Origin: Verrucomicrobiota bacterium JB022
GTDB taxonomy: Bacteria; Verrucomicrobiota; Verrucomicrobiia; Opitutales; Oceanipulchritudinaceae
Length of the DNA: 64,000 nt
Assembly (NCBI GenBank): GCA_030673845.1
Contig: JAUTCQ010000003.1
Location: 124,001-188,000, forward strand
Reading direction: 5' to 3'
Each line of letters begins with the position of its first letter. Position 1 is the stretch's first letter. The notes beneath the pieces were generated by a model. It did not search any database. It was not told the origin of the DNA and was given only the letters and a program-made list of their open reading frames with translations. Below are positions 1 to 64,000 of this stretch, piece by piece. Both the position numbers and the translations under genes were made by a program.

Positions 1-511
1 CGAGGAAGAGCAGCCCGTTGAGCCCGAAATTCGGGTTTTCCTGGTCGAGGATCAGCATCGAGGAGGCGCTCTTGACGCCCTTTTGCGTCGGGATAAACCG
101 GAAGAGCGAGCGCAGGCCGCTGGAGGCCGACATGGTGGCGCCGGCCACGAGTGCGTCGACGCGGTGGTTTTCCAGCATCAGCGCGGCAAAGTTGTGCCGG
201 TCGAGCAGGATGCTCCGCTTCTCATCCTCCGTGGCCTCCGCATACTTGGGATGCTGGTCGATCATCGGGCGGAAGATCTCGAAGTCTTCGCTCCGGTCGG
301 GCTCCAGGATGCGGATGCCGTCGAGGCGGATGTCGAGACGCCGTGCGCGCTCCTTGATCTCGGCCCGGTCGCCGAGGAGGACGGGTACGCCGCAACGCCG
401 CGTCACAAACTGGCGCGCGGTCTGGATGATCCGGGGGTCGTGCCCTTCCGGGAAGACCACACGCTTGGGGTGACGCTGCAGCTTGCCGAGGAGTTGGTCT
501 ATGAGGCCCAT
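1..511 (-). CDS. pta: Phosphate acetyltransferase, 3' end cut off by the window edge
   Basis: The first 170 codons of a phosphotransacetylase, which interconverts acetyl-CoA and acetyl phosphate in the cytoplasm as part of the Pta-AckA acetate pathway. The N-terminus shows the family signature KRVVFPEGHDPRI near residues 16-28, then PVLLGDRAEI and DGIRIL, and the VDALVAGATMS segment expected before the catalytic core. The ATG at 511 is the only good start; translation runs without a stop to base 1, so the C-terminal half lies outside the window. No ackA is visible. The gene sits behind a terminator at 612-641, so it is probably transcribed separately from the small gene upstream. The wider PTA/PTB family includes phosphate butyryltransferases, but the N-terminus fits Pta better. 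Confidence 0.85.
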   Translation of the reverse strand, partial: MGLIDQLLGKLQRHPKRVVFPEGHDPRIIQTARQFVTRRCGVPVLLGDRAEIKERARRLDIRLDGIRILEPDRSEDFEIFRPMIDQHPKYAEATEDEKRSILLDRHNFAALMLENHRVDALVAGATMSASSGLRSLFRFIPTQKGVKSASSMLILDQENPNFGLNGLLFL

Positions 512-611
512 CGGTAATTGGCGGCAGACAAAATGGTGAGGTGAGCCTGTGGGCTAAGGCCCTCGGTCTCAAGTGGAAAGTCGTACATGGGAGAATCTTC
601 GAGATGTAAAA

Positions 612-641
612 AGCCCCTGTCCGAAGACCGGCGCAGGGGCT
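612..641 (-). terminator. Rho-independent terminator
   Basis: An 8-bp perfect stem (AGCCCCTG with CAGGGGCT) encloses a GC-rich loop. On the minus strand it is followed by a run of T residues (A run at 608-612 on the plus strand). It lies 18 bases after the stop of the 66-aa gene at 659-859 and so ends that transcript before pta. Confidence 0.8.
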
Positions 642-658
642 AGCGAACGAAGGGCCGC

Positions 659-859
659 TTATGCGCGGCAGGGCTGGGCGAGACCACGCTGGAACACCTC
701 GGCGCGCCAGATTTCGCGCGCGTCGCGGCTCAGCCCTTCGACTTCGACGGCCAGGAGTTGGCGGTCGCTCAAGTGGCGGTAGAGCAGGCGCAGGTATTCC
801 TTGTCGATGGGGGTCTCGCGCAGGTTCTCCCAGATGGATTTTACAAAATGCAGCATCAT
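659..859 (-). CDS. Small conserved-looking hypothetical protein (66 aa)
   Basis: A 66-residue cytoplasmic protein with no signal peptide and no recognised domain. It is charged and looks helical, with ETPIDKEYLRLLYRHL in the first third and AREIWRAEVFQRG near the end. Support for it being real comes from the well-formed terminator directly downstream and from natural-looking amphipathic composition. Two ATG codons stand next to each other at the start. I do not recognise the family and give no function. Confidence 0.55.
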   Translation of the reverse strand: MMLHFVKSIWENLRETPIDKEYLRLLYRHLSDRQLLAVEVEGLSRDAREIWRAEVFQRGLAQPCRA

Positions 860-941
860 GATGACGAATATTCTAACGTTTGAGGGCGCCGGTTTCAGTG
901 AGGCGCCCTATGCACTGCAGCCGGGCGGGGCTGCGCCGTCG

Positions 942-1301
942 TCATGCTGCGTGCGGCGGCCCCACTATCGGGCAGGCGCGCTTGTGCCAATCGGTCAGCC
1001 AGCGATGGCTGCCATCCAAAAAGGTGCTCGGCTGGGCGGGCAGGGCCGCCCAGGTAGGGCGTTGGGCAGGCGATACATCGTCGCCTCCCGCGACAAACCA
1101 GTCGTCTTCGGCCGTTTTGCTGCTGGCGGTGCCCAGCTCGCTGCAAGTCGCCTGCCGGGCCACGCAGGCCGCCGTGTCGGAGGCTCCCGGCAACAGGATA
1201 GGCCCTTGCGCAGAGGAAAGCTCCGCATGAGCTGCTTCCGGCCCCAGCAGGAGCAGCGTCCACCACAACCAGACTTGAAGTAGGGTGCCGATGGGGACCA
1301 T
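942..1301 (-). CDS. Putative small secreted protein
   Basis: About 119 residues. Starting at the ATG at 1301, the product opens with a convincing signal peptide: MVPIGTL, a hydrophobic core rich in Leu and Trp, and an AHA cleavage-like site near residue 26. The mature part has three or four cysteines and several Trp residues but no domain I know. A longer reading frame extends upstream to 1388 but would place the hydrophobic stretch internally. The gene is divergent from the PL11 lyase. Without homology support it could be a chance frame in GC-rich DNA. Confidence 0.4.
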   Translation of the reverse strand: MVPIGTLLQVWLWWTLLLLGPEAAHAELSSAQGPILLPGASDTAACVARQATCSELGTASSKTAEDDWFVAGGDDVSPAQRPTWAALPAQPSTFLDGSHRWLTDWHKRACPIVGPPHAA

Positions 1302-1627
1302 TGTCGCCGAAACCGCCCGGGAGTCAATCGCCGCCGCTCCAGGCCGGGCATTTTGCGCAATAATGACCGTGTTTAGCGTCCCTGCCACGCTTTCTCCCTT
1401 GTTTCAGGGATTCTGTGCGAGCTGCAGATGCGTTATTATTAGCAGGCCTCATGCAGGTTGTTAGGTGCGGCCCGCCAGTGCCCCCCCATTACGCTGGCCA
1501 GCCCGACCCCGGCTCATCCGCACCCCATCCCCCAAAAGAGCTTCCGCCCCCCCCGGAAGAACGGCCCGGCGCGCCCAAATCTGCGTATCCGGCCCGTTTC
1601 GTTACCGAACACTCCCAAACCCCACCT
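1302..1627. other. Divergent intergenic region before the PL11 lyase
   Basis: About 326 bases between the divergent starts at 1301 and 1628. The reading frame of the lyase stays open upstream to 1415, but that stretch is Pro-rich and low in complexity and precedes the real signal peptide. A small hairpin, CTTCCG/CGGAAG with a C7 loop, lies at 1541-1559. I see no clear promoter or riboswitch. Confidence 0.5.
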
Positions 1628-3805
1628 ATGAACTCCAAAAAACTACTGCCCAGCCTCCTCGCCCTCTCCTTGCTCCCGCTCGGGCTGCAAGGGCAAAGAG
1701 AGATGGAGAAGCTGGATCGTGGCGTCGTGGCCGTCCGCACCGGCTCCAGCGCCACCTTTATCAGCTGGCGCGTGCTCGGCCTGGATGCCTCCAGCACCCA
1801 GTACAACCTCTACCGCTCGACCAACGGCGGCCCGGCGGTGAAGCTCAACGGCTCGCCCCTGCAGGTCAGCAATTATACCGACACCTCGGCCCCCACCAGC
1901 TCGGCCTACACCTATACCGTGCGGCCCGTCGTCGGCGGGGTGGAGCAGGCTTCGAGCGTGCCGTTTACCCTCTCGGCCAACGGCCCCTACGAGCCGGCGG
2001 TGCGCATCCCCGTGCGCAACCTGCCGGGCTACACCGTGCACTTCGTATGGGTGGGCGACCTCGACGGCGATGGCGAATACGATTACATCCTCGACCGCCT
2101 GCCGTCCGACACGGTCAACAGCCAGAAGCTCGAAGCCTACACCCGAACCGGCGAACTGCTGTGGGTCGTCGACCTCGGGCCCGGCAGCGTCGCCCCCAAT
2201 AACATCGAGCCCGGCCCCTCCGCCATCGACGTGGGCCACTGGGACGGGGTGACAGTCTACGACCTCGATGGCGACGGGCGGGCGGAAGTCGCGCTGCGCA
2301 CCGCCAATGGCGTCGTTTTTGGCGACGGCAGCACGCTCTCCGGCCTCGGCAACAACGTGCAGGCCCTCTCGATCCTCAACGGCCTGACCGGCGCCGAGCG
2401 GGCGCGCGCCACCCTGCCGCAAGACTACCTCAGCGATGGCCCGCTGGCGGCACACCTAGGCATCGGCTACCTCGACGGCAACGCCCCCAGCGTGGTGGCC
2501 AAGCTCAAGAACCGCATCGGCTCCGGCGCCTTCAACCTCATGGTGGTGGCCTATGACTTCGAGGCCGACAACAGCCTCTCGCAGCGCTGGAAGTGGAACC
2601 GGGGCTCGACAGACGCCCCCGACTTCCACCAGATCCGCCTCTTCGACGTGAATGGCGACGGCACGGATGAGTTTTCCGACGGCGGCTACGTGCTCAACGC
2701 CAACGGTACCTTCCGCTACAAGACGGGCGGCTCCAGCGCCGGGGTCGTCCATGGCGATCGCTTCCACTTTGGCGACCTCAACCCCAACCGGCCCGGCCTC
2801 GAAGGGTTCGCCATCCAGCAAGACAACGCCAACGGCCTGCACTACCTCGTATTCGATGCCTCTTCCGGCTCCCCCATCCACCTGCACTGGGGCTCGCCCG
2901 AAGACACCGCGCGCGGCGTAGTGGCCGACATCGACCCAAACTACCCCGGCTACGAATACTGGTCGTTCCACGGCTACCACCGCATCGACACCGGAGCGAC
3001 CGTCCACGCCACCACTCCGTGGCCCAACTTCCGCATCTGGTGGGATGGCGACTTGCTCAGCGAGACCCTCAACGACGGCAAGGTGGAGAAATACAACGCC
3101 TCGAACCACACCATCTCGCGCCTCTTCACCGTGGGCAGCACCTCCAGCGGGGTGGGCGGGCAGACGAGCCACCGCGGCGCGCCCTTCTTCTACGGCGACA
3201 TCCTGGGCGACTGGCGGGAGGAGATTGTGTCGTTCAACAGCAATTACACGCAGCTGATCATCTGCACCACGCCGACCCCCACCAGCACGCGCCTCTATAC
3301 GCTCGCCCACAACCCGGCCTACCGGGTCGACATGACGGTGAAGGGCTACATGCAGTCGCACCAGCCCGACTATTACCTCGGCACGGGCATGAGCACCCCG
3401 CCCACGCCCAACATCGCCTACGTCCCGCTGACCTTGCAGGCCGAGCTGAACACGAGTGTCGGCGGTGGGGCTGTCGTCACCAACAACCGCAACCACTACA
3501 CCGGCACGGGCTTCGTCGATTTCAATAGCTCGGGCGGCAGCGTGCAGTGGGCTCGCGTCAACGGTAGCGGCGGGGGCACTAAGACCCTGCGCTTCCGCTA
3601 TGCCAATGGCAGCGCCGGCACCCGCACAGGCCAGCTCACGGTCAACGGCAGCACTCAGTCGATCAGCTTCCCTTCCACCGGCGGCTGGACGAATTGGGCG
3701 ACGCTCGACGTGGCGGTGCCGCTCAACCCAGGGGCGGTCAACACCGTGCGCGTGCAGTCCACCGGGCAAGACCTCGCCAATATCGACTACCTCGCCATCC
3801 CCTGA
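1628..3805 (+). CDS. Secreted rhamnogalacturonan lyase (PL11) with C-terminal CBM35-like module
   Basis: About 725 residues. The family cleaves the rhamnogalacturonan I backbone of pectin by beta-elimination. The ATG at 1628 gives a signal peptide (MNSKK, hydrophobic core, LQGQ). The mature protein begins with the PL11 pattern REMEKLDRGVVAV and FISWRVLG, followed by an Ig-like segment and a propeller with calcium-loop repeats such as DLDGDGEYDY, DLDGDGRAEV and DVNGDGTDEF. HRGAPFFYGDILGDWREE is typical of YesW/RhiE-like enzymes. From about residue 600 a beta-sandwich ending in DLANIDYLAIP matches CBM35-type carbohydrate-binding modules. A terminator follows directly, so the gene is monocistronic. 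It implies growth on plant or algal pectin; no further pectin genes are nearby except a CE7 esterase 13 kb away. Confidence 0.9.
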   Translation: MNSKKLLPSLLALSLLPLGLQGQREMEKLDRGVVAVRTGSSATFISWRVLGLDASSTQYNLYRSTNGGPAVKLNGSPLQVSNYTDTSAPTSSAYTYTVRPVVGGVEQASSVPFTLSANGPYEPAVRIPVRNLPGYTVHFVWVGDLDGDGEYDYILDRLPSDTVNSQKLEAYTRTGELLWVVDLGPGSVAPNNIEPGPSAIDVGHWDGVTVYDLDGDGRAEVALRTANGVVFGDGSTLSGLGNNVQALSILNGLTGAERARATLPQDYLSDGPLAAHLGIGYLDGNAPSVVAKLKNRIGSGAFNLMVVAYDFEADNSLSQRWKWNRGSTDAPDFHQIRLFDVNGDGTDEFSDGGYVLNANGTFRYKTGGSSAGVVHGDRFHFGDLNPNRPGLEGFAIQQDNANGLHYLVFDASSGSPIHLHWGSPEDTARGVVADIDPNYPGYEYWSFHGYHRIDTGATVHATTPWPNFRIWWDGDLLSETLNDGKVEKYNASNHTISRLFTVGSTSSGVGGQTSHRGAPFFYGDILGDWREEIVSFNSNYTQLIICTTPTPTSTRLYTLAHNPAYRVDMTVKGYMQSHQPDYYLGTGMSTPPTPNIAYVPLTLQAELNTSVGGGAVVTNNRNHYTGTGFVDFNSSGGSVQWARVNGSGGGTKTLRFRYANGSAGTRTGQLTVNGSTQSISFPSTGGWTNWATLDVAVPLNPGAVNTVRVQSTGQDLANIDYLAIP

Positions 3806-3826
3806 TCGGCGGGTAACGGATCTGCA

Positions 3827-3857
3827 CGGCCCTGTCGCGAGGCAGGGCCGTTTTTTT
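3827..3857 (+). terminator. Rho-independent terminator after the PL11 lyase
   Basis: An 8-bp stem, CGGCCCTG with CAGGGCCG, with an 8-base loop, followed by seven T residues. It lies 22 bases after the lyase stop codon. Confidence 0.9.
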
Positions 3858-3910
3858 GTTTCGCATTTTCCGCTGGGCGAGGGAGCGCGCGTCGCGTATC
3901 ACCAGCGTTT

Positions 3911-5494
3911 GTGTGTGCGCGCCTTCGTAGCATCTCGATTGTCAGCCTCGCCACCTCGGCCAGCCGCGTGCTGGGCCTGCTGCGCGACGTCTGCCTGTTT
4001 GCCTTCCTCGGCACGGGGCCGGTCAGCTCGGCCTTCATCCTGGCCTTTACGCTGCCCAACCTCTTCCGCCGGTTGCTGGGCGAGGGCGCGCTGACCTCCG
4101 CCGTGGTGCCCGTGCTCTCCCGCAAGCTGGAGCAGGACGGGCCCGCCGCGCAGGACGCCTTGCTCAATGCCGTCCTGCGGCGGCTGGCGGTGGTGTTGTG
4201 CGGGCTCTCGGTGCTGATGGCGCTCGGTTGGCTGGCGTTGCCGCTGATTCCGGGGCTGGCGGAGCGCTGGTACCTCAGCAGCGGCTATGGTGTCGTGCTG
4301 ACGCCCTACCTGATCCTGATCTGTCTGGCGGCCATCCTCAGCGCGGCCCTCAATGTGCGGGAGCGTTTTTTCGTGCCCGCGATGTCGCAGGTATGGCTCA
4401 ACCTCAGCATGATTGCGGCGCTGGGCGGCCTCGGCTGGGCCTTTGGCGACACGCCGGAGCAGCGCGCGTGGTGGCTCAGCGGCGGGGTGCTGGTCGGCGG
4501 CATCCTCCAGTGGCTGACTCCTTGGCTCGACCTGCAAAAGGCGGGCTGGGATCGCACGGCAGGGCGCGGTGAAAAGACCGACTTGCGCCCGGTGTGGAAC
4601 CTCTTCCTGCCGGGGGTCTTCGGCGCGGCCATCTTTCAGGTCAACGTGCTGGTTTCGCGGCTGCTCGCGTTCAGCCTCAACGACCAGGCCACGGGCATTC
4701 TCTACCTCGCCAACCGGCTGATCGAGCTGCCGCTGGGCGTGTTTGCGGTCGCGGTCAGCACCGTGCTCTTCCCGGAGCTGGCGCGCTACGCCGCCCGCGA
4801 AGACGGTCAGGAAGCCTTTGCGGAGGGCTACCACCACGGGTGGCGGCTCATCATGCTCATCACGGTGCCGGCCGCACTAGGCCTGGCGGTGCTGGCCGAG
4901 CCGATCCTCAGCGCCCTGTTTGCCTGGGGCCTCTTCGGTGCCGACGACGTGGCCGCAACGGTGCTGCCCCTGCAGATTTTCGCCATCGCGGTGCCGTTTT
5001 ACTCCTGGGCCACGCTGGCGACCCGTGCGTTCCACGCCCAGCAAGACATGCGGACGCCCGTGCGGCTGGCGGTGCTCAACCTCGTGCTCAACCTCGGCCT
5101 CAGCCTCGCGTTGATGGGGCCGCTCGGCACCCCCGGCCTTGCGCTGGCCAACCTGCTGACGAGTGTCGTGCACTGCCTGCTGCTCGCCTGGCTGCTGCGT
5201 CGCTACCGGGTGGCGCTCGTCACCCCCGCCACCGGCTGGGCCGCCGTGAAGATCATGGCCGCCGGCGCGGTGATGGTTGCGGCGATCTACTTTGCCGAAC
5301 CCATCGGCACGGGCCTGGTGGGTGGCCTGCTGCAGGCGCTGAAGCTCGGGACCGAGCCCAAGCTGCTCGACGCCGGCCTCATCGCACTACTCATCCCGCT
5401 GGGCATGGCCCTTTATTTCGCCACGCTCTTCCTCCTCCGCGAGACGGAGCTACACGCGCTCTTTGCCGCCGTGCGCAAAAAGCTTGGGCGATAG
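3911..5494 (+). CDS. murJ: Lipid II flippase MurJ (MviN family)
   Basis: A 527-residue inner-membrane protein, the usual length for MurJ, with about 14 transmembrane helices. It flips the peptidoglycan precursor lipid II across the cytoplasmic membrane. Family marks include SRVLGLLRDV near residue 20, FTLPNLFRRLLGEGALTSAVVPV near residues 48-70, and a later YLANRLIELPLGVFAVAVSTVLFP block. The start is a GTG at 3911 without an obvious Shine-Dalgarno; it retains the conserved first helix, and no better ATG lies upstream. It converges with msrA, whose stop lies 11 bases beyond. Confidence 0.93.
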   Translation: MCARLRSISIVSLATSASRVLGLLRDVCLFAFLGTGPVSSAFILAFTLPNLFRRLLGEGALTSAVVPVLSRKLEQDGPAAQDALLNAVLRRLAVVLCGLSVLMALGWLALPLIPGLAERWYLSSGYGVVLTPYLILICLAAILSAALNVRERFFVPAMSQVWLNLSMIAALGGLGWAFGDTPEQRAWWLSGGVLVGGILQWLTPWLDLQKAGWDRTAGRGEKTDLRPVWNLFLPGVFGAAIFQVNVLVSRLLAFSLNDQATGILYLANRLIELPLGVFAVAVSTVLFPELARYAAREDGQEAFAEGYHHGWRLIMLITVPAALGLAVLAEPILSALFAWGLFGADDVAATVLPLQIFAIAVPFYSWATLATRAFHAQQDMRTPVRLAVLNLVLNLGLSLALMGPLGTPGLALANLLTSVVHCLLLAWLLRRYRVALVTPATGWAAVKIMAAGAVMVAAIYFAEPIGTGLVGGLLQALKLGTEPKLLDAGLIALLIPLGMALYFATLFLLRETELHALFAAVRKKLGR

Positions 5495-5505
5495 CGCAGG
5501 GCCCG

Positions 5506-6165
5506 CTACTTCCCCGCTTGTGCCTTCGCCATCTTCTCCAGCTTGGGCTTGATGACGTAGACGCTGTAGGGGTGGTTCGGGTTGTTGGCGTAAAAGTCCT
5601 GGTGGTAGTCTTCAGCCGGGTAGAAGTCCGTCATCGGCTTGATCTCGGTGACGATCTTGCTCTTGAAGCTGGCCTGCGCGTCTTTGAGCGACTTTTCCGC
5701 GATTTCCTTCTGCTGATCGTTGTGGTAGAGGATGATCGAGCGGTATTGCGGGCCCACGTCGGCCCCTTGGCGGTTGAGCGTCGTCGGGTCGTGCGCCTGC
5801 CAGAAGAGGTGAAGGATCTCTTCGTAGGAAATCGTTTCGGGGTCGAAGGTGATCTGCGTCACTTCGGCGTGGCCGGTGGTGCCGGAAGTCACTTGCTTGT
5901 AGGTGGGGTGGTCGACATGGCCGCCGGCATAGCCGCTGACGACCGAGGTGACGCCCTTGATCGGCTGATAGACGGCCTCGGTGCACCAGAAGCAGCCGCC
6001 GCCGATGGTGGCGACTTCGTAGCGGGAGAGATCGGGTTCGGTCTGGTCGGAAGGTTTCATCTGCGCGTTGAGTTCCGGGCTGGAAAACGCAGGATAGACC
6101 AAAACTCCGATCAGCGCGACCAGCGTCACGATTTCGAGCGGCAATCTCCAACTGGGCAACTTCAT
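5506..6165 (-). CDS. msrA: Peptide-methionine (S)-S-oxide reductase MsrA, membrane-anchored or exported
   Basis: About 219 residues. Reduces the S epimer of methionine sulfoxide in proteins. The catalytic motif GGGCFWC is intact (active Cys about residue 58 from this start), with the conserved [20 protein letters not shown] and [10 protein letters not shown] segments of MsrA. Before the domain lies a single hydrophobic segment ([15 protein letters not shown]), so the enzyme is either anchored with its domain in the periplasm or secreted. The ATG at 6165 gives a lysine-containing short N-terminus; an ATG at 6186 is an alternative. No msrB is adjacent. The neighbouring DNA-alkylation repair gene is divergent. 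Confidence 0.93.
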
Positions 6166-6321
6166 GATGCTACGATACAACCCCATTCTTTGGAATTCGT
6201 CTCAACTTCGGAGCAGCGGCGCAAAGGCAGGATGGGTTGCAGCTTGTCGGGGTTTTCGGCAGCACCGAATTTTGAACGCAGCCCTGGGCACAATTCGGGT
6301 GGGCGGGAGCCCCCAAAGGCG

Positions 6322-6327
6322 TATAAT
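6322..6327 (+). promoter_or_regulatory. Candidate -10 element of the Ada-type gene
   Basis: A perfect TATAAT, preceded by a G two bases earlier, lies 22 bases before the ATG at 6350. I see no good -35 at the usual distance, so this may be an activator-dependent promoter, as expected for an Ada-type autoregulated gene. Confidence 0.4.
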
Positions 6328-6349
6328 GACACCGTAATCCGAACGACCC

Positions 6350-7243
6350 ATGCCTTCCCACTACCACATGATGGCCCGCGCCATCGAGCGCCTGGCCGAG
6401 ACCGACGCGGAGCAGCTGCCGATGGAGACGGTGGCCGCAGAGCTGGGCCTGAGCCGCGCCCATTTTCAACGGCTGTTTGTCGACTACGTGGGCCTCAGCC
6501 CGCACCGCTACCGCCAGTATCTGCATCTGGAGGGCGCGAAAGCCGACTTGCGGGCAGGTGGCAGCGTGTTGGAGGCGGCGCTGGCGAACGGCTTTTCCGG
6601 CCCCGGTCGCCTGCACGATACGCTGGTTCAGTTCGAGAGCATGACGCCGGGCGAGTTCAAGCAAGGCGGGCTGCCGCTGGTCTGGGGCGTGCACGAGTCG
6701 ATCTTTGGCGCGTATCTGCTGGCCCTGTCGCCGCGCGGGATTTCGGCGCTGTTCTTCCTGGAAAACGCGGAAGCAGTGGAAGCCGCTCTGGCTGCCTTGA
6801 GTCGCCAATACCCGGAGGCAGCCCTGCGCCATGCGCCTGCCGAGACCGCGCCCGTAGCGGCCCGACTCTTCTGCCTCGCTGAGGGTGGCGACCCGGCCCC
6901 GCTGCGCTTGTGGGTGCGGGGGACCAATTTTCAGGTGCAAGTGTGGCGGGCACTCTTGCGCATCCCTACCGGCAGCTGCGTCAGCTACCGGCAACTGGCC
7001 GCGAGCTTGGGGCGCCCCAGTGCCAGCCGTGCGGTGGGGCAGGCGGTGGGGGCCAATCCCATCTCGTGGCTCATCCCCTGCCACCGGGTATTGCGAGGCA
7101 CCGGCGGGCTCAGTGGGTATCGCTGGGGCCCCGAGCGCAAGCGTCGCCTGCTGGCCTGGGAGCTGGCCCAAGAAAACGTCGCCCAACTGAAGCCAGCGGG
7201 CGACGACGAAATCTTCGCAGGTGCGAAAAGGATGCTGCCGTAG
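6350..7243 (+). CDS. AraC-type regulator fused to methylated-DNA-protein cysteine methyltransferase (Ada-like, without the N-terminal zinc domain)
   Basis: 297 residues in two parts. Residues about 5-105 form an AraC/XylS helix-turn-helix region (ELGLSRAHFQRLFVDYVGLSPHRYRQYL). Residues about 190-280 form an O6-methylguanine-DNA methyltransferase with the acceptor motif PCHRVLRG, Cys at about residue 244. E. coli Ada has an additional N-terminal Cys4 zinc module that repairs methylphosphotriesters and triggers activation; it is absent here. The protein therefore repairs O6-alkylguanine and may regulate genes without the usual methyl switch. Such two-domain forms are widespread. Convergent with the Sel1-repeat gene, only three bases apart. 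Confidence 0.9.
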   Translation: MPSHYHMMARAIERLAETDAEQLPMETVAAELGLSRAHFQRLFVDYVGLSPHRYRQYLHLEGAKADLRAGGSVLEAALANGFSGPGRLHDTLVQFESMTPGEFKQGGLPLVWGVHESIFGAYLLALSPRGISALFFLENAEAVEAALAALSRQYPEAALRHAPAETAPVAARLFCLAEGGDPAPLRLWVRGTNFQVQVWRALLRIPTGSCVSYRQLAASLGRPSASRAVGQAVGANPISWLIPCHRVLRGTGGLSGYRWGPERKRRLLAWELAQENVAQLKPAGDDEIFAGAKRMLP

Positions 7244-7246
7244 TCT

Positions 7247-8290
7247 TTAGTTCAGGCTGGCCTGGCGGGAGGACAGTTGCTGGAGGCGCTGCTGAGCGTG
7301 GGTGGAGCCTTCGCGGGAGGCGCGGCGATACCACGACTGGGCTTCGGAGAGGCTGCGGTCGACGCCCTGGCCCAGCTCGTAGAGGCGGCCGATGCAATAC
7401 ATCGCACCCTCGTGGCCCTTGTCGGCTGCTTCGCGGTAGAGCTTCATGGCGCGCTTCACATCGCGCTGCACGCCCTGACCGTTTTCGTAGCGGTAGGCGA
7501 GGTTGAAGAGGCTGGTCGAGTGGCCGAGCTTGGCGGCCTTCTCATAATATTCCACTGCCTTGGCCTCGTCCTTCTCCACCCCAAAACCGGCGGAGTAGGC
7601 GTAGCCGAGGTTGTTCAGCGCGTTGGCCTGGTCTTGCTCGGCGGCGCGTTGATACCAGTAGACGGCGGTCTTGGCGTTTTGCTCCACGCCGTCGCCCATC
7701 TGATACATCACGCCCAGGTTGTATTGGGCGTCGCCAAAGTCCTGATCCGCCGCACGCACAAACCAGTCGAAGGCGCGCTTCGGCTCCGGCAACACGTCGC
7801 CGAGGCCGTGGTAATAAATCTCACCCACGCGGTTCTGGGCGATCGCGCTGCCCGCGTCGGCCAGCTCGCGGTTGGTGGCAAGGCCGAGCAGGGAGTAGGC
7901 GATGCGGTAATCGAAATCCCCTTCCTCATTGGGGCGGAAGTAGACGATCTTGCGCACTTCGCGGTCATTGCGCTGGGCTTCTTCGAAGCGGTTGCGCTCC
8001 TGCGTGGCGGCTTCGACGGCGGAGGGGGTCAGCTTGGCGTCGGTGCTGTGGAGCACGTGCACCATGCCCTTCACCTTGCCCTGGTCGTCCACATCGTAGG
8101 AGAGGAGGACGAATTCCTGGCCTTCGGAGGGCGGCTGAAAGCCGAGGCGTTCGAAGGTGGCGTCGCTCCAGTTGGCTTTGGCTGCGGTCTGCGGGGCCTC
8201 CTGCGCGTCGCTTTGCGTGGTGGCCGGGGCGGCGTAGCCGCAGCTGAGGGCCAGAAGGAGGGAACCGAGTAGACTGAGTCGTTGCTTCAT
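7247..8290 (-). CDS. Exported Sel1-like repeat protein
   Basis: 347 residues with an N-terminal signal peptide (MKQRLSLLGSLLLALSCGYA; the cysteine might also serve as a lipoprotein site). Residues about 50-140 form a domain I do not recognise, beginning FERLGFQPPSEGQEF and including VHVLHSTDAKLTPSAVEAATQ. From about residue 145 there are five or six Sel1/TPR-like repeats with the pattern A..NLG..Y..G.GV..D...A..WY..AA. Sel1 repeats act as protein-interaction scaffolds, often in envelope signalling or secretion; the partner is unknown. No downstream partner gene is present on the same strand. Confidence 0.85.
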   Translation of the reverse strand: MKQRLSLLGSLLLALSCGYAAPATTQSDAQEAPQTAAKANWSDATFERLGFQPPSEGQEFVLLSYDVDDQGKVKGMVHVLHSTDAKLTPSAVEAATQERNRFEEAQRNDREVRKIVYFRPNEEGDFDYRIAYSLLGLATNRELADAGSAIAQNRVGEIYYHGLGDVLPEPKRAFDWFVRAADQDFGDAQYNLGVMYQMGDGVEQNAKTAVYWYQRAAEQDQANALNNLGYAYSAGFGVEKDEAKAVEYYEKAAKLGHSTSLFNLAYRYENGQGVQRDVKRAMKLYREAADKGHEGAMYCIGRLYELGQGVDRSLSEAQSWYRRASREGSTHAQQRLQQLSSRQASLN

Positions 8291-8690
8291 GAGAAAGGTT
8301 GAATCGTTTCTTTGCGACTGGCGGGGCCCGTCGCGGGTGGCAGGATAGGGGCGGGAGGAAGTCCCGCGAGCGTTGCGATCCCCTAGAGAGGATCCGTGTA
8401 GTTGTCCTTATCGGTAAGCAGCCCCGGGTTTTTAATCTAACCAAGGCACTTTTGTTTCCTCGGGGGCTGAGGGAAGACAGGCCCTGCTTGTGGAAAGGAA
8501 TCCCCACCCAAAGGTGAAGAGCCTGCATTGCAGGATGATCGGCTGCTCTTGCAGCGCGCACGACCCCTTTCCTCTTTTCTGGCCTCTTTGGCGGGGTGAG
8601 CTTGCAGGATTACCCCTGTGTGCTGAGATGTTTGGCCTTAATTTGGGTAGGCATTTATCGTTGGGAATAGGATCTGCGAAGGAGAGCGCG
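8291..8690. other. Divergent 400-base intergenic region
   Basis: Separates the Sel1 gene from the 642-aa secreted protein. It is less GC-rich than the flanking genes and contains a short hairpin (CCTGCATTGCAGG, 8523-8535). Short frames cross it but none shows domain or signal features. It presumably holds the two divergent promoters and the leader of the gene at 8691. Confidence 0.4.
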
Positions 8691-10619
8691 ATGCGCTCTA
8701 TTTTTGTCCTGCTGACCTTGATTTTTGCAGCCCCCTTCCTGTCGAGTCGCCTTGCGGCCCAACCGGAAGATGCGGAGGTGTTGCCTGCCGTGGCCGACGA
8801 CTCCACGCTGGAGCTCGACTTTGCTTCCGCGCCGACGGTAGACGACCGCAAAATCGTCTGGTACCGCGCCGACATGATCCTCGGGGCCTACCGTTTTACG
8901 GGCGACTTCTTCAGCCCCAACGTGGCAATCGAAATTGCGCTCTACGACTTCAACACCGAGGGCATCGGCACCCGCCTCTGGAGCGGCGAACTCAACGCGA
9001 GCGACCCGCTGACCGATATTGTGAGCGACGACGTGCTGCCAAAGGGCGACCTCTTTCTTCGCTTTTCGGTGCCCGAGGCCGATGCCCCGACGGCAGCCGT
9101 CCAGATCTTTTACGACTTCTGGTACCCTTGGTACGACCAGCAGTGGCAGACGCTGAACATCCGCGATTTTCGCGAGGGTAACCTCGACCGCATCGAGCAG
9201 CGCTCCACCGCCAACCCTTACCAGACGATCTGGGAAGCGCCGCAGGATGGCTACATCGCCTTTCGCCTCGACGAGCAGACCTACCCGGGCGACACCATCG
9301 TGCTGGTCGAGATCGACTACGACCGCGCGACCAAGGAAATCTCCGAAGTGCGCGAAGTCGCCCGCGCCAAGACCTACCGCTGCTTTTATGCCGAGTGGAC
9401 GGCCCACAACGAGCGCGGCTTCGTCGAAGAGGGTAAGTGGTATGCCGCCCGCGTGGTGCAGGAAGAGCAGCAATACGATGTGACGGTCGGTGCCTTTATC
9501 GAATGGACTTCCGGGCCGGAAGCCCATGCCGACCCCGCCGACGCCTTGCCCCTCCCGGCTGCCGGTGCAGTCGAAGCCTTTAACGACATCAGCGAGCCGG
9601 CCCGCTACTACCAATGGGTGGCAAGCGCCGACGGTCAGGTGCTGCTGGCCGGCAACGTCTTGCCCGGCGATTACGACCCGGCCTACGAATACGGCCAAGT
9701 GGGCGTCAGCTTGGTGGAGGGAGACGCAGCCAGCACGGCTGCCGCCACGTTTCCCGCCTACGGCGACACCGTCCTGACGGTGCACGCGGGCGATGTCTAC
9801 CAGATCGCGCTGCAGGCTCCCGGTTATCTCTTTTGCGCCGAGACGGTTGACCAGGTCGGCGTGGCGCTCGCCTATCTGGAGGCTCCCGCCAACACGGCCC
9901 CGGCCACCGCTGCCGAAGTCGTGCTCCCCAACGGCACCTTTACCGTCTATGACTACCAACCCTCCGAGCCCGAAGCCGCGCTCTGGTTTCTCTACACCGC
10001 GCCCGAAGACGGTGCGGTCGACATCTGGGCCGAAGGCGTTGCCCTGCAGACGGTGGCCGATTCCGAGCCGCTGACCCCCTCACTGGCCGAAGAGGGCACG
10101 CCTGGCCTGCCGCATTACCAGTTTTCCCTGACCGCCGGTGCCGCCTATTACATTTCGCTGAGCCCCCGCACCGATTACCGGGGCTTCGATCAGCACTTTT
10201 ACGAGGTCGAGCTGGCCTTCAGCTTTACCGATGTGGATGGCGACGGCTTGGCCGACAGCTGGGAAATGCGCCACTTTGGCGGACTGGCCATGACCAACGG
10301 CTCCGGCGATGCGGACCGTGATGGCCGGATCGATGCCGCCGAGTTCTTCCTCGCCTCCGACCCGCGCGATCCGGCGCTGAAGAATTGCATCCAGATCGAA
10401 CTGGTCGAGGGGCAGGTGCAGTTGCAGGCGGTGGTTAACCGCAGCGCCGCCCACCGTATCAGCTGGCAGACTTTCGACCAGATGCAGGACCAGTGGCAGA
10501 CCGTGGCGCTCAACCAGAGCGCTTCCCTCCGGGACGACCCGAGCGAGCTGCTGCTCACCGCCACTGGCGAAGGGCTGCTCGACGGCAACGGCAGCCTCTT
10601 CCGCCTCCGCTACGAGTAA
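8691..10619 (+). CDS. Large secreted protein with C-terminal calcium-loop motif, unknown function
   Basis: About 642 residues. The ATG at 8691 follows a purine-rich ribosome site (GAAGGAGAG) and opens a signal peptide ending in SRLAAQ. The body is rich in acidic and aromatic residues and beta-strands, with repeated segments around ALPLPAAGAVEAF and TAAEVVLPNGTF that resemble pre-peptidase or fibronectin-like sandwich domains. Near residues 520-570 stands a module common in Verrucomicrobiota secreted proteins: DVDGDGLADSWEMRHFG followed by GDADRDGRIDAAEFF and a DP, which fits thrombospondin type 3-like calcium binding. There is no catalytic motif and no clear PEP-CTERM or type IX signal. Probably extracellular or surface bound. 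Confidence 0.7.
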   Translation: MRSIFVLLTLIFAAPFLSSRLAAQPEDAEVLPAVADDSTLELDFASAPTVDDRKIVWYRADMILGAYRFTGDFFSPNVAIEIALYDFNTEGIGTRLWSGELNASDPLTDIVSDDVLPKGDLFLRFSVPEADAPTAAVQIFYDFWYPWYDQQWQTLNIRDFREGNLDRIEQRSTANPYQTIWEAPQDGYIAFRLDEQTYPGDTIVLVEIDYDRATKEISEVREVARAKTYRCFYAEWTAHNERGFVEEGKWYAARVVQEEQQYDVTVGAFIEWTSGPEAHADPADALPLPAAGAVEAFNDISEPARYYQWVASADGQVLLAGNVLPGDYDPAYEYGQVGVSLVEGDAASTAAATFPAYGDTVLTVHAGDVYQIALQAPGYLFCAETVDQVGVALAYLEAPANTAPATAAEVVLPNGTFTVYDYQPSEPEAALWFLYTAPEDGAVDIWAEGVALQTVADSEPLTPSLAEEGTPGLPHYQFSLTAGAAYYISLSPRTDYRGFDQHFYEVELAFSFTDVDGDGLADSWEMRHFGGLAMTNGSGDADRDGRIDAAEFFLASDPRDPALKNCIQIELVEGQVQLQAVVNRSAAHRISWQTFDQMQDQWQTVALNQSASLRDDPSELLLTATGEGLLDGNGSLFRLRYE

Positions 10620-10660
10620 TGTTTCGGATCACCCCGTTGCCCAAAATACACCCTTCCGGT

Positions 10661-10690
10661 TTGACAGCTTCCGGGCCTGTGCCCGTAGTA
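10661..10690 (+). promoter_or_regulatory. Candidate promoter of the ketoacyl synthase gene
   Basis: A perfect TTGACA at 10661-10666, then 18 bases, then GTAGTA, which is a poor -10. It lies about 20 bases before the ATG at 10709. Weak support because only one box matches. Confidence 0.3.
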
Positions 10691-10708
10691 GGGTGAGTTT
10701 TCCCCGAG

Positions 10709-11953
10709 ATGCACGACACGCGGATTGTCATTACCGGAGTGGGCCTGACCTCGCCCATCGGCAACACCCTGGCGGAGATGCGAGCCAACCTGCTCGCCGG
10801 CCGGGCCAATATCGTCAACATCGACATGCGCTACATGGGCACCGTCCATGCTGGCGTGTGCGACTACGACGCACGCAAATACCAGAGCCGGCGCGAGCTG
10901 CGCCACAGCACCAGAGCTGGCAGCGTGGCGATCTTCTGCAGCCGCGAGGCGGTGCAGGACTGCGGCGTGGCCTGGGAGGGGCTCGACAAGGCACGCGTCG
11001 GCGTCTACATCGGCACGACCGAGCACGGCAACGTCGAAACCGAAAACGAGGTGTATAACATCTCGAAGTTCGAATACGACGTGCGCTACTGGAGCCACCA
11101 CCACAACCCCCGCACCGTGGCCAACAACCCGGCGGGCGAGGTGACGCTCAACCTCGGCATCACCGGGCCGCACTACACGATCGGCGCCGCCTGTGCCGCC
11201 GGTAACGCGGGCCTGATCCAGGCCGTGCAGATGCTCCGCCTCGGCGAAGTCGACTTTGCCCTCGCCGGCGGCGTCAGCGAGTCGATCCACACTTTCGGTA
11301 TCTTCGCCGGCTTCAAGAGCCAGGGCGCGCTCGGCCATCACGAAGACCCCAACCAGGCGAGCCGCCCGTTTGACAAGGGCCGCAACGGCATCGTCGTCAG
11401 CGAGGGTGGGGCCATTTACACCGTCGAGCGCCTCGACGACGCCCTCGCCCGCGGTGCCAAGATCTACGCCGAGATCGTGGGCTACCACATGAATTCCGAC
11501 GCTACCGACGCCGTGCTGCCCAATGCCGAGCGTCAGGTGGAGTGCATGCAGGCTGCGCTGAAGAAGGCCAAGCTGCAGGCCTGCGACATCGACATCGTCA
11601 GCACCCACGCCACCAGCACCCCCGCTGGCGACTTGCAGGAGTGTCAGGCGATCAAGACGCTTTTCCCGGTCGATACCTGCCCGAATACCCGCGTCAACAA
11701 CGCCAAGAGCTACATCGGCCACGCGATGGGCGCGGCAGGTGCGCTCGAGCTGGCGGCGAACCTGCCATCGTTCGAAGACAGCCAGATCCACCCCACGATC
11801 AACGTCGTCGACCTCGACCCCGGCTGCGACACCGGCAATCTCGTGCTCAACACCCCCGAGACGCGCCCCGACGGCATCCGCACCATCCTCAACAACTCCT
11901 TCGGCATGCTCGGCATCAACTCCTGCCTGATCGTGAAGAAGTGGGAGGCGTAA
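10709..11953 (+). CDS. Beta-ketoacyl-ACP synthase (FabF/KAS II type)
   Basis: 414 residues, normal length for FabF-like condensing enzymes. The triad is complete: Cys162 in GAACAAG, His300 in STHATSTP and His338 in SYIGHAMGAAG, with the conserved Lys333. It condenses malonyl-ACP with an acyl-ACP in the cytoplasm. The gene stands alone, without fabD, fabG or acpP beside it, and differs from housekeeping FabF around residues 100-145 (NEVYNISKFEYDVRYWSHHHNPR). It may therefore act in a secondary or specialised lipid path rather than bulk fatty acid synthesis. An acyl carrier protein gene lies at 63.4 kb. Confidence 0.9.
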   Translation: MHDTRIVITGVGLTSPIGNTLAEMRANLLAGRANIVNIDMRYMGTVHAGVCDYDARKYQSRRELRHSTRAGSVAIFCSREAVQDCGVAWEGLDKARVGVYIGTTEHGNVETENEVYNISKFEYDVRYWSHHHNPRTVANNPAGEVTLNLGITGPHYTIGAACAAGNAGLIQAVQMLRLGEVDFALAGGVSESIHTFGIFAGFKSQGALGHHEDPNQASRPFDKGRNGIVVSEGGAIYTVERLDDALARGAKIYAEIVGYHMNSDATDAVLPNAERQVECMQAALKKAKLQACDIDIVSTHATSTPAGDLQECQAIKTLFPVDTCPNTRVNNAKSYIGHAMGAAGALELAANLPSFEDSQIHPTINVVDLDPGCDTGNLVLNTPETRPDGIRTILNNSFGMLGINSCLIVKKWEA

Positions 11954-12061
11954 GGGGCGGGGTGGGCGTTTAGCTTGCGCTAGCAGCGGTTAACGGATAA
12001 AGAATGAGTATCTTCTCTCGCGGAGATGCTCTCTTTCCCTTTCACCTCCGTTACTAGCCCC

Positions 12062-12514
12062 ATGAAAGTCCAGAGGTTCCTTTGGTTGTTCGTTTGCGCA
12101 TTTGCGTTCTCCAACGCTCTCGCGGAAATGTGCGAGTGCTGTTGGGGCGGCCGCCGCGTGGATGCCCTCTACGAGTATCGCACCTTGGATGAGGCGTTCG
12201 AGAACCTCCGGAGGCGGGATCACTTGGTCGAAATCACCGAAGCGATAATCCTGATGGGGGAGGAAGGTCTAGGTGCGCTGGTCGTTTCCTCAAATAAATC
12301 CCAACACCGTGATCGGAGGATTCATCTTTATACCTACCGGGAATCGCTACACCGTAAGTTGATCGAATATTCAGGATATAAGGTGAGAATCTGGGGCGAT
12401 CTCTCTGGGATCTGGGCGGGTAACCCAGAGACCTCACAACTCTTTATGGAGGCAGACGGATTTGCGCTGATTGAATGTGGAGACTCAGGCAATTCGGAGG
12501 AGCTGGAGCCGTAA
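12062..12514 (+). CDS. Small secreted protein of unknown function
   Basis: 150 residues from the ATG at 12062, which begins a signal peptide (MKVQRFLWLFVCAFAFSNALA). The mature N-terminus is cysteine rich (EMCECCWGG), so metal binding or disulfides are possible. The remainder is mixed alpha/beta with DEAFENLRRRDHLVEITEAIILMG and LIEYSGYKVRIWGDLSG; the latter segment resembles a short OB-like strand pair, but I cannot name a family. Base composition is visibly less GC-rich than in flanking genes and codon use is more relaxed, suggesting horizontal acquisition together with the methyltransferase downstream. Confidence 0.6.
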   Translation: MKVQRFLWLFVCAFAFSNALAEMCECCWGGRRVDALYEYRTLDEAFENLRRRDHLVEITEAIILMGEEGLGALVVSSNKSQHRDRRIHLYTYRESLHRKLIEYSGYKVRIWGDLSGIWAGNPETSQLFMEADGFALIECGDSGNSEELEP

Positions 12515-12587
12515 TCCCGTTTGGCACTTGAGCACTCGTTTTGCTCTCTTGATCCTGCGCCAATCCCCGATTTTCCGCACTTCCGGC

Positions 12588-12813
12588 TGTACAAATCACT
12601 GAACTTGAGCCATGATACATGGCATGGCTTACTTCGCGGAAGTTGTACCTGTACGACCCAGGGACGGAGAAGCTTCACTATCGGGCTTCTTCCAATGCGG
12701 CCTTCTACCTCCCATGGGCGGTGCCTGATGCGCAAATTCCCTGAAATTCAGCTTGTACAGGTACCGAAACTGGTCCACCGTACTGGGATGGCTTATCCCG
12801 CGGAAGTTGTACC
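12588..12813 (+). repeat. Imperfect direct repeat at the 5' end of the methyltransferase gene
   Basis: Two copies, 12588-12649 and 12754-12813. They share TGTACA at their left end, ATGGCTTA in the middle and the identical 15-mer CGCGGAAGTTGTACC at their right end. The right copy encodes the methyltransferase N-terminus (MAYPAEVVP); the left copy can be read as MAYFAEVVP but sits out of frame with the gene. It looks like a decayed partial duplication. Confidence 0.7.
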
Positions 12814-14023
12814 GTTTCTTGAAGAGCTGGCGCAATTTCGTCTGCGGCCGGAGGGCGGGCAGGTAGAAACCCGTCCGTATGGCGATGACGAGAGCGCTTT
12901 CCTCGTGCCCACCTACTTCAACGAATTCTGGACCGCCCAGCAGCGCCAGGCGGCCGCGATCCACGAGATACCATACCGCGCGTGCTTCAAGCCGCAGCTG
13001 CCCCGGTTCTTTATCGACCGGCTCTCGTCCCCCGGCGACCTGATCTACGACCCCTTCATGGGGCGCGGCACTACGGTGATCGAGGCGGCGTTGCTCGGGC
13101 GTCGCGTGGCGGGGTGCGACCTCAACCTGCTGTCGCGCTGCTTCACCGAGCCGCGGCTCAACCCGCCGACCGTCGAAGCGGTGCAGGAGCGCCTCGACAG
13201 TCTCGACCTGGAGAAGCGCACCACGGTGCGAAACGACCTACGCGCCTTCTACCACCCGGCGACCTTGCGCGAGATCACGCACCTGCGCCGCTACCTGCAC
13301 GAGCGTGGCAAGGAGGCCGATGCGGTCGACAACTGGCTGCGGCTGGTCGCGCTGACTCGCCTCACGGGGCACTCCAGCGGCTTCCTTTCGGTTTACACCC
13401 TGCCGCCCAACCAGGCCGTCAGCATCGCCGCGCAGCGCCGAATCAACGAGCGTCGCGACCAGACGCCGCCGCGTCGCGAACTGCGCCCGATCCTCGTCAA
13501 AAAGACGCAGGCCCTCTTGCGTGGCATGCAGCCCGAGGCGCTCGACGCCCTGCGCCAGGCCGGCCGCGATGCGCTGATCATGACCCAGGATGCGCGCCAT
13601 ACCGTGCAGGTCCCGGATAATTCGGTGCAGCTCACCGTCACCTCTCCCCCCTTCCTCGATGTGGTGGACTACCAGGGCGACAACTGGCTGCGCCTGTGGT
13701 TCGCCGGGGTGCCGGGTAAGCTGCAGGGCCTCATCACGCCGCGCACGCCCCAGGCTTGGGCGACGGCGATGGCGCAAGTCTTTGCCGAAACGCTCCGTAT
13801 CACTCGCCCGGGCGGTTACCTCGTGTGCGAGGTGGGCGAAGTGCGCCACGGTCAGGTGCAGCTCGAGCAATACTTGATCCCTGCCGTCGCCAAGGTCGGC
13901 TGGCAACCGGTCGCCGTACTCCAGCACCAGCAGGAATTTACCAAGACGGCCCACTGCTGGGGCGTCTCCAATAATTCCGGCGGCACCAACTCCCACCGCA
14001 TCGCCGTCTTCCGTAAGGGGTGA
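12728..14023 (+). CDS. DNA methyltransferase (N4-cytosine/N6-adenine type), orphan
   Basis: About 431 residues from the ATG at 12728; an internal ATG at 12788 also fits. Motif I, DPFMGRGTT, is at residues 108-116 and forms the S-adenosylmethionine pocket, followed by GRRVAGCDLN. Motif IV, TSPPF, is at residues 305-309, followed by DVVDYQGDNWLRLW. Motif order I then IV, with about 190 intervening residues, places the likely target-recognition part in the middle. The N-terminal MAYPAEVVP resembles the YPA segment of related enzymes. No restriction endonuclease is adjacent, so it is an orphan methylase or part of a broken restriction-modification system. The specificity cannot be read from sequence. 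The lower GC of the 5' part suggests transfer. Confidence 0.85.
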   Translation: MRKFPEIQLVQVPKLVHRTGMAYPAEVVPFLEELAQFRLRPEGGQVETRPYGDDESAFLVPTYFNEFWTAQQRQAAAIHEIPYRACFKPQLPRFFIDRLSSPGDLIYDPFMGRGTTVIEAALLGRRVAGCDLNLLSRCFTEPRLNPPTVEAVQERLDSLDLEKRTTVRNDLRAFYHPATLREITHLRRYLHERGKEADAVDNWLRLVALTRLTGHSSGFLSVYTLPPNQAVSIAAQRRINERRDQTPPRRELRPILVKKTQALLRGMQPEALDALRQAGRDALIMTQDARHTVQVPDNSVQLTVTSPPFLDVVDYQGDNWLRLWFAGVPGKLQGLITPRTPQAWATAMAQVFAETLRITRPGGYLVCEVGEVRHGQVQLEQYLIPAVAKVGWQPVAVLQHQQEFTKTAHCWGVSNNSGGTNSHRIAVFRKG

Positions 14024-14033
14024 GGTGAGGGGG

Positions 14034-14324
14034 CTAGTCCTTACGCCAGTGGTGTGGTCGCCGTTTTAGATGCGGCAAATATTCAACTAGAATTTCTTTG
14101 TCCGTAGCTGTGTAGGCGAGAGCATAGGGAAAGCCAGCAACGAGCGCCAAACGGTAACGCCCTGCTAGTCGCGAGTGTCCGCTCTCAGGAAATTGCAGGA
14201 GCCGGTCTCGCAGCTTTTCCACTTCGCGTAAGAAGCGGATAGCGAGGACCGGATCTATGGTGTGATAGTAGTCGAGGATCTGATTGAGTTCGGCTTCAGC
14301 CTCAGAAGTAAACCGTAGCTTCAT
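14034..14324 (-). CDS. Type II toxin, RelE/ParE superfamily
   Basis: 96 residues from the ATG at 14324, which overlaps the antitoxin stop as ATGA; a start at 14342 would overlap further. The sequence has the ParE/RelE layout: KLRFTSEAEAELNQILDYY, then an amphipathic helix with FLREVEKLRDRLLQFPESG, then YRLALVAGFPYALAYTATDKEILVEYLPH strands and a basic tail RRPHHWRKD. The family inhibits either gyrase or ribosome-bound mRNA; the layout does not settle which. Translationally coupled to the antitoxin upstream. Confidence 0.85.
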   Translation of the reverse strand: MKLRFTSEAEAELNQILDYYHTIDPVLAIRFLREVEKLRDRLLQFPESGHSRLAGRYRLALVAGFPYALAYTATDKEILVEYLPHLKRRPHHWRKD

Positions 14325-14551
14325 GATTGGAGCCGTTGCCAAGCGCGCTGAAGGACCTCATCTCCATCTACGATAGAGACATCGCCTTTCTCGCGTGCAG
14401 CCATTCTACGCTCCATTTCGCGGTCTATCTCATCCCACTGATGCGGATCGCGATCCAGTTGCAAGCTTTCCAACAGGATGTCCGCGAGACGAGCGCGATC
14501 AGCAAGTCCGAGCTCTAATGCGTCTTGAGCTACTTCAGTAAGAACACGCAT
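14321..14551 (-). CDS. Antitoxin, putative addiction-module component
   Basis: 76 residues. The pattern ALELGLADRARLADILLESLQ is typical of the short antitoxins that accompany ParE-like toxins (the TIGR02574-type addiction-module family). The middle part, WDEIDREMERRMAAREKG, and the acidic C-terminal helix probably wrap the toxin. The gene is first in the pair and overlaps the toxin by four bases (ATGA). Such antitoxins commonly repress their own promoter, which would lie in the 14552-14616 interval. Confidence 0.85.
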   Translation of the reverse strand: MRVLTEVAQDALELGLADRARLADILLESLQLDRDPHQWDEIDREMERRMAAREKGDVSIVDGDEVLQRAWQRLQS

Positions 14552-14616
14552 ACGTCTTATCTAGACCAGTCGTGGTTGCCGCGCAAGAAGGTACCTTGGC
14601 AAGGCACCAAAAGAAA

Positions 14617-14644
14617 ACGGGCCCTTCGCTTGGAAGGAGCCCGT
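14617..14644 (-). terminator. Rho-independent terminator
   Basis: Stem ACGGGC-CCTTC with GAAGG-A-GCCCGT (one bulged base). On the minus strand it is followed by TTTTCTTTT. It lies about 32 bases after the stop of the barrel gene at 14676. Confidence 0.85.
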
Positions 14645-14675
14645 CTCGCAATGAAGTAAAAGTGCTTGCTAGAAA

Positions 14676-15275
14676 CTAGAAGCGGAAGAGCACACCAGCG
14701 GTGTAGGTGTCGTAGTCGTCGGCATCCTGGATGTTGGTGTGGTCGAAGCCCACGTTGAGGCCCACGACTTCGGTCAGCCAGTAGTTGGCGCTCACGCCGA
14801 CGGAGTAGGCGGTGGCGTTGGCTTCTTCGTTGCGGGCCGCACCGGTATTGACGATGAACGAAAGCTGGTCGTTGGCGGACAGCTCGAGGCCGATGGTGCC
14901 GCCGAACACGAAGTCGGATTCGTCACCGGCGTTTTGCCAGTCGTTGCCAATCTGGACGCCGACGAAGGGCGTGACCACGTTGTTGAGCGGGAAGTAGGCC
15001 ACGACACCGCCGTTGAGGCTGACGAGGTCGTCGTCACCCCAGTAGCGACCGTAGTCGATATTGGCGTACTGCACACCCACGGTGGCATCGATACCGAAGC
15101 GCTCTTGCTGCACGACCGGCAGGTTGTAGGCGATCGCGGCACCATTGCCGTCGAAGCCGTCGCCGTCGACATAAGCGCCTTGCACGCCGATGTACTGTTG
15201 GCCAAAGGTACCAGCGTTAGCAGCAACTGCCAGCAGGGGGAGGCTGGCCAAGATAGTCAGTTTGTTCAGATTCAT
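14676..15275 (-). CDS. Outer-membrane beta-barrel protein
   Basis: 199 residues with a signal peptide (MNLNKLTILASLPLLAVAANA). Alternating-residue strands such as YIGVQGAYVDGDG, FGIDATVGVQYANIDYG, VTPFVGVQIGNDW and YSVGVSANYWLTEVVGLNVGFDH fill the mature part, and the chain ends in a C-terminal Phe (VLFRF), the usual BAM recognition residue. Size suggests an 8- or 10-strand barrel. The ATG at 15275 is chosen because it begins the signal peptide. It is related in order and motifs to the next gene, as if by tandem duplication. Confidence 0.8.
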   Translation of the reverse strand: MNLNKLTILASLPLLAVAANAGTFGQQYIGVQGAYVDGDGFDGNGAAIAYNLPVVQQERFGIDATVGVQYANIDYGRYWGDDDLVSLNGGVVAYFPLNNVVTPFVGVQIGNDWQNAGDESDFVFGGTIGLELSANDQLSFIVNTGAARNEEANATAYSVGVSANYWLTEVVGLNVGFDHTNIQDADDYDTYTAGVLFRF

Positions 15276-15468
15276 GTGCTTACGAGTTCTAACAGTCAGT
15301 TTCCAATTAAGGGGAAGCGGCACATGTTCCACTCTTTGCCCAGTGGGTCAAGAAGCCGACGGCCTATGAAATACATTCATAGCTAACGCTAATGGGTGTT
15401 ATTAGCGCTTCCGATATCTTGCTAATTCGCTTGGTGGGCCGGCCGGAAAGCGGGGGAGATGAGCGAAT

Positions 15469-16161
15469 TTAATAGCGGAAAAACAGCGACAACGTGCAGA
15501 GGTGGGCGTTGCGACGGTCCCCGTCGTAGTTGTAGTAACGATACCCGATTTGGGTGCCGAGCACCTCTGTTACCCAAAAATGGGCACCGGCGAACCATTG
15601 GTAAGCTTCCTCCTGCCGATGGTCGTCTTTTTCAATTCCAGCCCCGCCCAGAAGGGAAAATTTGTCGTTGAACGCGAATTCGAGCCCCAGATCTGCCCCG
15701 TACGTGAAGTAATTGTAGTCCGCCGTTTCGACTTCGCCGTACGGCGCTCTGAGGTCGAATTCGAAGCGATCTGCCCAGGTGGTGATGGCGTGGGCGCGGG
15801 CGAACAGCTTGAGGCGCTCGTGCACCGGGAGGTAAGCCGTCAGATCGAGGCCGAGCGAGCGGTGCTCGTTTTCACCCGCAAAGAGCATCACGCGTTGCCC
15901 GGTGGAGCCGGTGTAATAGAGCTGCGCTTCCTGAGTCTCGTAGCGTCCAAAGAAGCCCACATCCAGGCCCCATTGCTCCTGCTCGATCAAGGGCAGGTTA
16001 TAGCGCAGCCCCAGCCGCTCCGCATCGGTGCGCTTTTGGGCGATATAGCCGGCGTCGATGCTGATGTATTGCTCGCCCAAGGTGCTGGCGTAGCTGGTGC
16101 CGGCGAGGGCGGCAAAAACGGAGAAGACGGTCAGGTGCTTCAGGATCATAGGCTTGGACAT
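15469..16161 (-). CDS. Outer-membrane beta-barrel protein, diverged relative of the preceding barrel
   Basis: 230 residues with a signal peptide (MILKHLTVFSVFAALAGTSYA from a second ATG at 16149). The order of motifs follows its neighbour: STLGEQYISIDAGY, then a YNLPLIEQEQWGLD segment matching YNLPVVQQERFGID, then FWVTEVLGTQIGYRYYNYDGD matching YWLTEVVGLNVGFDHTN. It ends in an aromatic residue (LFFRY). Overall identity is modest. Function is unknown; both may be small porins or structural barrels. Confidence 0.78.
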   Translation of the reverse strand: MSKPMILKHLTVFSVFAALAGTSYASTLGEQYISIDAGYIAQKRTDAERLGLRYNLPLIEQEQWGLDVGFFGRYETQEAQLYYTGSTGQRVMLFAGENEHRSLGLDLTAYLPVHERLKLFARAHAITTWADRFEFDLRAPYGEVETADYNYFTYGADLGLEFAFNDKFSLLGGAGIEKDDHRQEEAYQWFAGAHFWVTEVLGTQIGYRYYNYDGDRRNAHLCTLSLFFRY

Positions 16162-16279
16162 AGTCGCTGCAGAAAAAAGCAGCCTATGTTTGACGCACGT
16201 TTGTGTCCGTCAAGCCTGTATATTTACCTGACTGAGGTATACATGCCGGGCGTTGCATATTCGCCCGGCTCTGTATCCC

Positions 16280-16489
16280 TTAAGACTCCAGCCAATAGGC
16301 CATGCCATCGGCCTGCGCGCCGGCAAGGCTGGCGGCGAGGCGCTCCTGCTCTTCGCGACAGGTGGCCTCGTGATGGCAGACGGCTTCGGCCACCCGTTGA
16401 AGGCGGCTCGTCAGGCGCTCTGCGAGGGCGGCTTGGGCGGCCAGGGGCAGTGAATAGACGGAAGTAACGATATGCGGGGGTACTGGCAT
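16280..16489 (-). CDS. Small helical protein, hypothetical
   Basis: 69 residues from the ATG at 16489 (MPVPPHIVTSVYSLP). The rest is a single long charged helix with AALAERLTSRLQRVAEAVCHHEATCREEQERLAASLAG, which could be a coiled coil. A longer frame begins at 16555. It is located just after the Hpt gene on the same strand, 81 bases downstream, so it could share its transcript. No family recognised. Confidence 0.4.
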   Translation of the reverse strand: MPVPPHIVTSVYSLPLAAQAALAERLTSRLQRVAEAVCHHEATCREEQERLAASLAGAQADGMAYWLES

Positions 16490-16570
16490 AGTGCCAGCGA
16501 ATCGCCGCAAATCACGGATCGCAACGGTTACAGCCCGGGCTTTGCCCGTTAACACCTCGGCTGATAAGCC

Positions 16571-16954
16571 CTAGGACTTGAGCTGTTCGATCTCGACTTC
16601 GAACTGCTGCACGGCGCGGTCATACTCCGCGCGGATGTGGCGGGCGATTTCGGGCAGCGCGGCCAGGTTGCCCGCGTTCGTTTCGGTTTCGAGCTTGCGG
16701 CACAGCTTGGAGAGGCGCAATGCACCCAGGTTGGCGCTGGCTCCGGCCAAGGAGTGGGCGTGTTTGCCGATCGCTACGGTATCGTTTTGGCCCAGAGAGG
16801 CTTGCAGCGCGTCGAGGCGGGGGCCCGACTCTTCTCGAAAGAGGTCGAGCAGTTCCTGAATCAGTTCGGCGGCCGCATCTTCACCAGTCTCGACCAACAT
16901 GTCGAACTGTTCGCGGTCCACGACCGGCTCGGCTAGGATATGGGACAATTCCAT
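16571..16954 (-). CDS. Histidine phosphotransfer (Hpt) domain protein
   Basis: 127 residues, entirely one Hpt four-helix bundle. The phospho-accepting site is His67 in HAHSLAGASANLGA. In phosphorelays such proteins shuttle phosphate between a hybrid histidine kinase and a response regulator in the cytoplasm. The start at 16954 (MELSHILAEP) gives the standard domain length; the reading frame stays open far upstream only because it lies antisense to the esterase. No kinase or regulator is encoded nearby, so the partner lies elsewhere. Confidence 0.88.
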   Translation of the reverse strand: MELSHILAEPVVDREQFDMLVETGEDAAAELIQELLDLFREESGPRLDALQASLGQNDTVAIGKHAHSLAGASANLGALRLSKLCRKLETETNAGNLAALPEIARHIRAEYDRAVQQFEVEIEQLKS

Positions 16955-17062
16955 GGTCAAAACAAGTGGGGACTCGTGAGGGCAGAGAACAGCTTGTGCC
17001 GTTGAAGCGCAAGGTGAAAGCTTGATCTCAGTTAAAAGTGCGGCACCTTGAAAGATCGACCG

Positions 17063-18076
17063 ATGCCGCACGTTCTCTATCGCCCCGCCCACTTTTTCCA
17101 GCCGAAGACGACGTTGGGTTTCGATCCCACCTACGGTTACGGCCTCGAAGCCCTCCAGCAGATCGCGCCCCCCCGCCCACCGGCGGGTTTCGCGGCTTTC
17201 TGGCAGCGCCGTTATGAGGAAGCCCGCAATATCGAGCCGGCGGCCACGACCGAGACTTCTCCCTTCAGCACGCGCGAGCGCGAGGTGCTCAAGGTCTACT
17301 TCAACAGTGCGGGTGGTCGTCGCATCGGGGGCTGGCTCAGCCTGCCGCGCAAAAAGGAGATCCGGCTCGGCCTCGTCGTGGGCCACGGCTACGGTGGCCG
17401 CAACGCGCCCGACGCCGAAGAGCTGCTGCCCGAGGCGGCCACGCTCTACTTCTGCGCCCGCGGCTTCCACCTCAGCCGCTTTCCCGACATCCCGGAGTCG
17501 AGCGTCTTTCACGTGATCCAGGGCCTGCGCGACCGTGAGCAATACGTGCATGCGGGCTGCGTGCAAGACATCTGGTGCGCTGCCAACGCGCTGGAAAGCC
17601 TCTGCACGGAGGTCGACGGCAATATCTTTTACGACGGCGTCAGCTTCGGTGGCGGCATCGGCGCCTTGGCCTTGCCCTGGGACGACCGCTTCTGCGGCGG
17701 CCACCTCGGCCTGCCCAGCTTTGGCCACCACCCACTGCGCTTGCGCATGCCCTGCCAAGGCTCCGGCGAGGCCGTCCGCAAAGTCCACCAGCACTACCCC
17801 CAGGAGGTCGAAGACACGCTGGCCTACCACGATGCCGCCTCCGCCGCCCAGTTTGCAGACAAGCCGGTGCTCGTCTCTGCCGCTCGTTGGGACCCCTCGG
17901 TGCCGCCGCCCGGCCAATTCGCGATCTACAACGCCTGGCAAGGCCCCAAACACCTCTTTGTGCTCAACGCCGGCCACTGGTCTTACCCGGGCGAGCACGA
18001 CGAGCAACACCGCCTCCGCCACGCCATCCGCGACTTCATCCGCGCTCGCTCCACCCACGACGCCCCGGCTTCCTGA
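17063..18076 (+). CDS. Acetyl xylan esterase-like hydrolase (CE7/AXE1 family)
   Basis: 337 residues. The alpha/beta-hydrolase triad fits CE7: Ser194 in GVSFGG, Asp277 in ARWDPSVPP, His305 in NAGHWSYPGEHD. Residues 1-70 carry the family N-terminus (FDPTYGYGLEALQQI, FAAFWQRRYEEA). CE7 enzymes remove acetyl groups from xylo-oligosaccharides and similar small esters, usually inside the cell; no signal peptide is seen here either. The nucleophile motif is GVSFGG rather than the frequent GxSQGG. The ATG at 17063 was preferred over an upstream TTG at 17048. Confidence 0.87.
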   Translation: MPHVLYRPAHFFQPKTTLGFDPTYGYGLEALQQIAPPRPPAGFAAFWQRRYEEARNIEPAATTETSPFSTREREVLKVYFNSAGGRRIGGWLSLPRKKEIRLGLVVGHGYGGRNAPDAEELLPEAATLYFCARGFHLSRFPDIPESSVFHVIQGLRDREQYVHAGCVQDIWCAANALESLCTEVDGNIFYDGVSFGGGIGALALPWDDRFCGGHLGLPSFGHHPLRLRMPCQGSGEAVRKVHQHYPQEVEDTLAYHDAASAAQFADKPVLVSAARWDPSVPPPGQFAIYNAWQGPKHLFVLNAGHWSYPGEHDEQHRLRHAIRDFIRARSTHDAPAS

Positions 18077-18153
18077 GGCCGTTTCTGCGATGCCGATACG
18101 GTTGGAGCAGCGGGATTTGTCGGTGGCCCGCGATTAAACAAGAGTCGCACCCC

Positions 18154-18972
18154 TTAGCACCAGATCGGCGGGGCGTCCGTTGTCTCCAGCGTACCGACGT
18201 TGACCTTGAGGCCGTCGTAGGCGAGGCGCACGTTGTCGGGCAGCGTCTCGCTGTAGCTCTCATGGTCGACCGCAAAGGTCATGTGGATGAAATAGGTGCG
18301 GTGGGCCTGGAGTTCGAGCGCCACCTTGAGCGCGCCGTCGAGGTGCAGGTGGCTGGGGTGGGGGTCGGGCCGGAGGGCGTCGATCACCAGCACCTCGGCG
18401 CCTTGGGCCAGCGCCTTGGCGGCAGGCGTCACTTCCTTGCAATCGGTAAAATAGGCGAGGCGCTGGCCGGTCTGCTTTTCGGTAAAGACGAGCCCGAGCG
18501 TGTCCGAGCGCCCGTGCGGCAACGGCGTGGCCGAGATGCGACCGCAGGGCAAGTCGAGCGTGGCCGGCATCTCGCGCAGGCTGAAGGCCGGGTAGCCGGG
18601 CACGGGCGCCTCTTCGTGCATGGCGTAGGGGAAGACCTGTTGCAGGCGGTCAAGCGTCTCGCGGTTACCATAGACGGGCAGGGCTTTGCCGCCGCGCAAG
18701 TCCACATGACGGCGCAAGTCGTCCATCCCCATGATGTGGTCGGCATGGGCATGGGTCATCAACACGTAGTCCACCTGGTCGATGCCGTTACGCAGGCACT
18801 GCAGGCGAAACTCCGGCCCCACGTCGATCTGGATCCGCTGGCCGCCCATCCAGATGTGAGCGCTCGTGCGGGTGCGCCAGTTGCGCGCGTCCTGCACGTC
18901 GAGCCCGTGGGAATGGTGGGCGATCATGGGGACGCCTTGCGACGTGCCGGTGCCAAGGAATGCAATGTCCAT
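18154..18972 (-). CDS. Metallo-beta-lactamase fold hydrolase (PhnP-like)
   Basis: 272 residues. Opens with MDIAFLGTGTSQGVPMI, the hallmark of PhnP/LACTB2-type MBL enzymes, then the metal motif THAHADHIMGMDDLR and a later metal-binding ALRPDPHPSHLHLDGAL. PhnP is a cyclic phosphodiesterase; the wider family also has RNases and other phosphodiesterases, so substrate is open. Cytoplasmic. Two earlier in-frame ATGs exist but precede the conserved first strand. Convergent with the CE7 esterase. Confidence 0.85.
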   Translation of the reverse strand: MDIAFLGTGTSQGVPMIAHHSHGLDVQDARNWRTRTSAHIWMGGQRIQIDVGPEFRLQCLRNGIDQVDYVLMTHAHADHIMGMDDLRRHVDLRGGKALPVYGNRETLDRLQQVFPYAMHEEAPVPGYPAFSLREMPATLDLPCGRISATPLPHGRSDTLGLVFTEKQTGQRLAYFTDCKEVTPAAKALAQGAEVLVIDALRPDPHPSHLHLDGALKVALELQAHRTYFIHMTFAVDHESYSETLPDNVRLAYDGLKVNVGTLETTDAPPIWC

Positions 18973-19090
18973 CGCGTGGGCCATGAGGGCAGAACGACAC
19001 CCGTAGTGCAAGCCCCTTAACGGAACCTCGCCCACGGGTTACGATCTTGCGCTTGGGGCGGGGGCCAGTTGACTGGGAGACACGTTGCCG

Positions 19091-19816
19091 ATGTTTCGAC
19101 TGCCCCCGCTACGCACTTTTGTCGACCTCTGTTTCCCACCCAGCTGCGCCTTTTGCGGCGACGTGGTAGAGGAGGGGCCGGTTCGCCATGTCTGCGCGGC
19201 CTGTCGGGCGAGCTGGGAATTTATCGAACCGCCCTGCTGCGAAACTTGTGGCTACCCCTACATGGGCGCGGTAGAGGCGGACCGGAAATGCCCGCGCTGT
19301 GTGGACCTGCAGCCGGCCTTCGAGCGTGGTCGGGCGATCTTTCGCTATACCGAAACGGGCCGGGCGTGGGTGCACGAGCTGAAATACCACGCTGGGCTTT
19401 ACCTGCTCCACGATGTGCCCTGGCTGCTCAAGCGACGGCCCGAATTCCTGCACCTCGCCGCCGGAGCGGTGCTCGTGCCAGTGCCGCTCTACCCGCGCAA
19501 GGAGCGGGAGCGCGGCTTCAACCAGAGCTACGAGCTGGCGGCGGCCTTTGCCCGTGCCGTCCCGGGGGCTGAAGTTGCTCCGCTGATCCGGCGGGTCCGT
19601 GAGACGCCGACGCAGACCGACCTGACCCGCGCCCAGCGGCAGGAAAACGTGCGCGGTGCCTTCGCCTTGGCCAAAGGCGCGCGCCCCGACCCGAAACGCC
19701 TGCATGTGGTGGTCGACGATGTGCTGACTACGGGGGCGACGGTCAACGCCTGCGCGAAGGTGCTGGCGAGGGCTGGGGTGGGGCGGGTGCGCGTGTTGAC
19801 GGCCGCCCATGGCTGA
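19091..19816 (+). CDS. comF: ComF-family phosphoribosyltransferase-like protein
   Basis: 241 residues. N-terminal zinc ribbon with four CxxC-type pairs (CAFCGD, CAAC, CETCGYPY, CPRC), then HELKYHAG, VPVPLYPRKERERGFNQSYELA and the phosphoribosyl-pyrophosphate loop VVVDDVLTTGATV near residue 210. ComF proteins support DNA uptake during transformation, and in other bacteria DNA repair at stalled forks. The ATG at 19091 is used. First gene of a tight comF-accD-folC cluster: accD begins 41 bases later. Confidence 0.9.
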   Translation: MFRLPPLRTFVDLCFPPSCAFCGDVVEEGPVRHVCAACRASWEFIEPPCCETCGYPYMGAVEADRKCPRCVDLQPAFERGRAIFRYTETGRAWVHELKYHAGLYLLHDVPWLLKRRPEFLHLAAGAVLVPVPLYPRKERERGFNQSYELAAAFARAVPGAEVAPLIRRVRETPTQTDLTRAQRQENVRGAFALAKGARPDPKRLHVVVDDVLTTGATVNACAKVLARAGVGRVRVLTAAHG

Positions 19817-19857
19817 CGTGTTGACGTCGCCCGTTCAACTGCGCAATCTTTGTCGTA

Positions 19858-20724
19858 ATGGCCTTCTTTTCCAAGCCACGCTACAGCACCGTCAAGCCGC
19901 CGGAACGCAAACGCGACATCCCGCGCGACCTCTATACCCGTTGCCCGAAGTCCGGGGAGCTGATCTATACCAAGCAGCTTGAGGAGAATTTGATGGTGGT
20001 GCCGAAGAGCGGTCACCACTTCCGCCTCGACGGCCCCCGCCGCATCGAGAGCCTGATCGACGCCGGCACCTGGCAGGAACTCGACCTGGGCGTCACTGCC
20101 GTCGACAGCCTCAAGTTTACCGATACCAAGCCCTACCAGGAGCGCCTCGAAGGCTACATTGCCAAGACGGGCCTCAACGAAGCCGTGCTGTGCGGCCTCG
20201 GCCAGATGGACGGCCTGCCCGTGAGCCTCGCGGTGATGGACTTCCGCTTTGCCGGTGCCTCGATGAGTGCGGCGGTGGGCGAAAAGCTGACCCGCACGAT
20301 TGAGCGCGGCATCGAGCAAAAGCTGCCCGTCATCATCGTTTGCGCCTCCGGTGGTGCGCGGATGCAGGAGGGCATCTTCAGCCTCATGCAGATGGCCAAG
20401 ACCAGCGCGGCCCTCGCGCGCCTGTCCGACGCCGGGCTGCCCTACATCTCGATCTTGACCGACCCGACCACGGGCGGCGTCACCGCCAGCTTTGCGACCT
20501 TGGGGGATTTGATCCTGGCCGAGCCGGAAGCGCTGATCTGCTTCGCCGGCCCGCGCGTGATCAAGGAAGGCACCAACCAGGAGCTGCCCGAAGGCTTCCA
20601 GCGCTCGGAGTTCCTGCTTGAGCGGGGCCTGATCGACCAGATTGTGCACCGCCACGAGATGAAGCCGCGCATCGTCAGCTTCCTCCGCGCCTTCCTGCAC
20701 CAGCCCGCTCCGGCCACCGCCTAG
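19858..20724 (+). CDS. accD: Acetyl-CoA carboxylase carboxyltransferase subunit beta, with a degenerate zinc ribbon
   Basis: 288 residues. With AccA it transfers carboxyl from biotin on AccB to acetyl-CoA, producing malonyl-CoA. The core is orthodox: [68 protein letters not shown] and FAGPRVI. The N-terminal zinc ribbon, normally CxxC-16 to 17-CxxC, reads C29, S32, V48 and S51: three of the four ligand cysteines are missing while the spacing is kept. The ribbon normally helps bind DNA or mRNA and close the active site. Second gene in comF-accD-folC, as in many bacteria where accD precedes folC. Confidence 0.95.
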
Positions 20725-20733
20725 CGCCCAGAC

Positions 20734-20740
20734 AAGGAGG
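20734..20740 (+). promoter_or_regulatory. Strong Shine-Dalgarno deciding the TTG start of folC
   Basis: AAGGAGG, an excellent match to the 16S rRNA tail, lies 6 bases before the TTG at 20747. The next in-frame ATG would cut off conserved N-terminal residues, so translation almost surely begins at TTG. Confidence 0.8.
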
Positions 20741-20746
20741 CCCATC

Positions 20747-22048
20747 TTGCAGACGCCCGATCTTTCCGATTACGGCGCGGTCCAGCGCTACCTCTATGGC
20801 CTGCGCCATCACGGCGCCCGCTACGGCATCGACCGCATGCCCCCCATGCTGGCGCGCCTTGGCAACCCGCACCGTCGCTACCCCGTCATCCACGTCGCGG
20901 GCACCAACGGCAAGGGCTCGACCTGTGCCATGCTGGAGGCGATCTATCGCAGTGCCGGCAATTGTACGGGGCTCTTTACCTCGCCGCACCTCGTCTACCA
21001 AGGCGAGCGTGTGCAGGTAAACCGCCAACGTCTCGGCCACGAAGAGATTGCCGATTACACACGGCAGCTCCAGCCGATTGCCGCTCAAATGGCGGCTGAA
21101 GACCCGGAAAGCCACCCGAGCTTCTTCGAGTTCATGACGGCGATGGCCTTTCTGCGCTTCTCGGAAGCTCCCGTCGACGTGGCGCTGATCGAAACCGGCC
21201 TCGGCGGCCGCCTCGATGCGACCAACGTCGTGGACCCGGCGTTGTCGATCATCACTTCGGTCAGCTTCGACCATACCGAGATTCTGGGCGACACTTTGGC
21301 CAAGATCGCGTTTGAGAAGGCGGGCATCATCAAGGCGGGCAAGCCGGTGGTGATGGGTTGCCTGCCGCCCGAAGCCGAGGCGGTCGTGCGCGCACGGGCC
21401 GAGGAACTGGGCTCGCCGCTCTACTCGGTGCGCGAACGCTTTGGGCGTTACGAAGAGCGTTACCCCGAGACGATCCTGCCGGGCGACTTCCAGCGCCTGA
21501 ACGCGGCCGCCGCCACGCTGGCCGCCGAGGTCTTGCGCGAGCAGTTCCCCGTAACGGACCACCAGATCCGCCAGGCCCTCATGCAGGTGGCTTGGGCCGG
21601 CCGTTGGGAACGCCACTCGGCGGGCGACCGCGAGGTGATTCTCGACGCGACGCACAATCCCGAAGGCGCGCGCTTTCTCGATCAGCAACTCGCCCGCCTC
21701 GTCCGCCAGACAGGGGTGAAGCCGGTGATCGCGGCGGGCAGCCTGGGCGACCTGCGCGCGAAGGCCCTGCTGGAGGTGATCGCCCGCCACGCCCGCGAGA
21801 TCGTGCTCATCCGCCCGCACCAGCCGCGCGCCTGCAGCTTTGAGGCGCTCGAAGCGGCAGTGCCCGCCGATTTCCATGGCCGGGTCAGCCGTGGCTCCGT
21901 GCGCGAAGTCTTCCCGGTGCCCGGCGTCTGCACCCTCGGCCACCCCGGCGAGACGGTCGTCGTCACCGGCAGCATCTACCTGATTGGCGAGGCGATGGAA
22001 GCTCTCTATCACGAGACGCGCATCGGCGAAGAGCTGCTGCAGGACTGA
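20747..22048 (+). CDS. folC: Bifunctional folylpolyglutamate synthase / dihydrofolate synthase
   Basis: 433 residues. Adds glutamate to dihydropteroate and to folates in the cytoplasm. The Mur-ligase-type ATP loop VIHVAGTNGKGST is near residues 44-56; other marks are FTSPHLVYQGERVQVN, DVALIETGLGGRLDATN and the C-terminal LDATHNPEGARF. Starts with TTG behind a strong ribosome site, 22 bases after the accD stop, so accD and folC are co-transcribed. Confidence 0.94.
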   Translation: MQTPDLSDYGAVQRYLYGLRHHGARYGIDRMPPMLARLGNPHRRYPVIHVAGTNGKGSTCAMLEAIYRSAGNCTGLFTSPHLVYQGERVQVNRQRLGHEEIADYTRQLQPIAAQMAAEDPESHPSFFEFMTAMAFLRFSEAPVDVALIETGLGGRLDATNVVDPALSIITSVSFDHTEILGDTLAKIAFEKAGIIKAGKPVVMGCLPPEAEAVVRARAEELGSPLYSVRERFGRYEERYPETILPGDFQRLNAAAATLAAEVLREQFPVTDHQIRQALMQVAWAGRWERHSAGDREVILDATHNPEGARFLDQQLARLVRQTGVKPVIAAGSLGDLRAKALLEVIARHAREIVLIRPHQPRACSFEALEAAVPADFHGRVSRGSVREVFPVPGVCTLGHPGETVVVTGSIYLIGEAMEALYHETRIGEELLQD

Positions 22049-22053
22049 TCCCC

Positions 22054-22683
22054 TTACGCCGCCTTTTGCCGGCGCCAGAGGTAAAAGGCGAGGCCGCCGA
22101 GGCCCAAGGCAAAGAGCGCATAGGTCTGCGGCTCGGGCACGGCTTCCACTTCGAGGCCCAGCGTCAGGTCGAGCGTGCCTTGACCAAAAAGCTCACCGTT
22201 GAGGAGGGAGGAGGCGAGGCCGTATTGGTCAAAGCGGACATAGACATTGCCGATGGCGTCGCGCGTCAGCAGCTCCGGCGTCGGCAGACCGAAGGCGAGC
22301 AGAAATTCCGCCTCCGTAAAGGTGGTGGTGCTGGGAAAGGCGAGCAACTGGTCAAGCGAGTTGTAGAGGTCGACGTGGATCGAGAATTCGAGGTCGTCGC
22401 CATTGGTCAGCTCGTTCAGCAGGCCATCGAGGGCGGCGTCGCTCAGGTCGAGCGGCTGGTAATTGCCCAGCGAGAGCGGCATCCGGGGCAAGGTGTAGGT
22501 CTCGACGCCGAAATCAAAGGTAAGCCCCACTGCCAGGTTGCTCTGGAAGGCCGCAATCACGGTCGGCGAACCGATGGGGTTCAGCAGTTGCAGGGATTCC
22601 TGCGCCGTCAGCATCGGCTCTTCGGCCATGAGCGGGCAGGCGAGGAGCGTGACGAGGGCGAGGTGGGAGCAAATGCGCGGCAT
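22054..22683 (-). CDS. PEP-CTERM sorting-domain protein
   Basis: 209 residues from the ATG at 22683 (signal peptide MPRICSHLALVTLLACPLMA); an ATG at 22698 is possible. The middle is rich in beta-strand and includes a run of LLNELTNGDDLEFSIHVDLYN. The C-terminus is a textbook PEP-CTERM: VPEPQTYA, a hydrophobic helix and RRQKAA, which marks it for an exosortase. The role of the mature domain is unknown. It converges with folC, five bases apart. Confidence 0.85.
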   Translation of the reverse strand: MPRICSHLALVTLLACPLMAEEPMLTAQESLQLLNPIGSPTVIAAFQSNLAVGLTFDFGVETYTLPRMPLSLGNYQPLDLSDAALDGLLNELTNGDDLEFSIHVDLYNSLDQLLAFPSTTTFTEAEFLLAFGLPTPELLTRDAIGNVYVRFDQYGLASSLLNGELFGQGTLDLTLGLEVEAVPEPQTYALFALGLGGLAFYLWRRQKAA

Positions 22684-22739
22684 GATATCAAAACCCATGC
22701 CGCCAATGCCTGGTGGCCGCAACCCAGAATGGTGACGCG

Positions 22740-23333
22740 CTAGACCAGCTCCTTCAGCCAGAACGACATCGGGTGGGTCGACATGGCGGGCTGGCCGATC
22801 TCTTTCCAGTCGAAGTTGGCCTTCAACTCCGGGTGCTTGACGAAACCGAGGCGCTGCCACCACCGGTCGAGCGGGGAGTAGTCTACCGGACGGCGTGGGT
22901 GCTCGTCGGGGCGCTCGACTGCGCAAAAACTGGCCCAGCGGAATTTACCCGCCCGGGCTGCCGCCTCGCGCTGCTCAAAAAAGACGCGCCCGGCTCCATA
23001 CCCTCGGTAATGGGGGTCGAGCACGCTTTCGCCAAAGTAGAAGACCTCCTTGAGGTCGTAGCCGTGGCGTTGAAACGGTTCCTGAAAGTCCGCATCAGCC
23101 TCGGCGAGGGGCAGGGCGGTGGAGCAACCCACCACCAAGTCCTTGTCTTTGGCGATGACGAGGAAGCTGCTTTCGCAGCGGGCGAGATGCGAAAGGTATT
23201 CGCGCTCGTAGGTCAACCCGCCGTCGTAGAGGTACGGGTATTCCGCGAAAACGCTGATCCGAAGCCGGGCGAGGTCGTCGATATACGGGACCACGCCCTT
23301 TCCGGAAACCGTTTCGTAAATCAGCTGCGCCAT
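22740..23333 (-). CDS. GNAT-family N-acetyltransferase
   Basis: 197 residues with the GNAT core: strand segment DLARLRISVFAEYPYLYDGG, SSFLVIAKDKDLVVGCSTALPL, and the acetyl-CoA loop VLDPHYRGYGAGRVFFEQRE (a Q/RxxGxG/A-like motif). The C-terminal section includes WWQRLGFVKHPELKANFDW. The substrate is unknown. Its ATG at 23333 is 16 bases from the stop of the next minus-strand gene at 23349, so the two may be co-transcribed. Confidence 0.83.
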   Translation of the reverse strand: MAQLIYETVSGKGVVPYIDDLARLRISVFAEYPYLYDGGLTYEREYLSHLARCESSFLVIAKDKDLVVGCSTALPLAEADADFQEPFQRHGYDLKEVFYFGESVLDPHYRGYGAGRVFFEQREAAARAGKFRWASFCAVERPDEHPRRPVDYSPLDRWWQRLGFVKHPELKANFDWKEIGQPAMSTHPMSFWLKELV

Positions 23334-23348
23334 TAAACCGTGGTGCGG

Positions 23349-25175
23349 CTAGGCCGTCTGATCGCTCGGCGCGGGCTTCTTCTCTTCCGTTTCGCCGGCC
23401 GGTGCTTCCACTTCCTCGGTCGAGGCAGCTTCTTCACTCGGCTGGCTCACTTCGGAGGCGACGCTGACAGAGCTTTCGCTGGCGACGGCGGCTTCTTCGG
23501 CCACGGCTTGCTCGGCGACAGGTGCTTCTGCCGTCGGCGCTTCTTCGGCCGGGGTCGGCTCAGGCGCTGCCTCTGCTTCCACCGGGGTAGCGGCGGTCGC
23601 TTCCGGAGCGGCCTCAGCGGGCTTCTCCTTCTTCGGGCGGTTGCGCTTGCCGCTCTTGGCCGGAGGCGCGTCGTCATCGTCGTCCGAGCCGTCGATATCG
23701 CGCGGCGAGGGGGCGAAGAGCGTGCCGTCGCTGTATTCGATCACGTAGCCTTGGGTGATGAGGTAGCGCAGGTCGCGCTTGAGGGCCATCAGCTGTTCCT
23801 TCTCCTCGGCGGAGACATCGGGCTGGGCTTCGGCGGCCTCTTCACCTTCCTTGGCTTCCGGGATCTGCACGCCGAGGTATTCGCGCGGCAGGTCTTTGAC
23901 GGAGAGCTTCGGGTGGGCTTCGATGAAAGTGATCAGGTCGTTCAGGTTGTCGGCCAGCACTTCGCCGGGCTTGCGGAAGCGGCGCTTGACGGCGCATACG
24001 TAGGAGACGCCCTTGCTGCCCTTCTTGTAGACGGCGAAGTTGAGGCGACGCAGGCGGCCGCGCAGGTGATTGGCCGTATCCAGCGGGAAGCGCAGCTGTT
24101 GCTCGAGCAGCGTCTCCACCGAGCGGCGGATTGGGTCGCTCGCGGGCAGCAGCGGCAGGTCCTTGCCGAGGAATCGGGCGCTGTAGGCCGGGCGCACCAG
24201 CTGTTCCTTACGGTGCGTCACGAGGTAAAAGCGGGCGCTTTCGAGGTCGAGGAAGGTCTTCGGCTCTTCACCCTCGGGCGTACCCTTGAGGGTGTAGCGC
24301 TGGGCCTTCTTCATCTGCGCGGTCCACTGCTGGATCGACTCTTCGTCGCGCACCGATTCGATGCGGCTCTTGAAGCGGTCGAAGGGCACGTGGGCCAGCT
24401 TGGCCGCGTGGTGCTCCTGGATCAGGGCCGGGTAGCGGTGGTAGTTGGGCGGCCCGAGCAGTTCGCCCGTCATGCCGCACTTGTGGATCACCTGGAAGTT
24501 GCCCGAGGGCGCTTCCACTTCCACTTCTTCCACCGAGAAATAGTCGTCGAGGTAGCTCTTGAAGACGTGGCTGAGGGCCTCCTGCTCGCTGAGGAAGGGC
24601 AGGCCGTCTTTGACGCAGGCGAAGAGCTGGGCCGGCTCGCCCTGGCGCTGCTCCGGATGCTTCACGAGGCACACAAAGCGCTCGGGCTTTTCCAGGATCA
24701 GGCGGGCGATCTCGAACAGCTCGAACGTGCGGTACGAGTTCTTGATCGCGGTCGTCAGCGCCTTGAAGGGGGCGTCATCCGCGTAGAACGTGCACTCGAC
24801 GATCGGCTGAAACAGCTCGCGTGGCTCCCGGCGACCGCCTCCTTGGCGGCGTTCGCGACGGTCACCGCCCCGTTCACCGCGCTCGCGGCGATCAGGCCGG
24901 TCGCCTCGTTCTGCACGCGGGGCCCCACCTTCTTCGCCGCCCTCGCGGGGCGTACGCTCAAAGCGGTCACCACGACGGTCACGACGGGGCGCGCCTTCAC
25001 GGCGCGGGCCGCCACGACCCTTGCGGCGATCATCCCGGTCACTACGCTCGGTATGGATCGTGACCTTGGGCGTGCTGCCAGAACCCCAGTTAGGGCCCAG
25101 CGACAAACTATCCAGTGAGCTCAGATCAAGCGAGCTAGACAGCGACTTTTCCTTCGATTTCCCGGAATCGGACAT
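23349..25175 (-). CDS. Large protein with RGG-like basic N-terminus, conserved-looking core and acidic Ala/Glu tail
   Basis: 608 residues from the ATG at 25175 (MSDSGKSKEKS). Residues about 35-130 are very rich in Arg, Gly, Asp and Glu, with repeated RRDRRGDR- and ERGGDRRE-like units resembling RGG boxes of RNA-binding proteins. The core, about 130-440, looks folded, with AIKNSYRTFELFEIARLIL, HKCGMTGELLGPPNYHRYP and RLRRLNFAVYKKGSKGVSYVCAVKRRF. The tail after about 460 has a poly-Asp segment, a KRNRPKKEK cluster and a long Ala/Glu/Pro region. I do not know the family; an RNA- or ribosome-associated role is a guess from composition. An upstream ATG at 25229 would add 18 residues. Confidence 0.8.
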   Translation of the reverse strand: MSDSGKSKEKSLSSSLDLSSLDSLSLGPNWGSGSTPKVTIHTERSDRDDRRKGRGGPRREGAPRRDRRGDRFERTPREGGEEGGAPRAERGDRPDRRERGERGGDRRERRQGGGRREPRELFQPIVECTFYADDAPFKALTTAIKNSYRTFELFEIARLILEKPERFVCLVKHPEQRQGEPAQLFACVKDGLPFLSEQEALSHVFKSYLDDYFSVEEVEVEAPSGNFQVIHKCGMTGELLGPPNYHRYPALIQEHHAAKLAHVPFDRFKSRIESVRDEESIQQWTAQMKKAQRYTLKGTPEGEEPKTFLDLESARFYLVTHRKEQLVRPAYSARFLGKDLPLLPASDPIRRSVETLLEQQLRFPLDTANHLRGRLRRLNFAVYKKGSKGVSYVCAVKRRFRKPGEVLADNLNDLITFIEAHPKLSVKDLPREYLGVQIPEAKEGEEAAEAQPDVSAEEKEQLMALKRDLRYLITQGYVIEYSDGTLFAPSPRDIDGSDDDDDAPPAKSGKRNRPKKEKPAEAAPEATAATPVEAEAAPEPTPAEEAPTAEAPVAEQAVAEEAAVASESSVSVASEVSQPSEEAASTEEVEAPAGETEEKKPAPSDQTA

Positions 25176-25329
25176 GGTAAGCACCTCGAAGCGCAAAGCA
25201 CACGGGGTTTTCTCGGTGAGGTCAAGCATGATAGGGCCAACTTATGGAAGCTTTCTTGCCCACTTGCCGGTGCTGCCCGGCCTCTCAACCGGCCAAAACC
25301 TCCAAATGCTTAAAAGTATGAAAAAAGAC

Positions 25330-25357
25330 TTGTCAGCCTTCCTGTGTTATGGATGAT
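25330..25357 (+). promoter_or_regulatory. Candidate promoter of tRNA-Leu
   Basis: TTGTCA (5 of 6 matches to TTGACA), 16 bases, then GATGAT (4 of 6 to TATAAT). The -10 ends 33 bases before the mature tRNA. Confidence 0.35.
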
Positions 25358-25390
25358 CTAGGTTTTTCTCCCAGCGAGAAATCAGTCAAT

Positions 25391-25475
25391 GCTCAGGTGG
25401 TGGAATTGGTAGACACGCTATCTTGAGGGGGTAGTGCCGTAAGGTGTATGGGTTCAAGTCCCATCCTGAGCACCA
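25391..25475 (+). tRNA. tRNA-Leu, anticodon GAG
   Basis: 85 bases, a class II tRNA with a long variable arm. The acceptor stem GCTCAGG (25391-25397) pairs with CCTGAGC (25465-25471); the discriminator is A and CCA is encoded. The anticodon stem CTATC/GGTAG holds a 7-base loop with GAG at 25425-25427, reading CUC and CUU leucine codons. The T-arm has GGTTCAAGTCC. A terminator follows. No duplicated 3' end of the tRNA is seen nearby, so there is no sign that an element integrated here. Confidence 0.95.
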
Positions 25476-25497
25476 TTTTTAGAAAGCACCTCGAAGT

Positions 25498-25527
25498 AAG
25501 CCACTCGATAAACCGGGTGGCTTTTTT
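25498..25527 (+). terminator. Rho-independent terminator after tRNA-Leu
   Basis: A 7-bp stem AAGCCAC/GTGGCTT with a 12-base loop and six T residues, 22 bases beyond the tRNA 3' end. Confidence 0.85.
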
Positions 25528-25641
25528 CATGCCCGGGCAGGATGGGACACTCTTGATCGCTTCTAGTACATAGAAAGCCCGCAGGTCGCCGGGCGGGCAA
25601 CTGCGGGCAGTTCGTAAAATGATGCAGAAAACCGTGCGGGG

Positions 25642-26412
25642 CTAGCGGGTATGCTTGCGACGGCGGATCAGTGCGAGGGCACCGGCGCCGAGGCCGAGCA
25701 AGGCTGCGGTGGTGGTAGGCTCGGGCACGGCTACTGTGCCGAGGTCGCCAGCGGTGATGGGCTTGTTCAGCTCGCTCTCGATCGCGTAGGAGTCGACTTT
25801 CAGGTAGCCATTGCCGTTCTGGGGCATGCCGTAGGAGCTCCAAGGATAGGTGACGGTAAGGGAGAGCCAGCCATAGTTGTAGTTCCCGCTGTCCCCATCT
25901 TCGATGCGGAAACCGATATAGCCGCTTACGTAGCTGGTGGTGTTCCAGTTCGTAGTTCCGCTGTTGCCGCTGAAGTAGCTGGTGGTGGCGGAATTGAAAA
26001 GGCTGGCGGCTTCGATGGATGCGCCCTCCGCGAGATAAGCAGGTTGACTGCTGGAAGATGTGTACAAGAATTCCACATTTGCCCCGGTGGTAAAATAGCC
26101 CGAGTGGCTGTTGTTGGAGGGCATGTACATCGGTGTGCCGGGGCCGGGCATGCCCGGGTTCGGCATGTAGATGGTCGTGCTGGGGGTATAGGTCCAGCGA
26201 TGCTCCAGGCTGAAGAGGGTATTCAGCTCGCTGTCGCTCACCGTCAGGGTCGAGCCCACGCTTAGGCCGCTGCTGCTGTCCGTATCCTGGGCGAAAGAAT
26301 TGACCGGGAAAACGTTGATCGCAGCGTTGGCTTGGGCGACAAGCGCGAAGAGAGAAAAGCCGATGGCAGCGCCAAATGACAGAGAAAAACGTGATTGGGA
26401 TGAAGTGCTCAT
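25642..26412 (-). CDS. PEP-CTERM protein, copy A of a tandem pair
   Basis: 256 residues. Signal peptide (FGAAIGFSLFALVAQANA), then FPVNSFAQDTDSSSG, a Ser/Thr/Tyr-rich beta domain with YTPSTTIYMPNPGMPGPG and SGYIGFRIEDGDSGNYNYGWLSL, and the C-terminal VPEPTTTAALLG-helix-RRRKHTR exosortase signal. The internal GFRI...YNYGWL pattern is shared with many Verrucomicrobiota PEP-CTERM proteins of unknown role. Likely secreted and anchored or released after sorting. It shares most of its architecture and its upstream sequence with the gene at 26602. Confidence 0.88.
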   Translation of the reverse strand: MSTSSQSRFSLSFGAAIGFSLFALVAQANAAINVFPVNSFAQDTDSSSGLSVGSTLTVSDSELNTLFSLEHRWTYTPSTTIYMPNPGMPGPGTPMYMPSNNSHSGYFTTGANVEFLYTSSSSQPAYLAEGASIEAASLFNSATTSYFSGNSGTTNWNTTSYVSGYIGFRIEDGDSGNYNYGWLSLTVTYPWSSYGMPQNGNGYLKVDSYAIESELNKPITAGDLGTVAVPEPTTTAALLGLGAGALALIRRRKHTR

Positions 26413-26424
26413 GTTGAGCGTAGA

Positions 26425-26479
26425 GGTATAACCCCTTTTAAATTCGTCAATCGAATTCTCTAACTGGTTAACAGCCTAT
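26425..26479 (-). promoter_or_regulatory. Duplicated upstream block of PEP-CTERM copy A
   Basis: Read on the minus strand: a shared TTAGAGAATT-like stretch, TTGACG (26450 to 26445), 14 bases, GGGGTTATACC, then the ATG 12 bases later. The same order and spacing occur before copy B at 27321-27375. The -35/-10 resemblance is imperfect because the spacer is short, so a regulator site or a non-housekeeping sigma factor is possible. Confidence 0.45.
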
Positions 26480-26601
26480 GGTGTCACCGGCTCGCTAACT
26501 CTTTGCCCCCTCATCTCCTGCCCCTGTCGGAAACAGGGGAACTGTCGTTGGTCAAGAGAATGGGAGGCAGAAACAGCCCGAGGCGGCAAAACCGCTGGTG
26601 C

Positions 26602-27309
26602 CTAGCGGGCGCGCTTGCGGCGCAGGAACACGAAGGCACCGGCGCCGAGGCCGAGCAAGGCTGCGGTGGTGGTAGGCTCGGGCACGACTACCCCCATGTC
26701 GCCAGCGAGGATCGGCTTGTTCAGCTCGGTTTCGATCGCGTAGGAGTTGATCGTCACGTAGCCATTGCCGTCCAGGGCCGGGTCATATCTGGAGCCCGGG
26801 TAGGTGATTGAGATGGATATCCAACCGTAGTTGTAACCACCGCTTTCTACATCCGTGATCCGAAAACCCATGTAGCCGCTGGTGGAACTGGTGGTGTGCC
26901 AGGCATTATCCTCCATGTTGCCGGCGAAATAGGTGTCGTTCTTGGAATAGAAAGGGACACCTGTTCCGATGGACGCTCCCTCTTCGAGGAAAGTAGGTGC
27001 GCCATACTGGGATGAGGAGATAACTCGCACATTTTGGCCGGTGGTGAAATAGGCCGTGTGGCTGTTTTCGGAATCGCCGTAAATATACCGCCAGGTATGC
27101 CGCAGGCTGAAGAGCGTATTCGAGTCGAGGTCGCTTACCGTCTGGCTCGCGCCTGCACTATAGCTGCTACCGCTTAGCGTATCCTGCGCGACGGCATTCA
27201 CCGGGAAGACCTCGATCGCAGCATTGGCTTGGGCGACGAGCGCGAGGAAAGAAAAGCCGATGGCAGCGCCAAAAGACAGCGAAGAACGTGATTGAGAGAA
27301 GATACTCAT
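26602..27309 (-). CDS. PEP-CTERM protein, copy B of a tandem pair
   Basis: 235 residues, a close paralogue of the gene at 25642. The signal peptide (FGAAIGFSFLALVAQANA), the following FPVNAVAQDT, the FSLRHTWRY segment, SGYMGFRITDVESGGYNYGWISI and the C-terminal VPEPTTTAALLG-helix-RRKRAR all align with copy A. Copy A has an extra Pro/Met-rich insertion of about 20 residues (MPNPGMPGPG). Strong conservation of the signal peptide and tail with looser conservation in the middle suggests a recent duplication followed by change in the exposed part. Confidence 0.88.
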   Translation of the reverse strand: MSIFSQSRSSLSFGAAIGFSFLALVAQANAAIEVFPVNAVAQDTLSGSSYSAGASQTVSDLDSNTLFSLRHTWRYIYGDSENSHTAYFTTGQNVRVISSSQYGAPTFLEEGASIGTGVPFYSKNDTYFAGNMEDNAWHTTSSTSGYMGFRITDVESGGYNYGWISISITYPGSRYDPALDGNGYVTINSYAIETELNKPILAGDMGVVVPEPTTTAALLGLGAGAFVFLRRKRAR

Positions 27310-27320
27310 ACCAAGCGCAG

Positions 27321-27375
27321 GGTATAACCCCTGTGGTATTCGTCAATTAAATTCTCTAACTGTTTAACAGACTAT
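27321..27375 (-). promoter_or_regulatory. Duplicated upstream block of PEP-CTERM copy B
   Basis: Counterpart of 26425-26479. On the minus strand it has TTGACG (27346 to 27341), 14 bases and GGGGTTATACC, with the ATG 11 bases further. The symmetric CAGGG/CCCCTG around TATAA could also be an operator. Confidence 0.45.
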
Positions 27376-27394
27376 CGCCGCGCCGGATCGCTTA

Positions 27395-29941
27395 CTATTT
27401 GCCCACCAAGCCCTTTACTCCGCCGGAGATAAGCGAGCCCACATTAGTCAGAATAATGGGGAGCTGCAGCACGCCGGGGGCCGCGAGGTAGCGCGGCGTC
27501 CACTCCGGGTCGAACTTCTCCTTGTAGGCGCGCAGGCCCTGGAAGTGGTAAAAGTGCTCCCCGTGCTCGTAGAGCAGCGCACCCAAACGGTGCCACGTGG
27601 GGGCCAGCGCGTGCTTTTCCATCCCCGAGAGCGGGGCCATGCCGAGGCTGAACCAGCTGTAGCCCGCCTTGGCGCCCCAGAGCATCATCTGGATAAAGAG
27701 ATACTCCATCGTCTCCTTGGGCGCTTCTTCGCCGTAGCGCATCAGGTCGACCGACAGCTCGCCCCCCGCCGCACCGCGCCAGATATTGGCAAACGCCACC
27801 ACGCGGCCCTCCTTCTTCACCACGCCCAGCGGACAGTGGCTCAGGTAAGCCTCATCAAAGTAGCCGAGTGAAAAGCGCTTCTCCCGCGTCGCCCGCTTGG
27901 TCAGCCAGGCATCGGACACGGCCCGCAGCTCCGGTAACAAAGGCGGCACGTCGGCAGGCTCCACCCATTCAAAGACCGCCCCTTCGCGCTCCACCCGGCG
28001 GATCGTCTGGCGCAGGCCCTTGCGCGCGCCCCCCTCCAGTGAAAACGTCGTCAGCGGCACGCGGGCCTCTTCGCCCAGCTTGGTCAACGTCAGGCCTGCG
28101 TCCAGATACAGGTGCAGATGGCGCGGGCTGACTTCGTAAAACACCGACCACCCACCATGCTGGTCTGCCAGCTCGCGGAACGACCAGATGAGCGCCTCCT
28201 TCTCGGCATCGGGCCCCACCGGATCGCCCAAGGCCACCCAACTGCGCCCCTGGACGCCATACATGATAAAGCTCTTGCCCGACGGGCTCCGCAGCAGGGC
28301 CTTGTCGCCCAACAGCGCCAGGTGGGCCAACGCTTCGGGGCTGGCGGTGACGACCGGAGTAATTTCCTCGATGGTAGCCGCATCGGCAGGTGTCGTGCGG
28401 ATCGTACGCCCGCCGAGCAGGCGCCACAGCGCCAGGCCGCCCGCCACCGCCGCAATCGCGACCGAAGCTCGCAGGAAGCGCGGGGCATCGCCGCGGATCG
28501 CGAACTGCCACCACAGCTCGTCCCGGTATTGCACATGGCGGTAGGAGAAAAAGCCGAGCCAGATGGCCGCCGCCACCGCCAGCACGATCGCCGCCAGCCA
28601 GCCGGGAGAAAATGAAGCGTCGAACAGGGACGAGCGCCGCTGGAAGGCCTCCCGACAAGGCAGCATGAGGCCCAGCATCCCGAGCAGCACGAGCGCTTCT
28701 TCCCAATCGAAGCCCTTGAGCAGCGAAAAGAGTGCGCCGCCGGCCAGCAGGCACAGCGTCAAGACGTAGGCCGCATCCATGCGCCGTTGCAGGCCTCGCG
28801 CAAGGAAGAGCAGCAGCACGCCGATTACGCTGCCCATCAGGTGAGAAAGCTCCAGCACCGGCAGCGGCAGCACCGAGGTCAGCCACTCTACCCGGCTGCG
28901 CACCGAAGGTGTGGCACCCGACGCCAGCAGCACGAGCCCGGCGATAAAAGTCGTCGTGGCAAGAAAACGTGGGGCCACTCGAGGCAGCCAGCGCCCCGCA
29001 CCCGTCGCCAGCCCGCGCACCCGCTCCTTCTGCCGGTAGAGTTCAAAACCCGAGAGCAGCGCCACCGCGGTCAGCAACGGCAGCAAATAGTAGATGGCGC
29101 GAAAGGCGATCAACGCACCCAACACCGCCGGGGCATCCACCGCCTCCGGGCGGCCATACAGCACCACGGTCTCCAACACGCCCACGCCTCCCGGCACGTG
29201 ACTGATCAGACCGGCAGTCATGCCCAGCACATGCACGCCGATAAAGTCCGGGAACGACCAGCCGGCGGGCATCAGCACCCACGCGACCGACCCCGCCAGC
29301 ACGACGTCGAGGCTGCCCAGCGCGAGTTGTTGCAGCGCCGTCGGCCACGAAGGCAGGGGCAGTTGCCAACCCCGGATCTTCAAAGGCTCGCGGCGACTCG
29401 CGCAGAGGCCCACATAGGCGGCAGCAGACGCCAAAAAGAGCCCGCCGATGGCCTGTAAACTCCCGCCTGTCACCACCCAGTCGGGCGGGAGGTCGACCAT
29501 GCCGCTGATAAAGAGCCCGCCTGCCACCGCCATCAGGCCGAGCCAGAAGGTGACGCCCGAAAATGTGATCACACGCGCGATCTCGCCCGTGGTAAAGCCC
29601 CACGCACCATACATCCGTACCCGCACCGCCGTGCCGCTCACGATCGACAGCCCCAGGTTGTAGCTGAGCACAAAGGCGACAAACGACGTTGCCGCCGTCT
29701 TGGGGTAGCCCGGCGACCTGCCGACCTGCCGCAGCGCGAGCACGTCGTAGAGCGTCAAGACGAAGTAGCTTACCCCGGTCAACGCCAGCGCGATGAGCAG
29801 CTTGCCCGTGGGGATCGCCTTCAGGTTGGCCACCACCTCCCGGTAATGGTAATGCCGCAGCTCGTGCTGGAGCAGAAACAAAATCGCCACGCCCACCCCC
29901 AGGATCACCAGCGAGACCAACCACTTGCGCCAACGCTCCAT
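27395..29941 (-). CDS. mprF: Bifunctional lysylphosphatidylglycerol flippase/synthase MprF
   Basis: 848 residues, full length for MprF. The first half has many membrane helices and the flippase-type marks GTAVRVRMYGAWG and HVPGGVGVLETVVLY. The second half, from about residue 540, is the DUF2156/GNAT-like transferase: SFIMYGVQGRSWVALGDPVG, WSVFYEVSPRHLHLYLDAGLTLTKLGEEARV and FSLGYFDEAYLS. The enzyme transfers an amino acid from aminoacyl-tRNA to phosphatidylglycerol and flips the product, lowering the negative charge of the membrane and giving resistance to cationic peptides. Which amino acid is used (Lys or Ala) cannot be read here. Stands alone between the PEP-CTERM pair and a gene-poor region. 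Confidence 0.92.
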   Translation of the reverse strand: MERWRKWLVSLVILGVGVAILFLLQHELRHYHYREVVANLKAIPTGKLLIALALTGVSYFVLTLYDVLALRQVGRSPGYPKTAATSFVAFVLSYNLGLSIVSGTAVRVRMYGAWGFTTGEIARVITFSGVTFWLGLMAVAGGLFISGMVDLPPDWVVTGGSLQAIGGLFLASAAAYVGLCASRREPLKIRGWQLPLPSWPTALQQLALGSLDVVLAGSVAWVLMPAGWSFPDFIGVHVLGMTAGLISHVPGGVGVLETVVLYGRPEAVDAPAVLGALIAFRAIYYLLPLLTAVALLSGFELYRQKERVRGLATGAGRWLPRVAPRFLATTTFIAGLVLLASGATPSVRSRVEWLTSVLPLPVLELSHLMGSVIGVLLLFLARGLQRRMDAAYVLTLCLLAGGALFSLLKGFDWEEALVLLGMLGLMLPCREAFQRRSSLFDASFSPGWLAAIVLAVAAAIWLGFFSYRHVQYRDELWWQFAIRGDAPRFLRASVAIAAVAGGLALWRLLGGRTIRTTPADAATIEEITPVVTASPEALAHLALLGDKALLRSPSGKSFIMYGVQGRSWVALGDPVGPDAEKEALIWSFRELADQHGGWSVFYEVSPRHLHLYLDAGLTLTKLGEEARVPLTTFSLEGGARKGLRQTIRRVEREGAVFEWVEPADVPPLLPELRAVSDAWLTKRATREKRFSLGYFDEAYLSHCPLGVVKKEGRVVAFANIWRGAAGGELSVDLMRYGEEAPKETMEYLFIQMMLWGAKAGYSWFSLGMAPLSGMEKHALAPTWHRLGALLYEHGEHFYHFQGLRAYKEKFDPEWTPRYLAAPGVLQLPIILTNVGSLISGGVKGLVGK

Positions 29942-30511
29942 TGTGTAAGAGTTAATTCGACTTGAAGATGTGGCAAGGGCGAAGGCCGAAGCTTTTGCTG
30001 TCCAGAAAGTAAAAGATTGCGTCTGGTGTAGTTGCCCCCGTTTGGCCGACGGCTAGATTTGTAACGCTGAGTAGTTCCTGTTCCTAAGCGCGGTGGGTGG
30101 GCTGAGGGCATGAAAAGCTGCTGATCGCCGAGCGATACGGCCACTTTCTCGTCTTGAAGCCGGATAGGCGTAACGAGGGGCGCAGCGGCTGCTTAATAAT
30201 CCAGGCGACCAATCGGCACACGGTCGACGCCCCTTTCGTGGCCAAAGTAAAGCTGGATAGGAGGTGGCAGCGTATCAACCACGACTCCGTTTCTACCCAT
30301 TCTTCAACTCGTTCCTCAAGTGGATGGAAACCAGTAGCGGCTACAAGCTCGGCTCGAAACCGTTACGAGAATCGATCGCAATCGACGAATTTACCCCAGT
30401 CACGTCCGAGTCGTAGCTGGCTATTTTAGTCTGCCAATCCTCGAATCGGCTCAAAATCAACCCGAAATATGAGCCGATTGCGGGCGCTAATCGGCTCAGG
30501 TAGGGCCGGCG
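29942..30511. other. 570-base gene-poor region, less GC-rich
   Basis: Lies between mprF and accA, upstream of mprF and downstream of accA. Short frames on both strands lack recognisable features. One plus-strand frame around 30118-30240 reads like KLLIAERYGHFLVLKPDRRN, which faintly recalls the start of phage-type HNH proteins, but the rest does not fit. The right end holds the repeated 10-mer described separately. It probably contains the mprF promoter. Confidence 0.4.
30444..30498 (-). repeat. Three copies of a 10-mer able to form two competing hairpins after accA
   Basis: AATCGGCTCA at 30444-30453, its reverse complement at 30470-30479 and AATCGGCTCA again at 30489-30498. The right pair forms a 10-bp stem with a 9-base loop; the left pair forms a 10-bp stem with a 16-base loop. 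Both use the central copy, so only one can form at a time. Lies 14 bases after the accA stop; on the minus strand the first hairpin is followed by TATTTC, a poor T-run. Confidence 0.7.
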
Positions 30512-31504
30512 CTAGGCCTGGGCGGCGATTTGCTGGACCGCGCGCTCTTCGAATTCGCCCATCTGGCGATACTTCTGGTAGCGCTGCTCGAGCAAGGTCT
30601 CGGTGTCGAGGGCCATCAGCTCACCCAAATGCTGGGTGATGGCCTGGCGGACCTGCTGGGTGGCAAAGTCGATATCGCGGTGGGCGCCGCCGAGAGGCTC
30701 TTCAATCACCAGGTCGGCGATCTTTTGCTCCATCAGCTCGCGGGCGCCGAGGCGCAGGGCATTGGCGGCCGTCTCCGCAAATTCGCGGCTGCGCCAAAGG
30801 ATCGCGGCGCAACCTTCGGGCGGGATCACGGAGTAGTAGGCATGTTGCTGCACCAGCAGGCGGTCTACCACCGCGATGCCGAGCGCGCCGCCGGAGCCGC
30901 CTTCGCCGATGATCAGGCCGAGCAGCGGCGTCTTGAGGTGGGCCATCTCGCGCAGGTTGCGGGCAATGGCTTCGGACACGTGGCGCTCTTCGGAGCCGAC
31001 GCCTGCGTAGGCGGCCTTGGTGTCGATAAAGCAAATGACAGGCAACTTGAACTTTTCGGCCATCTGCATCAGGCGCAACGCCTTGCGGTAGCCCTCGGGG
31101 TGGGGCATGCCGAAGTTACGCTTGATGTTTTCCTTCACGTCGCGGCCCTTTTGCTGCGCGATGATCATCACCGGCTGCTCGCCAAACCACGCAGTGCCGC
31201 CGATCAGGGCCTGGTCGTCGCCAAAGGCACGGTCGCCATGCAACTCCTGAAAATCGCGGAAGATACGGTGGATATAGTCGAGCGCGAAGGGGCGCTTCGG
31301 GTGGCGGGCCAGCTGCACACGCTGCCAGGGCGTGAGATTCTGGTAGATATCCCGCTTCGTTTGCTCAATGCGTTGCTCGATCGCGACGACTTCCTTGGAA
31401 ACATCGAAGTGGTGTTCCTGTCCCGCGGTTTTCAGTTCATCGAGCCGACGCTTCAAATCGCGCAACGGCTTCTCAAACTCCAGAATGAATTCAGGCTGCT
31501 CCAT
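30512..31504 (-). CDS. accA: Acetyl-CoA carboxylase carboxyltransferase subunit alpha
   Basis: 330 residues. Partner of AccD in malonyl-CoA synthesis. Recognised by FEKPLRDLKRRLDEL at the N-terminus, HPKRPFALDYIHRIFRDFQELHGDRAFGDD, FGMPHPEGYRKALRLMQMAEKF, CFIDTKAAYAGVGSEERHVSEAIA and GEGGSGGALGIAVVDR, all standard AccA. accA and accD are 10 kb apart and on opposite strands. Here accA is the last of four minus-strand genes with short gaps (regulator, TPR, membrane protein, accA), which suggests operon control. Confidence 0.95.
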   Translation of the reverse strand: MEQPEFILEFEKPLRDLKRRLDELKTAGQEHHFDVSKEVVAIEQRIEQTKRDIYQNLTPWQRVQLARHPKRPFALDYIHRIFRDFQELHGDRAFGDDQALIGGTAWFGEQPVMIIAQQKGRDVKENIKRNFGMPHPEGYRKALRLMQMAEKFKLPVICFIDTKAAYAGVGSEERHVSEAIARNLREMAHLKTPLLGLIIGEGGSGGALGIAVVDRLLVQQHAYYSVIPPEGCAAILWRSREFAETAANALRLGARELMEQKIADLVIEEPLGGAHRDIDFATQQVRQAITQHLGELMALDTETLLEQRYQKYRQMGEFEERAVQQIAAQA

Positions 31505-31548
31505 GTGCTGCGTAAGGGGAGAACGCTAAACGCTCCACTCCCGCGCTG

Positions 31549-32490
31549 TCAACCGCTGTGGCGGGGTAGGGGCGATTGGCGAAACGCTTCGGTGGTGTGG
31601 GGCGTGCAGAAAAAGGGCAGGATCAACAGTCCGAAGAGGCCGTAGCTCCAGCTTCGGATGGTGTCGTAAAGTTGCACTTCAGGAGGCAACCCTTCCGAAT
31701 TAGCCAGATCCGCAAACGCCCACATCATCCAGATATAGCCGCCCGCTGCGCCGATCAAAAGCACTCTCGTTGCCCGCAGCGGCAGCAACCCCCCGCGAAG
31801 CAGGACGATTCCCCAGGCAGCTGGAAGACTGGCCGCAAGCACCGAAAGAGGTAAAAGCGGGGTTCGTGTTGGATTTGCCAGCGTCGTCAGTGCCTGTGTA
31901 GCAACCAAGATAAGCGTGCAGTAGAGGAAAGGAGCTGCCAACAAGGAGCGTGGTTCCGCGCCCAGCCAGGCGAATGCCCGGTCGAGGGTGGACAAGGGCA
32001 CCCATGGTCTGTCGGGCTTGAGAGGGCTTGAACTCGGACGACCGTTGCGCAAAAACGCTTGTGTGGCAGAGTTGCTATAAAAGAAGGTCAGTAGAAATGG
32101 CGGAGGCAGCAAGAGAGCTAAAACTATTGCCGCGCGACCGTTGAGAGCCACGTCTGCTCCTGGGGGGAGGAGGGATATTACCACCGGAAGGTCAGAAAGC
32201 GTCGCAATTGCCAGCGCCACTGCACAAACCAAATAGAACCACGCGAGATAACGGAGGTAGCTCAGCGTCATGAAGCTGCCCCGCATAATCAGGATTCCCA
32301 ACCCGAGATACAGCCCGACATGAAGAGCTGCCATGGGGGCTTGGCTGCCGCCTTCCGGCGCTAGCACGATGAAAGGTGCCCAGTCCGCCAATTCCCAAAT
32401 TCCATAAGCGGAGACGATGCTGCCAAGTGCAGTGCGCGGGTCTAGGCGCAGCGCCGTGATCAGCCGATCCATAAAGGAGGTAAGTATCAT
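31549..32490 (-). CDS. Multi-pass membrane protein of unknown function
   Basis: About 313 residues with roughly eight hydrophobic segments, for example VGLYLGLGILIM, FYLVCAVALAIATL, IVLALLLPPPFLLTFFY and VLLIGAAGGYIWMMWAFADL. There is no transporter or enzyme motif that I recognise. The ATG at 32490 is preferred over a TTG at 32508. It is 44 bases upstream of accA on the same strand and 57 bases after the TPR gene. Composition is slightly less GC-rich than its neighbours. A lipid- or envelope-linked role is suggested only by position. Confidence 0.75.
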   Translation of the reverse strand: MILTSFMDRLITALRLDPRTALGSIVSAYGIWELADWAPFIVLAPEGGSQAPMAALHVGLYLGLGILIMRGSFMTLSYLRYLAWFYLVCAVALAIATLSDLPVVISLLPPGADVALNGRAAIVLALLLPPPFLLTFFYSNSATQAFLRNGRPSSSPLKPDRPWVPLSTLDRAFAWLGAEPRSLLAAPFLYCTLILVATQALTTLANPTRTPLLPLSVLAASLPAAWGIVLLRGGLLPLRATRVLLIGAAGGYIWMMWAFADLANSEGLPPEVQLYDTIRSWSYGLFGLLILPFFCTPHTTEAFRQSPLPRHSG

Positions 32491-32547
32491 CGGATGGGCG
32501 TTGATCAACTAGCAGGCTCACCATTCAACGCTCCGGGGAACGCGCTT

Positions 32548-32895
32548 CTACTCATCGTCGTCGCGCTGACCGCTGAGTTCGGCTTTCCAGCCTTTGATGC
32601 GGGCTTGCGCGCCGTGGTGCTCGGCCTGCTGCTTGTCGCCGCGCTCCATATAAATGCGGGAGAGGGTGGTGTGGATGTGCGCCTGGTCGGGGTCGAGCTT
32701 CAGGGCTTCCTGGGCGGCGGCGAGAGCGTCGTCGAGCTGGCGCTGGTCGAAGTGGACCTCGGCCTTGGCCAGCCAGGCATCGAAGCACGCGGGGTCTTGC
32801 GCCAGGGCCTGCTCGATGAGCTGGAGGGCCTTGGCGTGGTCCCCCATCGTGAATTCGAAGGTTGCTTCGTCGACCAGTGCGCGCACGTCTGCCAT
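32548..32895 (-). CDS. Small TPR protein
   Basis: 115 residues from the ATG at 32895. Three tetratricopeptide units: FEFTMGDHAKALQLIEQALAQDP, AWLAKAEVHFDQRQLDDALAAAQEALKLDP and HTTLSRIYMERGDKQQAEHHGAQA, with an acidic tail. No signal peptide, so a cytoplasmic adaptor. A longer frame to 32958 is Pro-rich and unlikely. It begins 68 bases after the stop of the regulator at 32964 on the same strand, so it may bind that regulator or the membrane protein downstream. Confidence 0.83.
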   Translation of the reverse strand: MADVRALVDEATFEFTMGDHAKALQLIEQALAQDPACFDAWLAKAEVHFDQRQLDDALAAAQEALKLDPDQAHIHTTLSRIYMERGDKQQAEHHGAQARIKGWKAELSGQRDDDE

Positions 32896-32963
32896 GGGGG
32901 AGCACGCTGGGGAAGGCGGAGGCGGGGTGCAAGGCAAACTGTGCCCTGTGGCGCCCATCGGTG

Positions 32964-34436
32964 CTACTTCCAGCGCTTGATGAATTGGTGGACGGCCTGG
33001 GGCGTGATCTTGAGCAGGCGGGCGGCTTCGCTCTGGTTGCCCCGCGACTCGTCGAGCGCTTTGCGGACGATGCGGCTGCGCAGCTCGCTCATGTAGGTTT
33101 CGAGCGAGAACTCTTCCGTAAAGTCTGGCAACATGAGCCCGTTGGCTTCGTTGACGTTGGGGGCCCCACCTTCGGTCGAAAGGTCGCGCGGGTGAAGCAC
33201 TTCGTCGCGGGCGTAGAGGGCGGCGCGCTCGATTGCGGCGTGGAGGTCTTGCAGGTTACGGCTCCACACCTGGTTTTCGAGGAATTCGAGGGCCTCGACG
33301 GTCAGGCGCTTGGGGTGGCGCAGCGAGCGGTTGATGCGGGCGAGGAAGTGCAGGGCCAGCTTGGGGATGTCGGTGCGGCGTTCGCGCAGGGCCGGGAGGA
33401 TGATTTCCCGGTCGGCCACGAGGTCGTGCAGCTCCTGGATCAGCAGCTTGCTGCGCAGGCTGCGGGCGGGTTGCAGCTCGGTGCCGAGGATGAGGCGCAC
33501 GTTGCGCGGCTGGTCGTCGCTGGATCCTTGGGGGCGCACCACACCATCGCGCAGGTAGTGGACGAGCGCTTCCTGGATGTGGGTGGGCAGGTTTTCGAGG
33601 TTGTAAAGGTAGAGCGTGCCGTTGTGGGCGAGGCCCATTTTGCCGTCGTCATCCTGCCGGGCGCCGACGAAGGCACCTTTAATGTGCCCGAAGAGCACGC
33701 TGTCGAGGTAGTGTGAGGGCAGGTGGTTGCAGTTGACCCACACAAAGTCGAAGTCGCGACGGTCGCCCATGCGGTGGATGAGGCGGGCGAGGGCTTCGCG
33801 TCCGGTGCCCACTTCGCCGCGCAGCAGCAGCACGCCGTCGTGCGCAGCGAGGCTCAGGGCAGCATCGAGGGCCTGGAGGTAGGCTGGGTGATTGCCGATG
33901 CAGCCCAGCTCTTCCATCACATACTCCAGCTGCGGCGGCGAAGACTCGCGCAACATGGAGGCGCGCGGGATCGTGTCGAGCCGGAGTTGTTCGATGCGCG
34001 GGCCGCTGAGGGGCAGGCGCTGCGAGACGCCTACGCGGAAGACTTCGGCGGGCAGGGAGCCTTCTTCCACCAGCGTCCGCCAGACAGACATGATGGAGTT
34101 GCTCTCTTCGTTGCAGGCGATGCGGACGGTGTCGAAAGGGAAGGCGCGGAGTAGCCGGTGCGCCTCCTGGCGCATCTCCTGCAGCAGCTCTTCGCGGTCG
34201 GTCGGGTTGCGCAGCGCCAGCGGGCGGATTTCGCAACTAAGCTCAGGGTGGGCCTGATTCAGTGCCGCACGCAGCGTCTCGTCCTGCCCGGCATGGGGGG
34301 GCAGCAGGTAGACGATACAGTGGTCGGGCCGTTGGTCGGAGAGAAACGACAGCAATGGACCCGCCTGCTCCTGATGAGCCAGGAGCCCGGGCATATAGGG
34401 GTCATGGTGATCTGCGATCGCGAGTACGAGGTCCAT
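32964..34436 (-). CDS. Degenerate sigma-54-activator-like regulator with CARF/RtcR-like N-terminal region
   Basis: 490 residues. Residues about 1-150 resemble the CARF-type sensor of RtcR in layout: CIVYLLPPHAGQDETL, SCEIRPLALRNPTDREELLQEM, and IACNEESNSIMSVWRTLVEEGSLPAEVFRV where CARF proteins have the S/T-G-T loop. Residues about 170-400 are an AAA+ domain of the bEBP type, but its key sites are changed: Walker A GEVGTGRE (207-214, Lys to Arg), GAFVGA instead of GAFTGA (254-259), and GTLYLYNLE instead of GTLFLDEIG (273-281, Walker B Asp and Glu lost); the arginine-finger region reads LIQELHDLV. The Fis-type helix-turn-helix at the C-terminus (GNQSEAARLLKITPQAVHQFIKRW) is intact. I infer a DNA-binding regulator that neither hydrolyses ATP nor contacts sigma-54. 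Confidence 0.82.
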   Translation of the reverse strand: MDLVLAIADHHDPYMPGLLAHQEQAGPLLSFLSDQRPDHCIVYLLPPHAGQDETLRAALNQAHPELSCEIRPLALRNPTDREELLQEMRQEAHRLLRAFPFDTVRIACNEESNSIMSVWRTLVEEGSLPAEVFRVGVSQRLPLSGPRIEQLRLDTIPRASMLRESSPPQLEYVMEELGCIGNHPAYLQALDAALSLAAHDGVLLLRGEVGTGREALARLIHRMGDRRDFDFVWVNCNHLPSHYLDSVLFGHIKGAFVGARQDDDGKMGLAHNGTLYLYNLENLPTHIQEALVHYLRDGVVRPQGSSDDQPRNVRLILGTELQPARSLRSKLLIQELHDLVADREIILPALRERRTDIPKLALHFLARINRSLRHPKRLTVEALEFLENQVWSRNLQDLHAAIERAALYARDEVLHPRDLSTEGGAPNVNEANGLMLPDFTEEFSLETYMSELRSRIVRKALDESRGNQSEAARLLKITPQAVHQFIKRWK

Positions 34437-34446
34437 GCGGTATCAA

Positions 34447-34483
34447 CTCAGGTTTAAATGCTATAATCTACATTTAAACTGAG
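34447..34483. promoter_or_regulatory. Operator-like palindrome upstream of the degenerate regulator
   Basis: Arms CTCAGGTTTAAATG (34447-34460) and CATTTAAACTGAG (34471-34483) pair over 13 bases with one bulge around a 10-base AT-rich spacer. The spacer contains TATAAT on the plus strand. The left arm begins 11 bases before the regulator's ATG, so a bound protein would block its transcription or translation start. Autoregulation is an inference. Confidence 0.6.
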
Positions 34484-34810
34484 CCTCACTTTGCTAGCTA
34501 TTAGAGGTAGAGTGACGGCTGGCGCGACCGAGGGTGCGTCAAGTTAGTTTTTTCGCAAATCGTTGATTTAGAAGTGGGATGCATGGATAAAGATGAGTGT
34601 TTATCTGGCGGATGGAAAGATTGGAGCAAGCTTTTGAGGCGCTGGCATCTCCACCGCGTTCATGTCGCAGGCCATTGTGACCGTGGTGGTTATTGCGTTC
34701 GTTATATTGAGTTACGAAGGTCGTTTGGCAAGTCCTGAGAGAGGCTTTCTTCTACCAAATGGATCGGCTTCCAGCTTGCCACCGGCAGGGCCAGTCATCC
34801 TCATGGGGAG
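34484..34810. other. Intergenic region before the SET-domain gene
   Basis: About 327 bases, less GC-rich than the genes. A short frame beginning at 34662 (MSQAIVTVVVIAFVILSYEG) has a hydrophobic start but runs into the SET gene and ends in low-complexity sequence; I do not accept it as a gene. No terminator is visible. Confidence 0.4.
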
Positions 34811-35437
34811 ATGCAGAGTACCGGAGGAGCAAAAACAGCGACGGCCCCCGAGACGGTAGTGGCCGTAAACGAGCTGCTGGAGCTGCGCCGATCGGCCATT
34901 CACGGGCAGGGGATCTTTGCCCGGGTGGACATCGCCCAGGGCGCCCGCCTCGTCGAATACGTCGGGGAGAAGATCGACAAGGAAGAGAGCAACCGGCGCG
35001 GCCTTGCGCAGTTTGACAAAGCGCAGCAGACCGGCGAGGCCGCTGTTTATATCTTTGACCTCGACGACGAGTGGGACCTCGACGGCGATGTGCCCGATAA
35101 CTACGCCAAGTTTATCAACCACTCTTGCGAGCCCAACGCCGAGGCCGTCAACGAAGACAACCGCCTCTGGATCTTTGCGCTGGCCGACATCCCCGCTGGC
35201 GGCGAAATCGTTTTTGACTACGGCTACGACATCGAGCATTACCTCGACCACCCCTGCCGCTGCGGCACCCCGAGCTGCGTCGGCTACATCGTGAGCCGCG
35301 TGCAGTGGCCCAAGCTCCGCCGCATCCTCACCCGCACCCGTGCCGCCCAGAAGCGTGCCGCTGCGGAGAAGGCAGCCCAGAAAACCGCCAAGAAGACGAA
35401 AAAGACCAGCCGCAAGGGCACCCGCAAATCCTCATGA
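34811..35437 (+). CDS. SET-domain protein lysine methyltransferase with histone H1-like tail
   Basis: 208 residues. The SET fold is complete: SAIHGQGIFARVDIAQGARLVEYVGE at about 28-52, FINHSCEPNAE (the NHS...PN cofactor motif) near 106-115, and GEIVFDYGYD near 135-145, followed by a post-SET zinc site CRCGTPSCVG. The enzyme transfers methyl groups from S-adenosylmethionine to lysine; the bacterial target is unknown. Residues about 165-208 are Lys/Ala/Arg/Thr rich like the tails of histone H1-like proteins, suggesting DNA binding. The stop overlaps the start of exonuclease III (ATGA), so translation is coupled. Confidence 0.88.
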   Translation: MQSTGGAKTATAPETVVAVNELLELRRSAIHGQGIFARVDIAQGARLVEYVGEKIDKEESNRRGLAQFDKAQQTGEAAVYIFDLDDEWDLDGDVPDNYAKFINHSCEPNAEAVNEDNRLWIFALADIPAGGEIVFDYGYDIEHYLDHPCRCGTPSCVGYIVSRVQWPKLRRILTRTRAAQKRAAAEKAAQKTAKKTKKTSRKGTRKSS

Positions 35438-36198
35438 AAATCATTTCCTGGAATGTGAACGGCCTGCGCTCCGTGCTCGGCAAGGGTCTGGCCGACTTTA
35501 TCCACCAAGAGCAGCCCGACATCCTTTGCCTGCAGGAGATCAAGGCCCGGGCGGACAACATCGCCGACCTCGCCTGGTGCGAAGGCTACACGCTGCACTG
35601 GAATCCGGCGCAAAAGCCCGGCTACTCCGGCACCCTTACCCTCAGCCGCCAGCCGGTCGAGGGCGTGCAAATGGGGGTCGGCGAGCCGGAGGGCGATGCC
35701 GAGGGCCGCGTCGTCACCACCGATCACGGTCGCTTCTACCTCGTCAACGTCTACACGCCCAACTCCAAGAACGAGCTGCTGCGCCTCGACTACCGCACCC
35801 AGGTGTGGGATCCGGCCTTCCGCCGCCACCTGCAAAAGCTGGCTGAGGAAAAGCCCGTGCTCTTTTGCGGCGACCTCAACGTAGCGCACCAGGAGATCGA
35901 CCTCGCCCGCCCACAGGCCAATCGCCGCAACGCCGGCTTTACCGACGAGGAGCGCGCAGAATTCACCCAGCACCTCGACGCGGGCTTTGTCGACAGCTTC
36001 CGTCTGCTCCACCCCGACCGTCGCGACGCCTATAGCTGGTGGAGTTTCCGGGCCGGCGCGCGCAAGCGCAACATCGGGTGGCGCATCGACTACGTCTGCA
36101 TCAGCAACGGCACGCGCGACTGGGTGCAGGAGGCCTTTATCCGCGACCAGACCCTCGGCAGCGACCACGCACCGGTGGGGGTTGTGCTGGGCGCGTGA
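35434..36198 (+). CDS. xth: Exodeoxyribonuclease III
   Basis: 254 residues. Apurinic/apyrimidinic endonuclease and 3' exonuclease of base-excision repair, of the ExoIII/APE1 family. Begins MKIISWNVNGLRS, followed by CLQEIKA (metal-binding Glu), VNVYTPNS, CGDLNVAHQEIDLARP and the C-terminal RIDYVCISNG and GSDHAPVGVVL. The ATG at 35434 overlaps the SET gene stop by four bases; a much longer open frame upstream lies within the SET gene and is not used. Confidence 0.95.
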   Translation: MKIISWNVNGLRSVLGKGLADFIHQEQPDILCLQEIKARADNIADLAWCEGYTLHWNPAQKPGYSGTLTLSRQPVEGVQMGVGEPEGDAEGRVVTTDHGRFYLVNVYTPNSKNELLRLDYRTQVWDPAFRRHLQKLAEEKPVLFCGDLNVAHQEIDLARPQANRRNAGFTDEERAEFTQHLDAGFVDSFRLLHPDRRDAYSWWSFRAGARKRNIGWRIDYVCISNGTRDWVQEAFIRDQTLGSDHAPVGVVLGA

Positions 36199-36238
36199 GC
36201 CCACTTGCGGCGCTCGGGCAAATAAGCTACGTTGATGC

Positions 36239-37123
36239 GTGGCTATAGAATTGCGCGAGTTTGTTGAGCAAATGGGGCAACTGTATCAAGGCGCGCTGGC
36301 GCTCTCGGCCGACCGGGACGACGCGCCGGAGCTGACACCGCCGGACTTGCCTGAGCTGAAGGCCGATGCCCCCGTGGCCCTCCTGTTCTCGCCGCACCCC
36401 GACGACGAGTGCCTGACGGGTGGCTGGGCCCTGCGCCTGCGCCGCGAAGCCGGATGGCGCGTGATCAACGTTGCCGTGACCCTCGGCAGTCGCGAAGACC
36501 GCCGCGATGCGCGTCTGGTCGAGCTGAAGGATGCTTGCACGCACCTCGGGTTCGACTTGTTTCTCGCCGCCGGCAAAGGGCTTGAAAACATCCAGTTGCA
36601 GACCCGACGGGATCACCCCGACTACTGGACCTACGCGGTCAACGGCATTGCGCACGTCTTGCGTGAGCTGCAGCCCGACCTCGTTTTCCTGCCCCACACG
36701 GCCGACAACCACCCGACGCACATCGGGACGCACGCGCTTGTACGCCACGCGTTGATCCGCTCGCGCGAGGCCGTGCGCTGCTTTGTGGCGGAAACCGAGT
36801 TCTGGTCTCCCCAGGAAAATCCCAACGTGATGGTTGAGCTGCCGACCGAAATTGTGGTGCAGCTGGCCGAAGCCCTCTCGTTGCACCACGGAGAAGTGTC
36901 GCGCAACCCCTATCACCTGCGCCTCCCCGCCTGGCTGATGGACAACGTACGCCGTGGCGGCGAAATCCTGGCCGGCCCCGGCGGCACCCCGCCTGACATG
37001 ACCTTTGGCATCCTCTACCACCTGCGCCATTGGGACGGCAAAGCCTACCATTCGCCCAGCGAGCCGGTTTTCATCAGCCAAGGAGCCTCCCCGGAGAGCT
37101 GCCTGGCACAGATCGCCGGATAG
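36239..37123 (+). CDS. PIG-L/LmbE family deacetylase
   Basis: 294 residues. The zinc-binding motif PHPDDE is at about residues 52-57, followed by GGWALRLRREAGWRV, TLGSREDRRDARLVELKDAC and the second metal segment PDLVFLPHTADNHPTHIGTH. The family removes acetyl from GlcNAc-type sugars in glycolipids, mycothiol or bacillithiol, and antibiotics; the substrate here is not clear. The start is a GTG at 36239, with an ATG at 36272 as an alternative. It starts 40 bases after xth and may share its transcript. Confidence 0.88.
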   Translation: MAIELREFVEQMGQLYQGALALSADRDDAPELTPPDLPELKADAPVALLFSPHPDDECLTGGWALRLRREAGWRVINVAVTLGSREDRRDARLVELKDACTHLGFDLFLAAGKGLENIQLQTRRDHPDYWTYAVNGIAHVLRELQPDLVFLPHTADNHPTHIGTHALVRHALIRSREAVRCFVAETEFWSPQENPNVMVELPTEIVVQLAEALSLHHGEVSRNPYHLRLPAWLMDNVRRGGEILAGPGGTPPDMTFGILYHLRHWDGKAYHSPSEPVFISQGASPESCLAQIAG

Positions 37124-37147
37124 GGTAGAGGGAGTTCTGTGTTTGGG

Positions 37148-37164
37148 GCTTTCGTAAGGAAAGC
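37148..37164 (+). repeat. Small hairpin after the PIG-L gene
   Basis: GCTTTC, five bases, GAAAGC. It is followed by ATGGGCG rather than T residues, so terminator activity is doubtful. Confidence 0.35.
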
Positions 37165-37213
37165 ATGGGCGTTAGTTGACGCTTCTGTAGATGATGATCA
37201 TGATGGCAGAGGT

Positions 37214-37235
37214 GCCGGAGTGCTGACTCTCCGGC
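37214..37235 (+). repeat. Stem-loop in the leader of the small secreted protein gene
   Basis: A 7-bp stem GCCGGAG/CTCCGGC with an 8-base loop, ending 31 bases before the ATG at 37267. Without a T-run it is more likely a leader structure than a terminator. Confidence 0.45.
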
Positions 37236-37266
37236 GCGTCTGACGTCAAACCCTGCTTCCTATCAC

Positions 37267-37722
37267 ATGAGATCTCTGCTTGTTTCCCTCGCCTGTACGA
37301 TGCCTATGTTGGCGCAAGCGCGCGGCTTAACCACCGACGCTTACGACTTCGCTGCCCCGCAGTCTATGGCCGCCACCCATGCCGACGGCGGCGTCAACAG
37401 CTGGTGGGCCGAGGGCAATATAGGCGTGCCCGAATTTACGGACACGGCCACCTATGGCCAGGCCGGCATCGGCTGGATCAACGACAAGGACTGGCCTACC
37501 ATCTTTTGCTACACCGATGCCGCCACCGCAGCGCCCAGCAACTACACCACTGGCGGCTACTGGCTGTGGATTGACCGCGCCTCGGGTAACCGCTTTGACG
37601 GGTTCTACGCCTACCGTTGGGGTGGTGACTACTACATCTGGGCCGAACCGAACAGCGGCTGGTATTATAGCTACCAAGCCGGCAACGAAGGTTGGTTCCC
37701 CTTCGTGCTGCAGCCCTGGTAA
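37267..37722 (+). CDS. Small secreted aromatic-rich protein, unknown function
   Basis: 151 residues with a signal peptide (MRSLLVSLACTMPMLAQARG). The mature part is full of Trp, Tyr and Gly: NSWWAEGNIGVPEF, YWLWIDRASGNRFDGFYAYRW and WAEPNSGWYYSYQAGNEGWFPFVLQPW. This recurring aromatic pattern resembles short beta-strand repeats that bind surfaces or sugars, but I cannot place it in a family. It is monocistronic, with its own leader stem-loop and a strong terminator. Confidence 0.72.
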   Translation: MRSLLVSLACTMPMLAQARGLTTDAYDFAAPQSMAATHADGGVNSWWAEGNIGVPEFTDTATYGQAGIGWINDKDWPTIFCYTDAATAAPSNYTTGGYWLWIDRASGNRFDGFYAYRWGGDYYIWAEPNSGWYYSYQAGNEGWFPFVLQPW

Positions 37723-37749
37723 TGGCCTGAGGCTGGCTCCTGCCTATTC

Positions 37750-37774
37750 GCCCTCCAAATCGGAGGGCTTTTTT
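37750..37774 (+). terminator. Rho-independent terminator
   Basis: GCCCTCC, five bases, GGAGGGC and six T residues, 27 bases after the stop of the small secreted protein. Confidence 0.92.
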
Positions 37775-37830
37775 GTGGTCGCCATTCTGGGAGCTTCCCA
37801 TTGGCAACTGAAACCTTTAACGTCTTCGCG

Positions 37831-39084
37831 ATGGAAACCCTGCTCCTGATCTTTGTGGTGCTGCTGGTCGCGCGTACCAGCGTGCAACTGTGGCTCGACA
37901 ACCTCAACCGCCAGGAAGTGCGGCGCCACGAGAGCGGGATCCCCGAAGCCTTCGCCGGTGTGATGGATGCCGAGACCTACCAGAAGGCGGTCCGCTACAC
38001 GCTCGACAAGAGCCGCCTGGGCTCGTGGGAGACGATCTACGATGCGGCGGTGCTGGCCATCGTGGTGCTTAGCGGCCTGCTGCCGTGGCTCTGGGACAGC
38101 CTTACGGGCGCGTTCGGGCTCGGCATCTGGGGGCAAAGCGGGGCCCTGCTCGTCATCATGATGCTGCTTTCGCTGCCGGGCCTGCCGTGGGAGTATTACA
38201 ATCAGTTCAAGCTGGAGGAGCGTTACGGCTTCAACCAGAGCAATGTCGCCCTGTGGCTGACGGACAAGGTAAAGGGCATCGCGCTGAGCCTGATCATCGG
38301 CGTGCCGCTGCTGGCGCTGATCCTGTGGCTGGTGGAGCTGTCTCCCCTCTGGTGGCTGTGGGCCTTCATCGCGCTCTTTGCCTTCCAGCTGCTCATGCTG
38401 GTGCTCGCGCCGATGGTCATCATGCCGCTCTTCAACAAGTTTACCGACCTGCCCGAGGGCGAGCTGCGCGACCGCCTGATGGCGTTGGCCGACCGCACGG
38501 GCTTTGCCGCCAAGACGATCCAGATCATGGACGGCAGCAAGCGCAGTCGCCACTCCAACGCCTTTTTCACTGGGTTTGGCTCTTTCCGCCGCATCGTGCT
38601 CTTCGACACCCTGGTCGAACAGCTGCAGCAAGACGAGCTGGAGGCGGTGCTGGCCCACGAGATCGGCCACTATCGTTGCGGCCATATCCCCAAGCGCCTC
38701 GTGCTCGCCGCCGTGAGCCTGTTTGGCATGTTTGCCCTGCTCGGCTGGCTGATCGGGGAGGCGTGGTTTGTCGAGGCGTTTGGCTTTACCTATGCCGAGG
38801 GTGTACTCGGGCCCACGCTGCTGATGGTCAGCCTGCTCAGCGGCCTCGTCATGTTCTGGTTCAACCCGCTTTCCAACCAGATGTCGCGCAAGCACGAGTA
38901 CGAGGCCGACGCCTTTGCCCGCCGCGCAATGGACAACCGCCCGGAGCCACTGATCGGCGCCCTGCGTGGCCTGACGAGCAAAAACCTCGGCAACCTGACG
39001 CCGCACCCGCTCTACAGCGCCTTCTATTACTCGCACCCCACGCTACTGGAGCGCGAGAAGGCGTTGCGCGAATCTCAGGCGTAA
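37831..39084 (+). CDS. M48-family membrane zinc protease (Ste24/CAAX protease 1-like)
   Basis: About 417 residues with several membrane helices. The zinc site HEIGH is at residues 276-280 and the third ligand is in KHEYEADAFARRAM. The N-terminal half has the Ste24-like pattern LPGLPWEYYNQFKLEERYGFNQSN. In eukaryotes the family trims prenylated proteins; in bacteria such enzymes act in membrane-protein quality control. The ATG at 37831 begins the first hydrophobic segment; a TTG at 37801 is the alternative. The next gene starts 6 bases after the stop, so the three genes to dgkA form an operon. Confidence 0.9.
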   Translation: METLLLIFVVLLVARTSVQLWLDNLNRQEVRRHESGIPEAFAGVMDAETYQKAVRYTLDKSRLGSWETIYDAAVLAIVVLSGLLPWLWDSLTGAFGLGIWGQSGALLVIMMLLSLPGLPWEYYNQFKLEERYGFNQSNVALWLTDKVKGIALSLIIGVPLLALILWLVELSPLWWLWAFIALFAFQLLMLVLAPMVIMPLFNKFTDLPEGELRDRLMALADRTGFAAKTIQIMDGSKRSRHSNAFFTGFGSFRRIVLFDTLVEQLQQDELEAVLAHEIGHYRCGHIPKRLVLAAVSLFGMFALLGWLIGEAWFVEAFGFTYAEGVLGPTLLMVSLLSGLVMFWFNPLSNQMSRKHEYEADAFARRAMDNRPEPLIGALRGLTSKNLGNLTPHPLYSAFYYSHPTLLEREKALRESQA

Positions 39085-39090
39085 CCCTCC

Positions 39091-40020
39091 ATGCTGCGCA
39101 TCGTGGCCTTGCTGCTTGGGTTGGGAAGTGTCGCAACGCCCGTTCAGGCTGAGCGCGTGCGCGTGGCCAGCTACAACGTGCGTAATTACCTCGTGACCGA
39201 CCGGCAGGTCGACGGCGAGTGGCGCTTTGCCTACCCCAAACCCGCAGTGGAAGTGGCGGCGCTCCAGCGGGTGATTCTCGAAGTGCGCCCCGATGTGCTG
39301 GCGCTGCAGGAGATCGGGCCCGCCTACCTGCGCGAGTTGCAGCGCGACTTGGCGGCGCAGGGGCTCGACTACCCTTATACATTCCAGCTCGTGGCCGACG
39401 ACGAAGACCGCTGCCTGGCCGTGCTCGCCCGCGTCCCGGTGGTCGAGGCGCGCCTGCACCGCGACTTGCGCTTCCGCTACTTCGAGGGCGAGATCCCGGT
39501 CAAACGCGGCCTGCTGGAGGTCGAGTTCCTCGTGCGTGGCGTCTCGTGGCACCTCTTCACCTTCCACCTCAAGTCGCGCCTGACCGAAGACGCGCGCGAC
39601 CCGGATTCGGTCCTGCGGCGCGGGGGCGAAGCCGAAGCCGTCGCGACCCTCTTGCGGGAGCGCTGGCCGGAGGGGCAGGGGCGCTTCATCCTGCTCGGCG
39701 ACGCCAACGACGACTACCGCAGCCCTGCGCTTGAGCACCTGCGCGGCCCGGCGCTGGCGCCTCTCGCCCAGCCGATTCCCGCGCGCGACAGCCGGGGCGA
39801 GGTGTGGACGTATTTCTCCAACTGGGCCGATCGGTATGAGCGGATCGACTACGCGCTGCTGTCCGCCCGCCTGCAGCCGCACCTCGTAACGCCCGACGCG
39901 AGGCTCTTTGACGGCCCGGATAGCATGCTGGCGAGCGACCACCGGCTGCTGTTCCTCGATCTTCAGTTCCCCGAACCATCGGTGGCACTTGAAAAGGAGA
40001 CGATTCTTACCGATCAGTAG
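39091..40020 (+). CDS. Secreted endonuclease/exonuclease/phosphatase-family protein
   Basis: 309 residues with a signal peptide (MLRIVALLLGLGSVATPVQA). The DNase I-like fold shows VRVASYNVRNYLV, DVLALQEIG (metal Glu), VSWHLFTFHLKSR, FILLGDANDDYRS and the C-terminal ASDHRLLFLDL. The family includes nucleases and phosphodiesterases acting on lipids; export favours an extracellular nuclease or phosphatase for nutrient recovery. Six bases after the M48 protease and four bases before dgkA. Confidence 0.87.
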   Translation: MLRIVALLLGLGSVATPVQAERVRVASYNVRNYLVTDRQVDGEWRFAYPKPAVEVAALQRVILEVRPDVLALQEIGPAYLRELQRDLAAQGLDYPYTFQLVADDEDRCLAVLARVPVVEARLHRDLRFRYFEGEIPVKRGLLEVEFLVRGVSWHLFTFHLKSRLTEDARDPDSVLRRGGEAEAVATLLRERWPEGQGRFILLGDANDDYRSPALEHLRGPALAPLAQPIPARDSRGEVWTYFSNWADRYERIDYALLSARLQPHLVTPDARLFDGPDSMLASDHRLLFLDLQFPEPSVALEKETILTDQ

Positions 40021-40024
40021 TGCC

Positions 40025-40495
40025 ATGGGTGCCGCCAACCGTCCGCCAGTCGAGCCTACACCTCCACCGCCGAGCGCCGTGCGCCGCACGACCACGCCCG
40101 AACCGGCGGTAGACCGGGCCGTCAGCATGCTGCGGATGTCCAAAGCCACCCAATACTCGCTGATGGGATTGGCCGCGGCCTGGCGCGAAGAAGCTTCATT
40201 TCGCTTCGAGGTGATCCTCGGCATCATGCTCTTCCCGGCAGCCATCTTCCTGCCCATGGGCCTCGCATTCAAGGGCCTGCTCTGCGCCAGCATGTTTATG
40301 GTGCTGGCGATGGAGTGCATCAACAGTGCGGTCGAGGCCTGCGTGGATTATATTTCGGCCGAGCGGCACCCGCTGGCCAAGCGCGCCAAAGACCTTGGCA
40401 GCGCCGCCGTGTTTTTTTGCCTGCTCAACTGTGGCAGCCTGTGGGTTATTGCCGTGGTCGAGCACTGGCAGCGCTGGTTTGCGATCTGGCGCTAG
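40025..40495 (+). CDS. dgkA: Diacylglycerol kinase, DgkA family
   Basis: 156 residues. A Pro-rich cytoplasmic extension of about 45 residues precedes the three-helix DgkA domain: RMSKATQYSLMGLAAAWREEASFRFEV, MVLAMECINSAVEACVD (the E..NSA.E active region) and DLGSAAVFFCLLNCGSLWVI. It phosphorylates diacylglycerol or undecaprenol in the inner membrane. An internal ATG at 40136 would give a standard 119-residue enzyme, so the N-terminal extension may be unused. The stop abuts the convergent PEP-CTERM gene. Confidence 0.9.
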   Translation: MGAANRPPVEPTPPPPSAVRRTTTPEPAVDRAVSMLRMSKATQYSLMGLAAAWREEASFRFEVILGIMLFPAAIFLPMGLAFKGLLCASMFMVLAMECINSAVEACVDYISAERHPLAKRAKDLGSAAVFFCLLNCGSLWVIAVVEHWQRWFAIWR

Positions 40496-41083
40496 TTATT
40501 TGCGGCGGCGCCAGAAGGCGAGCCCGAGCACTGCAACGCCCGCGCCCATGGCGTAAGTAGAGGGCTCCGGAATCGCAGCAAAACTGACCTCGGAGAGCAT
40601 CGTCCACTGGGAGTTTCGGGTGAAGGAGACGCTCAGGGTATCGCTCAGGACGTAAAAACCCGAGAAGGTGGTGGCTACGGTCGAGCCACTTCCACTGGGG
40701 TTGGTGACGTTGAAGGTCTGTGAAAAGTCCGCGCCGTCGGAGATGGTGACGGTGCTGGGCATGCCGACCCCGGCCGCATTGTCGCTGTCGGCAAAGAAGG
40801 CCGTTACGGAGTAGAAGACCTGCGGTTCGGCAAAGCTGAAGGTGATGGAGGAGTCCGTATTGAGCCAGCCCACGAGGGGTGCGGTCTGGCCCGACATATT
40901 GATGCCGTTGCCCCAGGCAAGCGTGATGTCGACGCCGTCCGTCAACTCGGTGCCTCCGGTATCGGGATAGCTGCCAGAGGGGGCAACCGAGTAGGAATAG
41001 CTTTCGGGGATGACAACAATAGCCGCCGCGTTGGAGACGAGGGCCAGCAAGGCCGCACCAGTGAGAAGAGAGACTTTTAGCAT
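40496..41083 (-). CDS. PEP-CTERM protein
   Basis: 195 residues: signal peptide (MLKVSLLTGAALLALVSNAAA), a beta-sandwich with ITFSFAEPQVFYSVTAFFADSDN and FSQTFNVTNPSGSGSTVATTF, and the PEP-CTERM tail IPEPSTYAMG-helix-WRRRK. The sandwich looks like the lectin-like or adhesin folds common in such proteins; the ligand is unknown. Its sequence is not close to the tandem pair at 25.6-27.3 kb. Confidence 0.85.
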   Translation of the reverse strand: MLKVSLLTGAALLALVSNAAAIVVIPESYSYSVAPSGSYPDTGGTELTDGVDITLAWGNGINMSGQTAPLVGWLNTDSSITFSFAEPQVFYSVTAFFADSDNAAGVGMPSTVTISDGADFSQTFNVTNPSGSGSTVATTFSGFYVLSDTLSVSFTRNSQWTMLSEVSFAAIPEPSTYAMGAGVAVLGLAFWRRRK

Positions 41084-41213
41084 CGAAAAAGAGATAAGAG
41101 ACGCTTCTCAAGTAGGATAGATACGCTGTTTCGACAAGCGCGAAGGGGGTGAAAACGTCGTGGGGAGTCGCTTTTACGCCTTACTGACGTTAGCATGCCT
41201 CTCAGGCCGCTAA

Positions 41214-41230
41214 AAGGTTGTCGCAACCTT
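41214..41230. repeat. Perfect hairpin upstream of tilS
   Basis: AAGGTTG-TCG-CAACCTT. It stands between the divergent PEP-CTERM and tilS genes, about 84 bases before the tilS ATG. No T-run follows on either strand, so an operator or RNA element is more likely than a terminator. Confidence 0.45.
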
Positions 41231-41313
41231 CCAGCCGGTGGGGCTCGACCTTTGCGCAAATTGTTCTACATTATGTAATCGTGCCCTCTACCCCTCTCTA
41301 TGACGACGAGCCG

Positions 41314-42801
41314 ATGGACGCGCTGGACTTTGATTGGTGCCAGGCGGCGGAGGCTTTGTTGCGGGAGGTGCCGGTGGGGCAATGGGAGCGGCAGGCGCTG
41401 GCTTGGCTCGAACCGCGTCAGGCCGAGCCCTGGGTTGTCGCATGCTCCGGCGGGGCCGATTCTATGGCGCTGCTGTTGCTCACGTGGGCGGCCTTCCCCG
41501 AGGCGCGCTCGCAGCTGATGGTCGTCAACTACAACCACGGGCTGCGACCGGAGGCGGAGGAGGAAACGATTTTCGTACGCGGGATCGGTGCGGCGCTCGG
41601 CATCAAGGCGCTGACCAACCAGGAGGTGCCGGTGTGGCCGGAGACGCCCTCCGAGGCCCAGTTGCGCAAGGTGCGGTTCGACTTCCTGCGCGCCATCGCC
41701 AACAGCCATGGGGCGACCAATATCCTGCAAGGGCACCAGGCCGACGACGTGCTCGAAAGCTTTTTGCTGCGGGCAGGGCGGGGGAGCAGCTTGCGCGCGC
41801 TGACCGGGCCGCGCCCGTTGGAGACTTTTGCCGAGCAGCCCGCCCATGTGCGCCCGTTGCTCACCGTGCCGCGCGAGCGCCTGCGCGAAGCCCTGCGCGC
41901 GCTCGACATTCCTTGGCGGGAAGACCAGAGCAACCGGGACGCTCGCTATCGCCGCAACCGCGTGCGCGAAGAAGTGATCCCCGTCTGGCGGCAGGCCTTG
42001 CCGCACGAGCCTTTGGCCGGGGTGCTGGCAATCCGTGAAGAGCTGGCCGACGCCGAAGCTGTCGTCGAAGCTGCCCTCGACGCGGTGCCGGTCGACTACG
42101 ATGCGCCGGAGCTGTGCGCGCGCGCCTTTTCGAGCCAGACGGCTCTGCGCCGTTGGGCGCTCCAACGCTGGCTGCACCGTCAGGATCTGGGGGAAACCGT
42201 CACCCGTGCTGCCCGGGCTCAACTCCTGGAGGCGTGGATCCGCCCGGTTGACCTGACGCTCAGTTTTGGCCCGACGGTGTTGAAGGCCGGGCACGGCAAG
42301 CTGACCCGCCTGACGCCTCGGCTGCCATGCCCTCCCGCTTCGCCCTTTGACGCTTGCCTGGCCAGTGGAGCCGTTTGCTTCCAGCCCGACGGCCGCGTCA
42401 CCGCCGTCCATGCGCAACGGGTGACGCCTCAACTGTGGGAGCGCTTCCGCCAACGTGGCGTTGAAGTGCAACGCGAAGCCTGGATCCGGGGTTTACCGGA
42501 TACTGTCGTCCAGGTGCGTAACTGGCAGCCCGGCGACGCCTACCGTCCGCTGGGCGCACCCGGGCGCAAAAAGCTGCAGGACTGGTTTACGGACCGCAAG
42601 ATCCCGGAGCGCGAGCGCCACCGCCTGCCTGTGTTTCTCAACGCGCAGAACGACCTCCTGTGGGTGCCCGGCCTTCCGCCGGCCCAGGTCGCCTGCCTGC
42701 AACCACAAGATGTTTGGGCTCTAAAATTGACTTACTGCCCAAGCTCAGCTGATTATAACCTATTTTCCCATGCCCGAGAATCCGAACAATCAACGGAATA
42801 A
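41314..42801 (+). CDS. tilS: tRNA(Ile)-lysidine synthase
   Basis: About 495 residues. Attaches lysine to C34 of the CAU-anticodon tRNA-Ile so that it reads AUA. The ATP pyrophosphatase loop SGGADS is at residues 45-50; VNYNHGLRPEAEEE, QGHQADDVLESFLLRAGRGSSL and RPLLTVPRERLREALRALDIPWREDQSN follow. The C-terminal LGAPGRKKLQDWFTDRKIPERERHRLPVF matches the tRNA-binding end of TilS. The ATG at 41314 is used; a GTG at 41281 is possible. Its last 32 bases overlap the start of ftsH in another frame, as in the common tilS-ftsH arrangement. Confidence 0.93.
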   Translation: MDALDFDWCQAAEALLREVPVGQWERQALAWLEPRQAEPWVVACSGGADSMALLLLTWAAFPEARSQLMVVNYNHGLRPEAEEETIFVRGIGAALGIKALTNQEVPVWPETPSEAQLRKVRFDFLRAIANSHGATNILQGHQADDVLESFLLRAGRGSSLRALTGPRPLETFAEQPAHVRPLLTVPRERLREALRALDIPWREDQSNRDARYRRNRVREEVIPVWRQALPHEPLAGVLAIREELADAEAVVEAALDAVPVDYDAPELCARAFSSQTALRRWALQRWLHRQDLGETVTRAARAQLLEAWIRPVDLTLSFGPTVLKAGHGKLTRLTPRLPCPPASPFDACLASGAVCFQPDGRVTAVHAQRVTPQLWERFRQRGVEVQREAWIRGLPDTVVQVRNWQPGDAYRPLGAPGRKKLQDWFTDRKIPERERHRLPVFLNAQNDLLWVPGLPPAQVACLQPQDVWALKLTYCPSSADYNLFSHARESEQSTE

Positions 42802-44767
42802 GCCACTGCGGGGTGGCGGACAGTTCAAGATGCTCACCATCTGGATGATGGTGATCGGGCTGATCGTGATCCTGCTGTACACCACCAGTCAACAGAAGTA
42901 CGTGGAGACCAAGACCTTGACGATAAATCAGGTCGTGGAAGCCGCTCGCCAGGAAAGCAGCCCCGTCAAATCGGGTGTGCTGCGCCCGGAGCCCTCCAAT
43001 GGTTACATGTGGCACGAGATCACCGGTACATGGGAGGAGGCTGGTCAAGACCCCCAACAGTTTCGCGCCACCGGCCAGTTGACGGAGAACAACCTCGCCG
43101 CCTTGCAGGCCACCAATCTCTTCAAGGAAGAAGCGCCCAACCACCTCTGGAGTTCGGTGCTCGGCTTCTTGCCCTTCCTGCTGATCTTCGCCCTTATCTA
43201 CATCTTCTTCGTCCGCCAGATCCGTCAGGCCGGGCGCGGAGCGATGAGCTTTGGCAAGAGCCGCGCCCGCATGCTCACCCGCGACCGTGAGAAGATCACG
43301 TTCAAGGACGTGGCAGGCTGCGACGAGGCCAAGGAAGAAGTGGCCGAGATCGTCGAATTCCTGAAAGACCCGAAGAAGTTCCAGCGCATTGGCGGTCGCA
43401 TCCCCAAGGGTGCCCTGCTGGTCGGCCCGCCCGGCACCGGCAAGACGCTGCTGGCCCGCGCCGTGGCCGGTGAAGCCGATGTGCCCTTCTTCAGCATCAG
43501 CGGTTCGGACTTTGTCGAAATGTTTGTCGGCGTGGGCGCGGCCCGCGTGCGCGACATGTTCGAGCAAGGTCGCAAGAATGCCCCCTGTATCATTTTCATC
43601 GACGAAATCGACGCCGTCGGTCGCCAACGCGGCGCCGGTCTCGGTGGCGGTAACGACGAGCGCGAGCAGACCCTGAACTCGCTGCTGGTCGAGATGGACG
43701 GCTTTGACGGCCACGAGGGCGTCATCATCATGGCCGCGACCAACCGCCCCGACGTGCTCGACAACGCGCTGATGCGCCCGGGCCGTTTCGACCGCCAGAT
43801 CGTGATCGACCTGCCGGACCTGACGGGCCGTGAGGAAATTCTTCGCGTGCACGCCAAGAAGATCAAGCTCTCCAGCTCGGTCAACCTGGCCGAAATCGCG
43901 CGCGGCACCCCCGGTTTCTCCGGCGCTGACCTCGCCAACCTGCTCAACGAGAGTGCCCTGTTGGCTGCCCGCCGCAACAAGAGCGAAGTCGACCGCCTCG
44001 ATATCGACGATGCGCGCGACAAGATCGCCTATGGCCGCGAGCGTCGCAAGCTGATGGACGACGAGGATAAGCGCATCACCGCCTACCACGAGGCCGGTCA
44101 CGCCCTCGTCCAGGCCCTGCTCGACGACCGCAAGCTCAAGCTGCACAAGGTCACGATCATCCCGCGCGGTCGCGCGCTCGGCCTCACCATCGCCACCCCG
44201 GTCAAGGACATCCTGGGCCTCTCCAAGCAGGAGCTGATCAACCAGATCTGCTTCGCCATGGGTGGCCGGATCGGTGAAGAGGTGGAAACGGGCGACTTCT
44301 CCAACGGCGCCGCCATGGACATCAAGCAGGCCACCAAGATCGCCCGCCACATGGTGTGCGACTGGGGCATGAGCGACCTTGGCCCCATCGCCTACGGCGA
44401 AAATCAGGACCAGGTGTTCCTCGCCCGCGAGATTACCCGCAACCAGAATTACAGCGAGGAGACCGCCAAGCGCATCGACGCCGCGATCGCCGAGATCATC
44501 AACGCGCAATTCGAGCGCGCCCGCGAGCTGATCTCGGCCAACAAGGAGGCGCTCGAAAAGGTGGCCGAAGCGCTGCTCAAATACGAGACGGTCGAAGCCG
44601 TGCACGTGCATGAGATCATCAAGTATGGTGAGATTCGCACGCCCGTGATGGCCCAGCACAACACGCCGCCGCCCAAGCAGGAAGAGCAGAAGAGCAAGCC
44701 GCCGAAGGCCAAGGAGACCGAAAAGGAAGATCCCGACCTGCCCGGTGCCGAGCCCGCGCTCGCCTAA
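42770..44767 (+). CDS. ftsH: ATP-dependent membrane zinc protease FtsH
   Basis: 665 residues. Two membrane helices (about 20-40 and 125-150) flank a periplasmic part; then the AAA+ ATPase with Walker A GPPGTGKT (219-226), Walker [12 protein letters not shown], the SRH region [20 protein letters not shown], and the zinc site HEAGH (440-444). FtsH hexamers degrade misfolded membrane proteins and regulatory proteins such as LpxC and sigma-32 in other bacteria. The Lys/Pro/Glu-rich tail is normal. Co-transcribed with tilS, ended by a strong terminator. Confidence 0.97.
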
Positions 44768-44786
44768 AACGCAGACTTTTTATTCC

Positions 44787-44820
44787 AGCCCGTCCCGCTT
44801 CTTGCGAGGCGGGCTTTTTT
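44787..44820 (+). terminator. Rho-independent terminator after ftsH
   Basis: AGCCCG-TCC-CGC and GCG-AGG-CGGGCT form an interrupted stem around TTCTT, followed by six T residues. It touches the stop of the convergent UbiB gene. Confidence 0.88.
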
Positions 44821-46465
44821 ATCGCCCGCGCAGGATGCCGATGACGATGTAGATGCCGAGGCCGAAGGAAAAGAGGTAGCCGAGCACGCCGAGCAGGGGG
44901 TAGCCGAATAGCTTGGGCTCTACGCCGGTGGTGATGACGAGCGAGCTACCGACGATCAGGGCGGCGATGATCACCGCGACCGAGAGGCGGTTGAAGGCGT
45001 GCCCGATCTGGTTGCCCAGTTGGTCGACGTGCTGGTGGTCGAGCTTCACCGCGAGGCGGCCGTCTTCGATCCGGTGGAGCAGGCGCTGGAGGTCGTTGGG
45101 TAGCTCTGCCACCGTACCCAGGCGCTCGCGAATCTCCGCCGCGCTATGCCGGAGGATCTTCCATGGGTTCCAGCGTTCCCAGGAGAGCTGCTGGATGTAA
45201 GGCTTGCCCACGCTGGCGAGGTTGAAGCCCGGGTCGATCTGCCGCGCCGACTGCTCGATCGAGATCACCGCGCGGGCCAGCAGCGTGTAATCGCGGGCCA
45301 CGTTGATGCCGTTGGAGCCGAAGATGTAGATCAGGTCGAAGATCAGGTGCCCCAGCTCCTGCATGCGGCTGAGCGTCTGCTGGTGCTTGAATAGCGCCGC
45401 CACCACCTGCTTTTCCATCCGCACGCGGTCGATTCGGTGCGTGCCGCGGCCCATTTGCACCGCGATCTGCGTTACCTTCTCCGCGTCCTGCTCCTGGCAG
45501 GCGGCAAAGAGGTCGATCAGGTGGTAACGCATCTGGCGGGTCAGTTGACCAGCCAAGCCCCAGTCGATAAAGCATAGACGGCCATCGGGTGTCACCAGCA
45601 GGTTGCCGGGGTGGGGGTCGCCGTGGAAAAAGCCCGTCACCGCGATCTGGGCAAAAAACGAACGCCCTCCGATTGTCGCCAGCTCATGCGCCTCCTCCGG
45701 CGGCAGGGCCGTCTCGCCAATCGGCGTGCCGGCGATCCATTCCATCACGATCACGCGCGCGCCGCTGTAGTCGCCGAACACCCGCGGGGCGAAGACGTGC
45801 TCCGGGTCGCGGTTCAGCTCGTTGAAAAGCGCGGCGTTGCGGGCCTCGCGGGTAAAGTCCAGCTCGTCGAGCAATGCCTGACGCAGTTGCGCGACCACTG
45901 TGGGCAGGTCGAAGGGGCGCAGGCGCATGAACGACTGGTGCATGCGCTCGGCAAACCACGCCATGATCTCGAAGTCGGCCGCCACCTCGTCATGCAGATC
46001 GGGCCGCTGGATCTTCACGGCCACCTCGACGCCTTCGGCGCGAAGCCGGGCGCGGTAGATCTGACCCAGCGAACCGGCGGCGACAGGCGTGCGGTTGAAT
46101 TCCGCGAACACCTGTTCCAGCGGCACCCCAAGGGTGTGTTCGAGCTGAGGCAAAAGACGCTCGAAGGGCAGGGGCGTCACGTTATCGCGCAACCGCTGGA
46201 ATTCTTCGATCAGCTCGCGCGGCAGCACGTCGGGCCGCGTGCTGAGTAGCTGGGCACCTTTGATAAAAGTGGGCCCCAGCTCTTCGGCGGCAAGGCGGAT
46301 GCGCTGCCAGAGCGTGTAAGGCCCCTTGACGGGCGGGGCAAGGCGACGCAACCAAGTAGCCGGAGCTTCGATACGCTCCAGTAACTCGTCGAATCGATAC
46401 TTGAGCAGGACGGCGACGATCTCGCGGACCCGCTCGATATCGCGCAGGAGGTGCAGCGAGGCCAA
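44819..46465 (-). CDS. ubiB: UbiB/ABC1/AarF-family protein kinase-like ATPase
   Basis: 548 residues. Atypical kinase fold: KGAQ-type motif in GPTFIKGAQLLSTRPDVLP, the Ala-rich loop AAGSLGQIYRA, EVAVKIQRP, the catalytic GFFHGDPHPGNLL and FIDWG. Two C-terminal membrane helices. In proteobacteria UbiB is required for ubiquinone synthesis and probably extracts precursors from the membrane; here the quinone type is unknown. It starts with TTG at 46465, since no ATG lies between the upstream stop and the conserved domain. Twelve bases after the phasin-like gene. Confidence 0.88.
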   Translation of the reverse strand: MASLHLLRDIERVREIVAVLLKYRFDELLERIEAPATWLRRLAPPVKGPYTLWQRIRLAAEELGPTFIKGAQLLSTRPDVLPRELIEEFQRLRDNVTPLPFERLLPQLEHTLGVPLEQVFAEFNRTPVAAGSLGQIYRARLRAEGVEVAVKIQRPDLHDEVAADFEIMAWFAERMHQSFMRLRPFDLPTVVAQLRQALLDELDFTREARNAALFNELNRDPEHVFAPRVFGDYSGARVIVMEWIAGTPIGETALPPEEAHELATIGGRSFFAQIAVTGFFHGDPHPGNLLVTPDGRLCFIDWGLAGQLTRQMRYHLIDLFAACQEQDAEKVTQIAVQMGRGTHRIDRVRMEKQVVAALFKHQQTLSRMQELGHLIFDLIYIFGSNGINVARDYTLLARAVISIEQSARQIDPGFNLASVGKPYIQQLSWERWNPWKILRHSAAEIRERLGTVAELPNDLQRLLHRIEDGRLAVKLDHQHVDQLGNQIGHAFNRLSVAVIIAALIVGSSLVITTGVEPKLFGYPLLGVLGYLFSFGLGIYIVIGILRGR

Positions 46466-46477
46466 GACCGTGCGGCC

Positions 46478-46903
46478 CTAGATCTTCGGATCGGTCCCGG
46501 CCACCGGCTTTTTCGGAGCGGCTTCCGGGTGGGGTTCGGAGGATGCACCCACGCCCGGCTCAGGGGCGGCGGAGGCGGCTCCCGTGGGCGGCACGGGGTT
46601 GTGGGCGGCGTGCACGGCCTGGCCCTCAAGGGCGGCGATGCGGGCCTCCAGCTTGTCGAGGTCGTATTGCGAAACCAGTTTCAGGCGCTTCACCATGTCG
46701 CGGAAAAACACGTCGGCTTGCGCGCGAGACTGTTCGTACTCGCCCTTGCTTTCGGTGAACATGTCGTCCATCGCGCGCTGTGCTTCTTCCGAAGACAGCT
46801 TACCGCGCTTGACGAGCTCGTTCATCATGTCTTCGACCTTTTCGGCCGTGACTACCGTCGCGCCGATCCCGGCCATTACCGTCTTGCGAAATAAATCCAA
46901 CAT
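46478..46903 (-). CDS. Phasin-like / PhaF-type helical protein
   Basis: 141 residues. The N-terminus (MLDLFRKTVMAGIGATVVTAEKVEDMMNELVKRGKLSSEEAQRAMDDM) matches the pattern of PHA-granule-associated regulators and similar phasin-like proteins, followed by a coiled coil LDKLEARIAALEGQ and a Pro/Ala-rich tail with PEAAPKKP. It probably sits on hydrophobic granules or the membrane. The gene is directly upstream of ubiB with a 12-base gap, suggesting that the two act together at a lipid surface. Confidence 0.75.
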   Translation of the reverse strand: MLDLFRKTVMAGIGATVVTAEKVEDMMNELVKRGKLSSEEAQRAMDDMFTESKGEYEQSRAQADVFFRDMVKRLKLVSQYDLDKLEARIAALEGQAVHAAHNPVPPTGAASAAPEPGVGASSEPHPEAAPKKPVAGTDPKI

Positions 46904-46948
46904 AGCGGAGATAATCTACGGTGAAGCTCGCAAAACAGCAACGACAAC

Positions 46949-46966
46949 CCGCGAATCGTTTCGCGG
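46949..46966. repeat. Perfect hairpin between the YdjC-like and phasin-like genes
   Basis: CCGCGAA-TCGT-TTCGCGG. It lies 31 bases after the stop of the gene at 46997 on the minus strand and 46 bases before the phasin-like ATG. No T-run follows, so it could be a factor-dependent stop or an operator. Confidence 0.4.
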
Positions 46967-46996
46967 AGAGGGAAGAGGTGGGGGCGATATCCGAGT

Positions 46997-47833
46997 CTAC
47001 CGCGATTGTTCGCTCTTTGCCTGCTGCACTGCGCGTAGTTCTCGATAGCTAATCCGGCGCACCCCGCGCTGATCGAGCAGGGCGGCTACGGTGGGATCGG
47101 TTAACGCTGCGGCATCGTGCACACGAATATCTGCGTGGTCGCGATCATAGCCGCGCAGTTCTTCCCCCTCCAAAACCGGATGGGCGAATAGTTCCGTCAC
47201 GCCGCAAGGTAACACCGGGCACTCTACCAGGATCACATCGCGCGTGCGGCGCGGCCAAGTGTAAATCAGGTGATCGACTGATAGAATTCCCCTCGCCTCT
47301 GCCATCTCACGGGCCGGAAAAGCCGGTTGCAGCGGGAGGCGAATCGGAACTTTGAGCTGCTCGGCAAGGTCCAGATAGATCGTAAATAGCTCTGGGCTGG
47401 CGTGCAGAACGTCCATGTGCGTGTCGATATGGGTGACATCGACGCCCCACGCCAAAGCTACATCGATCTGAGCATGACATTCTGCGCGGATGTCTTCGAT
47501 CTTCTGTTGACCAAGAGCAAGTGCAGTCGTTGCGGGGAGAAAGCCCCCGGTGTCGCTTAGTGACGCTGAACCGGTCAGGCTCCGCCAGCGATAGCCCGCG
47601 TATTCGCTGGTTAAGGTCAGGTGGACGCCAACCGGCAGGCCCTCGAACATCCTCGCCGCCTCGGCTGCCCAAGGGCAGGGAACCATGAGGGACGCGCTGG
47701 TGGCGATGCCGTAGGCCATGGCCCGCCACGCGGCAACGTTGGCGCTGTGGCTCGACCCTACATCATCACAGTTGACGATGAGAAGCCGAGCGTCGGGGGA
47801 GTATCCTAGCCGCTGGGCAAGCGAAAGCATCAT
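46997..47833 (-). CDS. ChbG/YdjC-family carbohydrate deacetylase
   Basis: About 278 residues. Metal-binding pattern of the family: VNCDDVGSSHSAN near the start, GVHLTLTSEY in the first third and HIDTHMDVLHASPEL in the middle. YdjC-like enzymes remove acetyl groups from chito-oligosaccharides and similar sugars in the cytoplasm. The ATG at 47833 is chosen over a TTG one codon earlier. Composition is slightly less GC-rich than around it. No sugar transporter is linked. Confidence 0.87.
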   Translation of the reverse strand: MMLSLAQRLGYSPDARLLIVNCDDVGSSHSANVAAWRAMAYGIATSASLMVPCPWAAEAARMFEGLPVGVHLTLTSEYAGYRWRSLTGSASLSDTGGFLPATTALALGQQKIEDIRAECHAQIDVALAWGVDVTHIDTHMDVLHASPELFTIYLDLAEQLKVPIRLPLQPAFPAREMAEARGILSVDHLIYTWPRRTRDVILVECPVLPCGVTELFAHPVLEGEELRGYDRDHADIRVHDAAALTDPTVAALLDQRGVRRISYRELRAVQQAKSEQSR

Positions 47834-47855
47834 CAATCCATTTGGATATATTTGA

Positions 47856-49013
47856 CTACGCGCCTCTCGCCAGGCTGAGGTCGTAGTCTTTCCAGACGGG
47901 CTCGTATCCTTGTTGGCGGATCATTTCGGCCACGACGTGGGGGGAGCGGGTGTCGGAGATGTGAAACTGCTCACCCTCCTGCGCGGCCTTGGTCTGTACC
48001 CATTGCTCTTCGTCGTACGTGCTGTAGCCGCCGGGCTCGGTGCTGCTGCCTGCGCTCATGTGCGTCACGCCCAGGCGCACGAGGCCATTACGCAAGGCCG
48101 GGTGCTCGCGCGTGCTCAGCGAGATGGCGGCGTGCGGCAGCAAGAGGCGGAAGGCGGCGATGGCCTGCACGAGGTCGCGGTCGAACATATGGAACTCCGG
48201 GTTGGGCGTCCACGTGCCCGCCGCCGGGCGCATCCGGGGCAGGGCCACGCTCAGTTGGGCGCGCCAGCAGTGGCGGAGCAGGTGCAGGCCGTGCGCGGCG
48301 GTCGCAAGGGCTTCATAGCGCCAGTTGTGCAGGCCGAAGAGCGGGCCGATGCCGACGCGCTTGAAGCCGGCTTCGTAGCCGCGTTCCGGCGTATCGAGGC
48401 GGAAATTGAAGTGCTTCTTGGGGCCGGCGGGGTGCAGGCTGGCGTAAGTCTCGGGATGGTAGCTCTCCTGATAGCAGATCAGGTTTTCCGCGCCCGCGTC
48501 GACGATGCTACGGTAGGCCTCCGTCTCCAGCGGCCCCAGTTCGATCCCGATGTTGGGCATGATGGGCAGCAGCTCACGGATCACTTCGGCGACGTAGCCG
48601 TTGGAGACATACTTCGGGTGCTCACCCGCCACGAGCAAGAGCGCGCGGAAGCCCTTGCGGGTCAGCTTGCGCGTCTCGTCGACCACCTGGGGCAGGGGCG
48701 TGGTGATGCGGGGGATCTGGTTGTGCCGCGAAAACCCGCAATACGTGCAAATGTTGATGCACTCGTTGGACAGGTAGAGCGGCGCAAACATCCGGATCGT
48801 CTTGCCGAAGTGCTTTTGCGTCAATCGCATGGAAGCACCGGCGAGGGCTTCGAGGTGCGGCTGTGCGGCCGGGGAGATGAGGGCGGCAAACTCGATGAGG
48901 TTCGTCGCCCGCCCGCGCGCGATCACGCGCTGCACGGTCTCCTCGGAGGTGTCGAGCGACTGCTGCACGAGCGCTTCGAGCGGCAAAGTGGGGAGGACGT
49001 CGGAAAATCGCAT
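47856..49013 (-). CDS. thiH: 2-iminoacetate synthase ThiH
   Basis: 385 residues, a radical SAM enzyme with the Fe-S motif C85xxxC89xxC92 in NECINICTYCGF. It splits tyrosine to give dehydroglycine for the thiazole of thiamine. Family marks include LTRKGFRALLLVAGEHPKYVSNGY, CYQESYHPETYASLHPAGPK and FKRVGIGPLFGLHNWRYEA. The pathway using ThiH rather than glycine oxidase ThiO fits anaerobic or facultative growth. thiG lies upstream on the same strand but 128 bases away, separated by a long palindrome; thiS and thiF are not in the window. Confidence 0.94.
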   Translation of the reverse strand: MRFSDVLPTLPLEALVQQSLDTSEETVQRVIARGRATNLIEFAALISPAAQPHLEALAGASMRLTQKHFGKTIRMFAPLYLSNECINICTYCGFSRHNQIPRITTPLPQVVDETRKLTRKGFRALLLVAGEHPKYVSNGYVAEVIRELLPIMPNIGIELGPLETEAYRSIVDAGAENLICYQESYHPETYASLHPAGPKKHFNFRLDTPERGYEAGFKRVGIGPLFGLHNWRYEALATAAHGLHLLRHCWRAQLSVALPRMRPAAGTWTPNPEFHMFDRDLVQAIAAFRLLLPHAAISLSTREHPALRNGLVRLGVTHMSAGSSTEPGGYSTYDEEQWVQTKAAQEGEQFHISDTRSPHVVAEMIRQQGYEPVWKDYDLSLARGA

Positions 49014-49028
49014 GGGGAAAGGAAAAAT

Positions 49029-49125
49029 GAACAGGAGTTAAAAAGAGTTAAAAAGAGTCAGAATTAGAGAGATCCTAAGATTCCAGTTTCTGAAAACTCC
49101 TTTTCACTCTTTTTAACTCCTGTTC
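49029..49125. repeat. 97-base imperfect palindrome between thiG and thiH
   Basis: Two 30-base arms (49029-49058 and 49096-49125) are reverse complements with two mismatches. Each arm contains AGGAGTTAAAAAGAGT. The centre is a 37-base spacer with a smaller AT-rich palindrome. The block is far richer in A and T than its surroundings. It could be a non-coding mobile or REP-like element, or a bidirectional regulatory hairpin. Confidence 0.85.
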
Positions 49126-49141
49126 CAAAGCATCTTCTATT

Positions 49142-49933
49142 TTAGCCCAGGAACGCCGTCAGCGGGCTGGTGGCTTCGGCTTTGGCGTGGGCGGTGGGGA
49201 GGCCGAGCTCGTAGGCGGTGCGGCCAGCCTGGACGGCGGCGGCGAAGGCGCGGGCCATCTGGGCGGGGTTCGAGGCGACGGCGATGGCGGTGTTGACGAG
49301 CACGGCGTCGGCCCCGAGTTCCATCGCCTGGGCTGCGTGGCTGGGGGCACCGATGCCGGCGTCGATCACCACGGGCACGCGGGCCTGCTCGATGATGATG
49401 CGTAGCTGGGCGACCGTTTCGAGGCCGCGGTTACTGCCGATGGGGGCGCCGAGCGGCATCACGGTGGCGCAGCCCACGTCTTGCAGGCGGGCGGCGAGGA
49501 CCGGGTCGGCATTGATGTAGGGCATCACCGTCCAGCCTTCGTTTACCAGCACCTCGGCGGCCTTGAGCGTCTCGATCGGGTCGGGCAGCAGGTAATTCGG
49601 GTCGGGGTGGATCTCGAGCTTCACCCACTTGGGCAGACCGGCGGCGGCGGCGAGGCGGGCAATGCGGATGGCTTCCTCCGCATTCATGGCGCCGGCGGTG
49701 TTGGGTAGCACCAGATAGCGGTCTTGCTCGAGGTAATCGAGGATGTCGGCAAACTCGTCGGGCCCCTGCAGGGCGGCACGCTTGAGCGCGACCGTTACGA
49801 GGCCGGTGCCACTGGCCGCGCAGGCTTCACGCATGAAGTCGCCGGAAGGAAATTTGCCAGTGCCGACGAAGAGGCGGGAGGTGAACTCGCGGTCGCCAAT
49901 TCGCAGCGGTTGCGTCGTCAACGCATCGATCAT
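49142..49933 (-). CDS. thiG: Thiazole synthase ThiG
   Basis: 263 residues. Builds the thiazole phosphate of thiamine from dehydroglycine, deoxyxylulose phosphate and ThiS thiocarboxylate. Recognised by [60 protein letters not shown] (Schiff-base Lys in VKLE), [13 protein letters not shown] and [31 protein letters not shown] hairpin lies 19 bases before its ATG. No TPP riboswitch is recognisable upstream. Confidence 0.95.
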
Positions 49934-49951
49934 ATCCCGCTAGTCAATCAC

Positions 49952-49979
49952 GCCCGCCCCGGTTTTGGCAAGGGCGGGC
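49952..49979 (-). promoter_or_regulatory. GC-rich hairpin just before thiG
   Basis: An 8-bp perfect stem, GCCCGCCC/GGGCGGGC, with a 12-base loop. It sits between the stop at 50016 and the thiG ATG at 49933. There is no T-run on the minus strand; it may be a factor-assisted terminator or a leader structure. Confidence 0.4.
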
Positions 49980-50015
49980 AGCGGTCAATTGATGGCGAGG
50001 CAGGAGGGTGGGGCG

Positions 50016-50492
50016 CTAAAACGCTTCCACGTCGGCATTCGCCTTCTTCTTGATCTCGTCGAACGGGATATCGTTGTTCGTGCGCAAGAGGTAGACGGGC
50101 TCCTTCGTCTTGATCCACACCTGTTGCTCCTTGGAGAGGCGGGCGGGGACGGCTTCACAGGCTTCGGCGATCGTCTTTACCGGCATGCGGCGACCCTTGG
50201 GGGTCGTATTGAACTCGTAGGCGGCGCGCACCACGCGTTCTTCGGCCGAGAGCGGCGTGTCGTCTTCAGGGATCTGGACGATCCAGCCGGTGAAGTCCTT
50301 GCCCTCCAGCTCACCGTTGGGGTCGGACACGATCACGACAAACTGCTTCTTCACCCGTTCCGTCGGCGGTTTCTCGGCATCCATCAGCTTCATCTCTTCT
50401 TCAATGTCGCCAATGATCGAGTCCACGCGGCGGGCTTCGATTTCGTTGCGCTGCAAGATATGTTTGACCAGGTCGAGGTCTACTTTCGCCAT
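50016..50492 (-). CDS. Conserved-looking hypothetical protein, 158 aa
   Basis: From the ATG at 50492: MAKVDLDLVKHILQRNEIEARRV. The body includes IIGDIEEEMKLMDAEK, KKQFVVIVSDPNGELEGKDFTGWIVQIPEDD and RVVRAAYEFNTTPKGRRMPVKTIAEACEAVP. No signal peptide, no membrane segment; a small soluble alpha/beta protein. I do not recognise the family. A longer frame reaches 50657 but runs through unlikely sequence. The upstream neighbour on the same strand is an Fe-S carrier, 124 bases away, too far to imply coupling. Confidence 0.7.
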   Translation of the reverse strand: MAKVDLDLVKHILQRNEIEARRVDSIIGDIEEEMKLMDAEKPPTERVKKQFVVIVSDPNGELEGKDFTGWIVQIPEDDTPLSAEERVVRAAYEFNTTPKGRRMPVKTIAEACEAVPARLSKEQQVWIKTKEPVYLLRTNNDIPFDEIKKKANADVEAF

Positions 50493-50616
50493 GAGACTAC
50501 TGTGCGGTTCGGTGGGGAAGGGAAAAGCAAAAACTGGCGCCCGCCTCAAGAAGTAGGGTTGAGCGCGCCAGGATTGCAGGATGCAGGCATTAGTGAGGCT
50601 TTGATTGCAAAATACC

Positions 50617-50931
50617 CTAGCTGAAAGAGCGCCCGCAGCCGCAGGTGCTTTCTGCATTGGGGTTTTGGATTGAAAAACCTTTGCCCATCAGCCCGTCGTC
50701 AAAATCGACGACCGAGCCGCTGAGGCGTTCGAGGCTCTTGCGCTCGACGAAGATGGTGATGCCTTCGCTCGTCACGGCCTCGTCCTTGGGGCCGGCGGCC
50801 GCCATCGTCATGCCGTATTCGAAGCCGCTGCAACCGCCGGAGGTGATGAACAGGCGCAGCGATTCGCCGGGGTTGGCCTGGCCTTGCAGCTCCTGCACCT
50901 TGCGGGCCGCACGTTGCGTTAAAGTAATCAT
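50617..50931 (-). CDS. A-type iron-sulfur carrier (IscA/ErpA/SufA family)
   Basis: 104 residues. The three conserved cysteines are present: Cys34 in SGGCSGF, and Cys97 and Cys99 in TCGCGRSF. These proteins receive Fe-S clusters and deliver them to target enzymes such as radical SAM proteins, which makes its position near thiH understandable. The ATG at 50931 gives the standard family length. Which of IscA, SufA or ErpA it represents cannot be decided here. Confidence 0.92.
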   Translation of the reverse strand: MITLTQRAARKVQELQGQANPGESLRLFITSGGCSGFEYGMTMAAAGPKDEAVTSEGITIFVERKSLERLSGSVVDFDDGLMGKGFSIQNPNAESTCGCGRSFS

Positions 50932-51046
50932 GCCCTTAATAAATCCTGATCGGGGTGGGCTGTCAATCGGCGCCTGAGCCCTTGCAGCAAGTCGTGTGCT
51001 AAGGACGAGAATTGTATCTTGCCAGCAAGGGTTTTCTTTCTGCACA

Positions 51047-52057
51047 ATGCGGGACGTGGGTCATGTGAAACACCTGAAAGACCGTCTCGCTTACCGCCTC
51101 GTCCGGCCGCTGGCCGAAGGCGGTATGGGGGTCGTCTATGAGGCAGAGCAGCAGGGCGCGGGCGGCTTTCGCAAGCGCGTTGCGATCAAGATCATCCGCG
51201 AGGAATACTCGGCGGTGCCGGAATTCCGGAAAAATTTCGTGGGCGAGGCTCGCCTGGTGGCCAACCTGATCCACACCAACATCGTCCAGACCTACCACCT
51301 CGGCGAAATCCTCGGCCAGTATTATATGGTGATGGAATTCGTGGCGGGCATGAACCTGGAGGAGTTCATCCTCCAGCACCGCGCGCTCGGCCAGCAGGTG
51401 CCGGTGGATCTGGCGGCGTTCATCGTCTCGCGCGTCTGCCGCGGCCTGCGCTACGCCCATACCAAGACCGATGAGCAGGGCGAAAACCTCGGCATCGTCC
51501 ACCGCGACGTCAACCCCCGCAACATCCTCATCGCCTACGAGGGCGACGTGAAGCTGACCGACTTCGGGATCGCGAAGGCCGTCAACCTCATGTACAACAA
51601 GGAGGGCGACGTGATCGCGGGCAAGGACGAATACCTCTCGCCCGAGCAGGCTCGCCGGGAGGTGACCGACGAGCGCGCCGACATCTTCTCCTGCGGCGTG
51701 GTGCTCTTGGAGTTGATCTGCGGCGTCAATATTTTCGAAGCCGAAACAGGGCTGCGCACGCGCCAGAACATCCTGAGCATGTCGCTGCCCCGCATCGCTG
51801 ATTATAACCGCTATTGCGACCGCCGCCTGGAGGCCATCGTGCAGCGTGCGCTCGCCCGTAAAAGGGAGGAACGCTACCAGACGGCACAGGAAATGCTAAC
51901 AGCGCTGGAGCTATATCTGTACAGTGATGGTTACGGCCCGACCAACGAAAAGCTGGCGTCTTACCTCCAGCAGATCTTTGCCGACGGCAAGGCCTACGAA
52001 GACGATGTCTCTCGGCGGCCCGGCTCGTTCGGCCTGTCGGCTCCGCGCACCCTCTAA
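51047..52057 (+). CDS. Cytoplasmic serine/threonine protein kinase
   Basis: 336 residues from the ATG at 51047. Kinase subdomains are intact: the Gly-loop [12 protein letters not shown], the ATP Lys in RVAIKII, the catalytic [15 protein letters not shown] and the [12 protein letters not shown] activation segment, ending at about residue 300. No transmembrane segment or extracellular sensor follows; a short tail ([16 protein letters not shown]) remains. It lies 22 bases ahead of rpoN on the same strand, so the two are surely co-transcribed. The target is unknown; sigma-54 or its activators are obvious candidates. Confidence 0.92.
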
Positions 52058-52079
52058 CACCTCTTCCTCGTAACACCCG

Positions 52080-53564
52080 ATGCCTTCCCAAGGACTCTCC
52101 CAAGTCCAGAAACAGACCCAGTCTCTGGTTCTCGCCCCCCAGTTGCGGCAGAGCCTGAAGATCCTGCAAGTGCCCACGCTCGAACTGCGCAACGTCATCC
52201 TCGAGGAGCTGCAAACCAACCCGGCCCTCGAAGAGCTGCCGATGGACGAGATGAGCCTCGAAGCCCATGTCGACGACAAGACTGAAAAGGCGGAGCAGAA
52301 GGAGACGGAAGAGACCGCGCTGAGCGAAAACGGCACGACCGATGGCGATCTCGATTTCAGCGACGAGTTCAACATCCTGCGCAAGCTCGATGAAGATTGG
52401 CAGAACTACTTCCGCGAAGAGGCAGGCGAATACGAATTTACGAGCGACGACGCCAAGCGCCGCCAGCATTTCTTCGACTCCCTTACCGGTGATACCTCGC
52501 TCCAGGAAAATCTGATGGAGCAGGCCCGCCTGCAGGAAGCGGACGACGAGACGATGGCTGGCCTCGAATACCTCGTGGGCAGCCTCGACAACAACGGCTT
52601 CCTCAACCTCAAGCTCAACGATGTGGCCCTGCTGGCCAACCTGCCGTTGAAGAAGGTCCAGGAGGCCGCCCGCCTGCTCAAGACGCTGGAGCCGGCCGGC
52701 ATTGGCGCGGAGAACATCCGCGAGTGCCTGCTCATCCAGCTCAAGGCGCAAAACCGCGGCAAGAGCCTCGCCGCCAGTATCATCCGCGACCATTGGGACT
52801 TGCTCAAGCGCCGCCGCCTGCCCGACCTCGCCCGCAAGCTCGGCGTCTCGGTCGATATGGTGCAAAGCGCGGTGGAAGAGATCAGCCGCCTCGACCCCGC
52901 GCCGGGCCGCCGCTTCAGCGACGACACCAACCGCGTGATCGTGGCCGACGTGACGGTGGAGCAGGACGACAACGGCGAGTGGATCATCCACCTCAACAAC
53001 GATTACATCCCCCGCCTGCGCATCAGCACCGCCTACAAGCAGATGCTCGCCAAAGGCGTGCTCAAGGGGAAGGAAAAGGAATACATCCAGGACAAGTTCC
53101 GTAGCGGCAAGTTCCTGATCAACAGTATCGAGCAGCGCCAGCAGACGATCGAGCGCATCACCCGCGAGCTGCTCAAGTTCCAGTCCGACTTTTTTGAATA
53201 CGGCACCAGTCAGCTCCGCCCGCTCACCATGAGCCAGGTGGCCGATGCCGTGGGCGTGCACGAGACGACGGTCAGCCGCGCCATCGCCAATAAATACATC
53301 CGCACGCCGCAAGGGGTCTTCGAGTTCAAATACTTCTTTACCCCCGGCTATCAGGGGCAAGACGGTCAGGCGGTCTCCAACAAGTCCGTCAAGGAGCGCA
53401 TCGGCAAGATCATCGAAGGCGAGCCGCCGAACAAGCCCTACAGCGACCAGGCGATCGTCGAGATCCTCAAGGAAGAAGGCGTCAGCATCGCCCGCCGCAC
53501 CGTGGCCAAATACCGCGAGGAGATGGGCATCCTGCCGACGAATCTGCGCCGCCGCTACGCTTAA
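52080..53564 (+). CDS. rpoN: RNA polymerase sigma-54 factor
   Basis: 494 residues. Region I is Gln/Leu rich (QKQTQSLVLAPQLRQSLKILQVPTLELRNVILEEL), followed by an acidic region II, the core-binding part with LEPAGIGAENIRECLLIQLK, the helix-turn-helix (TMSQVADAVGVHETTVSRAIANKYI) and the RpoN box ARRTVAKYRE at about 471-480. It directs RNA polymerase to -24/-12 promoters and needs bEBP activators. No ptsN, lptB or hpf lies next to it, unlike in proteobacteria; instead it follows a Ser/Thr kinase. Confidence 0.96.
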   Translation: MPSQGLSQVQKQTQSLVLAPQLRQSLKILQVPTLELRNVILEELQTNPALEELPMDEMSLEAHVDDKTEKAEQKETEETALSENGTTDGDLDFSDEFNILRKLDEDWQNYFREEAGEYEFTSDDAKRRQHFFDSLTGDTSLQENLMEQARLQEADDETMAGLEYLVGSLDNNGFLNLKLNDVALLANLPLKKVQEAARLLKTLEPAGIGAENIRECLLIQLKAQNRGKSLAASIIRDHWDLLKRRRLPDLARKLGVSVDMVQSAVEEISRLDPAPGRRFSDDTNRVIVADVTVEQDDNGEWIIHLNNDYIPRLRISTAYKQMLAKGVLKGKEKEYIQDKFRSGKFLINSIEQRQQTIERITRELLKFQSDFFEYGTSQLRPLTMSQVADAVGVHETTVSRAIANKYIRTPQGVFEFKYFFTPGYQGQDGQAVSNKSVKERIGKIIEGEPPNKPYSDQAIVEILKEEGVSIARRTVAKYREEMGILPTNLRRRYA

Positions 53565-53695
53565 CGGTTCGCACGCATTTTGTTAGCTTCTAGGGTGTAT
53601 CGGTGTTAACCTTCGCCGGTTCTGCGTTGCACTCTGCGTTGAGGTTGCTAGACAGTTATTCCTCCCCTTACAGCTCCCTTCTATCCCCTTTTCAG

Positions 53696-54376
53696 ATGTT
53701 TGTTGAAGATTCTCCGGATCAGCCTCCCCGGCTGCTCGTAGATGCGTCGTCTCATCGCGTGCAGGTAGGCGTGCTCAATGCCAATGGCACCTGGCGCGCC
53801 TTTCAATCGGCCGAGGGCGACGCCCTCGAAACCATTTTTGCCCTCTCCCGGCAGGTCTTGGACGAATCGAGCCTCACGCTCGGCGATGTGCAGGGCTTCG
53901 TCCATTGTCAAGGCCCCGGCTCGGTTCTCGGTTTGCGCCTGGCAGCCATGGCGATCGAAGGCTGGCGGGCGGCGGCCAGTGTGGCACCCCTGAGCCTGCA
54001 CGGCTATTACAGCCTCGCGATGGCGGCGGCTCTTCACCATGCACGCACGCGCGAGCAGGCCTTTACGGTGATCTCGTTTTTCCGCCGCGGGCAATACAAC
54101 ACCCTGCGCGTCGATTGCGGCGAGTTGGGCCCGCTGGAGCTTTCGGACTTGGACGAGCTGCGGCTCGAAAGCGAAGCCGCTCCGCTCCTGCACCTCCCGC
54201 AGCGCCGCGTGCGCCACGAATTGCCCGAGAACACGCGCGAGCTGGATTACGACCTGCGCGATTTGCCCAAGGCGCTTGCGCTCTACCACGATCTGGTCGA
54301 GCCCCTGGAGCGGGCAGGGGCCTATATGCCGCAGGAGCCGGAGTTTGCCCGATGGTCCGCAGAGCGTCATCGCTAA
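53696..54376 (+). CDS. tsaB: TsaB-like protein (tRNA threonylcarbamoyladenosine synthesis)
   Basis: 226 residues. ASKHA-type fold resembling TsaB/YeaZ: RLLVDASSHRVQVGVL at the start, ALSRQVLDESSLTLGDVQGFVHCQGPGSVLGLRLA in the middle. The usual GPGSFTGLR reads GPGSVLGLR. TsaB is the non-catalytic partner of TsaD in forming t6A37 on ANN-decoding tRNAs. The C-terminal half is weakly conserved, as normal for the family. The ATG at 53696 is used. It is 131 bases after rpoN and may be independent. Confidence 0.75.
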   Translation: MFVEDSPDQPPRLLVDASSHRVQVGVLNANGTWRAFQSAEGDALETIFALSRQVLDESSLTLGDVQGFVHCQGPGSVLGLRLAAMAIEGWRAAASVAPLSLHGYYSLAMAAALHHARTREQAFTVISFFRRGQYNTLRVDCGELGPLELSDLDELRLESEAAPLLHLPQRRVRHELPENTRELDYDLRDLPKALALYHDLVEPLERAGAYMPQEPEFARWSAERHR

Positions 54377-54488
54377 GGCGTTAGAGCAAGGTTTTTTACA
54401 ATTTAGGCAGGTGTTTCATAGGTTATAAACCCTATTGGCGAGGTCAAAAGACGGAAGTAGGTGGCGATCTAGGGTGATCGTGACTGAT

Positions 54489-55691
54489 ATGCTTCACGCT
54501 AATACTCTCTGTTTCACCAGCCTGGGCTTGCTCGCCCTGGCCGCCTCTGCCGTAGAAGGTGCCTACACCTGGAACGACTTCCAATTTGGCGCTTTCGCCA
54601 GTCAGGGCTACTTCCAGAGCACGGACAACGACTACTTGGGCGATTCGGAAGACGGCTCGTTCGATTTCCGCGAATACGGGGTCAACGTCTCCTGGTCCAA
54701 GGGCAAGTTCCGGGCCGGTGCGCAAGTGTTTGGCCAGAGCCTCGGCTATTATGGCGACGACGAGATCATGCTCGACTGGGCCACGGCGGACTACCAGTTC
54801 AGTCAGCAGTTTGGCTTGCGCGCCGGGCGGGTGAAGATGCCGCGTGGCCTCTACAACGAGACGCTCGACCTCGACATGCTGCGCCCCTTCGTCTTCCTGC
54901 CCGCCAGCGTCTACGACCCTCGCCTGCGCGACTTCAGCTCGGCCTTCAACGGGGCCATGGCCTACGGCAACGTCGAACTCGGCAAGGCTGGCAGCCTCGA
55001 TTACAAGATCTTCGGCGGCGACATCCCGATGTCGATCGACTCCGGCGCGGCCAACTACTTCAACAACGACGTTGACTACCCCGTGACTTCGATGGCGATG
55101 GACGCCATCTATGGCGGCTCGCTGTTCTGGAACACTCCCGTGGTCGGCCTGCGCTTCGGCTACTCCTACAGCGCCTTCAAGGGCATGGAGTCCACCCGCT
55201 TCATCGACGTGCCTCCGCTGAGCTTCTACATTTACAAGGAGTCGGGCACCTACGAGCGCCAGCTGCTCTCGGCCGAATACGCCACGGGCGACTGGGTCTT
55301 CGCCTTCGAGGTGGGCCACGATTACACCCGCGCGGGGGTGACGACCACGAGCCCGTTTTATCCGCCTTTTGCCGGCACCAACGAAAGCACCTACGGCTAC
55401 GTGTCCGCCGCCCGTCGCATCAACGACTGGCTCGAACTGGGCGCCTACTACAGCTACTCGAAGGATACCGCCGAGGTGACCGGGTTCGACCTGACTCTGC
55501 CGGATCTGGAGCAGCACGATTTTGCCATCAGCGCCAAGTTCGACGTCACCAGCTACATGATCTTCAAGCTGGAAGCGCACTACATGGACGGCGTGGGCAA
55601 GATCTTCAGCTCCTACGAGCATCCGCAGCCCTTCGACCAGCGCGAAGACAACTGGATGTTCTTCGCCGCCAAGGTCTCGTTCTACTATTAA
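54489..55691 (+). CDS. Outer-membrane porin-like beta-barrel
   Basis: 400 residues with a signal peptide (MLHANTLCFTSLGLLALAASAVEG). The mature chain is beta-strand rich with the porin-like beginning FQFGAFASQGYFQSTDNDYLGD, long extracellular-loop segments rich in Tyr and Asp, and a final FFAAKVSFYY with a C-terminal aromatic residue. RAGRVKMPRGLYNETLDLDMLRPFVFLP is a characteristic segment of porins in the phosphate-selective OprO/P-like class. The next gene, 16 bases on, encodes a phosphate-binding-like protein. Confidence 0.82.
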   Translation: MLHANTLCFTSLGLLALAASAVEGAYTWNDFQFGAFASQGYFQSTDNDYLGDSEDGSFDFREYGVNVSWSKGKFRAGAQVFGQSLGYYGDDEIMLDWATADYQFSQQFGLRAGRVKMPRGLYNETLDLDMLRPFVFLPASVYDPRLRDFSSAFNGAMAYGNVELGKAGSLDYKIFGGDIPMSIDSGAANYFNNDVDYPVTSMAMDAIYGGSLFWNTPVVGLRFGYSYSAFKGMESTRFIDVPPLSFYIYKESGTYERQLLSAEYATGDWVFAFEVGHDYTRAGVTTTSPFYPPFAGTNESTYGYVSAARRINDWLELGAYYSYSKDTAEVTGFDLTLPDLEQHDFAISAKFDVTSYMIFKLEAHYMDGVGKIFSSYEHPQPFDQREDNWMFFAAKVSFYY

Positions 55692-55707
55692 ACCTTTGCA
55701 CCGTCCA

Positions 55708-56130
55708 ATGCACAAGCTAACCCACACCATCCGCCTGCTCTCGCTGCTGGCCGCAGCCTGCTTACCGGTCGGGCTCCTGGCTGAACCCGTCCTGGTGGGC
55801 GGCAGCGCTTTCGCCGGGCAAACGTTGTCCGTCGACGAGATCAAGGCCGTGCTCATGGGCAAGAAAGTCACGATCGGCAACACCCGTGTCATCATGCTTA
55901 TCGCCAAGGAAAGCGCGGCCCAGGACACTTACCTGACAGAGCGCCTCGGGATGAAGACCAGCCAGTTCCAGAACCTCTGGCGGCGCCTCTTCATGACGGG
56001 GGGCGGCTCGGCCCCCATGATGGTCGATGACGTTGCTGCCGTGGTGCAGGAGCTCAATACGACCGCCGGCGCGGTAGCGATCATCGACCGCGCAGAAGCC
56101 GAAGAGCTGAACGTGCTGCAGGCAAAATAA
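55708..56130 (+). CDS. Periplasmic phosphate-binding-like protein (PBP-like domain)
   Basis: 140 residues. Signal peptide (IRLLSLLAAACLPVGLLA), then the pattern LSVDEIKAVLMGKKVTIGN and VIMLIAKESAAQDTYLTERLG seen in short PstS-like domains, and GAVAIIDRAEAEEL at the end. It is too short for a full PstS, and no pstCAB follows. In Gram-negatives such proteins are often encoded beside porins. It probably acts with the barrel upstream. The ATG at 55708 begins the signal peptide. Confidence 0.8.
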   Translation: MHKLTHTIRLLSLLAAACLPVGLLAEPVLVGGSAFAGQTLSVDEIKAVLMGKKVTIGNTRVIMLIAKESAAQDTYLTERLGMKTSQFQNLWRRLFMTGGGSAPMMVDDVAAVVQELNTTAGAVAIIDRAEAEELNVLQAK

Positions 56131-56302
56131 GCACAAATCTTTGGAGGAAGAGCTGATCGAGGTCGTTCAAGGGGAGCGATTCTTCCCGGTTCTTCTGCTT
56201 GGGCCCGTTTCCAGCAAGGGGTGGAAACGGGCCTTCCATTTGGTTGCGAACTGCTACGAAATCGACTGGAGTTCGTGGGGCCCGAGCGGTTAAGCTGCCG
56301 GT

Positions 56303-57451
56303 ATGTCACGGGCTCCGGAAAAGTTGCGGGCGTGGGCGGAAATCGACTTGGGTTCGCTGGAGCGCAACCTGGCCAGCATCCGCGCCGCGCTGCCTCCCTA
56401 TCTCAAGTACATCGCGGTCGTTAAGGCCGACGCCTACGGGCATGGGATGCCGGCGGTGGCGACGCGTCTTATGCGGGGCGGGGCCGACATGTTTGCCGTG
56501 GCCAACCTCGCCGAGGCGGCGGCATTGCGCGAGATCGGGACCGGCTGGCCCATCCTGCTGCTCAGCGCCGTGCTGCCCAGCGAAGACCGCGATTTGCTGA
56601 CCTACCAGGCCACGCCCACCGTCTCCGGCTACGACGAGGTAGAGCGCTTCGGGCGGCTGGGAGAGCTGCAGGGCCGCCCCTTCAAGGTGCACCTCAAGGT
56701 GGATACCGGCATGGGGCGCCTCGGCATCTGGCACGAAGAGGCGCGCGGGCTCTACGACGCCATCCTCGCGCATCCCTTCCTCGCGCTGGAGGGGATTTAC
56801 ACGCACTTCTCCAGCGCCGACGTGGACAACGTCTACACGGTGGAGCAGCGCGACTTGTTTGTGCGCACGCTGCAAGGCTTCCCCGGGCTGGACCCGCGTC
56901 AGGTGCTCATCCATGCCGACAACAGCGGCGGGCTGGAGACCTTCCCGCGCTCGGGCATCTTTCGCGGCGTACGCATCGGCCTGCTGCAATACGGGGTGGG
57001 GCCGTACCCGCGCTCGTTGCTCGGCAGCGCCAAGGTGTACCCGGTGTTCAGCTTCCACGCACGCGTTGGGCTGGTCAAGGAGCTGCCCAACGGGGCCAGT
57101 ATCAGTTACGGGCGCAGCTACACGCTCAAGCGGCGCTCACGCCTCGCGATCCTCACCGCCGGGTACGGCGACGGCGTGCCTACCACCCTCAGTAACCGTG
57201 GCGTGGTGCTTATCTGCGGCCAGCGCTGCCCCATCGTGGGCCGCGTGACGATGGACCAGACGATCGTCGACGTGACGGAGCTGGGCGATGCCGTGCGCCC
57301 CGGCGAGCTGGCGACGCTGGTGGGCACACAGGGCGAAGAGCGCATCACGGTGGTAGAGTTTTCGCGCATGTCGGGCCAGGTGCCGTGGGAAGTCTTCTGC
57401 GGCGTTACCAAGCGCGTCGAACGCCTCTATAAGACGGACACGGCGGTTTAG
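56303..57451 (+). CDS. alr: Alanine racemase
   Basis: 382 residues. A pyridoxal-phosphate enzyme making D-alanine for peptidoglycan. The cofactor Lys41 is in AVVKADAYGHG; VDTGMGRLGIW, GGLETFPRSGIFRGVRIG and the second-base region NGASISYGRSY are present, followed by ILTAGYGDGVP and GRVTMDQTIVDVT. Single gene with its own leader of about 170 bases. The Ser-Arg start (MSRAPEKLRAWAEIDL) is typical. Confidence 0.95.
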   Translation: MSRAPEKLRAWAEIDLGSLERNLASIRAALPPYLKYIAVVKADAYGHGMPAVATRLMRGGADMFAVANLAEAAALREIGTGWPILLLSAVLPSEDRDLLTYQATPTVSGYDEVERFGRLGELQGRPFKVHLKVDTGMGRLGIWHEEARGLYDAILAHPFLALEGIYTHFSSADVDNVYTVEQRDLFVRTLQGFPGLDPRQVLIHADNSGGLETFPRSGIFRGVRIGLLQYGVGPYPRSLLGSAKVYPVFSFHARVGLVKELPNGASISYGRSYTLKRRSRLAILTAGYGDGVPTTLSNRGVVLICGQRCPIVGRVTMDQTIVDVTELGDAVRPGELATLVGTQGEERITVVEFSRMSGQVPWEVFCGVTKRVERLYKTDTAV

Positions 57452-57548
57452 GCTCTTTTGCTCATTTGCTGCTTCGCAAGTATTTGAATCTAAACTTTCT
57501 GTTGAACGGGCAGATATATAAGATACCCCCAGCTTCGATTCTGCTGTC

Positions 57549-58643
57549 ATGTCGATTTTCCAAAATCTCCTGCGCAATACGGGCCTGATCAAGGACCGAC
57601 CGGTTTCCAAATCTTCGACCTCGAAGGAGGCCCCCGCGTCGCAACCCGCCAGTCGCATCGATTTTAGCCAGGAGAGGCCGGAACTCGACCCCAAGGAGGG
57701 CCTGCGGCAAATCACCTCGCGCTACAACCGCAACGTGGGCGATTGCCTGCCGGTGGGGCGCAGTCAGGTGTTGGAGAGGGTGCGCGTGCTGGAGAGCCTG
57801 CCTTCGCTCGCCTCACTTACCCGCACCCTGCAGGAAAACCTCTCCGACAAAGGCGCGGATCTGGAGCGGGTGACGAGCGTGATCGAAAAAGACACCGCCC
57901 TTACCAGTCGCATCCTCCGCCTGGCCAATAGCGCCTACTTTACGCAGGGCGAGCAGCTCACCTCCGTCTTTGAGGCCGTCGCCCGCCTCGGGATGACGCA
58001 GATCCGCAACATGGTGACGACCCACCGTGTGTTGCAGGACGCCCAGCACCTCGCCCCTAACTTCAACTGGCGCGTGCTCTGGATGCACAACGTGGCCGTC
58101 AGCATGGCCTCCGAGGACTTGTGCGACATTCTGGGCCTGGAGACGCCGCCCTTCCTCGCCGCTGGCGGCCTCGTGCACGACCTGGGCAAGGTTATCCTTT
58201 CCGATCTCTACCCCGACCACTACCTGCGGGTGCTCACACGCGCCTACGAGACGGCGCGCCCGCTGGTGATCGAAGAGCGCTCGCTTTTCAGCACCGACCA
58301 CGAGGAAGTGGGCGCGGTCTTTGCCCGCGAGAGTGGCTTCCCGGAGAATTTGACGGCCATCATCGCCTTCCACCGTGCCCCGGAAAACGGCGGCGACTAC
58401 GCGGTGCAGGCCTCGGTGGTGCAGCTCGCGAATTACTTTGTGAAGGTCTTCGGCCTCGGCTTCAGCGGCGACCGTACCTTCGCGGTCGATCACTACTCGC
58501 AGCTCAGCGGCTGGAAGGTGATCCGCGAGCAGTCGCATGCCTCCAACCTCCGCTACATCGAGCAGATGGACTCGCTGCTCAAGGTGAGCCTCGACACCTC
58601 CCGCTCCAAAATCCAGCGCGCGCTGCGCACCTGGTTCCAGTAG
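57549..58643 (+). CDS. HDOD-domain signalling protein
   Basis: 364 residues. The HDOD domain occupies residues about 75-290: LESLPSLASLTRTLQENL, VTSVIEKDTALTSRILRLANSAYF, VFEAVARLGMTQIRNMVTTHRVL and AGGLVHDLGKVILSDLYPDHYL with HD, then HEEVGAVFARESGFPENLTAIIAFHRAPE. HDOD proteins are usually adaptors without proven phosphohydrolase activity and take part in motility, cell-cycle and stress control. The first 70 residues are a low-complexity linker. No partner domain is attached. Confidence 0.88.
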   Translation: MSIFQNLLRNTGLIKDRPVSKSSTSKEAPASQPASRIDFSQERPELDPKEGLRQITSRYNRNVGDCLPVGRSQVLERVRVLESLPSLASLTRTLQENLSDKGADLERVTSVIEKDTALTSRILRLANSAYFTQGEQLTSVFEAVARLGMTQIRNMVTTHRVLQDAQHLAPNFNWRVLWMHNVAVSMASEDLCDILGLETPPFLAAGGLVHDLGKVILSDLYPDHYLRVLTRAYETARPLVIEERSLFSTDHEEVGAVFARESGFPENLTAIIAFHRAPENGGDYAVQASVVQLANYFVKVFGLGFSGDRTFAVDHYSQLSGWKVIREQSHASNLRYIEQMDSLLKVSLDTSRSKIQRALRTWFQ

Positions 58644-58649
58644 GGGGCG

Positions 58650-59336
58650 TCATGCCGGTACCGTCAGGCTCTGGCCGTTGTCTTCGGCGGAGAGACTGAG
58701 GATGTAGGGCACGGCCGTCGCGACCCAATCGGCCGGGGTGGGGCGGTCTTCGGCCGCGCGGCCCCAGATCGTGCGCAGCATCTCGGTATTGACCGTGCCC
58801 GGGCTCAGCGGGATTACTGCCATGCCGGCAGGCACCTCCTGCGCCACGGCTTTGCTCAAGCCCTCGATCGCCCATTTGCTCGCGCAATACGGGGCCATCT
58901 CCGCAATGCCCATGCGGCCGGAGCCCGAGCTGAGGTTGATCACGATGCCGCTGGCGAGGGCGATCATCGCTGGCAGGAAGGCTCGCATCACGCGCGTTAC
59001 GCCCAGCACGTTGACCTCGAACAGTTGCGCCAGCTCTTCTTCCGAGATCTCCCAGAGCGGTTGCTTGCGCAGGATCACCGCAGCGTTGTTGATCAACAGG
59101 TCGGGCGGCCCGCCCTCGGCCAGCACACCCTCTGTCCAGGCCGCAACCGCTGCCGGGTCGGCCACATCGACGCGGGCCCATTGGTGGGGCGCGCCGTGGG
59201 CAGCTTGCAGCTCGGCCACGGCCTCGGCGTTGCGCCCGCAGCCGTAGACGGTGTGCCCTGCGGCGATGAAGCCCTCCGCCAGCGCACGGCCGATGCCCTT
59301 CGTCGCGCCGGTGATCACGATTCTACGTTCCGCCAT
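58650..59336 (-). CDS. SDR-family oxidoreductase
   Basis: 228 residues. Rossmann start ITGATKGIGRALAEGFIAAGH, cofactor segment VDVADPAAVAAWT, LLINNAAVILRKQPLW, catalytic SSGSGRMGIAEMAPYCASKWA (Ser, Tyr, Lys present) and LSPGTVNTEML. Short-chain dehydrogenases reduce carbonyls or oxidise alcohols with NAD(P)H; the substrate is not readable. Convergent with the HDOD gene. Confidence 0.9.
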   Translation of the reverse strand: MAERRIVITGATKGIGRALAEGFIAAGHTVYGCGRNAEAVAELQAAHGAPHQWARVDVADPAAVAAWTEGVLAEGGPPDLLINNAAVILRKQPLWEISEEELAQLFEVNVLGVTRVMRAFLPAMIALASGIVINLSSGSGRMGIAEMAPYCASKWAIEGLSKAVAQEVPAGMAVIPLSPGTVNTEMLRTIWGRAAEDRPTPADWVATAVPYILSLSAEDNGQSLTVPA

Positions 59337-59449
59337 GCTGCGACTTTAGCCCGAGTCGGGGCGGAGGTAAAGGCACGCGTGGCAGCTTTGCGCAGGGTGG
59401 CGACGCTTTCCGGTTGTGCTGATCGCGCGCGTGCGGCAGCTTTGGGCGC

Positions 59450-60220
59450 ATGGACCTCGTCAATAACTTGTCGATCGCGGAAGAAGTGGCGCGCAAGGCC
59501 GGTCGCCTGTTGCAGGAAGGGCGGGCGCAGCTCAACCGCGTGAAGGTGGAAGAAGGCCACGACGTAAAACTGGCCGCCGACATGGCTGCCGAAGAGCTGA
59601 TCCGCAAGGAGCTGGGCGGCACGGGCTTCCCCATTATCGGCGAGGAGCAGGGCGGTGACGGCGACCTCGTGGACGGCGATGCCTTTTACTGGATCGTCGA
59701 CCCGCTCGACGGCACCCACAATTACCAGCGCGGCCTGCCGCTCTATTGCGTGAGCATCGCCCTGATGCAGGGCCTGCAGCCCGTGATCGGCGTGATCTAC
59801 GACGTGGAGCACGACGAGATGTTTACCGGCGGGCCGGAGCTGCCGCTGCTGCGCAACGGCGAGCCGGTGGAGCCCCAGTGGGCGGAGTCGCGCAAAAAGG
59901 CCTCCATGTCGACCGGCTTCCCCAGCGTCTACGACCACGGCACGGAGTCGGTCCAGGCCTTTATCGCTCATGTGGGCGGCTACAAGAAGGTGCGCATGAT
60001 CGGCACCGCCGCCATCGCGGTGGCGTGGGTGGCGTGCGGCCATTTCGACGTCTATTACGAGCCCTGCGTGCGCTTGTGGGACGTGGCAGCGGGCTTGGCC
60101 CTGGTCGAGGCCGCTGGCGGCGTCACCATCATCCGCCGGAGCGACACCAGCCACTTCCTCGCCTTCGACGTGTGGGCTGCCGGTCGCGACGATCTTTTGC
60201 CCGACGGCGTGAGCCTTTAG
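59450..60220 (+). CDS. Inositol monophosphatase-family enzyme
   Basis: 256 residues. The metal-binding signature is present: IIGEEQGG (Glu-Glu), WIVDPLDGTHNYQRGLP, and the C-terminal PCVRLWDVAAGLALVEAAGG. IMPase-family proteins dephosphorylate myo-inositol phosphate, fructose-1,6-bisphosphate or PAP; the residues here fit a general inositol-phosphatase/CysQ-like assignment but do not separate them. Followed 50 bases later by the GYF-domain membrane protein. Confidence 0.9.
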   Translation: MDLVNNLSIAEEVARKAGRLLQEGRAQLNRVKVEEGHDVKLAADMAAEELIRKELGGTGFPIIGEEQGGDGDLVDGDAFYWIVDPLDGTHNYQRGLPLYCVSIALMQGLQPVIGVIYDVEHDEMFTGGPELPLLRNGEPVEPQWAESRKKASMSTGFPSVYDHGTESVQAFIAHVGGYKKVRMIGTAAIAVAWVACGHFDVYYEPCVRLWDVAAGLALVEAAGGVTIIRRSDTSHFLAFDVWAAGRDDLLPDGVSL

Positions 60221-60270
60221 CCGCCGCTGCGATGCAATAAAAGGCGCTTTACCGCCTCCGACGCCAAGGA

Positions 60271-61176
60271 ATGATTTATCTGATTCGCCAAGACGGGCAG
60301 CAGGAAGGCCCCTACCCAGACGAGGCCGTGCAGGGTATGTACCAGCGCGGCCAGCTGCCGGCCGGTACGCTCTACTGGAAGCAGGGCATGGCCGATTGGG
60401 CCCCCGTGCACGATCTCTTCGACGCACCTCCGCCGCTGCCCGAAGATCGTCCTCCGCCCGTGCCGGACTTGCCGGAGCCGGAGCCAAACCCCATCTACGA
60501 GCGCTCGCCGGAGCCGCAATGGCGCGCGCGCCGATCTGTCGGCCCTCGCCGCTGGGTGCGCGATGTGCCCGACATGGCCAAGGCGACCTTGATCACCCTT
60601 TCGATCATGTTCGGGCTGGGCCTGGTCATCGCAGGGTTCAACTTCGTGGCGTGGCTGCAGCTTAGCGCCGCGCGCGATCTGGAGCTGGCGCAGGGGCTGC
60701 AAAGCGTCGGGCTGTTCTTCGACCTGTTTCGCACCGTCTGCTTCCTCGTGTCGCTGACGTGCTTCCTCTTCTGGTTTTACCGCTCGCAGGTCAACCTGCG
60801 GGCCTGGGGGGCAGACGACTTGAGCGGCAGCCCGACGAGCACCGTGCTGTGGTTCTTCGTGCCCTTCGCCAACCTCTTCTTTATCTACAAGCACGTCTGC
60901 GAGCTGTGGAGGGCAAGCGGCGCGCCGCTGGACTGGCGCGACCAGCCGCTGAGCCGGATCGTGCCGTATTGGTGGATGCTGTGGGTGAGCGCCTATTTCG
61001 TCGGCGCCATGTCGGCCCAATTCATTACCAAGGTGGATCCATCGGTCGACGACCACCTGATGTTCTACCTCCTGGCGGCGCTTGCGGAACTGATCCGGGT
61101 CGGAGCCGCCTGGTTTGCCATCCAGCTCGTGAAGGGCATCACCGCCCGGCAACAGGCACTGGTGGAAGCGGAGTAA
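60271..61176 (+). CDS. GYF_2-domain membrane protein with DUF4328-like region
   Basis: 301 residues. Residues 1-50 form a bacterial GYF_2 domain (MIYLIRQDGQQEGPY, LYWKQGMADWAPV), which binds peptides in the cytoplasm. After a Pro-rich linker, residues about 100-295 hold four or five membrane helices with the DUF4328-type pattern WFYRSQVNLRAWGADDLSGSPTSTVLWFFVPFANLFFIYKHVCELWRA. Such proteins are widespread and unstudied; a role in envelope signalling or protein sorting is possible. Confidence 0.85.
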   Translation: MIYLIRQDGQQEGPYPDEAVQGMYQRGQLPAGTLYWKQGMADWAPVHDLFDAPPPLPEDRPPPVPDLPEPEPNPIYERSPEPQWRARRSVGPRRWVRDVPDMAKATLITLSIMFGLGLVIAGFNFVAWLQLSAARDLELAQGLQSVGLFFDLFRTVCFLVSLTCFLFWFYRSQVNLRAWGADDLSGSPTSTVLWFFVPFANLFFIYKHVCELWRASGAPLDWRDQPLSRIVPYWWMLWVSAYFVGAMSAQFITKVDPSVDDHLMFYLLAALAELIRVGAAWFAIQLVKGITARQQALVEAE

Positions 61177-61219
61177 GAATTCCCGCTCCCCAGTGGGCCA
61201 TTTGCTTTCGCCTTCAGGT

Positions 61220-62716
61220 CTACTCTTGCAGGCCGTGGAGGTTGGCCATGGAGATGCCGCTGAGCATGGAGCCGATGATGCCGAGGAAGCCTTGGTCGGT
61301 GCCGGCCAGCACGAGGTTGTCGAGGTGGGTGCGGCCGTCCTTTTGCTTGTGGGGCGCACCGTAGATGGCGCCGCCGAGGTGGCCGGTAAACTTCGTCACC
61401 GTGCGCGGGGTAAACATATCGGTCGCGAGCGTGTGGGCCGCCAGATCGACGCCGGCAGGCAGGGGCGGGAGGAAGCGTAAGGCACTCTTTTGCAGCTCCG
61501 CATACCAGTGCTGCTTGCGGGCGCGGTAGGCCGCCTCTTCCAGGCTGGTCCAGCGGCTGTAATTCGCCAGCGCGGTGACGCGCAGGAGGCCTTCGGGCAG
61601 CTCCTGGCCATCATCGTAGCGGTAGTTGTTGGGCAGGCAGATGACGCCGCTGCGCGGGTCGACTTCGTCCGCCGGGGCCTCGTAGCGGAAGCGCTCGCTG
61701 TCGTTGAAAAAGATGATCGTTTCGTCCCAGCCCAGCTCACGCGGCTGACGGTCGAGCACGGTAATGGTTTCGCAATAGCTGAGGGGCCCGATGTTGTCCT
61801 GGCCCGCGTCGGCGGGTCGGTCGTCGCAGAGGCGCTGGGTCTCGACCAAACCGGCGGTGGAAATGACGAGATCGGCCGTGAGGGTTGTGCCATCGTCCAG
61901 CTCGACGCCCGTCACGCGCTGGCCGTCGCTATGGAGCTGCCGCACGCCGCACTTCATCTTGCGTTGCCCGCCCACCTCGCGGAAGCGTTGCAAGAGGGCC
62001 CGGATGATCACGCGCACGCCGTCGAAGGGCCGCGCGAAGCCCTCCTCGAAGAGCGCCTTCCACATGATGACGAACTGATCCCAGTCCATATCGTTTTCGC
62101 GGGCGCTGCCGTAGTAGCACAGGGGGCAGAGCAGCATGTCGACCAACAGCGGGCTGAGGCCATGCTGGGCCAGCACCTCGCGCGAGGAACCGGCCTTGGC
62201 CCCGTAGTCGAACTCGTTGTGCTCCAGCACCGCCTGGCGGAGGGCGCGGAAGCGGTCGATCTCGGCGGGGAAGGCGCGGGCCACTTCGGCCTCGAGCACG
62301 GCAAAGTCGTTGGTGAAGCGGAGGTCGTGGCCGGGGAAGGCGATGCGGCTGCCCACTTGTTCGCGCAGCTCAAAGGCATCGCGCGGGATGCGGAGCTGGC
62401 GGCAGAGCTTGGCCAGCGGTGTGCCCTTGCGGCCCGGCGGCACGTAATTCGTGACCGCGTGCAGGCCTACGTCGTATTTGCGCCCATCGAGCGCGTAAAA
62501 GCTGTTCAGGCCGCCCGGGGCGTTGTGGCGCTCGACGATCAACACCCGGCGGTCATACATCGCGAGGCGGATGCCGGCGGCGAGGCCGGCCATGCCGCAG
62601 CCAATGATGATGGCGTCGTAGTGGCGGTCGGGGGTGGGGGCGGTGGTGTCGGTCGAGGCGGCCAAGGCAGTCAAAGCGGGCGTGAAGGGTTTGGTTGCAA
62701 CGGTTGCAACCGCCAA
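61220..62716 (-). CDS. FAD-dependent phytoene desaturase / carotenoid isomerase-like oxidoreductase
   Basis: 498 residues. The FAD-binding GCGMAGLAAGIRLAMYDRRVLIVERHNAPGGL near residues 40-73 is canonical, followed by SFYALDGRKYDVGLHAVTNYVPPG. The C-terminus (AGTDQGFLGIIGSMLSGISMANLHG) is the second FAD segment. The family covers phytoene desaturases, CrtISO-like isomerases and retinol saturases; the exact reaction is uncertain. The first 30 residues (MAVATVATKPFTPAL) are a non-conserved extension and the start is TTG at 62716. No other carotenoid genes are near. Confidence 0.88.
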   Translation of the reverse strand: MAVATVATKPFTPALTALAASTDTTAPTPDRHYDAIIIGCGMAGLAAGIRLAMYDRRVLIVERHNAPGGLNSFYALDGRKYDVGLHAVTNYVPPGRKGTPLAKLCRQLRIPRDAFELREQVGSRIAFPGHDLRFTNDFAVLEAEVARAFPAEIDRFRALRQAVLEHNEFDYGAKAGSSREVLAQHGLSPLLVDMLLCPLCYYGSARENDMDWDQFVIMWKALFEEGFARPFDGVRVIIRALLQRFREVGGQRKMKCGVRQLHSDGQRVTGVELDDGTTLTADLVISTAGLVETQRLCDDRPADAGQDNIGPLSYCETITVLDRQPRELGWDETIIFFNDSERFRYEAPADEVDPRSGVICLPNNYRYDDGQELPEGLLRVTALANYSRWTSLEEAAYRARKQHWYAELQKSALRFLPPLPAGVDLAAHTLATDMFTPRTVTKFTGHLGGAIYGAPHKQKDGRTHLDNLVLAGTDQGFLGIIGSMLSGISMANLHGLQE

Positions 62717-62769
62717 TCTTGCGCTTCAGTGCGTGGGGGCAAGCCGGAACCGCCGCCTACGCGCCAGCC

Positions 62770-63159
62770 TTAGTTCATCGTGCGCTGCAGCTCCAGCTTG
62801 GCGCCGCCCGCATCGGTGAGGGATTGGCTGAGCTTTTCTTCGATGCCGCTCAGCACGTCGCCCTTGTCGTCGCCCGACTGGTTGATCAGGGAGACCATGG
62901 CCATGGTGCCGCCGGGAGGCACGGCGAGCGAGACGCGCACGTTGGCGCCGCCGCCCTTTTTCTCCCAGATGGTGGTGGGAGGGCGCGCAGGGATGCGCTC
63001 GAAGCCCTGCTGCTTCATCACCGCCTCAAATGATTGCATGACCTTGTCGCTGGTCAGGTCGGCGTTGAGCTTTACCGGCTTGTATACACCAAACCAGGAG
63101 GCCGATACTTGGGTGGCCAGGGCGGCCAGAAGGGCAAGCAGCAAAAAGGGCTTCATCAT
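62770..63159 (-). CDS. Small secreted protein, hypothetical
   Basis: 129 residues from the first of two adjacent ATGs at 63159. Signal peptide (MKPFLLLALLAALATQVSA), then SWFGVYKPVKLNADLTSDKVMQSFEAVMKQQGFERI and GGGANVRVSLAVPPGGTMAMVSLINQSGDD. The compact alpha/beta pattern recalls small periplasmic domains, but I cannot name it. 53 bases upstream of the FAD enzyme on the same strand; possibly co-transcribed. Confidence 0.7.
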   Translation of the reverse strand: MMKPFLLLALLAALATQVSASWFGVYKPVKLNADLTSDKVMQSFEAVMKQQGFERIPARPPTTIWEKKGGGANVRVSLAVPPGGTMAMVSLINQSGDDKGDVLSGIEEKLSQSLTDAGGAKLELQRTMN

Positions 63160-63420
63160 GGATGCGGAAGGGAAGGGTGGAATCCGGCCAAGGATTACAA
63201 CGCCAAAATCGACCGGAAGTAGCGCCACTACAGCGTTTTTTGAGAATTAGGGGTAGGAGAGAAAGTTAGGGGCAGTGCTGACCCCTTTCTAAGGTCGTGA
63301 TCACGTTGTTCAAGCGATAAGCGCAACGAACTTACAGACTTACGGCGCAGGCGGCAAATCGGGGCACAAAAAAGCCCGGGCGGGCCGGGCGAAAAGGAAA
63401 GGGACGGTGCAGACGCCGGG
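63160..63420. other. Intergenic region between the secreted protein and ACP genes
   Basis: Contains the ACP terminator and presumably the promoter of the two genes at 61.2-63.2 kb. No other feature seen. Confidence 0.4.
63374..63390 (-). terminator. Rho-independent terminator after the ACP gene
   Basis: GCCCGG, five bases, CCGGGC; on the minus strand followed by six T residues (A run 63368-63373). It ends 31 bases after the ACP stop. Confidence 0.85.
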
Positions 63421-63687
63421 TTAGGCGCCAGCGGCTTCCTTGGCGTTGAACTTGGGCGTCAGATACTCCGCGCAGCTGTCCAGGGAAGCCAGTTGGGGGT
63501 AGTCTTCTTCCGGGACTTCGATGCCGTGCTGCTTGCGCAGCTCCATCACGATGTCGAGAAAGTCCATGGAGTCGAGGTCGAGCTGGTCGCGCAAGCGCAC
63601 ATCGGGCTTCACCTCGCTCAGGTCCTCATCGGGGGCAATTTCGGCGATGATGTCGAGGACCACCTGTTTGCACTCTTCTTTGGTCAT
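63421..63687 (-). CDS. Acyl carrier protein
   Basis: 88 residues, acidic, the right length for ACP. The phosphopantetheine attachment Ser40 is in LDLDSMDFLDIVMEL, helix II of the four-helix fold. Its middle is a normal ACP, but VRLRDQLDLDSMD and LRKQHGIEVPEEDYPQL differ from housekeeping AcpP, so it may serve a specialised pathway, perhaps with the ketoacyl synthase at 10.7 kb. The ribosome site GGAG lies about 7 bases before the ATG. The next gene on the right is divergent. Confidence 0.93.
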   Translation of the reverse strand: MTKEECKQVVLDIIAEIAPDEDLSEVKPDVRLRDQLDLDSMDFLDIVMELRKQHGIEVPEEDYPQLASLDSCAEYLTPKFNAKEAAGA

Positions 63688-63880
63688 AATTTCTCCGACG
63701 ATTATGCATCACCCCACTGCGTGCAACCTTTTTCACTTTTCGGGCGTTGATCCATGCAGGCACCCGGAAGCGTATGGAAAAATCGCTACGGGGGTTAGGG
63801 ATCGGGCGGCGCCGCCGATTAAAAATGGAGTTGTTCCCGCGCCGGATACCCCATAAAAGAACTGCCACACACGCTTTGCC

Positions 63881-64000
63881 ATGAAATCCGAGCTCTCCAA
63901 CCTCTACCAGATGGACCGCCCTCGCGAACAGGAAGCGGTCGGCTCGCTGGTAAAGATCTTTGGCCCGCGCAAAGCCGCCGAGGTCTGGGCTCAAGCTTGT
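63881..64000 (+). CDS. 5' end of an unidentified gene, truncated by the window edge
   Basis: Forty codons from the ATG at 63881: MKSELSNLYQMDRPREQEAV, then SLVKIFGPRKAAEVWAQAC. The frame is open to the last base and the composition is natural, but too little is visible to identify the product. It is divergent from the ACP gene, with about 190 bases between the starts. Confidence 0.5.
   Translation, partial: MKSELSNLYQMDRPREQEAVGSLVKIFGPRKAAEVWAQAC

Follow-up and report, generated by a model that had tools for sequence, protein, structure and literature searches.

A CARF-type regulator with a predicted dead sigma-54-activator motor and a conserved upstream palindrome in a Verrucomicrobiota bacterium

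Enhancer-binding proteins are textbook examples of ATP-driven machines. One of them, RtcR, the activator of rtcBA, is built of a CARF domain, an AAA+ domain and an HTH, and the same domain order is found in a regulator from Verrucomicrobiota bacterium JB022 that is described here. Its gene lies in a contiguous stretch of 64,000 nucleotides, which was analyzed as a whole and is called the window in the following. However, the window regulator differs from RtcR in several respects: it reached a score of 179.8, compared with a cut-off of 650 for NCBIfam NF038308, both the motor and the SGT motif have been lost, and neither rtcA nor rtcB adjoins the gene, the neighbors of which encode a TPR protein, AccA, a SET-domain protein, an exonuclease III-like protein and a PIG-L protein.

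Outside RNA repair, the closest published group consists of the RtcR-like CARF-NtrC-HTH proteins, which were linked to restriction-modification in 2014 (PMC4012209) and were described together with CoCoNuTs in 2024 (PMC11090510). A first reading of this DNA, made from the sequence only, had held that a CARF-type sensor that is linked to accA and belongs neither to CRISPR nor to RNA repair would be new, but sensors outside these two settings had as such already been reported in both publications. The proteins of this group are predicted sigma-54 activators, whereas the window regulator lacks a motor and is encoded beside the TPR and accA genes. Loss of the sigma-54 contact loop, combined with action without sigma-54, is known for Caulobacter NtrC, Rhodobacter capsulatus NtrC and VpsR (PMC10274813), and the contact motif has likewise been lost in the window regulator. 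In contrast to these proteins, which have receiver domains, the window regulator has a CARF domain, and it has additionally lost Walker A, Walker B, sensor I and the arginine fingers, while the length of its L1 loop is retained (GAFVGA). The N-terminal domain shares its fold with Csm6, Can2, Cad1 and Csa3; however, those proteins bind cyclic oligoadenylates and bear effectors or a winged HTH, whereas the window regulator is devoid of the SGT motif. Regulators lacking GAFTGA are therefore known as a kind, and what is new about the window regulator is that it has a CARF sensor and that its motor has been lost so completely. In the open-licence literature, no paper on motor-less CARF members was found. 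The features of the locus are compiled in Table 1.

Table 1. Positions of the regulator, its domains, its neighbors and its upstream region in the window
Feature	Position	Strand	Basis or remark
CARF-pseudoAAA+(bEBP)-HTH regulator, 490 aa	32964..34436	-	ORF, Pfam, alignment with relatives
N-terminal CARF domain, ~residues 1-159; EES (110-112) in place of SGT	33960..34436	-	structure model, profile, alignment
sigma-54-activator AAA+ core and lid, ~residues 179-422; catalytic and sigma-contact residues gone	33171..33902	-	
Fis-type HTH, ~residues 457-490; recognition region TPQAVHQFIK	32967..33068	-	Pfam, alignment, dN/dS 0.12
TPR protein, downstream of regulator, same direction	32548..32958	-	likely true start 32895
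accA, acetyl-CoA carboxylase carboxyltransferase alpha	30512..31504	-	
SET-domain gene, divergent from regulator	34811..35437	+	exonuclease III-like gene next
rpoN	53079..53555	+	sigma-54 DNA-binding domain match
palindrome GTTTAAAT-N12-ATTTAAAC, proposed operator (or RNA hairpin)	34452..34479	.	16-43 bases before start codon
block conserved with 5H around palindrome	34441..34484	.	most of intergenic region diverged

Motor motifs and the N-terminal domain

The regulator is encoded by a single uninterrupted frame, in which the CARF domain is followed by a sigma-54-activator AAA+ domain, its lid and a Fis-type HTH. Pfam matches were obtained for Sigma54_activat (1.9e-35), AAA_lid_14 (5.4e-15) and HTH_8 (7.5e-6). 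The motif sites were numbered by counting from an alignment with intact relatives. In this alignment, the Walker A lysine is replaced by R213 (GEVGTGRE), the threonine of the GAFTGA loop by V257 (GAFVGA, with unchanged L1 loop length), the aspartate and glutamate of Walker B by Y278 and N279, the sensor-I asparagine by E320, and the two arginine fingers by I333 and L339. Thus, the losses in Walker A, GAFTGA, Walker B and the arginine-finger region that the sequence-only reading had listed were all borne out, and the loss of the sensor-I asparagine was added. The same reading had regarded the AAA+ scaffold and the HTH as intact, in agreement with the Pfam matches and with a fold comparison, in which the AAA+ domain matched FlrC, NtrC1 and FleQ at Z ~30 and VpsR at Z 27.2.

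The same genome served as a control. It contains 13 other activator-like matches, and the ten strongest of these mostly have intact motifs at the motor positions. Therefore, the motif loss is neither a genome-wide habit nor a sequencing artefact. The occurrence of rpoN in the window shows that the genome encodes sigma-54. Most likely, the window regulator is a former sigma-54 activator whose motor is dead, and it is predicted to be inactive as an ATPase. As its AAA+ fold and lid are conserved and intact activators are present in the genome, it could in principle join or compete with one of the latter and block it in the manner of a dominant-negative subunit. However, the closest intact paralogue is only ~33% identical, which makes mixed oligomers unlikely, and no pointer to a partner was found, so that such a role is very improbable.

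For the N-terminus, a structure model was generated that was based only on the window protein and its orthologue from a congener, 5H (pLDDT 71). A Foldseek search of the PDB with this model yielded Csm6 as the best hit (E 2.8e-5) and Csm6, Can2 and Cam1 as the best matches. VIA-align also placed Csm6 on top (Z 13.9, 153 residues), and the other listed entries were CARF or CARF-related. A profile built from nine relatives matched Csm6' in the PDB at 4.2e-9 and Csm6 at 1e-4. The intact relatives matched Pfam RtcR (5.4e-11 to 4.8e-8) and Csm6_CARF, and RtcR was their best or second-best NCBIfam model. The profile of the window and 5H proteins was aligned with the CARF profile of the intact relatives over residues 1-135 with a probability of 97.9%; used alone in a sequence search of the PDB, however, it found no CARF chain. 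The CARF link is thus based on the intact relatives and on the structure. Together with the RtcR-like kinship, the modeled fold supports a CARF domain at the N-terminus, as had been suspected from the sequence. The strand-4 SGT motif, which is found in most intact relatives, is replaced by EES, a change that the sequence-only reading had missed, and thus the usual CARF ligand may not bind. For this reason, a nucleotide or RNA-derived signal, which had been suggested initially, is less likely, and the question arises which signals are sensed by CARF domains that lack this ligand motif.

Selection since the motor loss and the locus in relatives

The congener is Puniceicoccaceae bacterium 5H (L019), whose family belongs to the order Opitutales. 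Its regulator is 78% identical to that of the window and carries the same replacements of motor residues. The identical replacements indicate that the motor loss predates the split of the two, and the comparison of both genes therefore gauges the selection that acted after the loss. The overall dN/dS was 0.164/0.605 (~0.27), with values of 0.238/0.816 for the CARF domain, 0.127/0.457 for the AAA domain and 0.071/0.584 for the HTH (0.12). As judged by these substitution rates, all domains have been under purifying selection since the motor loss, and the HTH most strongly so.

Slow decay of a gene with no function left would be in line with the loss of all motor motifs and of the SGT motif, with the absence of the regulator from most genera of its family, and with a constraint that is weaker than on any other gene in the comparison, save where dS was saturated. 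In addition, the 5H gene, which stems from a metagenome assembly, contains an insertion of ~67 bases with a partial repeat (L019:4400-4540) that causes a frameshift ahead of the HTH; this insertion may be an error of the assembled genome or real decay. However, all 490 codons are open in the window, dN/dS after the loss is low and lowest in the HTH, the upstream palindrome is conserved, and motor-less forms persist at full length with an intact HTH in g9 (G013-G015, another genus of the same family), and are also kept in G319 from another family. Decay is therefore considered unlikely. The narrower case of a single decayed copy, which the sequence-only reading had named as a refutation of its own view, was mostly decided in favor of that view: the losses shared with 5H and the overall dN/dS speak against a single decayed copy, although 5H carries the frameshift and intact orthologues are present in another family.

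In the g9 regulators, the Walker A lysine is still present, but GAFTGA, Walker B and the arginine fingers are missing; in at least two of the three, the gene follows an uppP-like gene. A change of Walker B to xNxEN is common to most members of window, 5H and g9, and the grouping of these proteins was supported by 98/94 when all alignment columns were used. Without the AAA+ columns, window and g9 were not recovered as one clade, nor was such a clade rejected (p-AU 0.216). In terms of these alignments, one shared motor loss for window/5H and g9 is likely, but not proven. In G319 (L063:6471-7976, minus strand), which is found near a groEL-like gene, the SGT motif is intact, and the GAFTGA loop and Walker B have been lost. 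A single clade of all six motor-less proteins was rejected (p-AU 0.0115), and thus G319 represents a separate loss.

Orthologues with an intact motor are present in G046 and G076, which belong to another family, and the locus order is again regulator, TPR gene and accA in one direction. The window protein, with a predicted dead motor but a retained sensor fold, scaffold and DNA-binding end, and its intact relatives at the same locus form a natural before-and-after experiment, which bears on how a sigma-54 activator becomes another kind of regulator. Family relatives without the regulator still keep the TPR gene and accA together, several of them with divergent SET and exonuclease genes. The linkage to accA therefore belongs to the locus, and the tie between regulator and accA, which the sequence-only reading had mentioned, is positional. 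Two further intact relatives, G011 and G037, are situated before HsdR-like genes. At L026:~6400-6680, and at the same place in L033, the intact regulator gene and the TPR gene are separated by a small conserved ORF (~60 aa), which is absent from the window. Between its TPR gene and accA, the window contains an ORF of 319 aa with a TTG start (31549-32508), which has no Pfam match and is missing from the 5H locus.

The upstream palindrome and a proposed mode of action

The G046 locus contains a perfect -24/-12 site, TGGCACGGCAATTGC, which is directed toward the divergent gene. Two -24/-12 matches were found at this locus, compared with 0.03 expected by shuffling, and the second is inside the regulator gene. 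With the pattern used, neither the intergenic regions on either side nor the 64-kb window as a whole contained a -24/-12 promoter. The divergent gene of G046 encodes a PAS-domain protein, which was not found in the window genome by a search that had no positive control. A sigma-70 consensus promoter was not found in the region.

The region upstream of the window regulator contains the palindrome, which had gone unnoticed in the sequence-only reading. Its zero-mismatch form occurs only once in the whole genome of 4.35 Mb. In 5H, it is retained with 1 mismatch within an otherwise diverged intergenic region. The window contains three TTTAAA hexamers, and two of them are the half-sites of the palindrome. 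TTTAAA pairs recur before the start codons of intact relatives: the positions are -42/-22 in the window and 5H, -55/-33/-21 in G046 and -43/-31 in G025. Among 5000 shuffles, these pairs were equalled by 0 for the window, 6 for 5H, 1 for G046 and 89 for G025. The recognition region of the HTH is almost identical to those of G046 and the motor-less g9 proteins, and reads SPQAVHQFIK in intact relatives. The recurrence of the half-sites suggests that DNA binding has been conserved. Despite nearly the same HTH, no TTTAAA was found in 40 kb of the three g9 relatives, and thus the site is not universal.

We propose, with a probability of about 0.5, that the window protein is a sigma-54-independent autoregulator, probably a repressor, which acts without ATP hydrolysis at the palindrome upstream of its own gene. 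This proposal is based on the loss of all motor motifs in a genome with rpoN and intact activators, on the constraint on all domains and most of all on the HTH, and on the conserved palindrome. On this view, the motor of an RtcR-like CARF-AAA+-HTH activator would already have been dead when its genus diverged, and the protein would no longer remodel the sigma-54 polymerase. The retained HTH and AAA+/lid scaffold would enable a dimer or a larger oligomer to bind to the palindrome, and binding would autoregulate, probably repress, a putative transcription unit of regulator and TPR gene, perhaps also including accA. A signal in the CARF domain would alter the binding. The simplest reading of the comparison is that DNA binding and autoregulation outlived the death of the motor.

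Enhancer-binding proteins that lack GAFTGA and are active at sigma-70 promoters, some of them without ATP hydrolysis, and autorepression by such proteins have been documented (PMC10274813). The window protein could therefore also be an activator at sigma-70 promoters, like R. capsulatus NtrC or VpsR, instead of a repressor; VpsR is among its fold matches, and the scaffold is conserved. However, R. capsulatus NtrC has been reported to need ATP binding, whereas here the P-loop lysine, Walker B and both fingers are gone, and the palindrome is at a place that is typical of a repressor or autoregulator and not of an upstream activator. Activation at sigma-70 promoters thus seems improbable.

The conserved palindrome might also form an RNA hairpin for the control of translation and not be an operator. 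In the window, the predicted stem has -19 kcal/mol and a z of -3.65. However, z is only -1.17 for 5H, in which two changes result in an A-C mismatch and a G-U pair, and the TTTAAA pairs of G046 and G025, at similar distances from the start codon, are differently spaced and form no comparable stem. A role as an RNA hairpin is therefore rather improbable, and autoregulation at an operator remains our preferred reading.

A palindrome with 2 mismatches upstream of the biotin protein ligase gene (L071:1500-1528) was a tempting second target, because this enzyme serves acetyl-CoA carboxylase. It was not conserved in 5H, and genome-wide copies with up to 3 mismatches were no commoner than those of a reversed control pattern, so that the idea of a second target was dropped.

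Further CARF-type proteins in the order

It is conceivable, albeit doubtful, that the sigma-54 motor was repeatedly given up by CARF-type activators of this order, which thereby became switches of sensor, scaffold and DNA-binding domain that need neither ATP nor sigma-54. Such proteins would form a class of their own among the CARF transcription factors, which is tied to a lipid-synthesis locus in the case of the window.

Eight loci of the same order, from genomes of ~0.7-1.3 Mb (L045, L046, L047, L048, L052, L054, L056 and L057), encode proteins of 320-403 aa with a CARF-like domain and a shrunken pseudo-AAA domain, but without an HTH. Apparently, the same loss has gone further in these proteins. 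In most of the small genomes, rpoN is still present.

A CARF search of viral contigs found no relative. IMG/VR contigs classed as viral (L075, L078 and L079) bear intact CARF-AAA+-HTH activators. RtcR proper is also present in the order, with an intact motor (L049, L051, L053, L055, L058 and L059), and its gene mostly adjoins a gene whose product starts with MANKTLF and is presumably Ro60-like.
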